Below are positions 1-45,166 of a stretch of DNA of 45,166 nucleotides, piece after piece. The stretch lies in NCBI GenBank assembly GCA_019347915.1, contig JAHWKL010000005.1, forward strand, positions 1 through 45,166, in the 5' to 3' direction. Position 1 is the first letter of the stretch. Every line of letters starts with the position of its first letter. The stretch comes from Actinomycetota bacterium. Lineage in GTDB: Bacteria > Actinomycetota > Acidimicrobiia > Acidimicrobiales > CADCSY01. The notes beneath the pieces were generated by a model. It was given only the letters and a program-made list of their open reading frames with translations. It made no database searches and was not told the DNA's origin. The position numbers were made by a program, and so were the translations under genes.

Positions 1-423
1 GGGCCCGAGCCCATACCCGCCAGCTGGATCGCGGCGGGCACGGGGTTCGCCGTCGGAATGATCTCGACCTCTTCTGGGCCGGCTCCGCCCTTCGCCGCCA
101 CGTGGGACTTCATGGAGGTCACCACGTCGGACACCACGACCACAACCACGACCACGACCACGACCACCTTGCCCCAGGGGATCGAGCTGAACGTCAAGCC
201 GTACAAGGTGAAGGGTGTCCACCACGTCGACCTGAGATGGAGCGGAGCGACGACGGAGACCGTCGACGTCTTCCGCGACGGCGTCGTCATCGCTGCAGCG
301 ACTCCGAACGACGGTGCCCACACCGACGTGACCGGCAACAAGGGCAAGGGGGAGTACCTCTATCAGGTGTGCGAGGCAGCCAGCTCGACGTGCTCCGCGG
401 AAGTGAGGGCCACATTCGGGTAG
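1..423 (+). CDS. 3' end of a secreted modular protein (fibronectin-III-like C-terminal domain)
   Basis: The frame is open from the first base, so the start lies upstream and only about 140 C-terminal residues are seen. The first ~36 residues (ending ATWDFMEVT) look like the last strand region of a concanavalin-A-like domain. A run of twelve threonines encoded by a repeated ACGACC unit (about 130-170) forms a linker. It is followed by an ~80-residue domain with the pattern VDLRWSGA ... VDVFRDGVVI ... YLYQVCEA ... CSAEVRATF. That pattern is typical of the fibronectin-III-like C-terminal domains of secreted serine proteases and other exported enzymes. Two cysteines (in QVCEA and STCSAE) could form a disulfide outside the cell. 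The catalytic part is outside the window, so the enzyme class is unknown. Confidence 0.7.
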   Translation, partial: GPEPIPASWIAAGTGFAVGMISTSSGPAPPFAATWDFMEVTTSDTTTTTTTTTTTTLPQGIELNVKPYKVKGVHHVDLRWSGATTETVDVFRDGVVIAAATPNDGAHTDVTGNKGKGEYLYQVCEAASSTCSAEVRATFG

Positions 424-496
424 GCGCGAGCAGCGCCTCCCGATGGACGATCTCAAGGCCGAGCCAACGGGTCCTCTCACCGGTTGGTTGGTTCGC

Positions 497-502
497 TAGC
501 TT
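497..502 (+). promoter_or_regulatory. Leaderless-type -10 box of the EamA gene
   Basis: TAGCTT (TANNNT) lies 8 bases before the ATG at 511. It favours that ATG over the in-frame TTG at 484. No clear -35 or Shine-Dalgarno sequence is seen. Confidence 0.45.
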
Positions 503-510
503 CGGCCGAG

Positions 511-1518
511 ATGGCGGTGGCGGGCGCATCCACGGCACCCGCCACTCCGTCCCCGGCGCTGGCCGCCCTGGCCCGACGCCCCGCCCTCTCGGCCGTCGCC
601 GGCGCGCTGTGCATCGGCACCTCGGGTGTGCTGGTGCGGCTGGCCGACGTGGCGCCGGCCACCGCTGCGGTGTTCCGCTTCGCCTACGCCGCCCCCGTCC
701 TGGGTGTGCTGGCGCTGCTCGAGCGCCGCCGGCGCTCGGGCACGGCCGGCGGTGCCCGAACGGGCGCGGCCAGGCCGGCAGCAGCAGCAGCAGCCCGCCG
801 GCACCGGTACCACCTCGTCGCCGGCGCCCTGTTCGCCCTCGACCTGGTCCTGTGGCACCACGCCATCGCCGCTGTGGGCGCCGGCCTGGCCACCGTGCTC
901 GGGAACCTGCAGGTGCTGGTGGTGGGTCTGGCGGCGTGGGCCTTCCTCTCCGAGCGCCCCGACCGCCGGCTGCTGGGCGCCACCCCGGTGGTGCTGGTCG
1001 GGGTGGTGCTCATCTCCGGTGCCGTCGGGCAGGGCGCCTACGGCGACGACCCCGCCCTGGGCGTGATCTTCGGCGCCGCCACCTCGGTGGTCTACGCCGG
1101 CTTCATCCTCGTCCACCGCCAAGCCACCCGCGACGGCCGCCTGGCCGGCACCCTGTTCGAGGTCACCGCCGTCGCCGCCGTCGTGGCCGCCGTGCTGGCC
1201 GCGGTGACCGGGGAGCTGGAGGTGTCGCCGTCCTGGCCCGCCCACGGGTGGTTGGCGCTGCTGGCCCTCACCGCCCAGGTGTCGGGGTGGTTGTTCATCT
1301 CCGTGTCGCTGCCCCGCCTGCCGGCGGCGGTCACGTCGATGCTCCTGCTCCTCCAGCCCGGGGCCGCCCTCATCCTGGCCGGAGTGGTGCTCGGCGAGGC
1401 ACCCTCGGCGGCCCAGCTGGTCGGCGCCGGCCTGGTCCTGGCCGGAGTGGTGCTGGGCACCGCCCGCCGAAGGGCGGCGCCGGCCACTCCCCCGCCCCCC
1501 GGATCGCTTCCCGCCTGA
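511..1518 (+). CDS. EamA/DMT-family transporter
   Basis: This is a 335-residue inner-membrane protein with about ten hydrophobic segments and the two-fold repeat layout of drug/metabolite transporters (EamA). Segments typical of the family include GALCIGTSGVLVRLADVAP, VFRFAYAAPVLGVLALLE, LVLWHHAIAAVGAGLATVLGN and, in the second half, SMLLLLQPGAALILAGVVLGE. The substrate cannot be read from sequence; relatives export amino acids, metabolites or drugs. An arginine-rich cytoplasmic loop (about residues 70-95) links transmembrane segments 2 and 3. The ATG at 511 is chosen because a TANNNT box lies 8 bases upstream; a TTG at 484 would add nine residues. It appears to be a single gene. The family is certain and the function open. 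Confidence 0.88.
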   Translation: MAVAGASTAPATPSPALAALARRPALSAVAGALCIGTSGVLVRLADVAPATAAVFRFAYAAPVLGVLALLERRRRSGTAGGARTGAARPAAAAAARRHRYHLVAGALFALDLVLWHHAIAAVGAGLATVLGNLQVLVVGLAAWAFLSERPDRRLLGATPVVLVGVVLISGAVGQGAYGDDPALGVIFGAATSVVYAGFILVHRQATRDGRLAGTLFEVTAVAAVVAAVLAAVTGELEVSPSWPAHGWLALLALTAQVSGWLFISVSLPRLPAAVTSMLLLLQPGAALILAGVVLGEAPSAAQLVGAGLVLAGVVLGTARRRAAPATPPPPGSLPA

Positions 1519-1622
1519 GGCAGCGCCGGTGTCTCTCCAGCCCTCCCCGCAGCTGCCGTTGGAAGCTTCGGCGCATCGACGCGGCGAGCCGTGCGTCGGC
1601 GCCGTGGCCGTGCGACGCTTTG

Positions 1623-2969
1623 GTGGTGCAAGGCACGAGGGTGCTGGCGGCGGCGGTGTTGGCGGCCGTGCTGCTGGTGTTCGGCGACCTGGCGGGGGCG
1701 GACCGCCACGCCCGACGTGGCCATGGCGTAGCACTCGCCGCCCCCCAACCACGGCAGCTCTCGGGCGTCGAGGATCGAGTGCGACCGCGGGCGCCCCACG
1801 AACCGATCCAGCTCCAATTGCCTCGACCAGAGGTGGTGTCAGGCGCTCCGGTGGCCGCCACGGCGAGGTCGGGAACCACCTCGCCGGTGGCGATCACGCC
1901 AGGCGACGGCGACGTCGAACCCGTCACCACGAAACGGCTCCGGCGCCTGACGCTGGCGGCGGTGGGCGACATCCTGGTGCACCGTCCGGTGATCGCCAGC
2001 GCCCAGGCCTACGCCGGGGGCGGAGGGTACGTCTTCGACCCCATGTTCGACGAGGTCCGGGAGGCGATCTCGGCCGCCGACCTGGCCATCTGCCATCAAG
2101 AGACACCCATCTCCGCCGACGACAGCGACCTCAGCCGGTCGGGCACCCTGAGTTTCAATGCCCCCCGCCAGATCGCCTCGGCCCTGCGCAACGCTGGCTT
2201 CCGGGCCTGCGACACGGCCTCGAATCACACCTGGGACCGGGGACTCGCAGGGGTGGAGCAGACCCTGGACGTGCTCGACCAGGCCGGCATCGGCCACAAG
2301 GGAAGCGCCCGCAACGCCGACGAAGCGGCGCATCCACCCATCTATGAGGTCAACGGCGTGAAGATCGGCCATCTCGCCTTCAGCTACACGATCTACAACG
2401 AGGCGGGACCCAACACCAAGGCGCCGCCGGAAGCACCGTGGCTGGCCTCCATGCTGTGGCCCCTTCAAGGCGCCCAGGGCATCCTCGCCCAGGCTCACTC
2501 CGTGAAGGAGCGGGGCGCCGAGTTCGTGGTCATCAGCATGCACTGGGGCAGCGAGTACGTGCACGAGCCGAGCGCCGAGCAGCGGCAGCTGGCGAGGGAC
2601 CTGCTGGCGTCCCCCGATGTCGACCTCATCCTCGGTCACCACGCCCACGTGGTGCAGCCCTGCGAGAAGATCGGCAACGAGTACGTGAGCTACGGGATGG
2701 GCAATTTCCTCTCGAACCAGTCGCCCACCCAGGAGCCGACCCTCAGGGTGGACACCCAGGACGGCTCCATCGTGACCTACACCATCGAAGAGGTGGCACC
2801 GGGTCGGCTGGAGACGACGCAGATGACCTACGTGCCCACCTGGGTGGTCATCCCCGGGCACAAGGTCGTCCAGGCGACACCCGACCGCCACGCCGACTCC
2901 TACAACCGCACGGTCACCAACATGAACCGGCTGGGCGCCGACGCCTGCGACGCCCAGCCCGCCTTCTGA
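1623..2969 (+). CDS. CapA-family metallophosphatase-like protein
   Basis: A CapA/PgsA-type protein of about 448 residues. The family is calcineurin-like and is linked to poly-gamma-glutamate or capsule handling. Family motifs are AAVGDILVHRPV (metal-binding GD), LAICHQETPI, SNHTWDRG (N-H), HWGSEYVHEPS and LGHHAHVVQP (GHH-H), followed by YGMGNFLSNQ. The first ~30 residues, starting at a GTG (1623 or 1626), form a hydrophobic segment (VLAAAVLAAVLLVFGDLAG), so the protein is probably exported or membrane-anchored. A ~75-residue low-complexity Pro/Arg stretch follows before the catalytic domain. The first in-frame ATG lies inside the domain, so the true start must be GTG or TTG. No capsule genes adjoin it. 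Family call is firm; start and substrate are uncertain. Confidence 0.85.
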   Translation: MVQGTRVLAAAVLAAVLLVFGDLAGADRHARRGHGVALAAPQPRQLSGVEDRVRPRAPHEPIQLQLPRPEVVSGAPVAATARSGTTSPVAITPGDGDVEPVTTKRLRRLTLAAVGDILVHRPVIASAQAYAGGGGYVFDPMFDEVREAISAADLAICHQETPISADDSDLSRSGTLSFNAPRQIASALRNAGFRACDTASNHTWDRGLAGVEQTLDVLDQAGIGHKGSARNADEAAHPPIYEVNGVKIGHLAFSYTIYNEAGPNTKAPPEAPWLASMLWPLQGAQGILAQAHSVKERGAEFVVISMHWGSEYVHEPSAEQRQLARDLLASPDVDLILGHHAHVVQPCEKIGNEYVSYGMGNFLSNQSPTQEPTLRVDTQDGSIVTYTIEEVAPGRLETTQMTYVPTWVVIPGHKVVQATPDRHADSYNRTVTNMNRLGADACDAQPAF

Positions 2970-3008
2970 GGGCAGCGAAACCAACGCCGTGCGACAGCAG
3001 TCTTGGCG

Positions 3009-3022
3009 CCAGGCCAGCCTGG
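3009..3022. terminator. Short inverted repeat between convergent genes
   Basis: CCAGGC-CA-GCCTGG lies between two converging genes. The arms are six bases with a two-base centre, and there is no T tract. It is a weak candidate for a bidirectional terminator. Confidence 0.2.
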
Positions 3023-3033
3023 TAACCAGCGGC

Positions 3034-4107
3034 TCAGCGCCCGAGCATTCGCCCGAGCGCGAGGGCATCACGACGTTGCCGTTCCGTATCGAATCGCAGG
3101 TCGACCGAGCGGTCGTCACCGTCCTGCCCCAGGCCGGCGGGTAGGAACGGTGCCGGTGCCGGCTCGGGTTCCCCGAAGACGTCGGCCAGCCAGTGCGTGC
3201 GCTCGCTGAACCAGTAGCGGAGCATGGTGACGTCACCTTCGTCCAGGTCGGTGATGCAGCCTTCCGCCGTGATGAACCCGGCCCAGGAGAGGTGTACGCC
3301 GTCGTAGCGCTCAGCGACCGAGCGCCAGTCGGGAACGAGATGACGTCGCATGGTCGTGCGAGTGGCTCGCTGGTTCGGTACGGCGGTCAGCGCCGAGAGC
3401 TCCGATCGCCGTTGGTTGCGTCCGGGAAGCTCCCATGACTCCTGATGCGACGCGGCTTGGCGTGGGTGCTCCATCACCAGTCGTGCCCAGTCAGAGGGCC
3501 GATGCACTTCCAGCACCCGCGCTTCTGGAAGCACGGGAAGGCGCCAACGACTGATGGGGCTGCCCTCGAGTTCCCAGGCATCGACCAGTTGGCCATGGGC
3601 CACGTCCGGCGGATCGGTCACCGTCCACAACCCCGCCCAGGAGAACTGGCCTGCGCCATACACCTGCTCGTAGTCCCGGAAGAGCGGCGCCAGCCGATCG
3701 ACCCGAAGGTCCTCCGTCGTCCACCACTGCTGGCCCTGGCGGGCCATCGGCTCGTGGAGCGCGGTGGCGAAGCGGTCGTTGAGGGCCTCGGCGATGGGAG
3801 CACGCCCGTGGGCATGGCGGTACCCGGCTGCTGCGGTCTCTGCGGCGTGTGAGACCCAAGGACCGACATCGAGCATGCCCACCAGCACCGCGAGCTCGAC
3901 CAGCTCACCCAAGGACATGCGCTCAACAGCCTCGACCGCTGGAGCCACCGAGCCCGGAGCGCTGTCGAGGACCAAGCGCCGCCCCTCCGGATGCAGGGCA
4001 CGCGTCTCGAGCCTCGCCAGGAGGGTCACGCCGACAGGAGATGCCAAGAGTGCATCGACGAAGCCGTCGGTCACCGCCACGACAGAACCGTAGAGACGGG
4101 CATGCAC
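3034..4107 (-). CDS. Hypothetical protein with two SWAG motifs
   Basis: A protein of about 357 residues that I do not recognise. It has no signal peptide or membrane segment. The N-terminal ~150 residues are helical, with [19 protein letters not shown] and [20 protein letters not shown]. The C-terminal part is tryptophan-rich and contains two similar blocks: [14 protein letters not shown] and [16 protein letters not shown]. The second is followed by [10 protein letters not shown]-like sequence and the motif [10 protein letters not shown]. The repeated SWAG(L/F) blocks suggest an internal duplication of a small alpha/beta domain. The GTG at 4107 was chosen because the sequence upstream to 4221 is low in quality as protein. 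GTG at 4221 is the alternative. It is divergent from the flavoprotein gene that follows. It is a real gene on coding character; the function is unknown. Confidence 0.6.
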
Positions 4108-4231
4108 ACGTGCATCACCATTTGCCGGCGAACGGCACACGCCTTCACGCCGGCGCCCCGCCTCGTGCTTTCCCCAGCCCGCGGGTAGGTTCGCCGCTGG
4201 AGGCAGGGCGTTCCCGACCACCCCTCACCAC

Positions 4232-5647
4232 GTGGCCACTTCCGAAAGCTTCGACCTCATCGTCATCGGCAGCGGGCCCGGCGGCCAGAAGGCCGCCATC
4301 GCCGCCGCCAAGCTGGGCCGGCGCGCCGCGGTGGTGGAGCGCTCGCCCACCGTCGGGGGCGTGTGCCTGCACACCGGCACCATCCCGTCGAAGACCATGC
4401 GTGAGGCGGTGGTGCACCTGACCGGGCTCATGCAGCGGGAGATGTACGGGCAGAGCTACCGGGTCAAGGAGGAGATCACCGTCCAGGACCTCATCGCCCG
4501 CACCACCCACGTCGTCGAGCGGGAGGCCCACGTCGTGCGCGACCAGCTCGTGCGCAACCGGGTGGCGGTGCTGAACGGGACCGGCCGCTTCGTCGACCCC
4601 CACACCGTGGCCGTCCGTCGCCGAGAGGGCGACGAGCGGCTGCTGCGTGCTGAGCGCATCGTCATCGCCACCGGCACCCGCCCTGCCCGCCCGGCCTCGG
4701 TGGAGTTCGACGGCCGCACCGTCATCGACTCCGACAGCGTCATCAACCTCGAGCAGATCCCCTCCTCGCTGGTGGTCGTCGGCGCCGGCGTGGTGGGCAT
4801 GGAGTACGCCTCGATGTTCGCCGCCCTGGGCACCAAGGTGACCGTGGTCGAGCGGCGCGACCGCATGCTGGAGTTCTGCGACGCCGAGATCGTCGACGCC
4901 CTCCGCTTCTCCCTCCGCGATGTGGGGACGGTGTTCCGCTTCCGCGAGCACGTCACCTCGGTCGAGCGCCGCGGGGGGCAGGCCATCGCCACGCTGGCCA
5001 GCGGCAAGCGCATCCTCGCCGACGTCGTGCTCTACTCGGCCGGCCGCCAGGGCGTCACCGACGCCCTCGATCTTCCCGCCGCCGGGCTGGCCGCCGACGA
5101 GCGGGGGCGCATCGCCGTGAACGATCACTTCCAGACCGAGGTCGCCCACATCTACGCCGTGGGCGACGTGGTCGGGTTCCCCGCCCTGGCCTCCACCTCC
5201 ATGGAGCAGGGCCGCCTGGCCGTGCTCCACGCCTTCGGCCAGCCCGCTCCGCCGCTGAGTGACCTGGTCCCCATCGGCATCTACACCATCCCCGAGATCA
5301 GCTACGTGGGACGCACCGAGGACGAGCTCACGGCCGCCGCCGTGCCCTACGAGGTGGGCGTGGCCCGCTACCGCGAGCTGGCCTCGGGGCAGATCATCGG
5401 CGACTCGCACGGGCTGTTGAAGCTCCTCGTCTCCCCGGACGACCACACGCTCCTCGGCGTCCACATCCTCGGCGCCGGCGCCACCGAGCTGGTGCACATC
5501 GGCCAGGCGCTCATGGCCAACGGCGGTGGCGTCGACTACCTGGTGAACGCCGTGTTCAACTACCCCACGCTGGCCGAGGCCTACAAGGTCGCCGGCCTCG
5601 ACGCCGCCAACAAGATCCGGGCCCTCGCCTCGGTCACCGAGGCCTGA
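4232..5647 (+). CDS. sthA: Si-specific NAD(P)+ transhydrogenase (SthA-type flavoprotein)
   Basis: A 471-residue member of the dihydrolipoamide dehydrogenase family. The FAD site is GSGPGG at residues 13-18, the NAD(P) site is [13 protein letters not shown] near residue 185, and the second FAD motif is [16 protein letters not shown]. In lipoamide dehydrogenase the active site is a redox CxxxxC pair. Here only Cys45 is present ([14 protein letters not shown]) and Thr50 replaces the second Cys, the pattern known for soluble transhydrogenase SthA. SthA moves hydride between NADPH and NADH in the cytosol. The start is GTG; a TAGGTT box at 4186-4191 could give a ~34-base leader. It ends in a convergent junction with treZ that holds a long hairpin. 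The alternative is a related mercuric reductase or lipoamide dehydrogenase, but the missing Cys argues against both. Confidence 0.82.
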
Positions 5648-5677
5648 GCGCCGCCCCCGCCATCGCCCCCAGCCTCG

Positions 5678-5744
5678 GTTCTGGCAGCGAGAACGGCGCG
5701 AATTCCGACCTGTCGCGAATTCCGACCACTGCTGCTGCCAGAAC
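5678..5744. repeat. Convergent-junction hairpin, GTTCTGG/CCAGAAC family (copy 1)
   Basis: GTTCTGGCAGC (5678-5688) pairs perfectly with GCTGCCAGAAC (5734-5744); the loop is 45 bases. The loop contains a 14-base direct repeat, CGCGAATTCCGACC, at 5697-5710 and 5714-5727. The 3' arm ends two bases before the treZ stop codon. It is probably a bidirectional terminator or a member of a small interspersed repeat family, as copies 2 and 3 lie at two other convergent junctions. Confidence 0.75.
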
Positions 5745-5746
5745 GG

Positions 5747-7495
5747 CTACTGGGCCACCGAGGCGGGCCCGGTGATGACCACCGTGTCGGGCGGCAGGGT
5801 GGCGAAGCGGTCGTCGACCGAGACGGCATCGTCCGACGCCAGCAGCAGGACGGTGCCGGCGCCCTTCCCGAGGTCGAGCTTCTGGTCGGTGTCCCCCAGA
5901 TTGGCCGCCACCCGCAGCTCTCCGCGCTCGACGACCAACCACCGGGCCTGCTCGTCGTAGCGCACCCGCACCCCGTCCCGACGCCCGTCGCTGAACCCCG
6001 GCGTGCGCCGGCGCAGGGCGATGAGCGAGCGGTACCACTCGAGGACCTCGGCGTGCGGGGATCGCTCCAGCTCGTTCCAATCGAGTCTCGACCGCTCGAA
6101 GGTGGAGCGCTCCTGGGGGTCGGGCACCTCCTCGGCCGACCACCCGAAGGCGGCGAACTCCGAGCGCCGGCCCTGGCGGACGAGACGGCCCAGCTCGCGG
6201 TCCTCGTGGCTGGTGAAGTACTGGAAGGGAGTGGCGCTGGCCCACTCCTCCCCCTGGAAGACCATGGGGACGAAGGGCGCCGTCAGGTACAGCGCCGCTC
6301 CCACCTTCAACCTCCCCGTGGACAGGCTGGCTCCGATGCGGTCGCCCAGGGCCCGGTTGCCCACCTGGTCGTGGTTCTGCAGGTAGCCGAGGAAGGCCCA
6401 CCCGGGGAGCCCGGTCGGGGGGCGGCCGTGGGTGCGGCCCCGGGACGGCGCCCACCGCCCGGCATAGACCCACACGTCGGCCAGGGCGGTGGCCAGGTTG
6501 GCCAGGGCGCCGAAGTCGGCGTAGTAGCCCTCGTGCTCGCCGGTGAGGACGGTGTGCAGGGCGTGGTGGAAGTCGTCGCTCCACTGCGCGTCCATCCCGT
6601 AGCCGCCGACCGCCGGCGGGCGCACCACCCGGGGATCGTTGAGGTCCGATTCGGCGATGAGCCACAGCGGGCGGTTCTCGGTGGCGGCCAGGCCGGCCAC
6701 CTCGGTGGCGAGCTGCTCGAGGATGTGGACGGCCGAGGTGTCGACGATGGCGTGGACGGCGTCGATCCGTAGGGCGTCGACGTGGTAGTCGCGCAGCCAT
6801 CCCAGGGCGTTGTCGATCACGAACCGGCGAACCTCGTCGCTGCCCCGCTGGTCGAAGTTGACCGCCTGGCCCCACGGCGTGGAGTAGAAGGAGGTGAAGT
6901 AGGGGCCGAACCGCTCCAGGTAGTTCCCCTCGGGACCGAGGTGGTTGTAGACCACGTCGAGGACCACGCCGAGGCCCCGGGCGTGGCAGGCGTCGACCAG
7001 TCGCTTGAGCCCGTCAGGGCCGCCGTAGTCGCGGTGCGGGGCGTACAGGTCGACGCCGTCGTACCCCCAGTTGCGGCTGCCGGAGAACTCGGCCACCGGG
7101 AGGACCTCCACGGCGGTGACGCCCAGGTCGACCAGGTGGTCGAGGCGGTCGATGACGCCGTCGAAGGTCCCTTCCGGGGTGAAGGTGCCGACATGGAGCT
7201 CGTAGAGCAGGGCCGAGGGCAGGTGAAAACCACGCCAGCCCTGGTCGCCCCAGGCGAAGGCGTCGTGGTCGACGACCCGCGAGGGGCCGTGCACTCCCGA
7301 GGGCTGGAACGGCGAGCGGGGATCGGGCAGCGGCTCGGAGCCGTCGAGGCGGAAGGCGTAGTCGGTGCCGGGGCCGGCCTCGGGCACGTCGATCTCCCAC
7401 CAGCCCTGATCGGTCTCGCGCATCGGCACCGGTCGGTCGCCGCAGTCCAGCTCCACGCTGTCCGCACGGGGCGCCCACACCCGGAACGTGGTCAT
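5747..7495 (-). CDS. treZ: Malto-oligosyltrehalose trehalohydrolase (TreZ)
   Basis: TreZ cuts the terminal trehalose from maltooligosyltrehalose, the last step of the TreX-TreY-TreZ route. The protein has about 582 residues. An N-terminal beta-sandwich starts MTTFRVWAPRADSVEL, and the GH13 barrel follows. Visible GH13 motifs are AVEVLPVAEFSGSRNWGYDG, VVLDVVYNHLGPEGNYL, HVDALRIDAVHAI (nucleophile Asp), LIAESDLNDPR (acid/base Glu) and YLQNHDQVGNRA (His-Asp). The ATG at 7495 places the start at the domain edge; ATG 7504 and TTG 7552 are upstream alternatives. It is the last gene of the glgX-treY-treZ operon, 75 bases after treY. The order and the full-length motifs make the call firm. Confidence 0.95.
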   Translation of the reverse strand: MTTFRVWAPRADSVELDCGDRPVPMRETDQGWWEIDVPEAGPGTDYAFRLDGSEPLPDPRSPFQPSGVHGPSRVVDHDAFAWGDQGWRGFHLPSALLYELHVGTFTPEGTFDGVIDRLDHLVDLGVTAVEVLPVAEFSGSRNWGYDGVDLYAPHRDYGGPDGLKRLVDACHARGLGVVLDVVYNHLGPEGNYLERFGPYFTSFYSTPWGQAVNFDQRGSDEVRRFVIDNALGWLRDYHVDALRIDAVHAIVDTSAVHILEQLATEVAGLAATENRPLWLIAESDLNDPRVVRPPAVGGYGMDAQWSDDFHHALHTVLTGEHEGYYADFGALANLATALADVWVYAGRWAPSRGRTHGRPPTGLPGWAFLGYLQNHDQVGNRALGDRIGASLSTGRLKVGAALYLTAPFVPMVFQGEEWASATPFQYFTSHEDRELGRLVRQGRRSEFAAFGWSAEEVPDPQERSTFERSRLDWNELERSPHAEVLEWYRSLIALRRRTPGFSDGRRDGVRVRYDEQARWLVVERGELRVAANLGDTDQKLDLGKGAGTVLLLASDDAVSVDDRFATLPPDTVVITGPASVAQ

Positions 7496-7570
7496 GGCTG
7501 CCATCTTTGTCGATCGGGCCACCACCACGGTCGTGGCGGCGACGAGGGACAATGGTGAGTCAACGAAGCC

Positions 7571-10294
7571 CTACCTCCCCAGGCGCAGCAGAGCGACGGG
7601 GAAGGTGCCCAGCAGCGAGGCCAGCGACACCGCGCCGCCCTCGACGGCTGCTCCGGTGAGCTCGTCGCGCCAGGCGCCGGCGGGAAGCTCCACGGTGGTG
7701 TCGCCCCATCCGCCCCGCCGGGCCAAGCCGAGCACCAGGCGGGGCACCACGGTGACGACGCCCTCGCCCCGGGCGAAGGCCACGGCGTGGTCGGCGGCCT
7801 GGCCCTGGGCGACCAGCGGTCGGTAGGCGCCGGCCGCACCTGCCCCGAAGGCCTCGGGCACCTGGCGGCGCAGGTGCAGGGCGGCGCGGGTGACGTGGAG
7901 CTTGGGCAGGCCCTCGTCGCTCCGCCGGCACACCTCGGCCACGTCCATGCCCGCCACCTGTGCCAGCAAGTCGGACCGGAGGGCGAAGTCGACCGGGCGG
8001 CGGTTGTCGGGATCGACGAGGCTGAGGTCCCACAGCTCGGTGCCCTGGTACAGGTCGGGCACGCCCGGCGCCGTGCACTTCACCAGCTGGGCAGCCAGGC
8101 TGTTCACCCGGCCGGGCTCGACCAGCGGGGCCACGAACTCCTCCAGGTCGGCCAGGAAGTCGTCGTCGGCCAGGGCCGCCTCCACGAAGCGCCGCACTGC
8201 CTCGTCGTACTCGGGATCGGGGTCGATCCAGCTGGTGTGGACCTTGGCCTCCCGGGTGGCCTTCTCGACGTAGGCCAGCGCCCGCTCGACCGGCAGCGGC
8301 CAGGCCCCGACCAGCGTCTGGTAGAGCAGCCACTCGACGTTGCGGTCGGGAAGATCGGCTCCGCCGGGGGTCGACGTGCGGTGGCGCCGGTTGCGGTCCG
8401 CCCACCGCAGCACCGCCCGCCCGTAGTCGCCAGGGATCTCCGAGAGCAGCGAGATGCGGGCCCTGACGTCCTCACTGCGCTTGGTGTCGTGGGTCGAGGA
8501 CGCCAGCATGGCGCGGGGCCAGGCGCGGTGGGTGGCGGCCATGGCGTCGTGGAAGGCGACGGGGTCGGTGCCGAACACGCTGGGATCACCGCCCACCTCG
8601 TTCAGCGACACCAGCCGGTTGTAGGTGTAGAAGGCGGTGTCCTCCACCGCCTTGGCCATGACCGGCCCGCTGACCTGCTGGAACCGCAGGGACAGCTCCG
8701 TGCCCTCTCGCCCTCCCAGCCGCCCCCGCAGCACCGCTCCCAGCAGGTCGAACAGCTCGGGGTCCAGATCGGGTCGCCGCGCCGCGGCCTCGGCCAGGGC
8801 ACCGGCGAGGCGAGCCTCGTCGGCCTCGCTGACCTTGCCCTCGGCATCCACGTAGGTCCGGTACACCGGGAAGCAGGCGAGGACCTCCTGCAGGGCCTCC
8901 TGGAGCTCGTGCCGGGTGAAGTCCCGGTACCGGCGGGACGCCTCGCACACCGACACGAACCGGTGGGTGAGGCGGCTGACGTCGGCGGCCAGCACGTCCC
9001 GCATGACCAGGTGCTTCTTCTCGTGGGCCACCTCGTCCCAGTCAGTGGTCTCGCCGGTGAACTCGGCGTAGGCGCCCGTGAGGGGCGCTTCACCGGCCGG
9101 GTCCACGAACAGCCCTCCCACCCGGTTGGCGAAGTCGTAGCCGGTGGTGCCGTCGACCGGCCACGCCGAAGGCAGGTCCTCACCGTGCTCCAGGATCTTC
9201 TCGACCACCACCCAGGCCGCCGGCGCCGCCGTGCGCAGGCGGCGGAAGTAGGCCTCGGGATCGCGCAGACCGTCGGGATGGTCGATCCGCAGCCCGTCGA
9301 GCACGCCCTCGGCCAGCCACTGCAGCACCAGGGCGTGGGTGTCGTCGAAGACCTGGGCGTCCTCCATGCGCAGGGCCGCCAGCGTGGTGATGTCGAAGAA
9401 GCGCCGGTAGTCGAGCTCACGGCCCGCCGTGCGCCAGTAGGCCAGGCGGAAGTTCTGGCGATCGAGCAGGGCGTCGAGCAGGTCGACGTCGCCATTGATC
9501 CGCTCCACGGCGGCGTCGACGGCGGCGACCACCGAGGGCTCCTCCTCGCACAGGCGGGCCAGCTGGCGCTTGAGGACCTCCTTGTCCCGGTGGCGGTGGC
9601 GCACGTTGACGGCGTCGACGGCCGTGGCCGGCGGGAGCGAGGCGAAGGCGGCGGCGAGGAACTCGACGTCGTCGGCGAAGGCCTGGCCGGCCGAGCGCAG
9701 GGCGGCGCCGGCCAGGGCGAGGGGCAGATCGAACGAGCGGGGGGCGACGGGGAAGCGATGCTCGAAGTAGCTCACCAGGAAGGCCCCGCGCTGGCGCTCG
9801 AGCATCAGCTCCCCCGCCTCCAGGGCCCGCCCGTAGTGGTCGCCCAGCACCGGCATCAGCACGGTGTTGCGCAGCTTCGACTCCGGGCCCTCCCAGTCGA
9901 CGTCGAAGTAGGCCGCCCAGCGGCTGGAGGGCCCGTTCTCGAGCACGTCCTGCCACCAGGCGTTGTCGGCGGTGATGGCCATGTGATTGGGGACGATGTC
10001 GAGGACCTGGCCCAGGCGGGCAGCACCGAGGGCCTGGGTCAACCGGGCGAAGGCGGGCGCCCCGCCGAGCTCGTCGTTGACCCGCGAGTGGTCGACCACG
10101 TCGTAGCCGTGGGTGCTGCCTGCTGCCGCCTGCAGCGCCGGCGAGCTGTAGAGGTGGGAGACACCGAGGGCAGCCAGGTACGGCGCCACCTCGGCGGCGT
10201 CGTCGAAACCGAACTCCGGCCGGAGCTGCAGCCGGTAGGTGGCGAGCGGCGCCCGCCGGTGATCGCCCTCGTGGCCCGCGGTTGCCGCGGTCAC
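7571..10294 (-). CDS. treY: Maltooligosyl trehalose synthase (TreY)
   Basis: TreY is an intramolecular transglucosylase. It turns the reducing end of a maltodextrin into an alpha,alpha-1,1 (trehalose) end. The protein is 907 residues, longer than the ~720-800 usual for the family. It begins [21 protein letters not shown] and [16 protein letters not shown], the family's N-terminal signature. It also shows [27 protein letters not shown] (nucleophile Asp), [16 protein letters not shown] (acid/base Glu), [16 protein letters not shown] and a C-terminal [19 protein letters not shown] segment. The GTG start overlaps the glgX stop by four bases (GTGA), implying translational coupling. The product feeds TreZ. 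Confidence 0.95.
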
Positions 10295-12405
10295 TCCAGC
10301 TTCCGCAGCAGCACCACGGAGCGGGGGCCCACGGTCACCGGCTCACCCGCCTTGTAGAGCGGTGCCTCCACGTCGGGGACGAGCTCGGGCGGCAGGGCGG
10401 TGGTGGTGTCGAGCATGAGCTCCCAGCGGTCGCCCAGCGCCTTGGGCAGCTGGAAGTCGAGCGCCTCGAAGTGGGCGCTGAGCAGCACGATGAAGCTGTC
10501 GTCGACCACGTGCTCGCCCCGGGCGTCGGGGGTGACGATGGCCAGGCCGTTGAGGAACATCCCCAAGGCGGTGGCCGAGCCGTTCCAGTCGTCGTCGTCC
10601 AGCTCCTCGCCGTCCGGGCGGAACCAGGCGATGTCGGCCATGCCCCGCGCCTGGATGACCCGGCCGTCGAACCAGCGGCGGCGGCGGAACACCGGGTGCT
10701 GGCGCCGGAAGTTGATCAGCCAGCGGGTGTACTCGAGCAGGATCTCGTCGGCGTGCAACCAGTCGAACCAGGAGACTTCGTTGTCCTGGCAGTACCCGTT
10801 GTTGTTGCCCCCCTGCGAACGGCCGAGCTCGTCGCCTCCGAGCAGCATGGGCACGCCCTGGGAGAGCATGAGCGTGGCCAGGAAGTTGCGGCGCTGGCGG
10901 GCCCGCAGCTGGAGGATGTCGTCGTCGTCGGTGACGCCCTCGACGCCGCAGTTCCACGACCGGTTGTGGCTCTCGCCGTCGCGGTTTCCCTCCCCGTTGG
11001 CCTCGTTGTGCTTCTCGTTGAACGAGACCAGGTCGGTAAGGGGGAAGCCGTCGTGGGCGGTGACGAAGTTGATGCTGGCGCTGGGCCGGCGCCCGTTGGC
11101 GGCGTAGAGGTCGGGGCTGCCGGTGAGGCGGTAGGCGACCTCACCCAGGTGGGTGTGCTCACCGCGCCAGTAGTCGCGCATGGTGTCGCGGTACTTGCCG
11201 TTCCACTCCGACCACAGGGGCGGGAAGTTGCCGACCTGGTACCCGCCCTCGCCCACGTCCCACGGCTCGGCGATGAGCTTGACCTGACTGACCACAGGGT
11301 CCTGCTGGATGAGGTCGAAGAACGCCGACAGCCGGTCGACGTCGTGCAGCTCCCGGGCCAGGGCGGAGGCCAGGTCGAAGCGGAACCCGTCGACGTGCAT
11401 CTCGGTGACCCAGTAGCGCAAGCTGTCCATGATGAGCTGCAGCACGTGCGGGTGGCGCATGTTCATGGTGTTGCCCGTGCCGGTGTAGTCCATGTAGAAG
11501 CGACGGTCGTCGGGCACGAGGCGGTAGTAGGCGTTGTTGTCGATGCCCTTGAACGACAGCAGGGGACCGAGGTGGTTGCCCTCGGCGGTGTGGTTGTACA
11601 CCACGTCGAGGATGACCTCGATGCCGGCCTCGTGGAGGCGCATCACCATGGCCTTGAACTCCTGGACCTGCTGGCCGCGCATGCCCGCCGACGAGTACTC
11701 GTTGTGGGGCGCGAGGAAGCCGATCGAGTTGTAGCCCCAGTAGTTGCGCAGGCCGCGGTCGATCAGATGGGCGTCATGGACGAACTGGTGCACCGGCAGG
11801 AGCTCGACCGCAGTGATGCCGAGGCCCTGGAAGTGCTCGATGGCCTCGTTGGTGGCCAGGCCGGCGTAGGTGCCCCGCAGCTCCTCGGCGGTGTCGGGGT
11901 GGGTGATGGTGAAGCCCTTGACGTGCACCTCGTAGACCACGGTCTCGTGCCACGGCGTCCGCGGGGGTCGATCGTTGCCCCAGTCGAACCACGGGTTGAC
12001 CACCACCGCCCTGCCCACGAACGGAGCACTGTCGAGCTCGTTGGCCTCGCCCTCCGGATCGCCGAAGTGGTAGCCGAAGGCGGCTTCGTCGAACTGCGTC
12101 ACCCCGTCGACCGCCTTGGCGTAGGGGTCGAGCAGCAGCTTGTGGGGGTTGCAGCGGTGCCCGGCCCAGATGTCGCGCGGCCCGTGCACCCGGTAGCCGT
12201 AGCGCTGCCCCGGCCCGACGTTGGGCAGGTAGCCGTGCCAACAAAAGGCGGTCACCTCCGGTAGGGGAACGCGGGTCTCCTGGCCGGCGTCGTCGAACAG
12301 GCACAGCTCGACCTTCTCGGCGACCTCGGAGAACAGCGAGAAGTTGGTCCCCATGCCGTCGAAGGTCGCCCCGAGGGGGTACGGCTCACCGGGCCAGATC
12401 CTCAT
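10291..12405 (-). CDS. glgX: Glycogen debranching enzyme (GlgX/TreX)
   Basis: A 704-residue GH13 isoamylase-type enzyme that hydrolyses alpha-1,6 branches. It supplies linear maltodextrins to TreY and TreZ encoded just downstream. The N-terminal CBM48-like domain starts [26 protein letters not shown] (read across the domain edge). The barrel shows [44 protein letters not shown] (nucleophile Asp), [18 protein letters not shown] (Glu) and [14 protein letters not shown]. It also has the debranching-type [20 protein letters not shown] region. The ATG at 12405 is supported by a TAGCGT box 7 bases upstream, so the operon mRNA may be leaderless. It is divergent from the DtxR-like regulator, with about 128 bases between the starts. 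Confidence 0.95.
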
Positions 12406-12412
12406 CGGGGCG

Positions 12413-12418
12413 ACGCTA
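12413..12418 (-). promoter_or_regulatory. Leaderless-type -10 box of glgX-treY-treZ
   Basis: On the minus strand TAGCGT (TANNNT) lies 7 bases before the glgX ATG. No Shine-Dalgarno sequence is needed or seen. Confidence 0.45.
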
Positions 12419-12521
12419 GCCGTCTCCGCCCGGCACGCCACCGCCCGCCCGACCGCCAGCGGAGGACCCAGCCGAAAACATCCAGAGCCCCTCGGGCGAG
12501 CCCGCACCTTGACCCCGTGGA

Positions 12522-12527
12522 TACGCT
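12522..12527 (+). promoter_or_regulatory. Leaderless-type -10 box of the DtxR-family gene
   Basis: TACGCT (TANNNT) lies 6 bases before the ATG at 12534. A TTGACC at 12509-12514 is only 7 bases away and cannot be its -35. Confidence 0.45.
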
Positions 12528-12533
12528 GTGGCC

Positions 12534-13211
12534 ATGCCCGTGCAAGAGTCGCGTACGGCCTTCGCGGAGTACTGCGAGGCCATCTTCGAGCTGCAAGAGG
12601 ACGATCTCGACGTCATCCAGGCCCGCATCGCCGACCGCCTCGACATCTCCCGGCCGGCCGTGTCCGAGATGATCCGGCGCATGGCCGCCGAGGGACTGGT
12701 CACCGTCGACGGTGGCATCCACCTCACCGACGAGGGCGTGGTGCTGGCCGAGCAGGTGGTGCGCCGCCACCGTCTGGCCGAGCGCTTCCTCACCGACGTG
12801 CTCGGTCTCAACTGGGCCGAGGCGCACCACGAAGCCGGCCGGTGGGAGCACGTGCTCAACGACAAGGTGGAGAAGGCCATGAACCGCCTGCTCGGTGGCC
12901 CCACCACCTGTCCTCACGGCAACCCCATCCCCGGCTCCGACTACACCGAGCCCGAGGTGGTCCCGTTGGCCGAGCTCGAGGTCGGGACGGTGTTCGCCGT
13001 GACCCGCATCCCCGAGGAGCTGGAGTTCACCCCGGGCGTGCTCGAGTTCCTCGAGGAGAATCTGGTGAAGCCGGGCATGTCGGGGACCCTCACCGCCGCC
13101 TCGCCCGACGGGACGGTCACCGTCAGCATCGAAGGGCGTCACGTGGGGATCGGGCCCTTCGCCGCCAGCCGGATCCTCGTGTCGCTCCCTGCCGGCGTGC
13201 CGGTGTCCTGA
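12534..13211 (+). CDS. DtxR/IdeR-family metal-dependent regulator
   Basis: A 225-residue metal-sensing repressor, the full-length class with winged helix (1-70), dimerisation/metal domain (to about 140) and C-terminal SH3-like domain. The HTH is [19 protein letters not shown]. The ancillary-site residues are kept ([12 protein letters not shown] and His98). The primary site is unusual: Gly102 takes the place of DtxR Cys102 in EAGRWEHV, while Glu105 and His106 remain. Glu12 sits where DtxR has Met10 and MntR has Asp8, and Glu15 matches MntR Glu11. The preferred metal (Fe or Mn) is therefore not obvious. The adjacent iron box and iron transporter suggest iron control. ATG 12534 is chosen on its -10 spacing; GTG 12528 is the alternative. 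Confidence 0.9.
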
Positions 13212-13269
13212 CGCGGTCCTTCACCGTCCGCCCCCGGCCCGCCGCGTTGACGAAGGTCGGGCGAGCGTC

Positions 13270-13288
13270 CTAAGTTAGGCCGCCCTAA
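13270..13288. promoter_or_regulatory. Iron box (DtxR/IdeR operator) before the iron transporter
   Basis: The 19 bases CTAAGTTAGGCCGCCCTAA match the DtxR/IdeR consensus TTAGGTTAGGCTAACCTAA at 14 of 19 positions. The core is TTAGG-N4-CCTAA. TAAGTT at 13271-13276 fits a -10 box, so a bound repressor would cover the promoter of the transporter genes. Confidence 0.7.
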
Positions 13289-13335
13289 CCGCCTCTGCCG
13301 GCGCTCGCCGGCGCCCGGCCCGACCCGGAGGTCCC

Positions 13336-14367
13336 ATGACCCGACGCCCCCTGGTCTCTCTGCTCGTGACGGTCACCGTGCTGCTCGCCGCCTGCGGCGG
13401 TTCCGGCGGCGACGGCGGGGGTGACGCCGCCAGCGAAGCTGCTCCCACCCTGACGGTCTACTCCGGCCGCAGCGAGGAGCTCGTGCGCCCGGTCATCGAG
13501 CAGTTCGAGGGCGAGACCGGCGTCCCGGTCCAGGTGCGCTACGGCGCCACTGCCGAGATGGCGGGGGCCATTCTCGAGGAAGGCGACAACTCACCGGCCG
13601 ACGTGTTCTTCGCCCAGGACGCCGGGGCGCTCGGGGCCCTGTCGTCGGAGGGCCGCTTCGCCCAGCTCGACGCCGGCACGCTCGAGCAGGTCGACCCGCA
13701 GTTCCGCTCGGTGAACGGCGACTGGGTGGGCGTGTCCGGGCGGGCGCGGGTGGCCGTCTACAACACGGCGCTGCTGAACGAGGGCGCCCTTCCCGATTCC
13801 ATCCTCGACTTCACCGATCCCAGCTGGAAGGGCCGGCTCGGTTGGGCGCCCACCAACGGCTCCTTCCAGGCCTTTGTGACGGCGCTGCGCGTCATCGAGG
13901 GCGAAACGAGAGCCCGCGAGTGGCTCGAAGGTATCCAGGCCAACGAGCCTAAGGTCTACGGTGGGAACACCGCCATCGTCCAGGCCGTGGCCGCGGGTGA
14001 GATCGACGCCGGATTCGTCAACCACTACTACCTGCACCGGGTGAAGGCCGAGAACCCAGACTTCCCCGCCGCCAACCACCTCTTCCCCGACGGCGACGTG
14101 GGGTCGCTGGTGAACGTGGCCGGGGTGGGCATCCTCGAAGGCTCCGACCAGCCGGACGAGGCCCGCCAGCTGGTGGAGTTCCTGCTCAGCGAGCCGGCGC
14201 AGCAGTACTTCTCGGCCGAGACGTTCGAGATCCCCCTCGTCGACGGGGTGGCGGCCGACCCCTCCCTTCCCCCGCTGGAGACGCTGCAGCAGCCGGACCT
14301 CGACCTGGCCCAGCTCTCGGACCTCGAGGGGACCCTCCGCCTGCTGACCGAGGTGGGCGTCATCTGA
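13336..14367 (+). CDS. Iron(III) ABC transporter substrate-binding lipoprotein
   Basis: A 343-residue class of periplasmic-type binding protein (FbpA/FutA-like) anchored as a lipoprotein. The signal peptide ends in LLAAC with the lipidated Cys20. The mature part shows LTVYSGRSEELVRPVIEQF, VRYGATAEMAGAI, SPADVFFAQDAGALGAL, RVAVYNTALL and GWAPTNGSFQAFVTALR. It also has DAGFVNHYYLHR, with the paired tyrosines that bind Fe3+ in this family. A strong Shine-Dalgarno (GGAGG, 13327-13331) precedes the ATG. The iron box upstream suggests repression when iron is plentiful. Its stop overlaps the predicted CTG start of the permease gene. Confidence 0.93.
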   Translation: MTRRPLVSLLVTVTVLLAACGGSGGDGGGDAASEAAPTLTVYSGRSEELVRPVIEQFEGETGVPVQVRYGATAEMAGAILEEGDNSPADVFFAQDAGALGALSSEGRFAQLDAGTLEQVDPQFRSVNGDWVGVSGRARVAVYNTALLNEGALPDSILDFTDPSWKGRLGWAPTNGSFQAFVTALRVIEGETRAREWLEGIQANEPKVYGGNTAIVQAVAAGEIDAGFVNHYYLHRVKAENPDFPAANHLFPDGDVGSLVNVAGVGILEGSDQPDEARQLVEFLLSEPAQQYFSAETFEIPLVDGVAADPSLPPLETLQQPDLDLAQLSDLEGTLRLLTEVGVI

Positions 14368-16043
14368 GGTCTCGAGGCGGGTCGGCGCCGAGCCGTGCCC
14401 TCGCCGCCGCCGGCCTGGCCGTCGCCCTGGTGGCGCTGCTGCCGGCCGGCTACCTCGCCGTGCGGGCGGCCGACGGCGGCCTCGACCGACTCCTCGCCAC
14501 CGTCGCCTCCGCTCGGACCCTCGAGCTGCTCGTGCGCACCGCCGGCCTGGCCGTGGCGGTGACGGTGACGTCGGTGGTCCTGGCCGTCCCCCTGGCGTGG
14601 CTGACGGTGCGCACCGACCTGCCCGGCCGCCGGGTGTGGGCCGTGCTCAGCGCCCTGCCCCTGGCCATCCCCACCTACATCGGCGCCTTCGCCTTCGTGG
14701 CCGCGCTGGGGCCGCGGGGCATGGTCCGCGACTGGCTGGCGCCGCTGGGCGTCGAGGAGCTGCCCTCCATCTACGGCTTTCCCGGCGCCTGGCTGGCGCT
14801 GACGCTGTTCAGCTACCCCTACGTGCTCCTCACCGTCCGCGCCGCGCTGCGCCGCCTCGACCCCAGCCTGGAGGAAGCCAGCCGCACGCTGGGCCGGGGG
14901 ACACGGGCCACGTTCTGGCACGTCACCCTGCCCCAGCTGCGCCCCTCGATCACTGCCGGCGCCCTGCTGGTCGCCCTCTACACCCTCAGCGACTTCGGGG
15001 CGGTGTCCCTGCTGCGGTTCGACTCGTTCACCCGGGTCATCTACGTGCAGTACCAGGCGTCACTCGACCGCTCGGCCGCCGCCAGCCTCGGCCTGGTGCT
15101 GGTGGCGTTGACCGTGGTGGTGCTGGCGGTCGAGACCCGGAGCCGGGGACGGGCGGCCTACCACCGCCTGCACGCCGGCGGCGGGCGGACGCCGCCGGTG
15201 AGCGCCCTCGGGCGATGGCGGTGGCCGGCGGCGCTGGCCTGCGGCGCCCTGGTGGGCGTCGCCCTGGTGATCCCCCTCGGCGTGGTCACCTACTGGCTGG
15301 TGCGCGGACTGGCCGCCGGCGAACCGCTCCGGCTCACCGCCACCCTGGTCGGCCACAGCCTCAGCGCCTCGGCCCTCGGCGCGGTGGCGTCGGTGGCCGC
15401 CGCCTGGCCCGTGGCCGTGCTCGCCGCCCGTCACCCGGGCCGGCTGTCCCGCCTGGTCGAGGGAGCGTCCTACGCCGGCTACGCCCTTCCCGGCGTGGTC
15501 GTCGCCCTGTCGCTGGTGTTCTTCGGCGCTCGGGTCGCCCCGGCGATCTACCAGACCCGGACCATGCTGGTGCTGGCCTACGTCGTGCTGTTCCTGCCCC
15601 AGGCAGTGGGGGCCATCCGCGCCTCGCTGCTCCAGGTCAACCCCTCCCTGGAAGAGGCCTCCCGCCTTCTGGGACGCTCGAAGGTGGCGACCACCTGGTC
15701 GGTGGTGCTGCCCCTGGTCCGTCCTGGCGCCCTGGCCGGGTCGGCGCTGGTCTTCCTCACCTGCATGAAGGAGCTGCCGGCCACGCTGCTGCTGGCCCCC
15801 ACCGGGTACCAGACCCTCGCCACCCAGGTGTGGAACGCCACCAGCGAGGCGTTCTTCGGCCGGGCGGCGGCGCCGGCGCTGGCCCTGGTGCTCCTGTCGG
15901 CACTGCCCATGGCCGTGCTCGTGCTGCGGGAGTCGGAGCGGGAGCCGGCGGCGCCGGCGACCGGAACCACGGGCTCGGGGCCACCGGAGCCGGACGAGGA
16001 GGCGCTGGCCGTCAGTGGTTGGAGGCCGGCACCGGCGTCGTGA
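14364..16043 (+). CDS. Iron(III) ABC transporter permease (two fused halves)
   Basis: An FbpB-type permease with about 12 transmembrane segments in two homologous halves. Each half carries an EAA loop that contacts the ATPase: EEASRTLGRGTRATFWHVTL and EEASRLLGRSKVATTWSVVL. The only standard start nearby is GTG 14430, which cuts transmembrane segment 1 in half. A CTG at 14364 overlaps the fbpA-like stop as CTGA and gives MRSRGGSAPSRALAAAGLAV, a normal N-terminus with basic residues before a full first segment. I therefore place the start there (559 residues), but GTG 14430 cannot be excluded. The last 32 bases overlap the convergent ATPase gene. Confidence 0.9.
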   Translation: MRSRGGSAPSRALAAAGLAVALVALLPAGYLAVRAADGGLDRLLATVASARTLELLVRTAGLAVAVTVTSVVLAVPLAWLTVRTDLPGRRVWAVLSALPLAIPTYIGAFAFVAALGPRGMVRDWLAPLGVEELPSIYGFPGAWLALTLFSYPYVLLTVRAALRRLDPSLEEASRTLGRGTRATFWHVTLPQLRPSITAGALLVALYTLSDFGAVSLLRFDSFTRVIYVQYQASLDRSAAASLGLVLVALTVVVLAVETRSRGRAAYHRLHAGGGRTPPVSALGRWRWPAALACGALVGVALVIPLGVVTYWLVRGLAAGEPLRLTATLVGHSLSASALGAVASVAAAWPVAVLAARHPGRLSRLVEGASYAGYALPGVVVALSLVFFGARVAPAIYQTRTMLVLAYVVLFLPQAVGAIRASLLQVNPSLEEASRLLGRSKVATTWSVVLPLVRPGALAGSALVFLTCMKELPATLLLAPTGYQTLATQVWNATSEAFFGRAAAPALALVLLSALPMAVLVLRESEREPAAPATGTTGSGPPEPDEEALAVSGWRPAPAS

Positions 16044-17094
16044 CCGTCGCCGACGAGTGCGGCGCCGGCCACGTCGCCGTCGGCGGCCCCACGTAGGACA
16101 CGCCGACCCGCTGGCCCCGCCCCACACCCGGCGCTCCCGCCACCCGGGCACGCAGGTGGAGACCACTGTCGAGGGCGATCTCGTAGACGCTGTCGTGGCC
16201 GTAGAACTCGACCACCTCCACCGCTCCCCCGTCGCCGGGACCGACCCGCAGCGACTCGGGCCGGACCAGCACCTGCACGGGGCCGGCGGCCTCGGCTGTC
16301 AAGGGCACGGCGCCGACCGCCGTGCGGGCCCAGGCGCCGTCGGCCTCTCCGGCCATGAGGTTGGCGTCGCCCACGAACGCCGCCACCCAGGCGGAGGCGG
16401 GCGAGGCGTAGAGCTCGGACGGTGCGCCCTGTTGCTCGACGGCGCCGTCCCGCAGGACCACCACCTCGTCGCCCAGGACGAACGCCTCCTCCTGATCGTG
16501 GGTGACGAACACCGTGGTGATCTCCAGCTCGGCGAGGAGGCGGTGCACCTCGGCCCGCACCTGCACGCGCAGCGAGGTGTCGAGGTTGGAGAACGGCTCG
16601 TCGAGCAGCAGCACCGACGGCCGGGGCGCCAGGGCCCGGGCCAGGGCGACGCGCTGCTGCTGGCCCCCCGAGAGCGTGCCCGGCGGTCGGCCGGCCAGGC
16701 CGGTCAGGCCCACCAGGGCCAGGGCTTCCTCGACCCGGCCCGACCGTCGCTCGGCCCGGGACAGGCCGTAACCGACGTTGGCCCCCACGTCGAGGTGGGG
16801 GAACAGGGCCCAGTCCTGGAAGACCATGCCGACCTGGCGCTGCTCCGGCGGCACCGACCCGCGGTCGGAGGTGAGGAGGCGCCCGCCCACCACGATCTCG
16901 CCGGCGTCGGGCGCCTCCAGGCCGGCGATGCTGCGCAGCAGCGTCGTCTTGCCGCACCCGCTCGGACCGAGCAGGGCGAGCACGCTCCCTGGCGCGGCCC
17001 GCAGCGAGACGTCACGCAGGGCGGCCACCGAGCCGAAGGTCTTGCTCAGCCCCCGAACCTCGACCTCGCCGCCGTTCGCCACACCGAACAGCAT
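16012..17094 (-). CDS. Iron(III) ABC transporter ATP-binding protein
   Basis: A 360-residue FbpC-type ATPase. Motifs: Walker A GPSGCGKTT, Q-loop VFQDWALFPHLDVG, signature LSGGQQQRVALARAL, Walker B LLLDEPFSNLD and switch His in VTHDQEEAF. A TOBE-type domain follows from about residue 245 (VQVLVRPESLRVGPGDGG ... VEFYGHDSVYEI), as in iron, spermidine and sulfate importers. The ATG at 17094 directly precedes LFGVANGGEVEVRGLSKTFG. It is the likely motor for the binding protein and permease encoded on the opposite strand. The genes are not in one operon: this gene converges on the permease gene and the two overlap by 32 bases. No iron box is seen before it. Confidence 0.92.
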   Translation of the reverse strand: MLFGVANGGEVEVRGLSKTFGSVAALRDVSLRAAPGSVLALLGPSGCGKTTLLRSIAGLEAPDAGEIVVGGRLLTSDRGSVPPEQRQVGMVFQDWALFPHLDVGANVGYGLSRAERRSGRVEEALALVGLTGLAGRPPGTLSGGQQQRVALARALAPRPSVLLLDEPFSNLDTSLRVQVRAEVHRLLAELEITTVFVTHDQEEAFVLGDEVVVLRDGAVEQQGAPSELYASPASAWVAAFVGDANLMAGEADGAWARTAVGAVPLTAEAAGPVQVLVRPESLRVGPGDGGAVEVVEFYGHDSVYEIALDSGLHLRARVAGAPGVGRGQRVGVSYVGPPTATWPAPHSSATVTTPVPASNH

Positions 17095-17172
17095 ATGGCG
17101 GGTCCCCGAACGGGATGAGGGCGGAGCTCCGACCATGGCCGGGGCCGGGGTCGGGGCCGGGGCGGGGCCACC

Positions 17173-17178
17173 TACGGT
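17173..17178 (+). promoter_or_regulatory. -10 box before the bioY uORF
   Basis: TACGGT (TANNNT) lies 7 bases before the GTG at 17186 and 33 bases before the bioY ATG. Confidence 0.4.
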
Positions 17179-17185
17179 AACGAGC

Positions 17186-17215
17186 GTGCCACCATCCCGG
17201 TCACACCGGTCATGA
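17186..17215 (+). CDS. Possible leaderless uORF coupled to bioY
   Basis: A nine-codon ORF, GTG to TGA, would encode MPPSRSHRS. Its stop overlaps the bioY start as ATGA (17212-17215), and its own start has a TANNNT box at leaderless spacing. It may deliver ribosomes to bioY by coupling. Sequence alone cannot show that it is translated. Confidence 0.3.
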   Translation: MPPSRSHRS

Positions 17216-17832
17216 CCACCACGAACCCCACCCTGGCCTGGGGCGGCGGCGCCTCCACCCTCGCCGACCTCCTTCCCCGGACCCGGGCCCGGACGGTGGC
17301 CCTGGTCGTGGACTTCGCCCTGCTGACCGCCGCCGCCGCCCAGGTCACCATCCCGCTGCCGTGGACCCCGGTCCCGGTGACGGGCCAGACCTTTGCCGTG
17401 CTGCTGGCCGGTGCCACGCTGGGCTGGCGGGCCGGCGGGGCCAGCCAACTGCTCTACGTGGCCCTCGGGGCCGTGGGCCTGCCCTTCTACGCCGACGGGA
17501 CCAGCGGCTGGCAGGTCGCCACCGGCGCCACCGGGGGCTACCTGGTGGGCTTCGTCGTGGCCGCCGCCCTGGTGGGGCTGCTGGCCGAGCACCGCCAGGA
17601 CCGCACCGTGTTGACCTCCATCCCGGCCATGCTGGCGGGCACCGCGGTGATCTACCTGCTCGGGGTCACCTGGCTGGCCTTCGTGCTCGACGCCGACGCC
17701 ACCACCGCCCTGACCAAGGGCCTGCTCCCGTTCGTCATCGGCGACGCGGTGAAGCTCGTCGCCGCCGGCCTCCTGCTCCCCGCCGCCTGGCGTCTGGCCG
17801 GCCGGTCGCAGGGGGACGGCCCCACCGACTAA
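17212..17832 (+). CDS. bioY: Biotin transporter substrate component BioY
   Basis: A 206-residue S component of an ECF vitamin importer with about six membrane segments. Motifs typical of BioY are AAQVTIPLPWTPVPVTGQTF, LAGATLGWRAGGASQLLYVA, GAVGLPFYADG and GATGGYLVGFVVAA, plus the conserved FVIGDAVKLVAAGLLLP segment near the end. It binds biotin in the membrane and works with EcfA/EcfT, whose genes are not in this window, or alone. The start overlaps a possible nine-codon uORF. Downstream, CCCCTGCAGGGG (17846-17857) is a 12-base palindrome that may help termination. The gene is divergent from the iron transporter ATPase. Confidence 0.93.
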   Translation: MTTTNPTLAWGGGASTLADLLPRTRARTVALVVDFALLTAAAAQVTIPLPWTPVPVTGQTFAVLLAGATLGWRAGGASQLLYVALGAVGLPFYADGTSGWQVATGATGGYLVGFVVAAALVGLLAEHRQDRTVLTSIPAMLAGTAVIYLLGVTWLAFVLDADATTALTKGLLPFVIGDAVKLVAAGLLLPAAWRLAGRSQGDGPTD

Positions 17833-17896
17833 AGGCGCTTCGGGGCCCCTGCAGGGGGGTGCCGTCCGGGCGGGCGCGCACCATCGCCAGAAGTGA

Positions 17897-17926
17897 TTGT
17901 GAAAACTCTCACGATCCCTCTAACAT
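17897..17926 (+). promoter_or_regulatory. Promoter of the 181-residue hypothetical gene
   Basis: TTGTGA (17897-17902), an 18-base spacer and TAACAT (17921-17926) form a plausible -35/-10 pair. The leader would be about 70 bases and ends in a GGAGA Shine-Dalgarno before the ATG at 18001. Confidence 0.5.
17898..17913. promoter_or_regulatory. CRP-family operator-like site
   Basis: TGTGA-AAACTC-TCACG matches the CRP/GlxR consensus TGTGA-N6-TCACA at nine of ten fixed positions. It overlaps the predicted -35 of the 181-residue gene, a position that would suit repression. The binding protein is not encoded in the window. Confidence 0.4.
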
Positions 17927-18000
17927 GGACCAGGTCGGATACGACGTCCTCCGGACGCGGTCCGTCGCCCCCCGCCCGAACGCACCCCGGAGAAACCCCC

Positions 18001-18546
18001 ATGCCAGTCGATGTACCGACGCGCGCCCAGCGACGACGACCGGTCCCGTGGTCGCGCCGACGCGAGCCGCGCCGCCCCGCCGCCGCTCAGGCCGTCCCTC
18101 GCCGTCCCGGCGTCTCCTTCGAGAGCCCCGACCCCGCCGCCCTGGTGGCCGACCTCGAGGCCAGCGACCGCTTCTGCCGCGACACCACCATGGGCCGGCT
18201 GTACCACCCCAACCGGGTCTCCTACCGTGAGATCTCCTCCCACGACAGCCTGCACGTGAGCGTGGGCGAGGGGAACCAGGTGTCGGCCCACGTCGACCGT
18301 CACTCGCCGTTGGCCACCACCAGGTGCAGCGGACCGGAGTGCCGCTACTCGCTGCTGCGCATCGCCGCCCACAACGTCTCGGGGATGGCCGCCGACATGT
18401 GGCGGGTCATCCGCGGGCGCCCCGACGAGGAGCGCGCCGAGGGCGGCGCCGACGAGCTCCCCGTGGACCAGCACGCCCTCCTCCGGGCCGCCGCCCCACC
18501 GGATGAGGTGGTGACCGGCGACCCCGCCGCCGGGCCCCGGGCCTAG
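18001..18546 (+). CDS. Hypothetical protein, 181 residues
   Basis: I do not recognise this family. The start is the ATG after a GGAGA-type ribosome site. Residues 1-40 are Arg/Pro-rich and probably disordered. The conserved-looking core (about 45-140) holds FESPDPAALVADLEASDRFC, RDTTMGRLYHPNRVSYREI, ADMWRVIRGR and a CSGPECRYSLLRIAAHN stretch with two closely spaced cysteines. No signal peptide or membrane segment is visible. The three cysteines (FC, CSGPEC) and several histidines might bind a metal, but that is only a possibility. It stands alone behind its own promoter and a CRP-like site, which suggests control by cyclic-nucleotide or redox status rather than by its neighbours. Confidence 0.6.
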   Translation: MPVDVPTRAQRRRPVPWSRRREPRRPAAAQAVPRRPGVSFESPDPAALVADLEASDRFCRDTTMGRLYHPNRVSYREISSHDSLHVSVGEGNQVSAHVDRHSPLATTRCSGPECRYSLLRIAAHNVSGMAADMWRVIRGRPDEERAEGGADELPVDQHALLRAAAPPDEVVTGDPAAGPRA

Positions 18547-18590
18547 CCGAGGCCGGACGGTGGCAACCTGGGCCACGGCCGTGCCGGCCG

Positions 18591-18596
18591 TAGGCT
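18591..18596 (+). promoter_or_regulatory. Leaderless-type -10 box of the HMA-domain gene
   Basis: TAGGCT (TANNNT) lies 6 bases before the ATG at 18603. Confidence 0.45.
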
Positions 18597-18602
18597 GGGA
18601 AG

Positions 18603-18803
18603 ATGACCACGTACTCCGTGCCCGGCATCAGTTGTGACCACTGCAAGCGCGCCATCGAGGGCGAGGTCGGCCAGGTCGAGGGCGTCGACCGCGTGGAGGT
18701 CGACGTGGCGGCCAAGACGGTGGAGGTCGCCGGCGAGGCGTCCGACGCCGCCGTGCGGGCCGCCATCGACGAGGCCGGCTACGAGGTCGCCGGCGTCAGC
18801 TGA
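18603..18803 (+). CDS. Heavy-metal-associated (CopZ-like) domain protein
   Basis: A 66-residue single HMA domain with the ferredoxin-like beta-alpha-beta-beta-alpha-beta pattern. The metal site is ISCDHCKRAI with Cys11 and Cys14 (CxxC), and the C-terminal end has the usual IDEAGYEVAGV. Proteins of this kind carry Cu(I), sometimes Zn or Cd, to P-type ATPases or repressors in the cytosol. No copper ATPase or CsoR gene is nearby, so the metal and partner are unknown. It has its own leaderless-type promoter and ends in a convergent junction with the CDGSH gene, separated by a long hairpin. Confidence 0.88.
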   Translation: MTTYSVPGISCDHCKRAIEGEVGQVEGVDRVEVDVAAKTVEVAGEASDAAVRAAIDEAGYEVAGVS

Positions 18804-18814
18804 CGCCGACCCTC

Positions 18815-18866
18815 CGTTCTGGCCCCAGCAGCGGGACGTTTTCCCGGCGTTTCTGGGGCCAGAACG
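18815..18866. repeat. Convergent-junction hairpin, GTTCTGG/CCAGAAC family (copy 2)
   Basis: CGTTCTGGCCCCAG (18815-18828) pairs perfectly over 14 bases with CTGGGGCCAGAACG (18853-18866); the loop is 24 bases. It lies 11 bases after one stop codon and three bases before the other. It has the same core as copies 1 and 3. Confidence 0.8.
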
Positions 18867-18869
18867 CGG

Positions 18870-19109
18870 TCACAACGCCTGCTGACGGGCGCAGGTGCCG
18901 TCAAAGCCGCCACGATGGGCCCCGTCGCAGAAGGGCTTGTCGGCCGAGCGGCCGCACCGGCACAGGACGAGGTCGTCGCCCCGGATCTCGAACGGCCGGC
19001 CCTCGTGGTCGACCAGGGTGACCGGCCCGGTGACCTTCAGCGGCCCGTTGGCCCGGACCTTGATGGTGACCTGGCTCACGCCGGCCTGGCCCACACCGGG
19101 GTGGCTCAT
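18870..19109 (-). CDS. CDGSH-type iron-sulfur protein
   Basis: A 79-residue protein with one CDGSH domain. The full motif is CRCGRSADKPFCDGAH (C-x-C-x2-S-x3-P-x-C-D-G-x-H), where three Cys and one His hold a [2Fe-2S] cluster. Residues 12-48 form the preceding beta region (VTIKVRANGPLKVTGPVTLV). Such proteins act in redox or iron-sulfur handling; the exact role in bacteria is unclear. The ATG overlaps the HelD-like stop as ATGA, so it is probably the second gene of an operon and translationally coupled. Confidence 0.9.
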   Translation of the reverse strand: MSHPGVGQAGVSQVTIKVRANGPLKVTGPVTLVDHEGRPFEIRGDDLVLCRCGRSADKPFCDGAHRGGFDGTCARQQAL

Positions 19110-21187
19110 GCCGGGGACGGTCGGCGCTCGACGAGCACCTCGGGCAGCGGCTCGGAGTGGACCACGGTGAGCCGGCGGGTGGCACGGGTCAAGGCGACGT
19201 AGAGCGAGCGCAGGCCCTGGGGCTCCTCGGCGACGATGCGGGCCGGTTCGACCACGAGCACGGAGTCGAGCTCGAGCCCCTTGACCAGGCGCACGGCGAG
19301 CACGCTGACCTGGACGTCGAGGCGCTCGCCACCGGACCGACCGTGGTCCTCGCCGGCGGCGTCGAGGGCGGCGCTCACGTGATCGACCAGTGAGTCGGGG
19401 ACCACGACGGCCATGTTGCCCTCACCCACGGCGACGCGTTCGGCGCCGACCAGCGCCGCCACCTCGGCACCCAGCCGTCCGGGGGCGGCCCGGACCACCT
19501 GCGGCGGGTCGCCGCCCTCCCGCACCGACCGGGACGAGTGCAGCCCGGGCACGGCCGCCGGCAACACGCGCTCGGCCAGGGACAGCACCGCCGCCGGCGT
19601 GCGGTAGGCGATGGTGAGCTCGTGCACCCGCGGGGCCCGGCGGCCCGGAAGGTGGTCGAGCACGTCGTTCCACCCGCCCGGCGCCCACGAACCCGTGGCC
19701 TGGGCGATGTCGCCGACCACGGTCATGGATCCGCCCAGTGACCGCCGGGACAGCATCCGCAGCGCCATGGGCGAGAGGTCCTGGGCCTCGTCCACCACCA
19801 GGTGGCCGTAGGACCGGGGCTCCTCGTCCCCCTTCCCCGGGCGGGGGCCGAGCAGGGCCCGGGCCTCGTCGAGGAGCGGCACGTCGGCATCGGTCCACTC
19901 CCGCCGGTCGAACGGCTCGCCACGCGGCCGCTCGAGGGACGCCTGCTCCCCGGCGTCGAGCGTGCTCCCGGCCGCCAGGCGGATGAGGGCACGGGAGCCG
20001 AACAGGTCGTGCAGCAGCTCGTCCGGTGTCAGCTGCGGCCACATCCACTCCAGGACGGTGCGGATCTCGTCGTGGCGACGGAGGCGCTCCCGCACGAGGG
20101 CCGGCTCGACCTCCTCGCGGGCGCTGCGGGCCAGCGCCTCCCACAGGCCCTGCTCGACCAGCCGGCGCCCGGCGTTGTGTGTGCGGGCCCGGCGGCGGGC
20201 GGCGGCGACGATGCGCCGGCTGGTCTCCACGTCGCACCGCAGTGACATCAGGCCGAAGCCCACCACCAGGTCGCGGCGCAGCGGTCGCTGGCGGTCACGC
20301 ACGGCCTTGGCCAGCACGGTCACCATGCGCACGTCGCCCTTGACCCGGGCGGCGGCGGGGCCCTCCCGGCGGTCGCCGACCGCCTCGGGGACCAGGTCGG
20401 CGGGCACGGCCAGCTCCACGCCGGCCTCGCCGAGCGAGGGCAGGACCCGTTCGACGTAGCGCAGGAACACGCGGTTGGGCCCGACCACCAGCACCCCTTG
20501 GTCCTCCAGCGGGAAGCGGTGGGTGTAGAGCAGGTAGGCGGCCCGGTGCAGGGCCACGACGGTCTTGCCCGTCCCCGGGCCACCCTGGACCACGACCACG
20601 CCGCCGAGCTCGGAACGGATGATCTCGTCCTGCTCGGCCTGGATGGTGCCGACGATGTCGCCGAGACGCCCGGAACGGGGCTGGGCCAGGTTGGCGAGGA
20701 GCACCTCCCTGCCGGCGAGGCCGGCGCCGGCGCCGGCGTCCCCACGCTCGCCGGCGCCGAACACCTCGTCCTCCACGGCCAGGAGGCGACGCCCCCGGGT
20801 GGCGAAGTGGCGCCGGCGGGCCAGGCCCATGGGGTGGCGGCCGGTCGCCCGGTAGAAGGGCTCGGCGATCGGCGCCCGCCAGTCGACCACCACCGGCTCC
20901 TGGTGCTCGTCGGCGACGGCGACCCGGCCGATGTAGAACCGCTCCGGCGTGCCCTCGGGGTCGATGCGGCCGAACACGAGGGCGGCGTCGCCCACGTCGA
21001 GTTGGGCCAGGCGGTTGCGGATCGTCCCCTCGACGACCTCACCCTCCACCCGGGTCTGGTGAGTGCCGCCCCGGCCCACGGTGGTGAGGCTCCGGAGCCG
21101 GAGCACCCGGCGGCGCGCCTCGTCCAGGCACCGGTGGGCCCAGTCGAGGTAGGCCTGCTCGTACTCGAGTTCGGAAGACCCGGCCAT
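19106..21187 (-). CDS. HelD/HelR-like UvrD-type ATPase that acts on RNA polymerase
   Basis: A 693-residue superfamily-1 helicase-like protein. Motifs: Walker A VVVQGGPGTGKTVVALHRAA, Walker B HLVVDEAQDLSPMALRML, TVVGDIAQATG, TIAYRTPAAVL and the C-terminal SLYVALTRATRRLTVVHSE. The N-terminal ~180 residues are a coiled-coil arm (LEYEQAYLDWAHRCLDEARR) followed by FYIGRVAVADEHQEPVVVDW and APIAEPFYRATGRHP. This layout is characteristic of the HelD/HelR class, which removes stalled RNA polymerase and, in some actinobacteria, gives rifampicin tolerance. The assignment to that class is from the N-terminal pattern. The ATG at 21187 is the first good start; a TAGCAT at 21226-21231 could be its promoter. 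Confidence 0.9.
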   Translation of the reverse strand: MAGSSELEYEQAYLDWAHRCLDEARRRVLRLRSLTTVGRGGTHQTRVEGEVVEGTIRNRLAQLDVGDAALVFGRIDPEGTPERFYIGRVAVADEHQEPVVVDWRAPIAEPFYRATGRHPMGLARRRHFATRGRRLLAVEDEVFGAGERGDAGAGAGLAGREVLLANLAQPRSGRLGDIVGTIQAEQDEIIRSELGGVVVVQGGPGTGKTVVALHRAAYLLYTHRFPLEDQGVLVVGPNRVFLRYVERVLPSLGEAGVELAVPADLVPEAVGDRREGPAAARVKGDVRMVTVLAKAVRDRQRPLRRDLVVGFGLMSLRCDVETSRRIVAAARRRARTHNAGRRLVEQGLWEALARSAREEVEPALVRERLRRHDEIRTVLEWMWPQLTPDELLHDLFGSRALIRLAAGSTLDAGEQASLERPRGEPFDRREWTDADVPLLDEARALLGPRPGKGDEEPRSYGHLVVDEAQDLSPMALRMLSRRSLGGSMTVVGDIAQATGSWAPGGWNDVLDHLPGRRAPRVHELTIAYRTPAAVLSLAERVLPAAVPGLHSSRSVREGGDPPQVVRAAPGRLGAEVAALVGAERVAVGEGNMAVVVPDSLVDHVSAALDAAGEDHGRSGGERLDVQVSVLAVRLVKGLELDSVLVVEPARIVAEEPQGLRSLYVALTRATRRLTVVHSEPLPEVLVERRPSPA

Positions 21188-21284
21188 GGCCCTCGTCGGC
21201 TCGTCGAATGGGGACCGGCCATGCTACGGCGCCGTGGGCGTGGCCGGCACCGGGGTGACGCCCCCACGGAGCGACCGGCGCTCG

Positions 21285-21290
21285 TACCCT
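21285..21290 (+). promoter_or_regulatory. Leaderless-type -10 box of the patatin-like gene
   Basis: TACCCT (TANNNT) lies 7 bases before the GTG at 21298. Confidence 0.45.
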
Positions 21291-21297
21291 CGGGCCG

Positions 21298-22254
21298 GTG
21301 GGAGGGATCGGCCTGGTGCTGGGTGGCGGAGGGCTGGTGGGCCACGCCTGGCACCTGGGGGTGGGTGCCGCACTGTCCGACGCCACCGGGTGGGACGCCC
21401 GGCGGGCGGCCGTGGTGGTGGGGACCTCGGCGGGAGCGGTGGCCGGCGCCGAGCTGCGCGCCGGGTTCCATCCCGTCGACCTCCTGCGCCCTGGCGTGGG
21501 GGCCGCGCCGCTCGACACGCCCCGGCCCGTCGTCGGGCCGGTCTCCCGCCGCCCGGCGTGCCTCTCGCTGGCCGTCCGGGCGCTGGCGCCGTGGCGGCTG
21601 CGCCCCGGACTGGTGGCGGCGGGCCTGCTTCCCCCCGGCCGCCGCGACCCCGCCATCATCCGCGATGCGGTCGCCGGCCTGTCCGGCCGGCGATGGCCCG
21701 AGGAGCCTCTGTGGGTGTGCGCCGTCCGGCTGCACGACGGCCGGCGGGTGGTGTTCGGGCGCGATCCGGGAGCTGAGGTCGACGTGGGGACCGCCGTCGC
21801 CGCGTCGTGCGCCATGGCCGGGTTCTTCACCCCGGTCCGGGTCGGCGGGCACGACCACGTCGACGGCGGGGCCTACTCCGCCACCAACGCCGACGTCCTG
21901 GCCGGTGCCGGCCTGGACCTGGTGGTGGTGTCGGCGCCGCTGTCCCTGCGCACGGGTGCCGGCCCTCGCCGGGCGCGGCGCCGGCTCCCCGGCCCGGCCC
22001 GGGCCCAGCGCCTGGCCCACGGCGCCCGGCTGCGGCGCGAGGTGCAGGCGCTGCGCCGGCAGGGGACGCCCGTGCTCGTGCTCGAGCCCGAGCCCGAGGA
22101 CCTCGCCGTGATGGGAGGCATCGCCGCGTCGATGGACTTCGACCGCCGGGCGGCGGTGGCCGAGCAGGCGCGGGGTGGGGTGCTGCGGCGACTGCAGCGA
22201 CCGGACCTGGAGGCGGCGCGGTCGGCGTTGGCGGCGGCGGCCCAGCGCGGGTGA
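21298..22254 (+). CDS. Patatin-like phospholipase
   Basis: A 318-residue serine lipase of the patatin/NTE type. The oxyanion glycine run is [16 protein letters not shown], the nucleophile elbow is VGTSAGA with Ser44, and the dyad Asp is Asp189 in [13 protein letters not shown]. No signal peptide or membrane segment is seen, so it is probably cytosolic or peripheral. The substrate (phospholipid, lysophospholipid or other ester) is not known. The GTG start sits 7 bases after a TANNNT box. The gene ends 35 bases before hemE, which has its own promoter, so co-regulation with heme synthesis is not implied. Confidence 0.9.
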
Positions 22255-22276
22255 GAGCCCGGGCACGGCTCGCCGG

Positions 22277-22282
22277 TACGGT
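22277..22282 (+). promoter_or_regulatory. Leaderless-type -10 box of hemE
   Basis: TACGGT (TANNNT) lies 7 bases before the GTG at 22290. It decides that start over the in-frame GTG at 22281. Confidence 0.5.
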
Positions 22283-22289
22283 GGCCGAG

Positions 22290-23393
22290 GTGTCCGACGC
22301 CCTCCCTGCCGCACCGCCCTCGCCGGCGCCGGTCCTGCTCGACGCCTGCCGGGGCCGGCCCACGTCGACGGTGCCGGTGTGGTTCATGCGCCAGGCCGGG
22401 CGCTCGCTGCCCGAGTACCGGGAGCTGCGGGCCCGGTACGGGTTCTCCGAGATCGTGCGCCAGCCGGAGCTGGCCGCCGAGGTGACCCTGCAACCGGTGC
22501 GCCGGCTGGGCGTCGACGCCGCCATCTTGTTCAGCGACATCGTCACTCCGCTGGAGGCGGTGCTGTCGGGCATCGCCATCTCCCCCGACCGCGGACCGGT
22601 CGTCGACCAGCCGTTCCGCTCCGCCGCCGACCTCGACCGCCTCCGGCCCCTCGAGCCGGCGACCGACCTGCCCTACGTGGCCGAGACCATCCGCCTGGTG
22701 CGCCGGGAGCTGCCGGCCGGCGTGGCCCTCATCGGCTTCGCCGGCGCCCCCTTCACGCTGGCCAGCTACCTGGTCGAAGGGGGCAAGTCCAACGACTACC
22801 GCCGCACCAAGGCCCTGATGTACGGCGAGCCGGCGCTGTGGGCCCGCCTGGTCGAGCGCCTGGCCGACATCACCCTGGCCGCCCTCGACGCCCAGGTCGC
22901 CGCCGGCGCCCAAGCCGTCCAGCTGTTCGACTCGTGGGCCGGGGCCCTGTCCGAGGCCGACTACCGCCGCTACGCGCAGCCGGCGTCGGCGCGGGTGCTC
23001 CACGGTCTCGCCGGCCACGGGGTGCCCCGCATCCACTTCGCGGTGGGGGCGGGCCACCTCCTGGAGGCCGTGGGCGAGGCGGGGGCCGACGTGGTGGGCG
23101 TCGACTGGCGGACACCGCTCGACGCCGCCCGCCGGCGCCTGGGGGCGCTGGCGGTGCAGGGGAACCTCGACCCCACCGCCCTGTTCGCTCCGCCCGAGGC
23201 GCTCGACGCCAAGGTGCGGGAGGTGCTGGCCGCCAACGGCGGGCGGCCGGGCCACGTGTTCAACCTGGGCTGGGGCGTGCTGCCCGACACCGACCCGGAA
23301 GCCCTGCGGCGGGTGGTCGAGCTGGTCCACGCCGAGGGCGCCGGCGCCGGCGCCGGCAGGAGCTCGGCCGGGCCGGCGGCGGGACCCGGGTGA
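22290..23393 (+). CDS. hemE: Uroporphyrinogen decarboxylase (HemE)
   Basis: HemE removes four acetate carboxyls from uroporphyrinogen III to give coproporphyrinogen III. The 367-residue protein has both family signatures: [20 protein letters not shown] near the N-terminus and [17 protein letters not shown] in the middle. [11 protein letters not shown] carries the catalytic Asp region, and [11 protein letters not shown] and [15 protein letters not shown] are also present. The last ~20 residues are a Gly/Ala tail encoded by GCCGGC repeats (23338-23357) that is not part of the fold. It is the first gene of hemE-hemH-hemY and has a leaderless-type promoter. It overlaps hemH by GTGA. Confidence 0.96.
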
Positions 23394-24313
23394 GCGACGC
23401 CGGCCCCGTGGGCGTGGTGGTCATGGCCTACGGGACGCCGCGTCGCCCCGAGGACGTCGACGCCTACTACACCCACGTCCGGCGGGGTCGGCCGCCGTCG
23501 GCCGAGCTGCTGGACGACCTCGCCCGCCGTTACGCCGCCATCGGCGGGGGGTCGCCGCTGGCCCGGCTCACCGAGGCCCAGGCGGCGGCGGTGGCCGGCG
23601 CCCTCGAGGTGCGGGCCCCGGGGCGCTTCCGGGTGGAGGTGGGCTACAAGCACGCCCCGCCGTTCGTGGAGGACGCCGTCGAGCGCCTGCTCGCCGCCGG
23701 CGCCGGCCGCCTGGTCGGGCTGGTGCTCGCCCCCCACTACAGCGCCGCCTCGGTGGGCGAGTACCTGGGCCGGCTGCGGGCCCGGGCCGGCGAGCTGGGA
23801 GGCGGCGCCCCGGTGGCCGCCGTCGAGGGCTGGCACCTCGAGCCCACCTACCTCGCCTTCCTGGCCCACCAGGTCCGCCGGGGACTGGAGGGCCTGCCCG
23901 CCGCCACCACGGTGCTGTTCACCGCCCACTCGCTGCCCCGGCGGGTGGTCGCCGCCGGCGACGGCTACGCCGACCGGGTGCGGGAGACGGCGGCGGCGGT
24001 GGCCGCCGAGGTGGGGCTGGCGCGCTGGGCCGTCGCCTGGCAGAGCGCCGGCCGCACCCCCGAGCCGTGGCTCGGGCCCGACCTGCTGACCGTGCTCGCC
24101 GACCTGGCCGGCACGGGCGGGGTCGAGGGCGTGCTCGTGTGCCCGTGCGGGTTCGTCTCCGACCACTTGGAGGTGCTCTACGACCTCGACATCGAGGCCC
24201 GGGCCCGGGCCGACGAGCTGGGGCTGGCGTTCGCCCGCACGGCCGTGCCCAACGACGACACCCGCGTGCTGGGCGCCCTGGCCGACCGGCTGGTGGCCCT
24301 GGCCGGCGACTGA
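23390..24313 (+). CDS. hemH: Ferrochelatase (HemH/CpfC)
   Basis: A 307-residue ferrochelatase. The insertion residues are the His in [10 protein letters not shown] and the Glu in [13 protein letters not shown]. Other family blocks are [58 protein letters not shown] and VCPCGFVSD. In Gram-positive-type bacteria this enzyme inserts Fe2+ into coproporphyrin III before ChdC makes heme. That step order is established knowledge of the clade, applied here by inference. ChdC is not in the window. The GTG start overlaps hemE by GTGA, and hemY follows after 17 bases. Confidence 0.95.
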
Positions 24314-24330
24314 CTCCCGGCGACAGCGAG

Positions 24331-25725
24331 GTGGCGCCGGCGAGGGTTGTAGTGGTGGGCGGGGGGATCGCCGGCCTGGCCGCCGCCCACGAGCTGGCGG
24401 GTGAGCCCGGCGTGAGGGTCGTGCTGTGCGAGGCCGGCGAGCGGCTGGGCGGAAAGATCCGCACCGAGGCCTTCGCCGGGGTCGACCTCGACCTCGGGCC
24501 CGACGCCTTCCTGGCCCGCCGGCCGGAGGCGCTCACGCTGTGCCGGGAGCTGGGGATCGAGGACGAGCTGGTGGCGCCGGCGGCGACCAGCGCCTCGGTG
24601 TGGGTGGGCCGGCGGCTGCGCCGGTTCCCTCCCGGCGTGGTCCTCGGCGTCCCCACCCGGCTCGGCCCACTGGCCCGGTCCCGCGTGTTGTCGCCCGCCG
24701 GCCTGGCCCGGGCCGCCGTCGAGCCCCTGCTTCCGGGCCGGGCGCTGTCGGGCGACGCCGCCCTGGGGACGGTGGTCCGGCGCCGGCTCGGCGCCGAGGC
24801 CCACCGGCGCCTGGTCGACCCGCTGGTGGGCGGCATCAACGCCGGCCCCACCGACCGCTTGAGCATGGAGGTGTGCGCCCCCCCGCTGGCTGCCGCCGCC
24901 CGCCGCTCGCCCAGCCTGGTGCGGGGGGCGCGGGAGGTGACCGCCGGCGCCGGCGCCGGCGACGGCCCCCTGTTCCTCACCGTGCCCGGGGGCCTGGGCC
25001 GGCTGGTCGAGGCCCTGGCCCGCCGGCTGGACGGCGCCGGCGTCGAGGTGCGCACCGGTGAGCCGGTGCGGGCGCTGCAGCCCGCCGGGGACGGCTCCTA
25101 CCTGGTGGCCGGCGCCTCGGGCCCCGTCGTGGCCGACGCCGTGGTGGTGGCGCTTCCCGCCCCCGCCGCCAGCCGGTTGCTGGCGCCCCACGCTCCCGGC
25201 GCCGGCGCCACGCTCACCGCCATCGAGCACGCCTCGGTCACCCTGGTCGCCCTGGCCTACCCGAGCGCCGCCGTGCCCCGGGCCCTCGACGGGAGCGGCT
25301 TCGTGGTCGCCGCCGGCCAGGGGCGGCTCATGACCGCCTGCTCGTGGGCCTCCAGCAAGTGGGCCCACCTGGACCGGCCCGGGCAGGTGCTCCTGCGGGT
25401 GTCGGCCGGGCGGGCGGGCGACGAGCGGGCCTCGGCCCTCGACGACGACGCCGTGGTCGCCCGCCTGCGCCTGGAGCTGGGCGAGGCCCTGGGCGTCACC
25501 GGCCCACCGGCCGAGGTGCGGGTCGCCCGCTGGCCCGGCGCCTTCCCCCAGTACGCGCCCGGCCACCTCGCCCGCATGGCCACCGCCGAGGAGGAGCTGG
25601 CCCGCCGCCTCCCCGGCGTCACCCTGGCCGGCGCCCTCCTCGCCGGCGTCGGACTCCCCGCCTGCATCGGCTCGGGACGGGCGGCCGCCCGTCGAGCGCT
25701 GGAGGCGGCGGTCCCCCCTGCCTGA
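24331..25725 (+). CDS. hemY: Coproporphyrinogen/protoporphyrinogen oxidase (HemY/CgoX)
   Basis: A 464-residue FAD enzyme of the HemG/HemY class that oxidises a porphyrinogen to a porphyrin. The N-terminal dinucleotide fold is VVVVGGGIAGLAAAHELAG, followed by EAGERLGGKIRTEAFAG and a family block DLGPDAFLARRPEAL. The middle has VDPLVGGINAGPTDRLSME and TVPGGLGRLVEALARRL. The C-terminal FAD contact is GVGLPACIGSGRAAAR. The order hemE-hemH-hemY matches the Bacillus-type operon, which suggests coproporphyrinogen III as the natural substrate. The GTG at 24331 is the start just before the FAD fold. It ends in a convergent junction with the nitrate reductase gene and a copy of the hairpin family. Confidence 0.94.
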   Translation: MAPARVVVVGGGIAGLAAAHELAGEPGVRVVLCEAGERLGGKIRTEAFAGVDLDLGPDAFLARRPEALTLCRELGIEDELVAPAATSASVWVGRRLRRFPPGVVLGVPTRLGPLARSRVLSPAGLARAAVEPLLPGRALSGDAALGTVVRRRLGAEAHRRLVDPLVGGINAGPTDRLSMEVCAPPLAAAARRSPSLVRGAREVTAGAGAGDGPLFLTVPGGLGRLVEALARRLDGAGVEVRTGEPVRALQPAGDGSYLVAGASGPVVADAVVVALPAPAASRLLAPHAPGAGATLTAIEHASVTLVALAYPSAAVPRALDGSGFVVAAGQGRLMTACSWASSKWAHLDRPGQVLLRVSAGRAGDERASALDDDAVVARLRLELGEALGVTGPPAEVRVARWPGAFPQYAPGHLARMATAEEELARRLPGVTLAGALLAGVGLPACIGSGRAAARRALEAAVPPA

Positions 25726-25737
25726 CGCCCCTCCTAC

Positions 25738-25793
25738 GCCGTTCTGGCAGCAAGAACGGTGCGAAAAGCGCCCATTCGTGGGGCCAGAACGGC
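25738..25793. repeat. Convergent-junction hairpin, GTTCTGG/CCAGAAC family (copy 3)
   Basis: GCCGTTCTGGC (25738-25748) pairs perfectly with GCCAGAACGGC (25783-25793); the loop is 34 bases. The start of this copy, GTTCTGGCAGCAAGAACGG, is nearly the same as copy 1 (one base differs), so the two share descent and not just a stem. Confidence 0.8.
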
Positions 25794-25812
25794 TGGGAGG
25801 GTCGGCCGTCAC

Positions 25813-27927
25813 CTACTCCCAGTGCCGGCGGGGGCGGATGGCGACGGCGCAGTGCTTGTAGGACGGCTGGCGGGAGGAGGGGTCGAAGCTGGGGAAGGTC
25901 AGGGCGTTGACCTGGGGGTCGTGCATGGGCGCGAAGAGCTGCCCGGGGCGCACGGTGGGGGTGACCACCGCCCGGGCCTGCATCGACCCCCGCGCCGAAG
26001 TGACCACCACCTCCTGGCCGGCCACCACCCCGAAGCGGTCGGCGTCGGCCGGGCTGATCTCCACGTAGGGCCCGGCCGGGTGCAGCGTGCGCAGCACCGC
26101 CGACTTGGCCGTGCGGGTCTCGGTGTGCCACTGGCTGGAGCTGCCCCGGCCGGTCAGCAGGACCAGGGGGTAGCGCCGGCTGGTCGCCTCCCGCACCGGC
26201 CGGGGGTCGCCGAAGCAGAACCGGGCCCGCCCGTCGGGATGGAAGAAGCGCCCGTCCTCGAACAGGCGGCGCTCCTCGCCGAACCGGGCCACCGATCCCT
26301 CCGGGAAGGGCCACTGGATGCCCCCCACCTCGTCGAGCATCCGGTAGCCGTCGATGCCGGTGACGTCGCACGGCCGCCCGGCCGAGAGCCGGCGCAGGAC
26401 GGCGAAGACGGCCTCGGGCGACGACCACTCGTCGAACAGGCGCCCGCACCCCCACGCCTCGGCCACCAGCTTGAAGATGGCGAAGTCGGCCAGGGCCAGC
26501 CCGGGCGCCCGGGCCACCCGCTTGACCAGGCCGAGCCGGCGCTCGGAGTTGACGAACGTCCCCTCCTTCTCACCCCAGCCGCCGGCGGGCAGGACCAAGT
26601 CGGCGCGCTGGGCGGTCTCGGTGGTGGTGTAGAGGTCCTGGACCACGAGCATGTCCAGGCGCCCCAGCAGGTCGTGCAGCTCCGAGGAGTTGATCCACGA
26701 GTGGGCCGAGTTGGTGGCCACGACCCACAGGCCCCGGATGTCGCCGGAGGCGATGCCCTCGACGATCTGGTCATAGGCCCAGCTGGGCCGGTCGGGGACG
26801 AGGCCGGGGTCGATGCCCAACAACGCCGCCACCTCGGCACGGTCCCCCTCGTCGGCGAAGTCGCGACCGGCGAAGAGGCTGGTGGTGTTGGAGAACAGCC
26901 GCGAGCCCATGGCGTTGCACTGGCCGGTGATGGAGTTGGCGCCGGTGCCGGGCCGCCCGACGTTGCCGGTGAGCAGGGCCAGGTTGATGATGGCCTGGGC
27001 CACCAGCACCCCTTCGTGGCTCTGGTTGACGCCCATGGTCCACCAGAACGAGACGCGCCGGCCGCCGGCGATGGTGGCGGCCAGGCGCTCGAGCGCCTCG
27101 GGCGCCACCCCGGTGGCGGCGGTGACCCGCTCGGGCCCGAAGGCGTCGACGTGCGCGGCGAAGGCGTCGAAGCCGGACGTGGAGGCGTCGACGAAGCCCC
27201 GGTCGACCGCCCCCCGCTCGATGAGGAGCCGGGCCAGTCCGTAGAGCAGGGTGAGGTCGGACTTGGGCGCCGGCGCCAGGTGCTGGGTGGCGGCCGCCGC
27301 CGTCTCGGTGGTGCGGGGGTCGATCACCACGATCTCGGGGCGGTGGGGGTTGGCGCACACCCGCTCCCAGAGCACCGGGTGGGCGATGCACAGGTTGGAC
27401 CCGACCAGCACGATGACGTCGGACTGCTCGAGGTCGGCGTAGGTGTAGGGCGGGGCGTCGAAGCCGAAGGCCTGCTTGTAGGCCACCACCGCGGTGGCCA
27501 TGCACTGGCGGGTGTTGCCGTCGCCGTGGACCATCCCCATGCCGAACTTGGCCACCGCCCCGAGCAGGGCCATCTCCTCGGTGGGGATCTGCCCCGTGCT
27601 CAGGAAGGCCACCGAGTCGGGCCCGTGCTCGGCCTGCACCGCCTTGAAGCCGCCGGCGAAGGCGTCCAGCGCCGTCCGCCAGTCGACGGGCGCCAGGTTG
27701 CCCTTGCCGTCGCGCAGCAGCGGCGTGGTCGCCCGGTCGGGCGCCCGCAGGGGGGCGAGCGCCTCCCACCCCTTGGGGCAGGCCATCCCCCGGTTCACCG
27801 GGTACGACTGGTTGGGCGACAGGTCGACGGCCCGGCCGTCCCGGAGGCGGACGTCGAGCGAGCAGCCCACCGAGCAGAAGCCGCACACCATGGCAGTGGC
27901 CTGCCCGCCCCCGAGCGCGGTGTTCAT
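25813..27927 (-). CDS. Molybdenum-bis-MGD nitrate reductase, catalytic subunit (NarB/NasA-like)
   Basis: A 704-residue member of the molybdopterin oxidoreductase family. The N-terminal [4Fe-4S] site uses Cys15, Cys18, Cys22 and Cys50 ([13 protein letters not shown] ... GMACPKGW). The likely molybdenum ligand is Cys142 in [12 protein letters not shown]. The C-terminal MGD-binding domain is seen in [17 protein letters not shown] and [16 protein letters not shown]. There is no twin-arginine signal, so it works in the cytoplasm. It lacks the C-terminal [2Fe-2S] domain of Klebsiella NasA. The next gene upstream in the operon encodes a DmsB/DmsC-like electron-transfer partner, and the two overlap by ATGA. 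With NarK and a nitrite reductase nearby, nitrate is the probable substrate. Another oxyanion cannot be excluded. Confidence 0.88.
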
Positions 27928-29588
27928 GCCGGCTGGCCGGGCATGCGGGCCGGGGCCACGGCGGTGAAGAACTGGCTGCGCTCGAGCAGTTGCCCGGCCA
28001 GCAGCAGGGCGGTGGCGGCCACGGCCACGGCCAGGCCGGTGCCGGCGGTGGCGGCGGAGGCGGTGGCCGGGGCCACCGCCACCAACGCCAGGAGGCTCAG
28101 GCCACCGGTGGCGAACCGCCACTGGGTCGTGGTCCGCAGCTCCCGGGTGAGCAGGACGGCGGTGCGGCGCAGCTCGTCGGGGGAACCGGGGCGCAGGTGG
28201 CGCAGGACGGCCGCCTCCCAGAGGAGCTGGGCGCCGGTCGCCAGCGCGGCCAGGAGCGCCAACGGTGCGACGGGAATCGTCGCCACCGCACCGGCGCCCG
28301 TGGTCCCCGCGGCCAGTGACGAGCCCAGGGCCACCACCAGGGCGGTGGCGCAGCCGGAGGCGACGGCGGTCAGGGTGAACTTCGCCCCGGTGGTGGGCAC
28401 CGCCCACCACGCCCGGGCCGTCACCGCGTAGACCAGCACCGAGCAGGCCACCCCGGTGACGCCCGCCAGCGCCGCCAGGGCGCCGAGGAGGTTCTCCAGC
28501 GGAGAGCCCACGCCGGCGAGCACAGATCCGGCGTGGGCGGCGGCCAGGGCGGCGAAGGCGCCGAAGGCCACGATCTCCCGGCTGAGCCACGACCGCCGGA
28601 TGCCGAGCACGGCTCGAAAGGCCCGTTCGGGCCGGCCGAGGTGGAGCACGCTGGCGGCCAGGGCCACCAGGCCCACGGCCAGCGCCACCACGGCGTTGGT
28701 CGTCCGGGAGGGCCCGGCCACGCTGTCACCGCCGAGGGCGGCCACGGCCAGGCCGACCACCGACGTGCCCACCGCCAGCTGGGTGAGCACCAGCATCACC
28801 GCCAGGGGCGGGTGCGCCTGCCCCGGTCCGGCGGGGGCGCCGGCGGGCTGTGGTGGTGCCGGCGTGCGGGCACTGCGGTAGGTCGTGGCGGGCACGGTGA
28901 TCGGCGACGGCGGCGCCCCGGCGACGAGCGGCCCGTCCGAGGCGGCTCGGGCAGCGGCCACCTCGACCACGTCGACGGAGATGGCGCCGCTGGGGCAGGC
29001 CTGCACGCACGCCGGCGCCTCGCCCGCCTCCAGGCGGTCGGTGCACAGGTCGCACTTGCGCACGATCCCCCGGGCGGGGTTGTAGCGGGGCACCTCGTAC
29101 GGGCAGGTCATGGTGCAGTAGCGGCATCCGATGCAACTCTCGTCGAGGTGCGCCACCACGCCGGTGACGGGGTCCTTCTCGTAGGCCTTGGCCGGGCAGC
29201 CCTTGAGGCAGGCCGGGTCCACGCAATGGTGGCACGAGGCCGTCACCGTCTGCTGGTAGGGCCGTTCGGCACCGCCGGCCCGGACCACGCCCACCGAGCG
29301 GAACGACTCGCCGTCGTCCAGCCCGTTCATGACGTGGCAGGCGGTGACGCAAGCCTTGCACCCGGTGCAGGCGTCGAGGTCGACCACGAAGCCGTACTGC
29401 TGGCCCGGCCCCGGCCGGGTCAGCGGGACGAGCTCACGGTGGTAGCGGGCCTGGGACGGCAGGGTCTCGCTCGCCGGGCGCCGGATGAAGCGCTCCACCG
29501 GGCTCAGGTCGGCCTGCTGCGCCAGGTAGTGGTCGATCGGCGTCAGCTCGTCGGCGCCGGCCTGGTCGAGGCCACCGGCGACCGTCAC
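27924..29588 (-). CDS. Fused DmsB-like Fe-S / DmsC-like membrane anchor subunit
   Basis: A 554-residue protein made of two parts. Residues ~50-210 form a polyferredoxin with four cluster motifs: [42 protein letters not shown] and [20 protein letters not shown]. After a Pro-rich linker, about eight hydrophobic segments (from ~260) resemble the DmsC anchor that oxidises quinol. It should pass electrons from the quinol pool to the nitrate reductase encoded next, whose start it overlaps by ATGA. No Tat signal is seen, so the clusters face the cytoplasm. Its GTG start overlaps the Met8-like stop by GTGA. The combination is a membrane-bound donor for an assimilatory-type enzyme. Confidence 0.88.
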
Positions 29589-30283
29589 CAGGCCGGCGCC
29601 GGCGCCGGCGCCGGCGCCTCGAGGGCGGTCGCACCCGGCGAGTCCCAGCTCAGCACGAACGCCCTCGACAGCCGCTCGAGGTCGGTGCGGTCACCGCCGT
29701 GGGCGACGGCCCGCCGGCCGGGCTCGAGCAGACCATCCCGCCAGGCGGCGTAGTCGTAGCGGTACCGGCCCTGGCGGCGCAGCTCGGCCCGGGCCTCGGC
29801 GGCCACCGTCACCAGGTCGCCGAGGGTGGCCGGGAGCACGGCGTCGAGCTCCTCCCGCAGGAAGCGGGAGGCGGCCGGGCTGTGGCCGTCGGTCGTGACG
29901 GCCACCGTGACCGGCCCCCGGCGCACGACGGCAGGGACGGTGACGTCACAGTTGGCGGGGTCGTCGACCGCGTTGAGCAGGGCCCCGGCCCGGTGGGCGT
30001 GGCGGCGCAGCCGGCCGTTGAGGCGCCCGTCCCCGGTGGCGGCGAACACCAGCGAGGCCCCCCGCAGGTCGCCCCGGCGGTAGCGGCGGGGACGCCACTG
30101 GAGGCGTCCCCCGGCCACGAGCTCCCCCAGCCGGGCGGTGATCCGGGGGCTGACCACCACCAGGCGGGCACCGGTGGGCAGCAGCGTCTCGACCTTCGCC
30201 TCGGCGGCGGCGCCGCCGCCGACGACGACGACGGTGGCGCCCGACAGGCGCCACGACACCACGTACCCACGGGTTGCGTGCAC
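29585..30283 (-). CDS. Precorrin-2 dehydrogenase / sirohydrochlorin ferrochelatase (Met8/CysG-N-like)
   Basis: A 232-residue bifunctional-type enzyme that makes siroheme from precorrin-2, first by NAD-dependent oxidation and then by iron insertion. The Rossmann motif is VVVVGGGAAAEAKVETLL. The middle shows GASLVFAATGDGRLN, LLNAVDDPANCDVTVPAVVR and TDGHSPAASRFLREELD, all family hallmarks. Siroheme is the cofactor of the nitrite reductase encoded divergently, which explains the location. The last ~10 residues are an Ala-Pro tail from GCCGGC repeats (29592-29618). The GTG at 30283 has a TACCGT box 7 bases upstream. The uroporphyrinogen methyltransferase part of CysG is absent here. Confidence 0.9.
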   Translation of the reverse strand: MHATRGYVVSWRLSGATVVVVGGGAAAEAKVETLLPTGARLVVVSPRITARLGELVAGGRLQWRPRRYRRGDLRGASLVFAATGDGRLNGRLRRHAHRAGALLNAVDDPANCDVTVPAVVRRGPVTVAVTTDGHSPAASRFLREELDAVLPATLGDLVTVAAEARAELRRQGRYRYDYAAWRDGLLEPGRRAVAHGGDRTDLERLSRAFVLSWDSPGATALEAPAPAPAPAW

Positions 30284-30290
30284 GGGTACG

Positions 30291-30296
30291 ACGGTA
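30291..30296 (-). promoter_or_regulatory. Leaderless-type -10 box of the siroheme/nitrate reductase operon
   Basis: On the minus strand TACCGT (TANNNT) lies 7 bases before the GTG at 30283 and supports that start. Confidence 0.5.
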
Positions 30297-30430
30297 CGGA
30301 CGAGCGGTTTCCCCGCCGTTGTCCGCCCGTCACGGGCGTGTGAACGGGTCCTCTCAGGTCGGCAAGAGGGCGTGCGCGTCTTGTCGCCAGGTGGAAACCG
30401 AGGGGGACAACGCCGGCAACACCCCCTCCG

Positions 30431-30436
30431 TACCGT
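30431..30436 (+). promoter_or_regulatory. Leaderless-type -10 box of the nitrite reductase gene
   Basis: TACCGT (TANNNT) lies 8 bases before the ATG at 30445 and supports that start over upstream codons. Confidence 0.5.
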
Positions 30437-30444
30437 CCATCTTC

Positions 30445-32397
30445 ATGGCCGCCCCCGACATCCCCGCCGCCAAGCGCGCCGGCCTGCCCGTCGACCTGGA
30501 CCGGCTGGCCGCCGAGGGCGATGGCTGGCTGAGCGCCGAGGACCGGTACTCGCTCAAGACCTGGGGCGTGTGCACCCAGGACCAGGACCACGTGTTCATG
30601 GTGCGGGTCCGCACCCCGGGCGGGGCGCTGCCGAGCGCGCAGGCCCGAGGCCTGGCCCGCATCTCCCGTTCGTTCGGGCCGGACTGGCTCCACCTGACCA
30701 CCCGCCAGAACGTCGAGCTCCACTGGGTGCCCGACCGGCGGGTGGCCGCCCTGCTCGACGCCGTGGCCGAGATCGGCATGACGACCCGGTCGGGCTGCGG
30801 CCACACCCTGCGCAACGTGATGTGCTCGGAGGAGGCCGGCCTCAGCCTCGACGAGCCCTTCGACTGCCTCCCCGACGCCCGGGCGGTCAGCGACGCCGTC
30901 GTGGCCCGCTCCGCCGAGCTGAACACCGTCCTGCCCAGTCGCGTCAACGTCGCCTTCGGCGGCTCCCCCCGGTGCCGGGCCGACGCCCGCCTCAACGACG
31001 CCGGCTTCGTGTCGGTGCTGCGGGACGGCGAGCCGGGCTACCAGCTGTGGGGCGGCGGCAGCCTGGGCAAGGCCCCGTTCCTGGCCGTGGAGCTCGCCGA
31101 CTTCGTGCCCCGGGCCCACGTCGTCGCCGCCGCCGAGGCCCTGATCGAGGTGTTCGTCGAGCACGGTGACCTCGACAAGCCGGCCAAGGGCCGCATGAAG
31201 TTCGTGGTCGAGCGCCTGGGCGAGGACGGCTTCCGGGCGGCCTGGGACCAGGCCTTCGCCGCCGCCCGGCGCCGGCCCCACCCTGAGCCCTCGCCCATCG
31301 AGGTCCTGCCCGAGGTCGACCGGGTGGCCGTGCTCACCCACGTCCCCCCCGGGGGGTGGTCGGCCGGCGTGCGCCCCCAGCGGGTGCCCGGGCTGGCCAC
31401 CCTCACCGTCGACATCCCCCTGGGTGACACCAACGGCTCCGAGCTGGAGGTGCTGTGCGACCTGGCCGACCAGCACGGCGACGGTGCCGTGAACCTCAGC
31501 CGTGACCAGAACGTGGTGCTGCGCAACGTGCCCGTCGCCGCCGTGACCGCGGTGCGGGACGCGCTGCGCACCCGGGGGCTGTACCTGGCCGGCGAGGCCC
31601 GCACCGCCTCGGTCCGGGCCTGCACCGGCTCGGCGGTGTGCGCCCTCGGCATCACCACCGCCCCCGACGCCGGCAAGGCTCTGCTGACCAGCGCCGGGCT
31701 GGGCCGGAACTCGTCGCTGCGGGTGCACGTGTCGGGTTGCCCCAACTCCTGCGCCCAGCACCAGGCCGGTGACATCGGCCTGTCCGGCTCGAAGGTGCGG
31801 GTCGGCGGCCGGGCCCGGGACGGCTACCACGTGTACCTGGGCGCCGACCTCGACGCCGGCCGGGTGGGCGAGGTGGTGGGCCGGGTGGCGACCGAGGACG
31901 TGCCGGCGGCGGTGGAGACGGTGGTGGGCGCCTGGGAGTCGCTGCGCCACGACGGCGAGCGGCTGGGCACCACCGTGCACCGCATCGGCCACGACGCCTT
32001 CGCCCGCCACCTGGAAGCGGTCATGGACGAGCGCTGGGCCAGCGGGGCCGAGCCCGAGGTCGAGGTGGTCGCCGCCGGCGCTGGCGCTCCAGCAGCGACC
32101 GCCGACCTGGGAACGCTGCCGCCGGGCTCGGTGACGACTGTCGAGGTCCAGGGCACGGCCCTGGCCGTGGCCAACGTCGACGGCACGTTCTGCGCCGTGG
32201 CCGACGAGTGCCCCCACGCCGGAGCCTCCCTGGGCGAGGGCACCCTCGAGGGCTCCTCCCTGCGCTGCCCTCTCCACGGCGCCACCTTCGACGTCCGCAC
32301 CGGCGAGGTGCTCTCCGGCCCCGCCGTCGAGCCCGTGCGCTGCCACCCGGTCGAGGTGGTCGACGGCGTGATCCGCGTGCCGTCGCCCACGGCGTAG
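30445..32397 (+). CDS. Siroheme nitrite/sulfite reductase fused to a Rieske domain
   Basis: A 650-residue protein in two parts. Residues 1-~550 are a NirA/sulfite-reductase-type enzyme. The siroheme/[4Fe-4S] ligands are Cys393, Cys399, Cys432 and Cys436 (CTGSAVC and CPNSC), and the half-repeat motifs WLHLTTRQNVELHWV and VNLSRDQNVVLRNV are present. Residues ~550-650 are a Rieske [2Fe-2S] domain with C-P-H at 589-591 and C-P-L-H at 608-611, like the small subunit NirD. The context (siroheme gene, nitrate reductase, NarK) favours nitrite reduction to ammonium with six electrons. NirD normally partners the NADH-dependent NirB, not a NirA-type enzyme, so this fusion is unusual. The electron donor is unknown; a ferredoxin feeding the Rieske centre is one option. 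Sulfite as substrate is the alternative. Confidence 0.88.
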   Translation: MAAPDIPAAKRAGLPVDLDRLAAEGDGWLSAEDRYSLKTWGVCTQDQDHVFMVRVRTPGGALPSAQARGLARISRSFGPDWLHLTTRQNVELHWVPDRRVAALLDAVAEIGMTTRSGCGHTLRNVMCSEEAGLSLDEPFDCLPDARAVSDAVVARSAELNTVLPSRVNVAFGGSPRCRADARLNDAGFVSVLRDGEPGYQLWGGGSLGKAPFLAVELADFVPRAHVVAAAEALIEVFVEHGDLDKPAKGRMKFVVERLGEDGFRAAWDQAFAAARRRPHPEPSPIEVLPEVDRVAVLTHVPPGGWSAGVRPQRVPGLATLTVDIPLGDTNGSELEVLCDLADQHGDGAVNLSRDQNVVLRNVPVAAVTAVRDALRTRGLYLAGEARTASVRACTGSAVCALGITTAPDAGKALLTSAGLGRNSSLRVHVSGCPNSCAQHQAGDIGLSGSKVRVGGRARDGYHVYLGADLDAGRVGEVVGRVATEDVPAAVETVVGAWESLRHDGERLGTTVHRIGHDAFARHLEAVMDERWASGAEPEVEVVAAGAGAPAATADLGTLPPGSVTTVEVQGTALAVANVDGTFCAVADECPHAGASLGEGTLEGSSLRCPLHGATFDVRTGEVLSGPAVEPVRCHPVEVVDGVIRVPSPTA

Positions 32398-32401
32398 GCG
32401 A

Positions 32402-33763
32402 ATGTCGCGCTCGGCCTGGATCGACCGCTGGGAGCCGGACGACGAGGCGTTCTGGGCCTCGACCGGCCGCCGGATCGCCCGGCGCAACCTGACCTTCTCC
32501 ATCTTCGCCGAGTTCCTGGGCTTCTCGGTGTGGCTGCTGTGGAGCGTCGTCGCCACCCGGTTGAACGACGCCGGTTTCGACCTGTCCTCCAGCCAGCTCT
32601 TCACCCTGGTGGCGGTGCCCGCCCTGGTCGGGGCCACGCTGCGCTTCCCCTACACCTTCGCCGTGCCCCGCTTCGGCGGGCGCAACTGGACGGTGATCAG
32701 CGCCCTGCTCCTGCTGGTGCCGACCGTGCTGCTGGCCGTGCTGGTGGGCAACCCCTCCACCCCGTACTGGGCCCTGCTCGCCGGCGCCGCCACCGCCGGC
32801 CTGGGGGGCGGCAACTTCGCCTCGAGCATGGCCAACATCTCCTTCTTCTTCCCGGAGCGGGAGAAGGGCTGGGCCCTCGGGCTCAACGCCGCCGGGGGAA
32901 ACCTCGGCGTGGCCGTGCTCCAACTGGTGGCGCCGATGGTGGTCACCATCGGCGCCGGGCTGCACCTGGCCCGGGCCGGCCTCGTGTGGGTTCCCCTGAT
33001 CCTCGCCGCCGCCGTCTGCGCCTGGCGGTACATGGACAACCTCACCACCGCCCGCTCCCCGCTGGGTGACCAGCTCGCCGTCGCCCGGCGCCGTCACACC
33101 TGGATCGTGGCCTGGCTCTACGTCGGCACCTTCGGGTCGTTCATCGGCTTCTCCGCCGGGCTGCCCCTGCTGATCAGCCAGGAGTTCGCCGATCCCAACG
33201 CCGTGGGCTACGCCTTCCTCGGCCCCCTCGTGGGTTCGCTGGCCCGGCCCCTCGGGGGCCGGCTGGCCGACCGCTTCGGTGGCGCCCGGGTCACCATGGC
33301 CAGCTTCGTGGTCATGGCCGGTGTCGTGCTCGGCGTGGTGGCCGTGCTCGCCGCCAGGGATCACCGGTATGCCTTCGCCGGCTTCCTCGGCCTCTTCCTC
33401 GTCCTGTTCATGGCCTCGGGCGTGGGCAACGGCTCGACCTTCCGCATGGTGCCGGTGATCTTCCGGGCCCACCACCTGGCTGGGACCGGCGGCGAAGGGG
33501 AGGCGGCGCACCAGCAGGCTCTCGTCACCAGCCGGCGGGAGACGGCGGCGGTGCTGGGACTCACCTCGGCCGTCGGCGCCTACGGCGGCTTCCTCGTGCC
33601 CCAGGCGTTCGGGCTGTCGGCGGGCGCCACCGGCGGCCTCCATGCCGCCCTCATGGCCTTCGTCGCCTTCTACGTCTCGTGCATGGCCCTCGTCTGGTGG
33701 TGCTACCTGCGCCGCAGCTTCGCCCTCCGCCGGGCTCCCAATCTGGCCTGGGCCCGCCCCTGA
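32402..33763 (+). CDS. narK: Nitrate/nitrite transporter (NarK-type, NNP family)
   Basis: A 453-residue major facilitator with about 12 membrane segments. The family signature stretches are GLGGGNFASSMANISFFFP, EREKGWALGLNAAGGNLG and, in the second half, MASGVGNGSTFRMVPVIF. These glycine-rich and asparagine-containing helices line the nitrate path in NarK. The gene starts four bases after the nitrite reductase stop and is presumably translated from the same mRNA. A loop of about 25 residues (TGGEGEAAHQQALVTSRRE) between late segments is cytoplasmic. It probably imports nitrate for the reductase encoded on the other strand, and may export nitrite. Direction of transport is not shown by sequence. 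Confidence 0.93.
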   Translation: MSRSAWIDRWEPDDEAFWASTGRRIARRNLTFSIFAEFLGFSVWLLWSVVATRLNDAGFDLSSSQLFTLVAVPALVGATLRFPYTFAVPRFGGRNWTVISALLLLVPTVLLAVLVGNPSTPYWALLAGAATAGLGGGNFASSMANISFFFPEREKGWALGLNAAGGNLGVAVLQLVAPMVVTIGAGLHLARAGLVWVPLILAAAVCAWRYMDNLTTARSPLGDQLAVARRRHTWIVAWLYVGTFGSFIGFSAGLPLLISQEFADPNAVGYAFLGPLVGSLARPLGGRLADRFGGARVTMASFVVMAGVVLGVVAVLAARDHRYAFAGFLGLFLVLFMASGVGNGSTFRMVPVIFRAHHLAGTGGEGEAAHQQALVTSRRETAAVLGLTSAVGAYGGFLVPQAFGLSAGATGGLHAALMAFVAFYVSCMALVWWCYLRRSFALRRAPNLAWARP

Positions 33764-33794
33764 GGGCCCTGACGCCGGAATGGCCCGCGAGAAA

Positions 33795-33825
33795 GGGACA
33801 CTTGTCCCTGGACGGCGGGACAAGT
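33795..33825. promoter_or_regulatory. Inverted repeats of TGTCCC / GGGACA after narK
   Basis: ACTTGTCCC (33800-33808) and GGGACAAGT (33817-33825) form a perfect nine-base stem with an eight-base loop. A further GGGACA at 33795-33800 makes three half-sites. With no T tract it looks more like an operator for the small ORF than a terminator. Its half-site matches those in the divergent promoter region near 30318 and 30404. Confidence 0.5.
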
Positions 33826-33874
33826 CGCCCCGCATGCTGGCCCTGTCGCACCGATCCGAGCACAGGGGACCGAG

Positions 33875-34054
33875 ATGATCCAGACCTACCTCCAGCCGCT
33901 CGACGAAGCCACGAGGCTCCAGTTCGCCGGCACGTGGGAGGGCGGGGCTCACGACGTCGGCTCCCCGTGGAGCGTGGGCCTCGGGTCGCCACTGCTGATC
34001 CCCGAGGAGCCCTGGCAGCGGGCCGAGCGGGAGCAGCACGCCATCTACGGATAG
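33875..34054 (+). CDS. Small hypothetical protein, 59 residues
   Basis: An ATG preceded by AGGGGA at five bases opens a 59-codon frame ending TAG. The protein begins MIQTYLQPLDEATRLQF and contains GTWEGGAHDVGSPWSVGLG, LIPEEPWQRAEREQ and ends HAIYG. It is acidic, has two Trp-containing turns and no membrane segment or cysteine. Codon use has the strong GC third-position bias of real genes. I do not recognise it. It lies 111 bases after narK, behind an operator-like repeat, and converges on the HemD/wHTH regulator gene, so it may belong to nitrate assimilation as a small regulator or partner. That role is inference. Confidence 0.5.
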   Translation: MIQTYLQPLDEATRLQFAGTWEGGAHDVGSPWSVGLGSPLLIPEEPWQRAEREQHAIYG

Positions 34055-34089
34055 CTAGGAGGCTGGTGCAGGCGACGCCGCCCTCCTGG
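34055..34089. terminator. Hairpin between the small ORF and the regulator gene
   Basis: CTAGGAGG (34055-34062) pairs with CCTCCTGG (34082-34089) over eight bases, including one U-G pair; the loop is 19 bases. It begins right after the small ORF stop and lies before the convergent stop at 34098. No T tract follows. Confidence 0.35.
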
Positions 34090-34097
34090 GTGCAGGG

Positions 34098-34868
34098 TCA
34101 ACCGCCGGTGAGGCGGTAGCCCCGGCGGGCCACGGTCTCCAGCCCGCCGGCCGCCGGCCCCAGCCGGCGTCGGAGGCGGCCCACGGCGACCTCCACGGCG
34201 TGGGGGTCGACACCCTCGGCGCCCCAGACCGCCCGAAGCAACTCCTCCTTGCCCACCACCGTCCCCGGTCGCCGGGCCAGCACGGCCAACAGCGCCTGCT
34301 CCCGGCCGGTGAGCCACACCTCCTCGCCGCCCACCACGGCCAGCGCCCCCTGGAGCACCACGTCTCGTCCATCCAGGCGCAAGCGGACCGTGGCCTGGTC
34401 GAGGCGCTCGACCAGAGCACCGACGAGGGCGCCGAGCCGCAGCCGCTCCGAGCGCACGACGCCGGTCATGCCCGCCCTGGCCGCCGCCTCGGCGCAGCCG
34501 GCGCCCAGGCACGCCGGCACCACGTCACCGGCCAGGGCGGCCAGCGCCTCGTCGCCACGGTGATCGTCCGTCGCCCGGGCCACGAGCTCCCGTACGGCGG
34601 TGGTGGTGGTGAAGGTGACGGCGTCCACGTGGCGGCGGGCCAGGACGTCGAGCAGGCACAGCTCGGGCACGGCGCTGGTGGGCGGTCCGGTGGGGCGTCC
34701 GGTGGAGGGCGGAAGGTCCTCAGCGGCGCCGGCGAAGACCACGCCGGCGCCCGCCCGCCGCAGGAGCCGGGCCTGCTCCTCCCGGCGCCGCCGGGCGGTG
34801 ACCGCCACCCGCCAGCCGGCCAGGGGCGCGGGGGCGGCGGTGACCGAGCCGTCCTCCATGGAAACCAT
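34098..34868 (-). CDS. HemD-like / winged-helix hybrid regulator (shortened HemD part)
   Basis: A ~256-residue protein with an N-terminal uroporphyrinogen-III-synthase-like part and a C-terminal OmpR-type winged helix (about residues 165-256: LTGREQALLAVLARRPGTVV, GKEELLRAVWG, AVEVAVGRLRRRLG, ETVARRGYRL). Such HemD/wHTH hybrids sit beside nitrate and nitrite genes in actinobacteria and are thought to control them. A complete HemD part has two lobes and ~250 residues. Here LAGWRVAVTARRRREEQARL is followed within ~45 residues by DAVTFTTTTAVRELVARA, which normally opens the last third of the domain. Most of one lobe and the hinge are missing, so it is unlikely to be an active synthase. ATG 34868 or 34859 is the start; TTG 34922 is less likely. 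Confidence 0.78.
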   Translation of the reverse strand: MVSMEDGSVTAAPAPLAGWRVAVTARRRREEQARLLRRAGAGVVFAGAAEDLPPSTGRPTGPPTSAVPELCLLDVLARRHVDAVTFTTTTAVRELVARATDDHRGDEALAALAGDVVPACLGAGCAEAAARAGMTGVVRSERLRLGALVGALVERLDQATVRLRLDGRDVVLQGALAVVGGEEVWLTGREQALLAVLARRPGTVVGKEELLRAVWGAEGVDPHAVEVAVGRLRRRLGPAAGGLETVARRGYRLTGG

Positions 34869-34884
34869 GGCGCCAGTGTCCCCG

Positions 34885-34901
34885 GCCGGCGTTTCGCCGG
34901 C
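34885..34901. repeat. Inverted repeat before the HemD/wHTH gene
   Basis: GCCGGCG-TTT-CGCCGGC is a perfect seven-base inverted repeat 17 bases upstream of the ATG at 34868. It could be an operator or a 5' hairpin. A TGTCCC half-site (34877-34882) lies between it and the start. Confidence 0.35.
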
Positions 34902-34957
34902 GTTGCCGCCACCTTTACGCAACGTGTGCGGGACGACGGGAGCTTCACGTTTGTGCC

Positions 34958-34963
34958 TACTAT
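34958..34963 (+). promoter_or_regulatory. Leaderless-type -10 box of the sortase gene
   Basis: TACTAT (TANNNT) lies 6 bases before the ATG at 34970. Confidence 0.5.
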
Positions 34964-34969
34964 GACGGT

Positions 34970-35626
34970 ATGGTGCGAATCATTGCCCGATCCAACCGGG
35001 TGGTGATCGCACTGGCGGGCGTGTTCCTGGCCGCCATCGCCGTGCTCTCCACCGGCGTCGCCGAGCGGAACAGCTCGGCACCGGCCTCCGAGCAGGTGAC
35101 GAGCCTGTCCCTGTCCGGCCCGTTCACCCTCGACGAGTTCCGGCGGCCGCAGCCGGCCGTGCTCCCCGCCCCGTCGACCGAGCCGGCGCTGCCCACTCCG
35201 GTGATGCCGCCGGCCGATCCCTACGCCCCCGAGGCCGTCTCGGTCATCGGCACCATCGAGATCCCCGCCCTGGGCCTAGCCGCCCCCCTCCACCAGGGCG
35301 TGACGCTGAACGCCATCGACCGGGGCCCGAGCCACTGGCCCGGCACCGCCCGGCCCGGCGAGCTCGGCAACGTCGTGGTGGCCGGCCACCGGGTCACCCG
35401 TGGCGGTCCCTTCCGCCACATCGACAAGCTCGTCCCCGGCGACCAGGTCATCTTCACCGTCGACGGCCGCCGGTCGGTCTACCGGGTCACCGGCCACGAG
35501 GTGGTGACGCCCGACGCCATGCGGATCGTCGATCAGACGCCGGCGTACACCGGCACCCTCTTCGCCTGCCACCCGCCCGGCTCGGAGGCCTACCGCTACG
35601 TGGTGCGGCTGGCCCTGGAGGGGTGA
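34970..35626 (+). CDS. Class E sortase
   Basis: A 218-residue transpeptidase that attaches secreted proteins to the cell wall, typically via LAxTG-like signals. An N-terminal anchor helix (VVIALAGVFLAAIAVLSTG) is followed by a ~60-residue Pro-rich spacer and the sortase barrel. The catalytic residues are His140 in VAGHRVTRGGPFRHID, Cys200 in LFACHPPGSEAYR and Arg209 in AYRYVV. The motif after Cys is FACHPP rather than the commoner TCxP. It is directly followed, after 32 bases, by the apolipoprotein N-acyltransferase gene, so both could be co-transcribed for envelope protein maturation. It is divergent from the HemD/wHTH gene, sharing a 101-base interval. No sortase substrate is encoded within the window. 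Confidence 0.93.
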   Translation: MVRIIARSNRVVIALAGVFLAAIAVLSTGVAERNSSAPASEQVTSLSLSGPFTLDEFRRPQPAVLPAPSTEPALPTPVMPPADPYAPEAVSVIGTIEIPALGLAAPLHQGVTLNAIDRGPSHWPGTARPGELGNVVVAGHRVTRGGPFRHIDKLVPGDQVIFTVDGRRSVYRVTGHEVVTPDAMRIVDQTPAYTGTLFACHPPGSEAYRYVVRLALEG

Positions 35627-35658
35627 CCGGCACCACGCTTCCCGGCGCCTGACCGGCG

Positions 35659-37161
35659 GTGAGCCCCGCCCGGGCCCAGCCGGCCGGTCGCGGGCCGGCA
35701 GCCGCCGCCGCCCTCGGTGCCGGCCTGCTGCTCACCGCCGGGCTCCCCCCCTTCGGCTGGTGGCCCCTGGCGCTGGCCGGCGCCGGCATCCTGGCCGCGG
35801 TGCTGCGTTGCCAGACGCCGGCCGGGCGGCTGGCCGTCGGCGCCGCCGCCGGCGTGGGGTTCCTCGGCCCCGGCCTGCTGTGGATGACCGAGTTCCACCT
35901 GGCCGGCTTCGTGCTGGCGGTGGTGCTCCAGGTGGCGCTGTTCGCCCTGGGGCCGGCGGCGGTGCCCGGCAACCGGGGCCAGGCCCTGGCCCTGCCCGCC
36001 GCCCTCGTGCTCGTCGAGGCCTTCCGCAGCGTGTGGCCCTTCGGGGGGGTGCCCATCGCCACCCTCGCCCAGACCCAGGTCGGCGGGCCGCTGGCCTTCG
36101 CCTCCCGCCTGGGCGGCGGTCTGCTGGTGGCCGCCCTGGTGGCGGTGGCCGGCGTCGGCCTGGCCGCCCTGGGCCGGCGGGCGTGGGCGGCCGGCAGCGC
36201 CGGCGCCGCCGTGGTGGTGGCGCTGGTCGTGGCCGGGCTGGTGGCGCCCTCGGGCCGGGACGTGGGGGCCATCGACGTCGTGGTGGTCCAGGGCGGCGGG
36301 CCCCGGGGGCTGCGGGCGGTCGACAACCCGTCGGCCCGGGGCCTGCAAGCCGCCCTGGAGGCCACCGAGCAGCTCCCGCCCGGAGCCGACCTGGTGGTGT
36401 GGCCGGAGAACGCCGTCACCGTCGAGGGGGAGGTGGCCGCCTCCCCCCAGGACGAGACCGTGGGCGCCGCCGCCCGCCGCCTGGGGACGACGCTGGTGGC
36501 CGGCGTGGTCGAGCGGGAGGGTGATCGCTTCCGCAACCTGGCGGTGGCGTGGGGCCCCGACGGCCGGCTCATCGACCGCTACGAGAAGAACCAGCGGGTC
36601 CCCTTCGGCGAGTACGTGCCCTGGCGCTCGCTCGTCGGGCGCTTCGCCGACCTTCGGGTCGTCCCCCGAGACGCTCGGATCGGCGAGGGCCCGGGGCTGC
36701 TGGCCACGCCGGCCGGCGACCTCGGCGTGGTCATCTCCTACGAGGTGTTCTTCCCCCGGCGGGCCCGGGCCGCCGTCGAAGCCGGTGGCGAGGTCCTGCT
36801 GGTGCCGACCAACGCCTCGTCGTACCCGACCACGCAGATGCCGGCCCTGGAGCTGGCCGCCGCCCGGCTGCGGGCCCTGGAGACGGGGCGGGTGGTGGTG
36901 CAGGCCGCCCCCACCGGGTTCTCCGCCTTCGTGGGGCCCGACGGTGAGGTGCGCCGGCAGAGCGACCTGGGGGCGCCCGCCGTGCTCACCGCCCGGGTGG
37001 AGCGCCGCACCGGCACCACCCCGTACACGCGGGCCGGCGACATCCCCTTCGTGGCCGTGGCCGGCGCCACCCTCGCCGGCGCCTGGGCCCTCAGCCGGCG
37101 CCCACCGCCCTCAGCCCGTTCTTTGTCGGCTCACCCCCGCTCACCGAGGGCGAGCCGATAA
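35659..37161 (+). CDS. lnt: Apolipoprotein N-acyltransferase (Lnt), catalytic Cys replaced by Ser
   Basis: A 500-residue membrane enzyme that adds the third acyl chain to lipoproteins. About six N-terminal membrane segments precede a nitrilase-like domain (residues ~215-470). The catalytic Glu is Glu250 in LVVWPENAV and the Lys is Lys310 in DRYEKNQRVPFGEYVP. In E. coli the nucleophile is Cys387 in an ICYE-type motif. Here the aligned motif is VVISYEVFF with Ser360. Relatives in this lineage may share the change, but I cannot check that. If Ser360 really replaces the nucleophile, activity may be altered or lost. The downstream PTNASSYPTTQMPALEL block is otherwise typical. The last bases of the gene form the 3' arm of a 15-base hairpin. 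Confidence 0.87.
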   Translation: MSPARAQPAGRGPAAAAALGAGLLLTAGLPPFGWWPLALAGAGILAAVLRCQTPAGRLAVGAAAGVGFLGPGLLWMTEFHLAGFVLAVVLQVALFALGPAAVPGNRGQALALPAALVLVEAFRSVWPFGGVPIATLAQTQVGGPLAFASRLGGGLLVAALVAVAGVGLAALGRRAWAAGSAGAAVVVALVVAGLVAPSGRDVGAIDVVVVQGGGPRGLRAVDNPSARGLQAALEATEQLPPGADLVVWPENAVTVEGEVAASPQDETVGAAARRLGTTLVAGVVEREGDRFRNLAVAWGPDGRLIDRYEKNQRVPFGEYVPWRSLVGRFADLRVVPRDARIGEGPGLLATPAGDLGVVISYEVFFPRRARAAVEAGGEVLLVPTNASSYPTTQMPALELAAARLRALETGRVVVQAAPTGFSAFVGPDGEVRRQSDLGAPAVLTARVERRTGTTPYTRAGDIPFVAVAGATLAGAWALSRRPPPSARSLSAHPRSPRASR

Positions 37162-37166
37162 AGAAC
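37118..37166 (+). terminator. 15-base hairpin spanning the lnt stop codon
   Basis: GTTCTTTGTCGGCTC (37118-37132) pairs with GAGCCGATAAAGAAC (37152-37166); the loop is 19 bases. The only non-Watson-Crick pair is G37125-U37159, which pairs in plus-strand RNA only. U37159 is the first base of the lnt stop codon. It may end or attenuate transcription before the glycosyltransferase gene. Confidence 0.6.
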
Positions 37167-37203
37167 CAGGAAGGGAGGGGGTGGAAGTTGACCGCCGGGG
37201 ACA

Positions 37204-38514
37204 GTGAGGACAACGTTGCCGGCCATGCCCCCGCCCGCCGACGGTCCCCTTCGGATCGCCGTGCTGACGTACCGGGGCAATCCCCACTGCGGGGGCCAGG
37301 GGGTCTACGTCCGCCACCTGACCCGGGCCCTGGCCGACCTCGGCCACCACGTGGAGGTGCTGAGCGGCCCGCCCTACCCCGAGCTCGACCAGCGGGTCCG
37401 GCTCCAGCGCCTGCCCAGCCTGGACCTCTACCGCCAACCCGACCCGTTCCGGGTGCCGCGGCTCCGGGAGCTCCGTGACCGGATCGACGTGGCCGAGCTC
37501 GCCCTCATGTGCACCGCCGGCTTCCCCGAACCGCTGACCTTCAGCCTGCGGGCGCGGCGGGCGCTGGCCGCCCGCCGCCACGACTTCGACGTCGTCCACG
37601 ACAACCAGTCCCTGGGCACGGGGCTGCTCGGCATCCAGGCGCCCCCGCCCAAGGGCCTGGGCCTGCCGGTGGTGGCCACCGTCCACCATCCCATCACCGT
37701 CGACCGCCGGGTCGAGGTGGCCCATGCCCCCGACCTCCGGAGGGCGCTCAGCCTGCGGCGGTTCTACGGGTTCGGCCGGATGCAGGGGAGGGTGGCCCGG
37801 CGACTCCCCCGCATCCTCACCGTGTCCGAGTCCTCGCGGCGCGACATCGTGGCCGACCACGGCGTCGATCCGTCCGTCGTCCGGGTCGTGCCCGTCGGGG
37901 TGGACGCCGAGCGCTGGCGACCGGTCCCGTCCCGGCCCCGGGTACCGGGACGGGTGATGACCACCGCCTCGGCCGACATGTCCCTGAAGGGCCTGGCCCA
38001 TCTGCTGGAGGCCCTGGCCAAGGTGCGCACCGAGCGTCCCGACACCCATCTGGTCGTGGTGGCGACGCCGAGGCCGGCCAGCCCCGTCCTCGGCCAGGTC
38101 GAGCGACTGGGCCTCACCGACGCCGTGCACTTCGTCGGCGGCATCAGCGACGAGGAGGTCGTCGGGCGCTACGCCGAGGCCGAGGTGGCGGTGGTGCCCT
38201 CCCTCTACGAGGGGTTCTCGCTGCCGGCGGTGGAAGCCATGGCCTGCGGGGTCCCACTGGTGGTGACCACCGGCGGCGCCCTGCCCGAGGTGGTGGGGGC
38301 CGGCGGCCACACCGCCGTCCTGGTGCCGCCCGGGGACGCCGGCGCCCTGGCCGCCGCCATGCTCGGCCTGCTCGCCGATGCTCCGCTGCGGGCCCGCCTC
38401 GGTGCCGGCGGGCGCCGGCGGGCGGTCGAGCGCTTCAGCTGGCGGGCCACCGCCGAGGCCACCGCCGGCCACTACCGCGAGGTGATGGCCCTGGCCGCGG
38501 CACCCCCGTGCTGA
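37204..38514 (+). CDS. Glycosyltransferase, GT4 family
   Basis: A 436-residue GT-B glycosyltransferase. The N-terminal lobe shows RIAVLTYRGNPHCGGQGVYV, with the glycine-rich loop typical of GT4 enzymes, and the C-terminal lobe shows SLYEGFSLPAVEAMACGVP with the E-x7-E motif that grips the nucleotide sugar. The acceptor is unknown; GT4 members make envelope glycans and methylated polysaccharides. It is the first gene of an operon with a methyltransferase and an alpha/alpha-toroid protein, with overlaps of 7 and 4 bases. The GTG at 37204 overlaps a short upstream frame (37181-37207) as GTGA, and an ATG at 37225 is an alternative start. Confidence 0.9.
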   Translation: MRTTLPAMPPPADGPLRIAVLTYRGNPHCGGQGVYVRHLTRALADLGHHVEVLSGPPYPELDQRVRLQRLPSLDLYRQPDPFRVPRLRELRDRIDVAELALMCTAGFPEPLTFSLRARRALAARRHDFDVVHDNQSLGTGLLGIQAPPPKGLGLPVVATVHHPITVDRRVEVAHAPDLRRALSLRRFYGFGRMQGRVARRLPRILTVSESSRRDIVADHGVDPSVVRVVPVGVDAERWRPVPSRPRVPGRVMTTASADMSLKGLAHLLEALAKVRTERPDTHLVVVATPRPASPVLGQVERLGLTDAVHFVGGISDEEVVGRYAEAEVAVVPSLYEGFSLPAVEAMACGVPLVVTTGGALPEVVGAGGHTAVLVPPGDAGALAAAMLGLLADAPLRARLGAGGRRRAVERFSWRATAEATAGHYREVMALAAAPPC

Positions 38515-39242
38515 CCGTTCGCTACGACCGCCTGGAGCTGGCGGCCGGCGACCGGCTGCTCGACCTCGGTTGCGGTGGCGGGCGCCACGCCTTCGAGGCG
38601 GCCCGCCGGGGGGCCAGGGTGGTGGCGCTCGACACCGACCTGGGGGACCTGGCCGACGTACGGGCCCTCTTCGCCGCCATGGCCGCGGAGGGCCCCCTCA
38701 CCGCGGCGACCACCGGCGGCGACGCCCTGCGCCTCCCCTTCCCCGACGGCGCCTTCGACCGGGTGGTGGCCGCCGAGGTGCTCGAGCACATCGAGCCCGA
38801 CGGTGACGCCCTCACCGAGCTGGCCCGGGTGCTGCGGCCGGGGGGCACCATCGCCGTGACCGTCCCCGCCTGGCTGTCGGAGCGGGTGTGCTGGGCCCTG
38901 TCCGACGACTACCACGCCCCCGCCGTCGAGGGCGGCCACGTGCGGGTGTACTCGGCCCGGGTGCTCCGGCGCCGGCTGCGGGCCGCCGGGCTCGTGCCCT
39001 CGGCCAGCCACCGCGCCCACGCCCTGCACACCCCCTACTGGTGGCTGCGGTGCCTGGTCGGGCCCGCTGACGACCGTCACCCGCTCGTGCGCGCCTACCA
39101 CCGCTTCCTGGTGTGGGACATCACCGCCCGGCCCCTCGCCGTTCGGATGGCCGACGCCCTCCTGCGCCCCCTGCTGGGCAAGAGCCTGGTGGTCTACGCC
39201 CGCAAGGACCCGCCGGGCCCTAAGGACGAACCGCGCCGGTGA
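38508..39242 (+). CDS. Class I SAM-dependent methyltransferase
   Basis: A 244-residue methyltransferase. Motif I is LLDLGCGGGRHAFEAARRG, the acidic end of strand 2 is VVALDTDLGD, motif II/post-II is VVAAEVLEHIEPDGDAL and motif III starts RVLRPGGTIAVTVPAW. The C-terminal ~80 residues (from GHVRVYSARVLRRRLRAAGL) are more specific and could bind the acceptor. The target may be a sugar or lipid made by the neighbouring GT4 enzyme, by context only. The GTG start lies inside the end of the glycosyltransferase gene, and the stop overlaps the toroid gene start as GTGA. Confidence 0.9.
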   Translation: MLTVRYDRLELAAGDRLLDLGCGGGRHAFEAARRGARVVALDTDLGDLADVRALFAAMAAEGPLTAATTGGDALRLPFPDGAFDRVVAAEVLEHIEPDGDALTELARVLRPGGTIAVTVPAWLSERVCWALSDDYHAPAVEGGHVRVYSARVLRRRLRAAGLVPSASHRAHALHTPYWWLRCLVGPADDRHPLVRAYHRFLVWDITARPLAVRMADALLRPLLGKSLVVYARKDPPGPKDEPRR

Positions 39243-40279
39243 CGGCTCTGCCCGAGGTGGCCGGCGTGCTCAGCGCCGGCCAGGTCGCCGAGACGGTCGC
39301 TTCCATCGCCGCCGTGCAGCTGCGGTCGGGGATGATCCCGTGGTTCCCGGGCGGCCACGCCGATCCGTGGAACCACGTGGAGGCGGCCATGGCGCTGGCC
39401 GTGGGGGGGCTCCGGCACGAGGCCGAGGCGGCGTACGCCTGGCTGGCCCGGGAGCAGCGGCCCGACGGCGCCTGGCACCAGTACTACGTGGCCGGCGGGG
39501 TCGAGCAGGCCAAGCTCGACGCCAACGTCTGCGCCTACGTGGCCACCGGCGTGTGGCACCACTTCTGCCTCACCGGCGACCGCGGCTTCCTGGAGACGAT
39601 GTGGCCGGTGGTCGAAGGCGCCGTCGGGTTCGTGCTCGGGCTGCAGACCCGGCGGGGCGAGGTCCTCTGGGCCCGCCATGCCGACGGCCGGCCCTGGCCC
39701 TTCGCCCTGCTCACGGGGTCGGCGTCCATGTGCCACAGCCTGGGCCGGGCGCTGGCCGTCGCCCGCCACCTGGGCCACGAGCGCCCGCGGTGGGAGCACG
39801 CCCGCGCTCGGCTGGCCCACGTCGTCGCCCACGTGCCCCAGGCGTTCCTGCCCAAGGACCGCTGGGCCATGGACTGGTACTACCCGGTGCTGGCCGGCGT
39901 CGTCACCGGCGAGGCCGGCCGGGCCCGGCTGGCCGCCGGGTGGGACCGCTTCGTGATCGCCGGCGAGGGCACCCGCTGCGTCCACGACCGACCCTGGGTC
40001 ACGGCGGCGGAGACCAGCGAGTGCGCCATCGCCCACCTGGCGGCTGGCCACGACGCCCGGGCCCTGGCGCTGTTCCGCTCGGCCCAGGGGCTCCGCAGCG
40101 ACGACGGCGACTACTTCACCGGTCTGGTGCTGCCCGAGCGGGTGCACTTCCCGGGCGGCGAGCGATCGACCTACAGCGCCGCGGCGGTGGTCCTCGCCGC
40201 CGACGCCCTGTCCGGGGCCACGCCGGCGGCGGGCCTGTTCGTGGGCCGCCCGCTGCTGCCGGCGACCCTCAGCGGCTGA
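39239..40279 (+). CDS. Alpha/alpha-toroid (prenyltransferase/glucoamylase-like) protein
   Basis: A 346-residue protein built of helical repeats like those in prenyltransferase/squalene cyclase-type and GH15-type folds. Motifs: MIPWFPGGHADPWNHVEAAM, AYAWLAREQRPDGAWHQYYV, LDANVCAYVATGVWHHF and WAMDWYYPVLAGV. The helices carry paired Trp/His/Asp residues (HADPWNH, DGAWHQYY) that could form a sugar-binding groove. There is no signal peptide. I cannot say whether it is an enzyme: the squalene cyclase DxDD motif and the prenyltransferase zinc site are not evident. It is the third gene of the GT4/methyltransferase operon and may act on the same glycan. The end is a convergent junction with a very long hairpin. 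Confidence 0.72.
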   Translation: MTALPEVAGVLSAGQVAETVASIAAVQLRSGMIPWFPGGHADPWNHVEAAMALAVGGLRHEAEAAYAWLAREQRPDGAWHQYYVAGGVEQAKLDANVCAYVATGVWHHFCLTGDRGFLETMWPVVEGAVGFVLGLQTRRGEVLWARHADGRPWPFALLTGSASMCHSLGRALAVARHLGHERPRWEHARARLAHVVAHVPQAFLPKDRWAMDWYYPVLAGVVTGEAGRARLAAGWDRFVIAGEGTRCVHDRPWVTAAETSECAIAHLAAGHDARALALFRSAQGLRSDDGDYFTGLVLPERVHFPGGERSTYSAAAVVLAADALSGATPAAGLFVGRPLLPATLSG

Positions 40280-40355
40280 AAAGAAACTGCCTGGGCATCT
40301 TCACGGCCGCACTCAACTGCGGTTCTCCACTCCAAGTTGCCCAGGTAGTTTCTTT
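40280..40355. terminator. 18-base hairpin between convergent genes
   Basis: AAAGAAACTGCCTGGGCA (40280-40297) pairs with TGCCCAGGTAGTTTCTTT (40338-40355). The one exception is a G-U pair (40289-40346) that forms in plus-strand RNA only. The loop is 40 bases. The 5' end is A-rich and the 3' end T-rich, so transcripts from either side could end here. Confidence 0.75.
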
Positions 40356-40372
40356 CCGGCCGCTCAGCGGCC

Positions 40373-41017
40373 TCAGTCTCTGACCGGGGAGTCCGGAGGC
40401 CGGCGCAGCACCCGCAGCGAACCGCACGCCCCCACCTCGGCGAAGCCGTCGTCGAGTGCCCGCAGGTACACCTCGTAGGGCGGGCGCCCTCCGTCGGCCG
40501 GATCGGGGAAGACGTCGTGGACGACAAGGAGGCCGCCCGGCGCGACCAGCCCCGACCACTCGTCGTAATCGGCGTGGGCCTGGTCGTGGCCGTGGCCGCC
40601 GTCGACGAAGACCAAGGCGCACGGCGTGGACCAGTGGCGGGCCACCGTCGTCGAGTCGCCCACCACCGCCACCACGGTTGCCTCCAGGCCCGCCGACCAG
40701 ATGGTGCGGCGGAAGGCGGGGAGGGTGTCGAGGGTGCCGGTGGTGGGGTCGACGAGGGATGGGTCGTGCCACTCCCAACCGGGCTGCTGCTCCTCGGACC
40801 CGCGGTGGTGGTCGACGGCGAACACCACCGTGTGGTGCTCGGCGGCGGCGGCGGCGAGGTAGAGGGTGGACTTGCCGCACCACGAGCCGATCTCCACCAG
40901 GGGGGCGCCGGGCACGGCACGGGCGCCGTCAGTGGCGGCCCGGTACAGCGCCAGCCCCTCGTCGACGGGCATGAAACCGGGCGCCGCCTCGGCCAGCGCC
41001 CGCAGCGTGGGGTTCAG
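40373..41017 (-). CDS. Class I SAM-dependent methyltransferase (Methyltransf_24-like)
   Basis: A ~214-residue methyltransferase. The SAM motif is PLVEIGSWCGKSTLYLAAAA, strand 2 has VVFAVDHHRG and the acidic/catalytic region is CALVFVDGGHGHDQAHADYD followed by APGGLLVVHDVF. Its own ATG at 40972 would drop residues that belong to the family N-terminus (NPTLRALAEAAPGFMPVDEG). A CTG at 41017 supplies them and overlaps the gtrA stop as CTGA, so I place the start there. If CTG is not used, ATG 40972 is the start. It follows gtrA in an operon and may modify a sugar or lipid of the envelope; the acceptor is unknown. Confidence 0.85.
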   Translation of the reverse strand: MNPTLRALAEAAPGFMPVDEGLALYRAATDGARAVPGAPLVEIGSWCGKSTLYLAAAAAEHHTVVFAVDHHRGSEEQQPGWEWHDPSLVDPTTGTLDTLPAFRRTIWSAGLEATVVAVVGDSTTVARHWSTPCALVFVDGGHGHDQAHADYDEWSGLVAPGGLLVVHDVFPDPADGGRPPYEVYLRALDDGFAEVGACGSLRVLRRPPDSPVRD

Positions 41018-41466
41018 GGCGTGACCAGCTCCGAGTCTTCGCCGGGCACGTTGCTGAACAGCAGCGCGTCGAGGAAGAAGAACTTGGCCACCCACAGGAC
41101 GCCGAAGGCGGCGAGGTTGGCGCCGTTCACGACCAGGACGGCATCACTCCACTGAGCGGCGAAGTAGACGAGCAGCGTGGAGAAGGCGAGACCGAGGAAG
41201 GCAAAGGCCCAGAAGGGCACGACCTCGCGCCACACGTCGTTGCGCCCCCGCTTGCCCCACACCCAGGCGCGGTTGAGGGCGTAGGAGGGTATGGAGCCGA
41301 TGGCCACCGCCGTCACGTTGGACGGGACCGGTGCCCAGTCCAGCACACCGTTGCAGATGAACAACACGAGCTGCGACACCACCACGGCCACCGCCGACAC
41401 CAGCGAGTAGCGGACCGCCTTGCGGTCCAGCTGGGCGCGAGCAGTGGCACCCGGGGACGCACGCAT
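41014..41466 (-). CDS. GtrA-family membrane protein
   Basis: A 150-residue protein with four hydrophobic segments, the GtrA/DPMS type thought to move prenyl-linked sugars across the membrane or to anchor glycosyltransferases. Segments: YSLVSAVAVVVSQLVLFICN, NVTAVAIGSIPSYALNRAWV, FWAFAFLGLAFSTLLVYFAA and ANLAAFGVLWVAKFFFLDAL. The conserved loop NRAWVWGKRG and the final KFFFLDALLF match the family. The ATG at 41466 has a TAACCT box 6 bases upstream. The next gene in the operon is a methyltransferase, so the pair probably serves an envelope glycan. Confidence 0.9.
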   Translation of the reverse strand: MRASPGATARAQLDRKAVRYSLVSAVAVVVSQLVLFICNGVLDWAPVPSNVTAVAIGSIPSYALNRAWVWGKRGRNDVWREVVPFWAFAFLGLAFSTLLVYFAAQWSDAVLVVNGANLAAFGVLWVAKFFFLDALLFSNVPGEDSELVTP

Positions 41467-41472
41467 TCCCCG

Positions 41473-41478
41473 AGGTTA
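41473..41478 (-). promoter_or_regulatory. Leaderless-type -10 box of gtrA
   Basis: On the minus strand TAACCT (TANNNT) lies 6 bases before the ATG at 41466. Confidence 0.45.
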
Positions 41479-41567
41479 CCGCCACCAGGCGTGCCTCCAT
41501 CCAGCGGGAGCGGGGGCGGGGCGGGGGCGGGCGGGGCGGGCGGGCCATGGCGTGGGACCATCACCGG

Positions 41568-42806
41568 GTGAGCACGAGGTGGACGGTCGCCGCTGTGGTC
41601 GTCGCTCTCCTGGGTGGGGCGTGCGCCGGCGGGGACGAGCGCTCGACTGCAACCAGCCCGGAGCCGACGGGAACGGTGGCCCCCTCGCCGCCGGCGTCCC
41701 CTCCCTCCACCCCTGCGCCGGAGGGCCCGCCGGCGGACCAGGCGACGCTCGCCGAGCTCGCCGGCGTGCGCGTCCGCCTCACCGAGGTGGCCACCGTCGA
41801 CCGGCCGGTCGCCATGGCCGTGCGCCCGGGCCACGACCCGTTGTTCGTGGCCGAGCGGGGCGGCCGGGTGATGGTGATCGACGGCGGCGAGGTCCGCCCC
41901 GAGCCGCTGCTCGAGGTGGAGACCACGACCGACGGCGAGCGGGGCCTGCTGGGCCTGGCTTTCTCGCCCGGCGGCGACCGTCTCTACGTCAGCTACACCG
42001 ACGCCGAGGGCGACAGCCGGGTCGAGGAGTACCAGATGGGCGAGGGCGCCGCCGAGATGGTGCCGGGCGAGCCCCGCACCCTGCTGCACGTCGCCCAGCC
42101 CTTCTCCAACCACAACGGAGGCCACGTCGCCGTCGGCCCCGACGGCCTGCTCTACGTCGGCCTCGGTGACGGCGGTGGCGCCGGCGATCCCCGGGGCAAC
42201 GCCCAGGAAACCGAGACGCTGCTGGGCTCCATCCTGCGCATCGACCCCCTGGCGCAGCAGGGCGACGCGCCCTACGGCATCCCCGGGGACAATCCCTTCG
42301 CCGATGGCGGCGGCCGGGGTGAGATCTACGTCTACGGGCTCCGCAACCCGTGGCGGTTCTCCTTCGACCCGGCCACCGACGACCTTTGGATCGCCGACGT
42401 CGGCCAGAACGCCGTCGAGGAGGTGAACCGGCTCCCCGCCGCTTCGGCCGCCGGCGCCAACATGGGCTGGCCCGCCCTCGAGGGATCCCGCCCGTTCGAG
42501 GGCGACCCGCCACCGGACGCCGTCCCGCCCGTGTACGAGTACAACCACGACGAGGGGTTCTCGGTCACCGGAGGCTTCGTCTACCGGGGCGAGCGCATCC
42601 CCGGCCTGCGCGGCGCCTACGTCTTCGGCGACCTCGGGACCGCCCGCCTGTGGGCGCTCGGCACCGATGAGAACGGCGGCCTCGGCCGCCACGACCTCGG
42701 CGTGGGCGTCGAGGAGGGGACGCTGGCGTCGTTCGGCGAGGACGCCGACGGGGAGCTGTACGTGCTGTCGCTGGCCGGGTCGGTGCTGCGCCTGGACCCG
42801 GCGTAG
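41568..42806 (+). CDS. PQQ-dependent sugar dehydrogenase-like lipoprotein
   Basis: A ~412-residue secreted lipoprotein. The GTG at 41568 gives a clean signal peptide ending ALLGGAC with the lipidated Cys near residue 19; ATG 41547 would put a charged stretch before it. A ~45-residue Pro/Ser/Thr-rich tether leads to a beta-propeller of the glucose/sorbosone dehydrogenase family. Hallmarks are NHNGGHVAVGPDGLLYVGLG, DGGGAGDPRGNAQ, YGLRNPWRFSFDP and DVGQNAVEEVNRL, as in soluble PQQ glucose dehydrogenase. It likely oxidises a sugar outside the membrane, but substrate and the use of PQQ are inferred from the fold. It stands alone on the plus strand; about 194 bases of non-coding sequence follow. 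Confidence 0.88.
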   Translation: MSTRWTVAAVVVALLGGACAGGDERSTATSPEPTGTVAPSPPASPPSTPAPEGPPADQATLAELAGVRVRLTEVATVDRPVAMAVRPGHDPLFVAERGGRVMVIDGGEVRPEPLLEVETTTDGERGLLGLAFSPGGDRLYVSYTDAEGDSRVEEYQMGEGAAEMVPGEPRTLLHVAQPFSNHNGGHVAVGPDGLLYVGLGDGGGAGDPRGNAQETETLLGSILRIDPLAQQGDAPYGIPGDNPFADGGGRGEIYVYGLRNPWRFSFDPATDDLWIADVGQNAVEEVNRLPAASAAGANMGWPALEGSRPFEGDPPPDAVPPVYEYNHDEGFSVTGGFVYRGERIPGLRGAYVFGDLGTARLWALGTDENGGLGRHDLGVGVEEGTLASFGEDADGELYVLSLAGSVLRLDPA

Positions 42807-42969
42807 GACCCACAGACCTCGGGTCAGCATCGCCTGGACCCCGCTCTCGGTGCGGGAGCGCTGGCGGGTGGTGGCCGCCACGCCGGCATGGGGCTCCTCG
42901 CCGTGGTGACCCTCTCCCGGCGGGAGGTGGCACTGGCCGCCTGAACCGCCGCCGGATCGGCGCGGAGGC

Positions 42970-42987
42970 CCGGGCCGGTCGGCCCGG
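42970..42987. repeat. Inverted repeat before the alpha/beta hydrolase promoter
   Basis: CCGGGCC-GGTC-GGCCCGG, a perfect seven-base repeat, ends directly before the -10 box at 42988. It may be an operator or the terminator of the preceding gene. The rest of the 194-base gap (42807-43000) holds no convincing gene. Confidence 0.35.
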
Positions 42988-42993
42988 TAGGGT
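42988..42993 (+). promoter_or_regulatory. Leaderless-type -10 box of the alpha/beta hydrolase gene
   Basis: TAGGGT (TANNNT) lies 7 bases before the GTG at 43001. Confidence 0.5.
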
Positions 42994-43000
42994 CGATTCC

Positions 43001-43837
43001 GTGCCCACGGCGACCCTGCAAGGCACCACCGTGCACTACCTCGACCAGGGCTCCGGCCGGCCCGCCGTCGTCCTGCTGCACGCCTTCCCGCTCAGCGCCC
43101 GCATGTGGCAGCCGCAGGTCGACGCCCTGGCCGGCCGGGTGCGGGTGGTGGCACCCGACCTGATGGGCTTCGGCGGGTCCGACGCACCCGACGACCCGTC
43201 GGCCTACTCGGTCGACGGCTGGGCCGACGACGTGGCCCGGCTCCTCGACCACCTCGGGCTCGACCGGGTGGTGGTGGGTGGCCAGTCGATGGGCGCCTAC
43301 GTCGCCTTCGCCTTCCTGCGCCGGCACCGGTCCCGGCTCGCCGGCCTGGTGCTCGCCGACACCCGCCCCACCGCCGACTCGCCCGAGGCCACCGAGCGGC
43401 GGACGCGCCAACAGGAGCAGATCTCGACCGGCGGCGAGGCCGGCAAGGCCGAGGTCGTGGATGGCCTTCTGCAGACGCTGCTGTGCGCCGACACCCACGA
43501 GCACCGTCCCGACGTGGTGGAGACCGCTCGGCGGCTCATGGACAACCCGTCCGCCGGCTTCGTGGGGGCGCTGGAGGCGATGAAGCGCCGGCCCGACTCG
43601 GTCGCCGACCTGGCGACGGTCGACGTGCCCACGCTGGTCCTCGTCGGCGACCAGGACGTGCCGTCGCCGCCGGACGTGGCCGAGACCATGCAGCAGGGGA
43701 TCCCCGGGTCCGAGCTGGTCGTGGTGCCGGGGGCGGGACACCTCTCCGGACTGGAAGCGCCCGACGCCTTCAACGCCGCCGTGCTGGACTTCGTCTCCCG
43801 GCTGCAGGACCACGAGCCTTCGTCGGTGGCTCGTTGA
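43001..43837 (+). CDS. Alpha/beta hydrolase
   Basis: A 278-residue alpha/beta hydrolase. The nucleophile elbow is VGGQSMGAYVAF with Ser96, the acid is the Asp in VLVGDQDVPSPP and the His is in GAGHLSGLEAP. The oxyanion segment is LLHAFPLSARMW, and MGFGGSDAPDDP is the usual loop after strand 4. It has no signal peptide and is probably cytosolic. The substrate is unknown; esterase, lactonase or C-C hydrolase activity are all possible. The GTG start has a leaderless-type box. The stop overlaps the lytic transglycosylase start as TTGA, so the two are likely co-translated. Confidence 0.9.
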   Translation: MPTATLQGTTVHYLDQGSGRPAVVLLHAFPLSARMWQPQVDALAGRVRVVAPDLMGFGGSDAPDDPSAYSVDGWADDVARLLDHLGLDRVVVGGQSMGAYVAFAFLRRHRSRLAGLVLADTRPTADSPEATERRTRQQEQISTGGEAGKAEVVDGLLQTLLCADTHEHRPDVVETARRLMDNPSAGFVGALEAMKRRPDSVADLATVDVPTLVLVGDQDVPSPPDVAETMQQGIPGSELVVVPGAGHLSGLEAPDAFNAAVLDFVSRLQDHEPSSVAR

Positions 43838-44856
43838 GGGGCGGAAGCCGGCGCCTCCTCGGCCTCGTCCTCGCCGCCGGCCTGGTCGGCGGGTGCGCCG
43901 GCAGCCGCTCCGGCGACCAGGCCAGCCCGGCGCTGCATCGGTTCATCGGGGAGCGGCCGGCGTCGTCACCGGCGGCGCCGGGATCCGGGGTGGCGCCTGC
44001 CGGCCGGGGGCCCCTGGCGGCGCCGGCGCCGGCAGTGCAGGCGCCCACCCCGGTGGACGAAGCGGCCCGTGCCGGCGTCGACCTCGACGCCGTGCCCCGG
44101 GCGGCGAGCGATCCCGCCGGCCTGGCCGAGCAGATCCGCACGGCCGAGCAGGCCATCCGCAACCCGGCCACCACGGCTCCCGAGATGGCCTACTACGGCC
44201 ACCTCCAGCAGGTGGCCTACCGGGCCCTGGCGGTGCGCCCCGACTGGGACGGCGCGGTGGCTGCCGCCCTGCCCGAAGAGCTGCGCCCGGTGATGGCCGC
44301 CAACGTCATGGCCGGGCGGGAGCTGCGCCGGCCCCACCGCAAGCCGCAGACCAAGCTGCCGGCGTGGCGCATCGTCGAGCCGCCGCCCCCTGAGGAGCTG
44401 CGCCGGTACTACGAGGAGGGCCAGGCCATCTACGGCGTGCCGTGGCAGTACCTGGCCGCGGTCAACCTGACCGAGACCCGCATGGGACGCATCCGCGGCA
44501 CCAGCTCGGCCGGGGCGCAGGGGCCGATGCAGTTCATCCCCAGCACGTGGGCCACCTACGGCGAGGGCGACATCAACGATCACCGCGACGCCATCCTCGC
44601 CGCCGCCCGCTACCTCGCCGCCAACGGCGGCGGCAGCGGCAACCTCCCCAACGCCCTGTACCGCTACAACCCGGCGCAGTGGTACGTGAAGGCGGTGACC
44701 GCCTACGCCGAGCAGATGGTGGCCGACGAGCGGGCCTACCTCGGCTACCACGCCTGGCAGGTGTACTACCTCACCACCCTGGGCGACGTCCTGCTGCCGG
44801 TGGGCTACGAGGCCACCGCGCCCCGGCCCGTCACCCCCGCCGACGTGGCCGGCTGA
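43834..44856 (+). CDS. Lytic transglycosylase lipoprotein (SLT domain)
   Basis: A 340-residue envelope enzyme that cleaves peptidoglycan glycan strands with formation of 1,6-anhydro sugars. The TTG at 43834 (TTGA overlap) gives a lipoprotein signal peptide, GLVLAAGLVGGC, with the lipidated Cys near residue 21. Without that start the signal is lost. A disordered Pro/Ala-rich tether and a helical region (about 85-195) precede the SLT domain at ~196-310. The catalytic Glu is Glu214 in VNLTETRMGRI. Family blocks are TSSAGAQGPMQFIPSTWATY and LPNALYRYNPAQWYV. It shares an operon with the alpha/beta hydrolase. Confidence 0.92.
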   Translation: MRGGSRRLLGLVLAAGLVGGCAGSRSGDQASPALHRFIGERPASSPAAPGSGVAPAGRGPLAAPAPAVQAPTPVDEAARAGVDLDAVPRAASDPAGLAEQIRTAEQAIRNPATTAPEMAYYGHLQQVAYRALAVRPDWDGAVAAALPEELRPVMAANVMAGRELRRPHRKPQTKLPAWRIVEPPPPEELRRYYEEGQAIYGVPWQYLAAVNLTETRMGRIRGTSSAGAQGPMQFIPSTWATYGEGDINDHRDAILAAARYLAANGGGSGNLPNALYRYNPAQWYVKAVTAYAEQMVADERAYLGYHAWQVYYLTTLGDVLLPVGYEATAPRPVTPADVAG

Positions 44857-44884
44857 CCCCGGTCCGACGCCGGTCCGACGAGGA

Positions 44885-44901
44885 GGGCGCCGGCGGCGCC
44901 C
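44885..44901. terminator. GC-rich hairpin before the ferredoxin gene
   Basis: GGGCGCC-GGC-GGCGCCC is a perfect seven-base stem 28 bases after the transglycosylase stop and just before the next -10 box. It may terminate the upstream operon. No T tract follows. Confidence 0.4.
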
Positions 44902-44902
44902 G

Positions 44903-44908
44903 TACCGT
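44903..44908 (+). promoter_or_regulatory. Leaderless-type -10 box of the ferredoxin/MBL gene
   Basis: TACCGT (TANNNT) lies 7 bases before the GTG at 44916. Confidence 0.5.
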
Positions 44909-44915
44909 TGGTGTC

Positions 44916-45166
44916 GTGGCTCGCATCGATCAGCGCCACCGCCGCAACGCCGACGGCCCGTGGTTCGTCGACACCCGTTGCATCGACTGCGGCACCTGCC
45001 GGGAGCTGGCGCCGTCGCTGTTCGCCGAGGCCGGCGACCAGTCGGTCGTGGCCGTGCAGCCCGCCGGCCCGGACGACGAGCACCGGGCCTGGCTGACCGC
45101 CGAGGCGTGCCCCACGCAGTCCATCGGGCGCAACCCCCGCACCCCCCGGCCGGGCGGGTTGTTCCC
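44916..45166 (+). CDS. Ferredoxin domain, probable N-terminus of an MBL-fold protein (partial)
   Basis: The first ~83 codons are seen and the frame runs off the window. It starts MARIDQRHRRNADGPWFVDT. A single-cluster [4Fe-4S] site is formed by CIDCGTC (Cys22, Cys25, Cys28) and the Cys in AEACPTQSIG. Proteins beginning with this WFVD-C-IDC-TC pattern usually continue into a metallo-beta-lactamase-fold hydrolase, which is probably encoded just beyond 45166. The GTG start has a leaderless-type box 7 bases upstream. A stand-alone ferredoxin is the alternative and would be settled by the next few hundred bases. Confidence 0.75.
   Translation, partial: MARIDQRHRRNADGPWFVDTRCIDCGTCRELAPSLFAEAGDQSVVAVQPAGPDDEHRAWLTAEACPTQSIGRNPRTPRPGGLF

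Follow-up and report, generated by a model that had tools for sequence, protein, structure and literature searches.

The assimilatory nitrite reductases that contain siroheme are commonly sorted into ferredoxin-fed NirA enzymes and NADH-fed NirBD enzymes, and their actinobacterial homologues are often annotated merely as nitrite/sulfite reductase. The NirA of a cyanobacterium, Plectonema boryanum, carries a plant-type [2Fe-2S] ferredoxin as a C-terminal extension. Nitrite reduction in Paracoccus depends on NasG, a separate small Rieske protein (PMC5424462), which provides a precedent for Rieske-assisted nitrite reduction by a siroheme enzyme. Here we describe an actinobacterial locus in which a NirA-like core and a Rieske domain are encoded as a single protein, a variant of the ferredoxin-type nitrite reductase that is real, rare and apparently undescribed.

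The window analyzed is a 45,166-nucleotide stretch from an Actinomycetota bacterium (assembly GCA_019347915.1, contig JAHWKL010000005.1, positions 1 to 45,166). An unbroken frame at 30445-32397 on the forward strand encodes 650 amino acids followed by a stop codon, and is divided as follows.

30445..32397, forward strand: putative fused NirA-Rieske nitrite reductase, 650 aa, defined by its frame, its Pfam domains and five other fused relatives in which the Rieske part is visible

30445..32058, forward strand: NirA-type siroheme/[4Fe-4S] core, residues 1-538, with ligands C393, C399, C432 and C436, with N168, and with the clade-specific C43, R166 and C177

32059..32100, forward strand: linker, residues 539-552, of which 540-548 are predicted to be disordered; it varies among relatives

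32101..32379, forward strand: dioxygenase-type Rieske [2Fe-2S] domain, residues 553-645, with ligands C589, H591, C608 and H611

Pfam recognizes two NIR_SIR_ferr/NIR_SIR repeats (1.2e-33 and 4.9e-38) and a single Rieske domain at residues 557-635 (1.4e-17). The core displays the CX5C...CX3C pattern of [4Fe-4S]-siroheme ligands, while the tail has both the CXH...CX2H ligands and the fold of a Rieske domain. The start codon is backed by the fused relatives, all of which begin at the M/V-AAPDIP position. An AlphaFold2 model built from 25 family rows (mean pLDDT 89.9, pTM 0.79) has a pair of folded domains; its single disordered segment is 540-548, where pLDDT falls below 50. The original prediction of a NirA-type core with both cysteine pairs (393/399 and 432/436), running unbroken into a Rieske domain with ligands at 589, 591, 608 and 611, was borne out to the exact residue. 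Equally, Pfam found no FAD/NADH domain in the protein, and a complete Rieske domain without an FAD domain sets the architecture apart from both NirBD and plain NirA, as had been proposed.

The tail is another matter. It had been described as NirD-like, but it matches the HcaC dioxygenase ferredoxin family at 4.9e-25 and NirD only at 3.8e-9. We rejected NirD as its identity: the TIGR02378 score is 36.6 bits against a cut-off of 74.65, and the Rieske-domain matches listed by Foldseek are dioxygenase ferredoxins (rmsd 1.3-1.9 Å). Judged by profiles and predicted fold, the tail resembles dioxygenase-type Rieske ferredoxins and not NirD. Foldseek matched the core to the tobacco and spinach nitrite reductases and to Mycobacterium tuberculosis NirA. 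Because the core falls below the NCBIfam equivalog cut-offs (203 versus 594 bits for PRK09566, 247 versus 523 for PRK09567), it is classed by these profiles as NirA-like and not as an equivalog member. The NirB model TIGR02374 reached 36 bits against a cut-off of 578, which places the protein outside NirBD.

The residues at the substrate positions point to nitrite. Arg166-x-Asn168 occupies these positions in all 21 aligned members of the clade, none of which has the Lys-x-Lys of sulfite reductases; the latter motif occurs in the 13 other actinobacterial sequences aligned, including the genome's own sulfite-type paralogue (L004). In the alignment Asn168 corresponds to tobacco Nii3 Asn226, a nitrite-type residue at a position that has been probed by mutation (3vlx, N226K). 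Cys43 and Cys177 are invariant within the clade and absent from the other aligned homologues. Cys118 is common to the clade and to most other aligned actinobacterial homologues, and aligns with a cysteine of M. tuberculosis NirA (1zj8) that we take to be its active-site cysteine. Almost all the remaining aligned actinobacterial homologues have tyrosine in the Cys43 column, which is presumably the position of the crosslinked tyrosine of M. tuberculosis NirA/SirA. In a separate alignment (A2) of 14 proteins, fused, split and that of G669 (a close relative discussed below), four non-cluster cysteines, C43, C118, C141 and C177, never vary, and two of these, Cys43 and Cys118, coincide with the Cys-Tyr crosslink site of SirA.

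The same fusion, full length and free of stops, is present, with 80-82% identity along its entire length, in four of the 11 other genomes of the window's family (G400-G403), giving five fused family genomes with the window's own. The fifth of the other fused relatives, likewise full length and free of stops, is G582, from another family of the same class, whose linker is about 90 residues longer; in G567, of the same family as G582, the end of the contig cuts the gene before the Rieske part. A contig scan, which reached close relatives only, returned three matches, two of them the contigs of G402 and G400. Judging from the Acidimicrobiales match L044, the window's class is probably Acidimicrobiia. 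Pairwise pN/pS values against the window lie between 0.28 and 0.58 for the core and between 0.43 and 0.77 for the Rieske domain, and dN/dS in two closer pairs is 0.13-0.21 in both domains. On these values, purifying selection acts on the core and on the Rieske domain alike.

The split arrangement occurs in 11 genomes from other classes of actinobacteria (L051-L061): NirA ends before the Rieske part, which is encoded by a gene of its own just downstream, on the same strand. These NirA homologues show about 48-60% identity, and their Rieske proteins are about 42-51% identical to the window's Rieske domain. By comparison, the nearest full-length Rieske domain from another locus of the window's own genome (L002) reaches 38%, below the split partners. 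With start codons chosen by us, 10 of the 11 split loci have a predicted Rieske start that lies 1-4 nt inside the end of nirA, overlapping its stop, and the two genes are apparently translationally coupled; the exception, G394 (L055), has an in-frame TAG between them. The NirA of this locus (6399-8402, reverse strand) also has a divergent C-terminus, with CQNAC in place of CPNSC, and is possibly decaying or affected by a sequencing error. Every one of the 17 Rieske partners, fused or split, retains all four ligands, and no Rieske motif was seen beside the sulfite-type homologues scanned. Two close relatives, G669 and L044, have a NirA of this subfamily but no Rieske gene linked to it, and a formate/nitrite transporter gene comes next; G669 has one distant Rieske-like match elsewhere in its genome (33%). 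The Rieske protein is thus either not required in every case or can come from elsewhere.

An IQ-TREE phylogeny of 34 cores unites the split, fused and G669 sequences in one clade (support 99/98). Within it, the split rows form one group (100/99) and the fused rows another, weakly supported one (82/58); with linkers of very different length in the two fused families, f1 and f119, this support is compatible with one or two fusion events. Whole-genome distribution was surveyed in Actinomycetota. Besides the window's genome, an even sample of 397 genomes contained the split form in 11 and a fragment in one, and 345 genomes of the window's class contained subfamily relatives in five more, one fused and one probably fused. 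Searches of the two classes that have the split pair, covering 24 and 66 genomes, turned up no fusion, and nor did plasmid records, where the best match, at about 31% identity, covered the core only. The fusion is rare, and it is probably the derived state. Two findings could have undone the original prediction, degenerate Rieske ligands in relatives or a widespread, characterized fusion. Neither was borne out: the ligands are intact, the fusion occurs in few genomes, and a search of an open-access library yielded no account of NirA fused to, or paired with, a Rieske protein.

The genes around the fusion speak to its likely role.

32402..33763, forward strand: nitrate/nitrite transporter of the NarK family, separated from the fusion gene upstream of it by 4 bp (TIGR00886, 329.7 bits against a cut-off of 311.7)

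29585..30283, reverse strand: precorrin-2 dehydrogenase of CysG N-terminal type (siroheme synthesis), divergent from the fusion gene (TIGR01470, 7.4e-45, above cut-off)

27924..29588, reverse strand: fusion of a DmsB-type Fe-S protein with a membrane anchor of DmsC type (Pfam Fer4_11 and DmsC; TIGR02951)

25813..27927, reverse strand, start approximate: catalytic subunit of a NasA-type molybdopterin nitrate reductase (top NCBIfam hit NasA at 4.1e-136, under the cut-off of that model)

34098..34922, reverse strand: NnaR-like regulator, HemD plus an OmpR-type DNA-binding domain (Pfam HEM4 and Trans_reg_C; NnaR architecture as in PMC11162112)

NnaR regulates nitrate and nitrite assimilation in mycobacteria (PMC11162112). 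In the NnaR-like protein of the window (34098-34922, reverse strand), the N-terminal HemD part is short and weak, with HEM4 at 27.5 bits, at the cut-off. Taken on their profile matches, the neighbours mark a nitrate-assimilation locus, which supports the assignment as a nitrite reductase. Within 25813-29588 (reverse strand), the NasA-type nitrate reductase is encoded together with the DmsB-DmsC fusion, a pairing that suggests a quinol-fed, membrane-anchored assimilatory nitrate reductase. In f48 and f72 loci, a molybdopterin protein of the sulfite-oxidase family adjoins nirA-rieske (L054, 12198-13374, forward; L060, 10564-11425, reverse; L061, 8323-8931, forward). Its partner at L054 and L060 is a protein of 107-108 aa with four cysteines and no Pfam or NCBIfam match, and the two may constitute an unrecognized nitrate reductase pair that replaces NasA.

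From these features we infer a catalyzed reaction, an electron route, a docking mode and a donor. The fusion protein would be the assimilatory nitrite reductase of the nitrate-assimilation cluster, in which a siroheme/[4Fe-4S] core of NirA fold reduces nitrite to ammonium and a tethered, low-potential Rieske ferredoxin serves as a built-in point of entry for electrons. The Rieske cluster would be reduced by a soluble donor of low potential, probably ferredoxin; the flexible linker would allow the Rieske domain to dock near the [4Fe-4S]-siroheme center and to hand over six electrons, singly. In the split relatives, the separate Rieske protein—apparently translationally coupled—would be the partner. 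Support comes from the complete ligand sets in both domains, with those of the Rieske domain intact in 17/17, and from the overlapping split pair in 10/11 loci, the 99/98 support for the NirA clade, Asn168, the nitrate-related neighbours and the two-domain model. We consider this explanation as a whole probable, albeit with modest confidence. With NasG of Paracoccus and the ferredoxin-extended cyanobacterial NirA as precedents, the simplest role for the Rieske domain is to carry electrons, as a tethered module, to the [4Fe-4S]-siroheme core, and the route from donor to Rieske cluster to [4Fe-4S]-siroheme to nitrite put forward in the original prediction is plausible.

Which donor might feed such a relay is hinted at by the split loci. 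Three f51 loci (L056, L057 and L059) have a gene for a plant-type [2Fe-2S] ferredoxin upstream of nirA, in L056 at 10469-10783 (reverse strand), about 80 bp away, and this position suggests ferredoxin as the donor. An FAD partner gene, which the original prediction had raised, did not appear among the representative neighbouring genes scanned, a part of all the neighbours. A BphA4-type reductase was rejected as donor: the Reductase_C flavoprotein that usually serves dioxygenase Rieske ferredoxins was undetected in the five fused family genomes, whose bins are 71-98% complete, leaving its absence uncertain for any one genome. Dioxygenase-type Rieske clusters usually have potentials near -150 mV, above those typical of siroheme/[4Fe-4S] centers, so electron transfer to the core may be uphill. 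This possibly higher potential and the members without a linked Rieske protein counsel caution over the relay.

The same observations lend themselves to other readings. Were the Rieske domain off the main electron path, with the core fed directly by ferredoxin at the customary docking site, it could be a redox sensor, a stabilizing module or an auxiliary reservoir; the full ferredoxin-type NirA fold of the core alone, the ferredoxin gene directly upstream in the f51 loci and the members that lack a linked Rieske protein (G669 and L044) would all be in keeping with this. Strict conservation of the ligands (17/17), tight gene coupling and fusion, and purifying selection on the Rieske domain weigh against it, and we think it unlikely. 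A role shared between two enzymes, in which the Rieske domain connects NirA with the NasA nitrate reductase as well, much as NasG stands between NasB and NasC in Paracoccus (PMC5424462), draws on that precedent and on the presence of NasA in the same cluster. This NasA has its own DmsB-DmsC partner, however, and the split f48/f72 loci keep the Rieske gene with no NasA beside nirA-rieske, which leaves a shared role very unlikely.

It is harder still to see the protein as a sulfite reductase or as another siroheme enzyme such as CobG, a reading we hold to be extremely unlikely. The fold is the same as that of SirA and SiR, and there is a secondary match to the CobG precorrin-3B synthase model TIGR02435 (2.4e-46), but its 158 bits fall below the cut-off of 234.8, Asn168 is of nitrite type where lysine would be expected, the genome has a separate Lys/Lys paralogue, and the context is a nitrate gene cluster. 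As for an assembly or frameshift artefact of the metagenome bin, a single indel could in principle join two genes that relatives keep apart; the recurrence of the fusion in independent genomes, four others of the family and G582, rules this out, and with a coherent AlphaFold2 model besides, we give the idea practically no weight.

A Rieske-fed NirA, the explanation that we favor, would join the NirA/NirBD division and points to an uncharacterized way of feeding electrons into nitrite assimilation. Tentatively, and with rather less confidence than an even chance would warrant, it may represent a third class, by electron input, among the siroheme nitrite reductases of assimilation. In these NirA enzymes electrons would enter through a Rieske subunit, present as its own protein or as a fusion, the active site would be altered (Cys43/Cys118 at the SirA crosslink position, Arg166 and Cys177), and the route would be neither the NADH-FAD of NirB nor direct ferredoxin docking on the core; among the genomes sampled, the class would be confined to some Actinomycetota. 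With the Rieske protein available both as a coupled gene and as a fusion, the subfamily offers a clean system for the role of Rieske proteins in nitrite reduction, which is unclear for NirD as well. Arg166-x-Asn168, Cys43 and Cys177 also serve as sequence markers by which nitrite-type enzymes of this group can be told apart from those of sulfite type when actinobacterial genomes are annotated.

Among known systems, the protein shares with plant Nii/NirA (3b0g, 2akj), the best structural matches of the core, the two-repeat NIR/SIR fold, the [4Fe-4S]-siroheme ligands, the lack of FAD and the nitrite-type asparagine (N168, tobacco N226), but identity is about 26-27%, a C-terminal Rieske domain is added, Arg166 replaces lysine, and Cys43, Cys118 and Cys177 are invariant. 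M. tuberculosis NirA/SirA (1zj8) has the fold of the core and a cysteine aligned with Cys118, yet is a Lys-x-Lys, sulfite-type enzyme with no Rieske domain, whereas the fusion combines Asn168 with one. NirBD and fungal NiiA likewise join a siroheme reductase to a small Rieske-fold part; the fusion differs in having no FAD/NADH or BFD domain, in missing the NirB and NirD cut-offs and in its dioxygenase-type Rieske. In the Paracoccus NasB-NasG-NasC system, NADH enters via NasB, while the fusion encodes no FAD part. The dioxygenase ferredoxins BphF, HcaC and CarAc have the same Rieske fold (rmsd 1.3-1.9 Å) and ligand pattern, but here the Rieske is fused to or paired with NirA, and Reductase_C was undetected in the five fused family genomes. 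Plectonema boryanum NirA, too, has a C-terminal [2Fe-2S] carrier of its own, but there it is a plant-type ferredoxin and here a Rieske domain.
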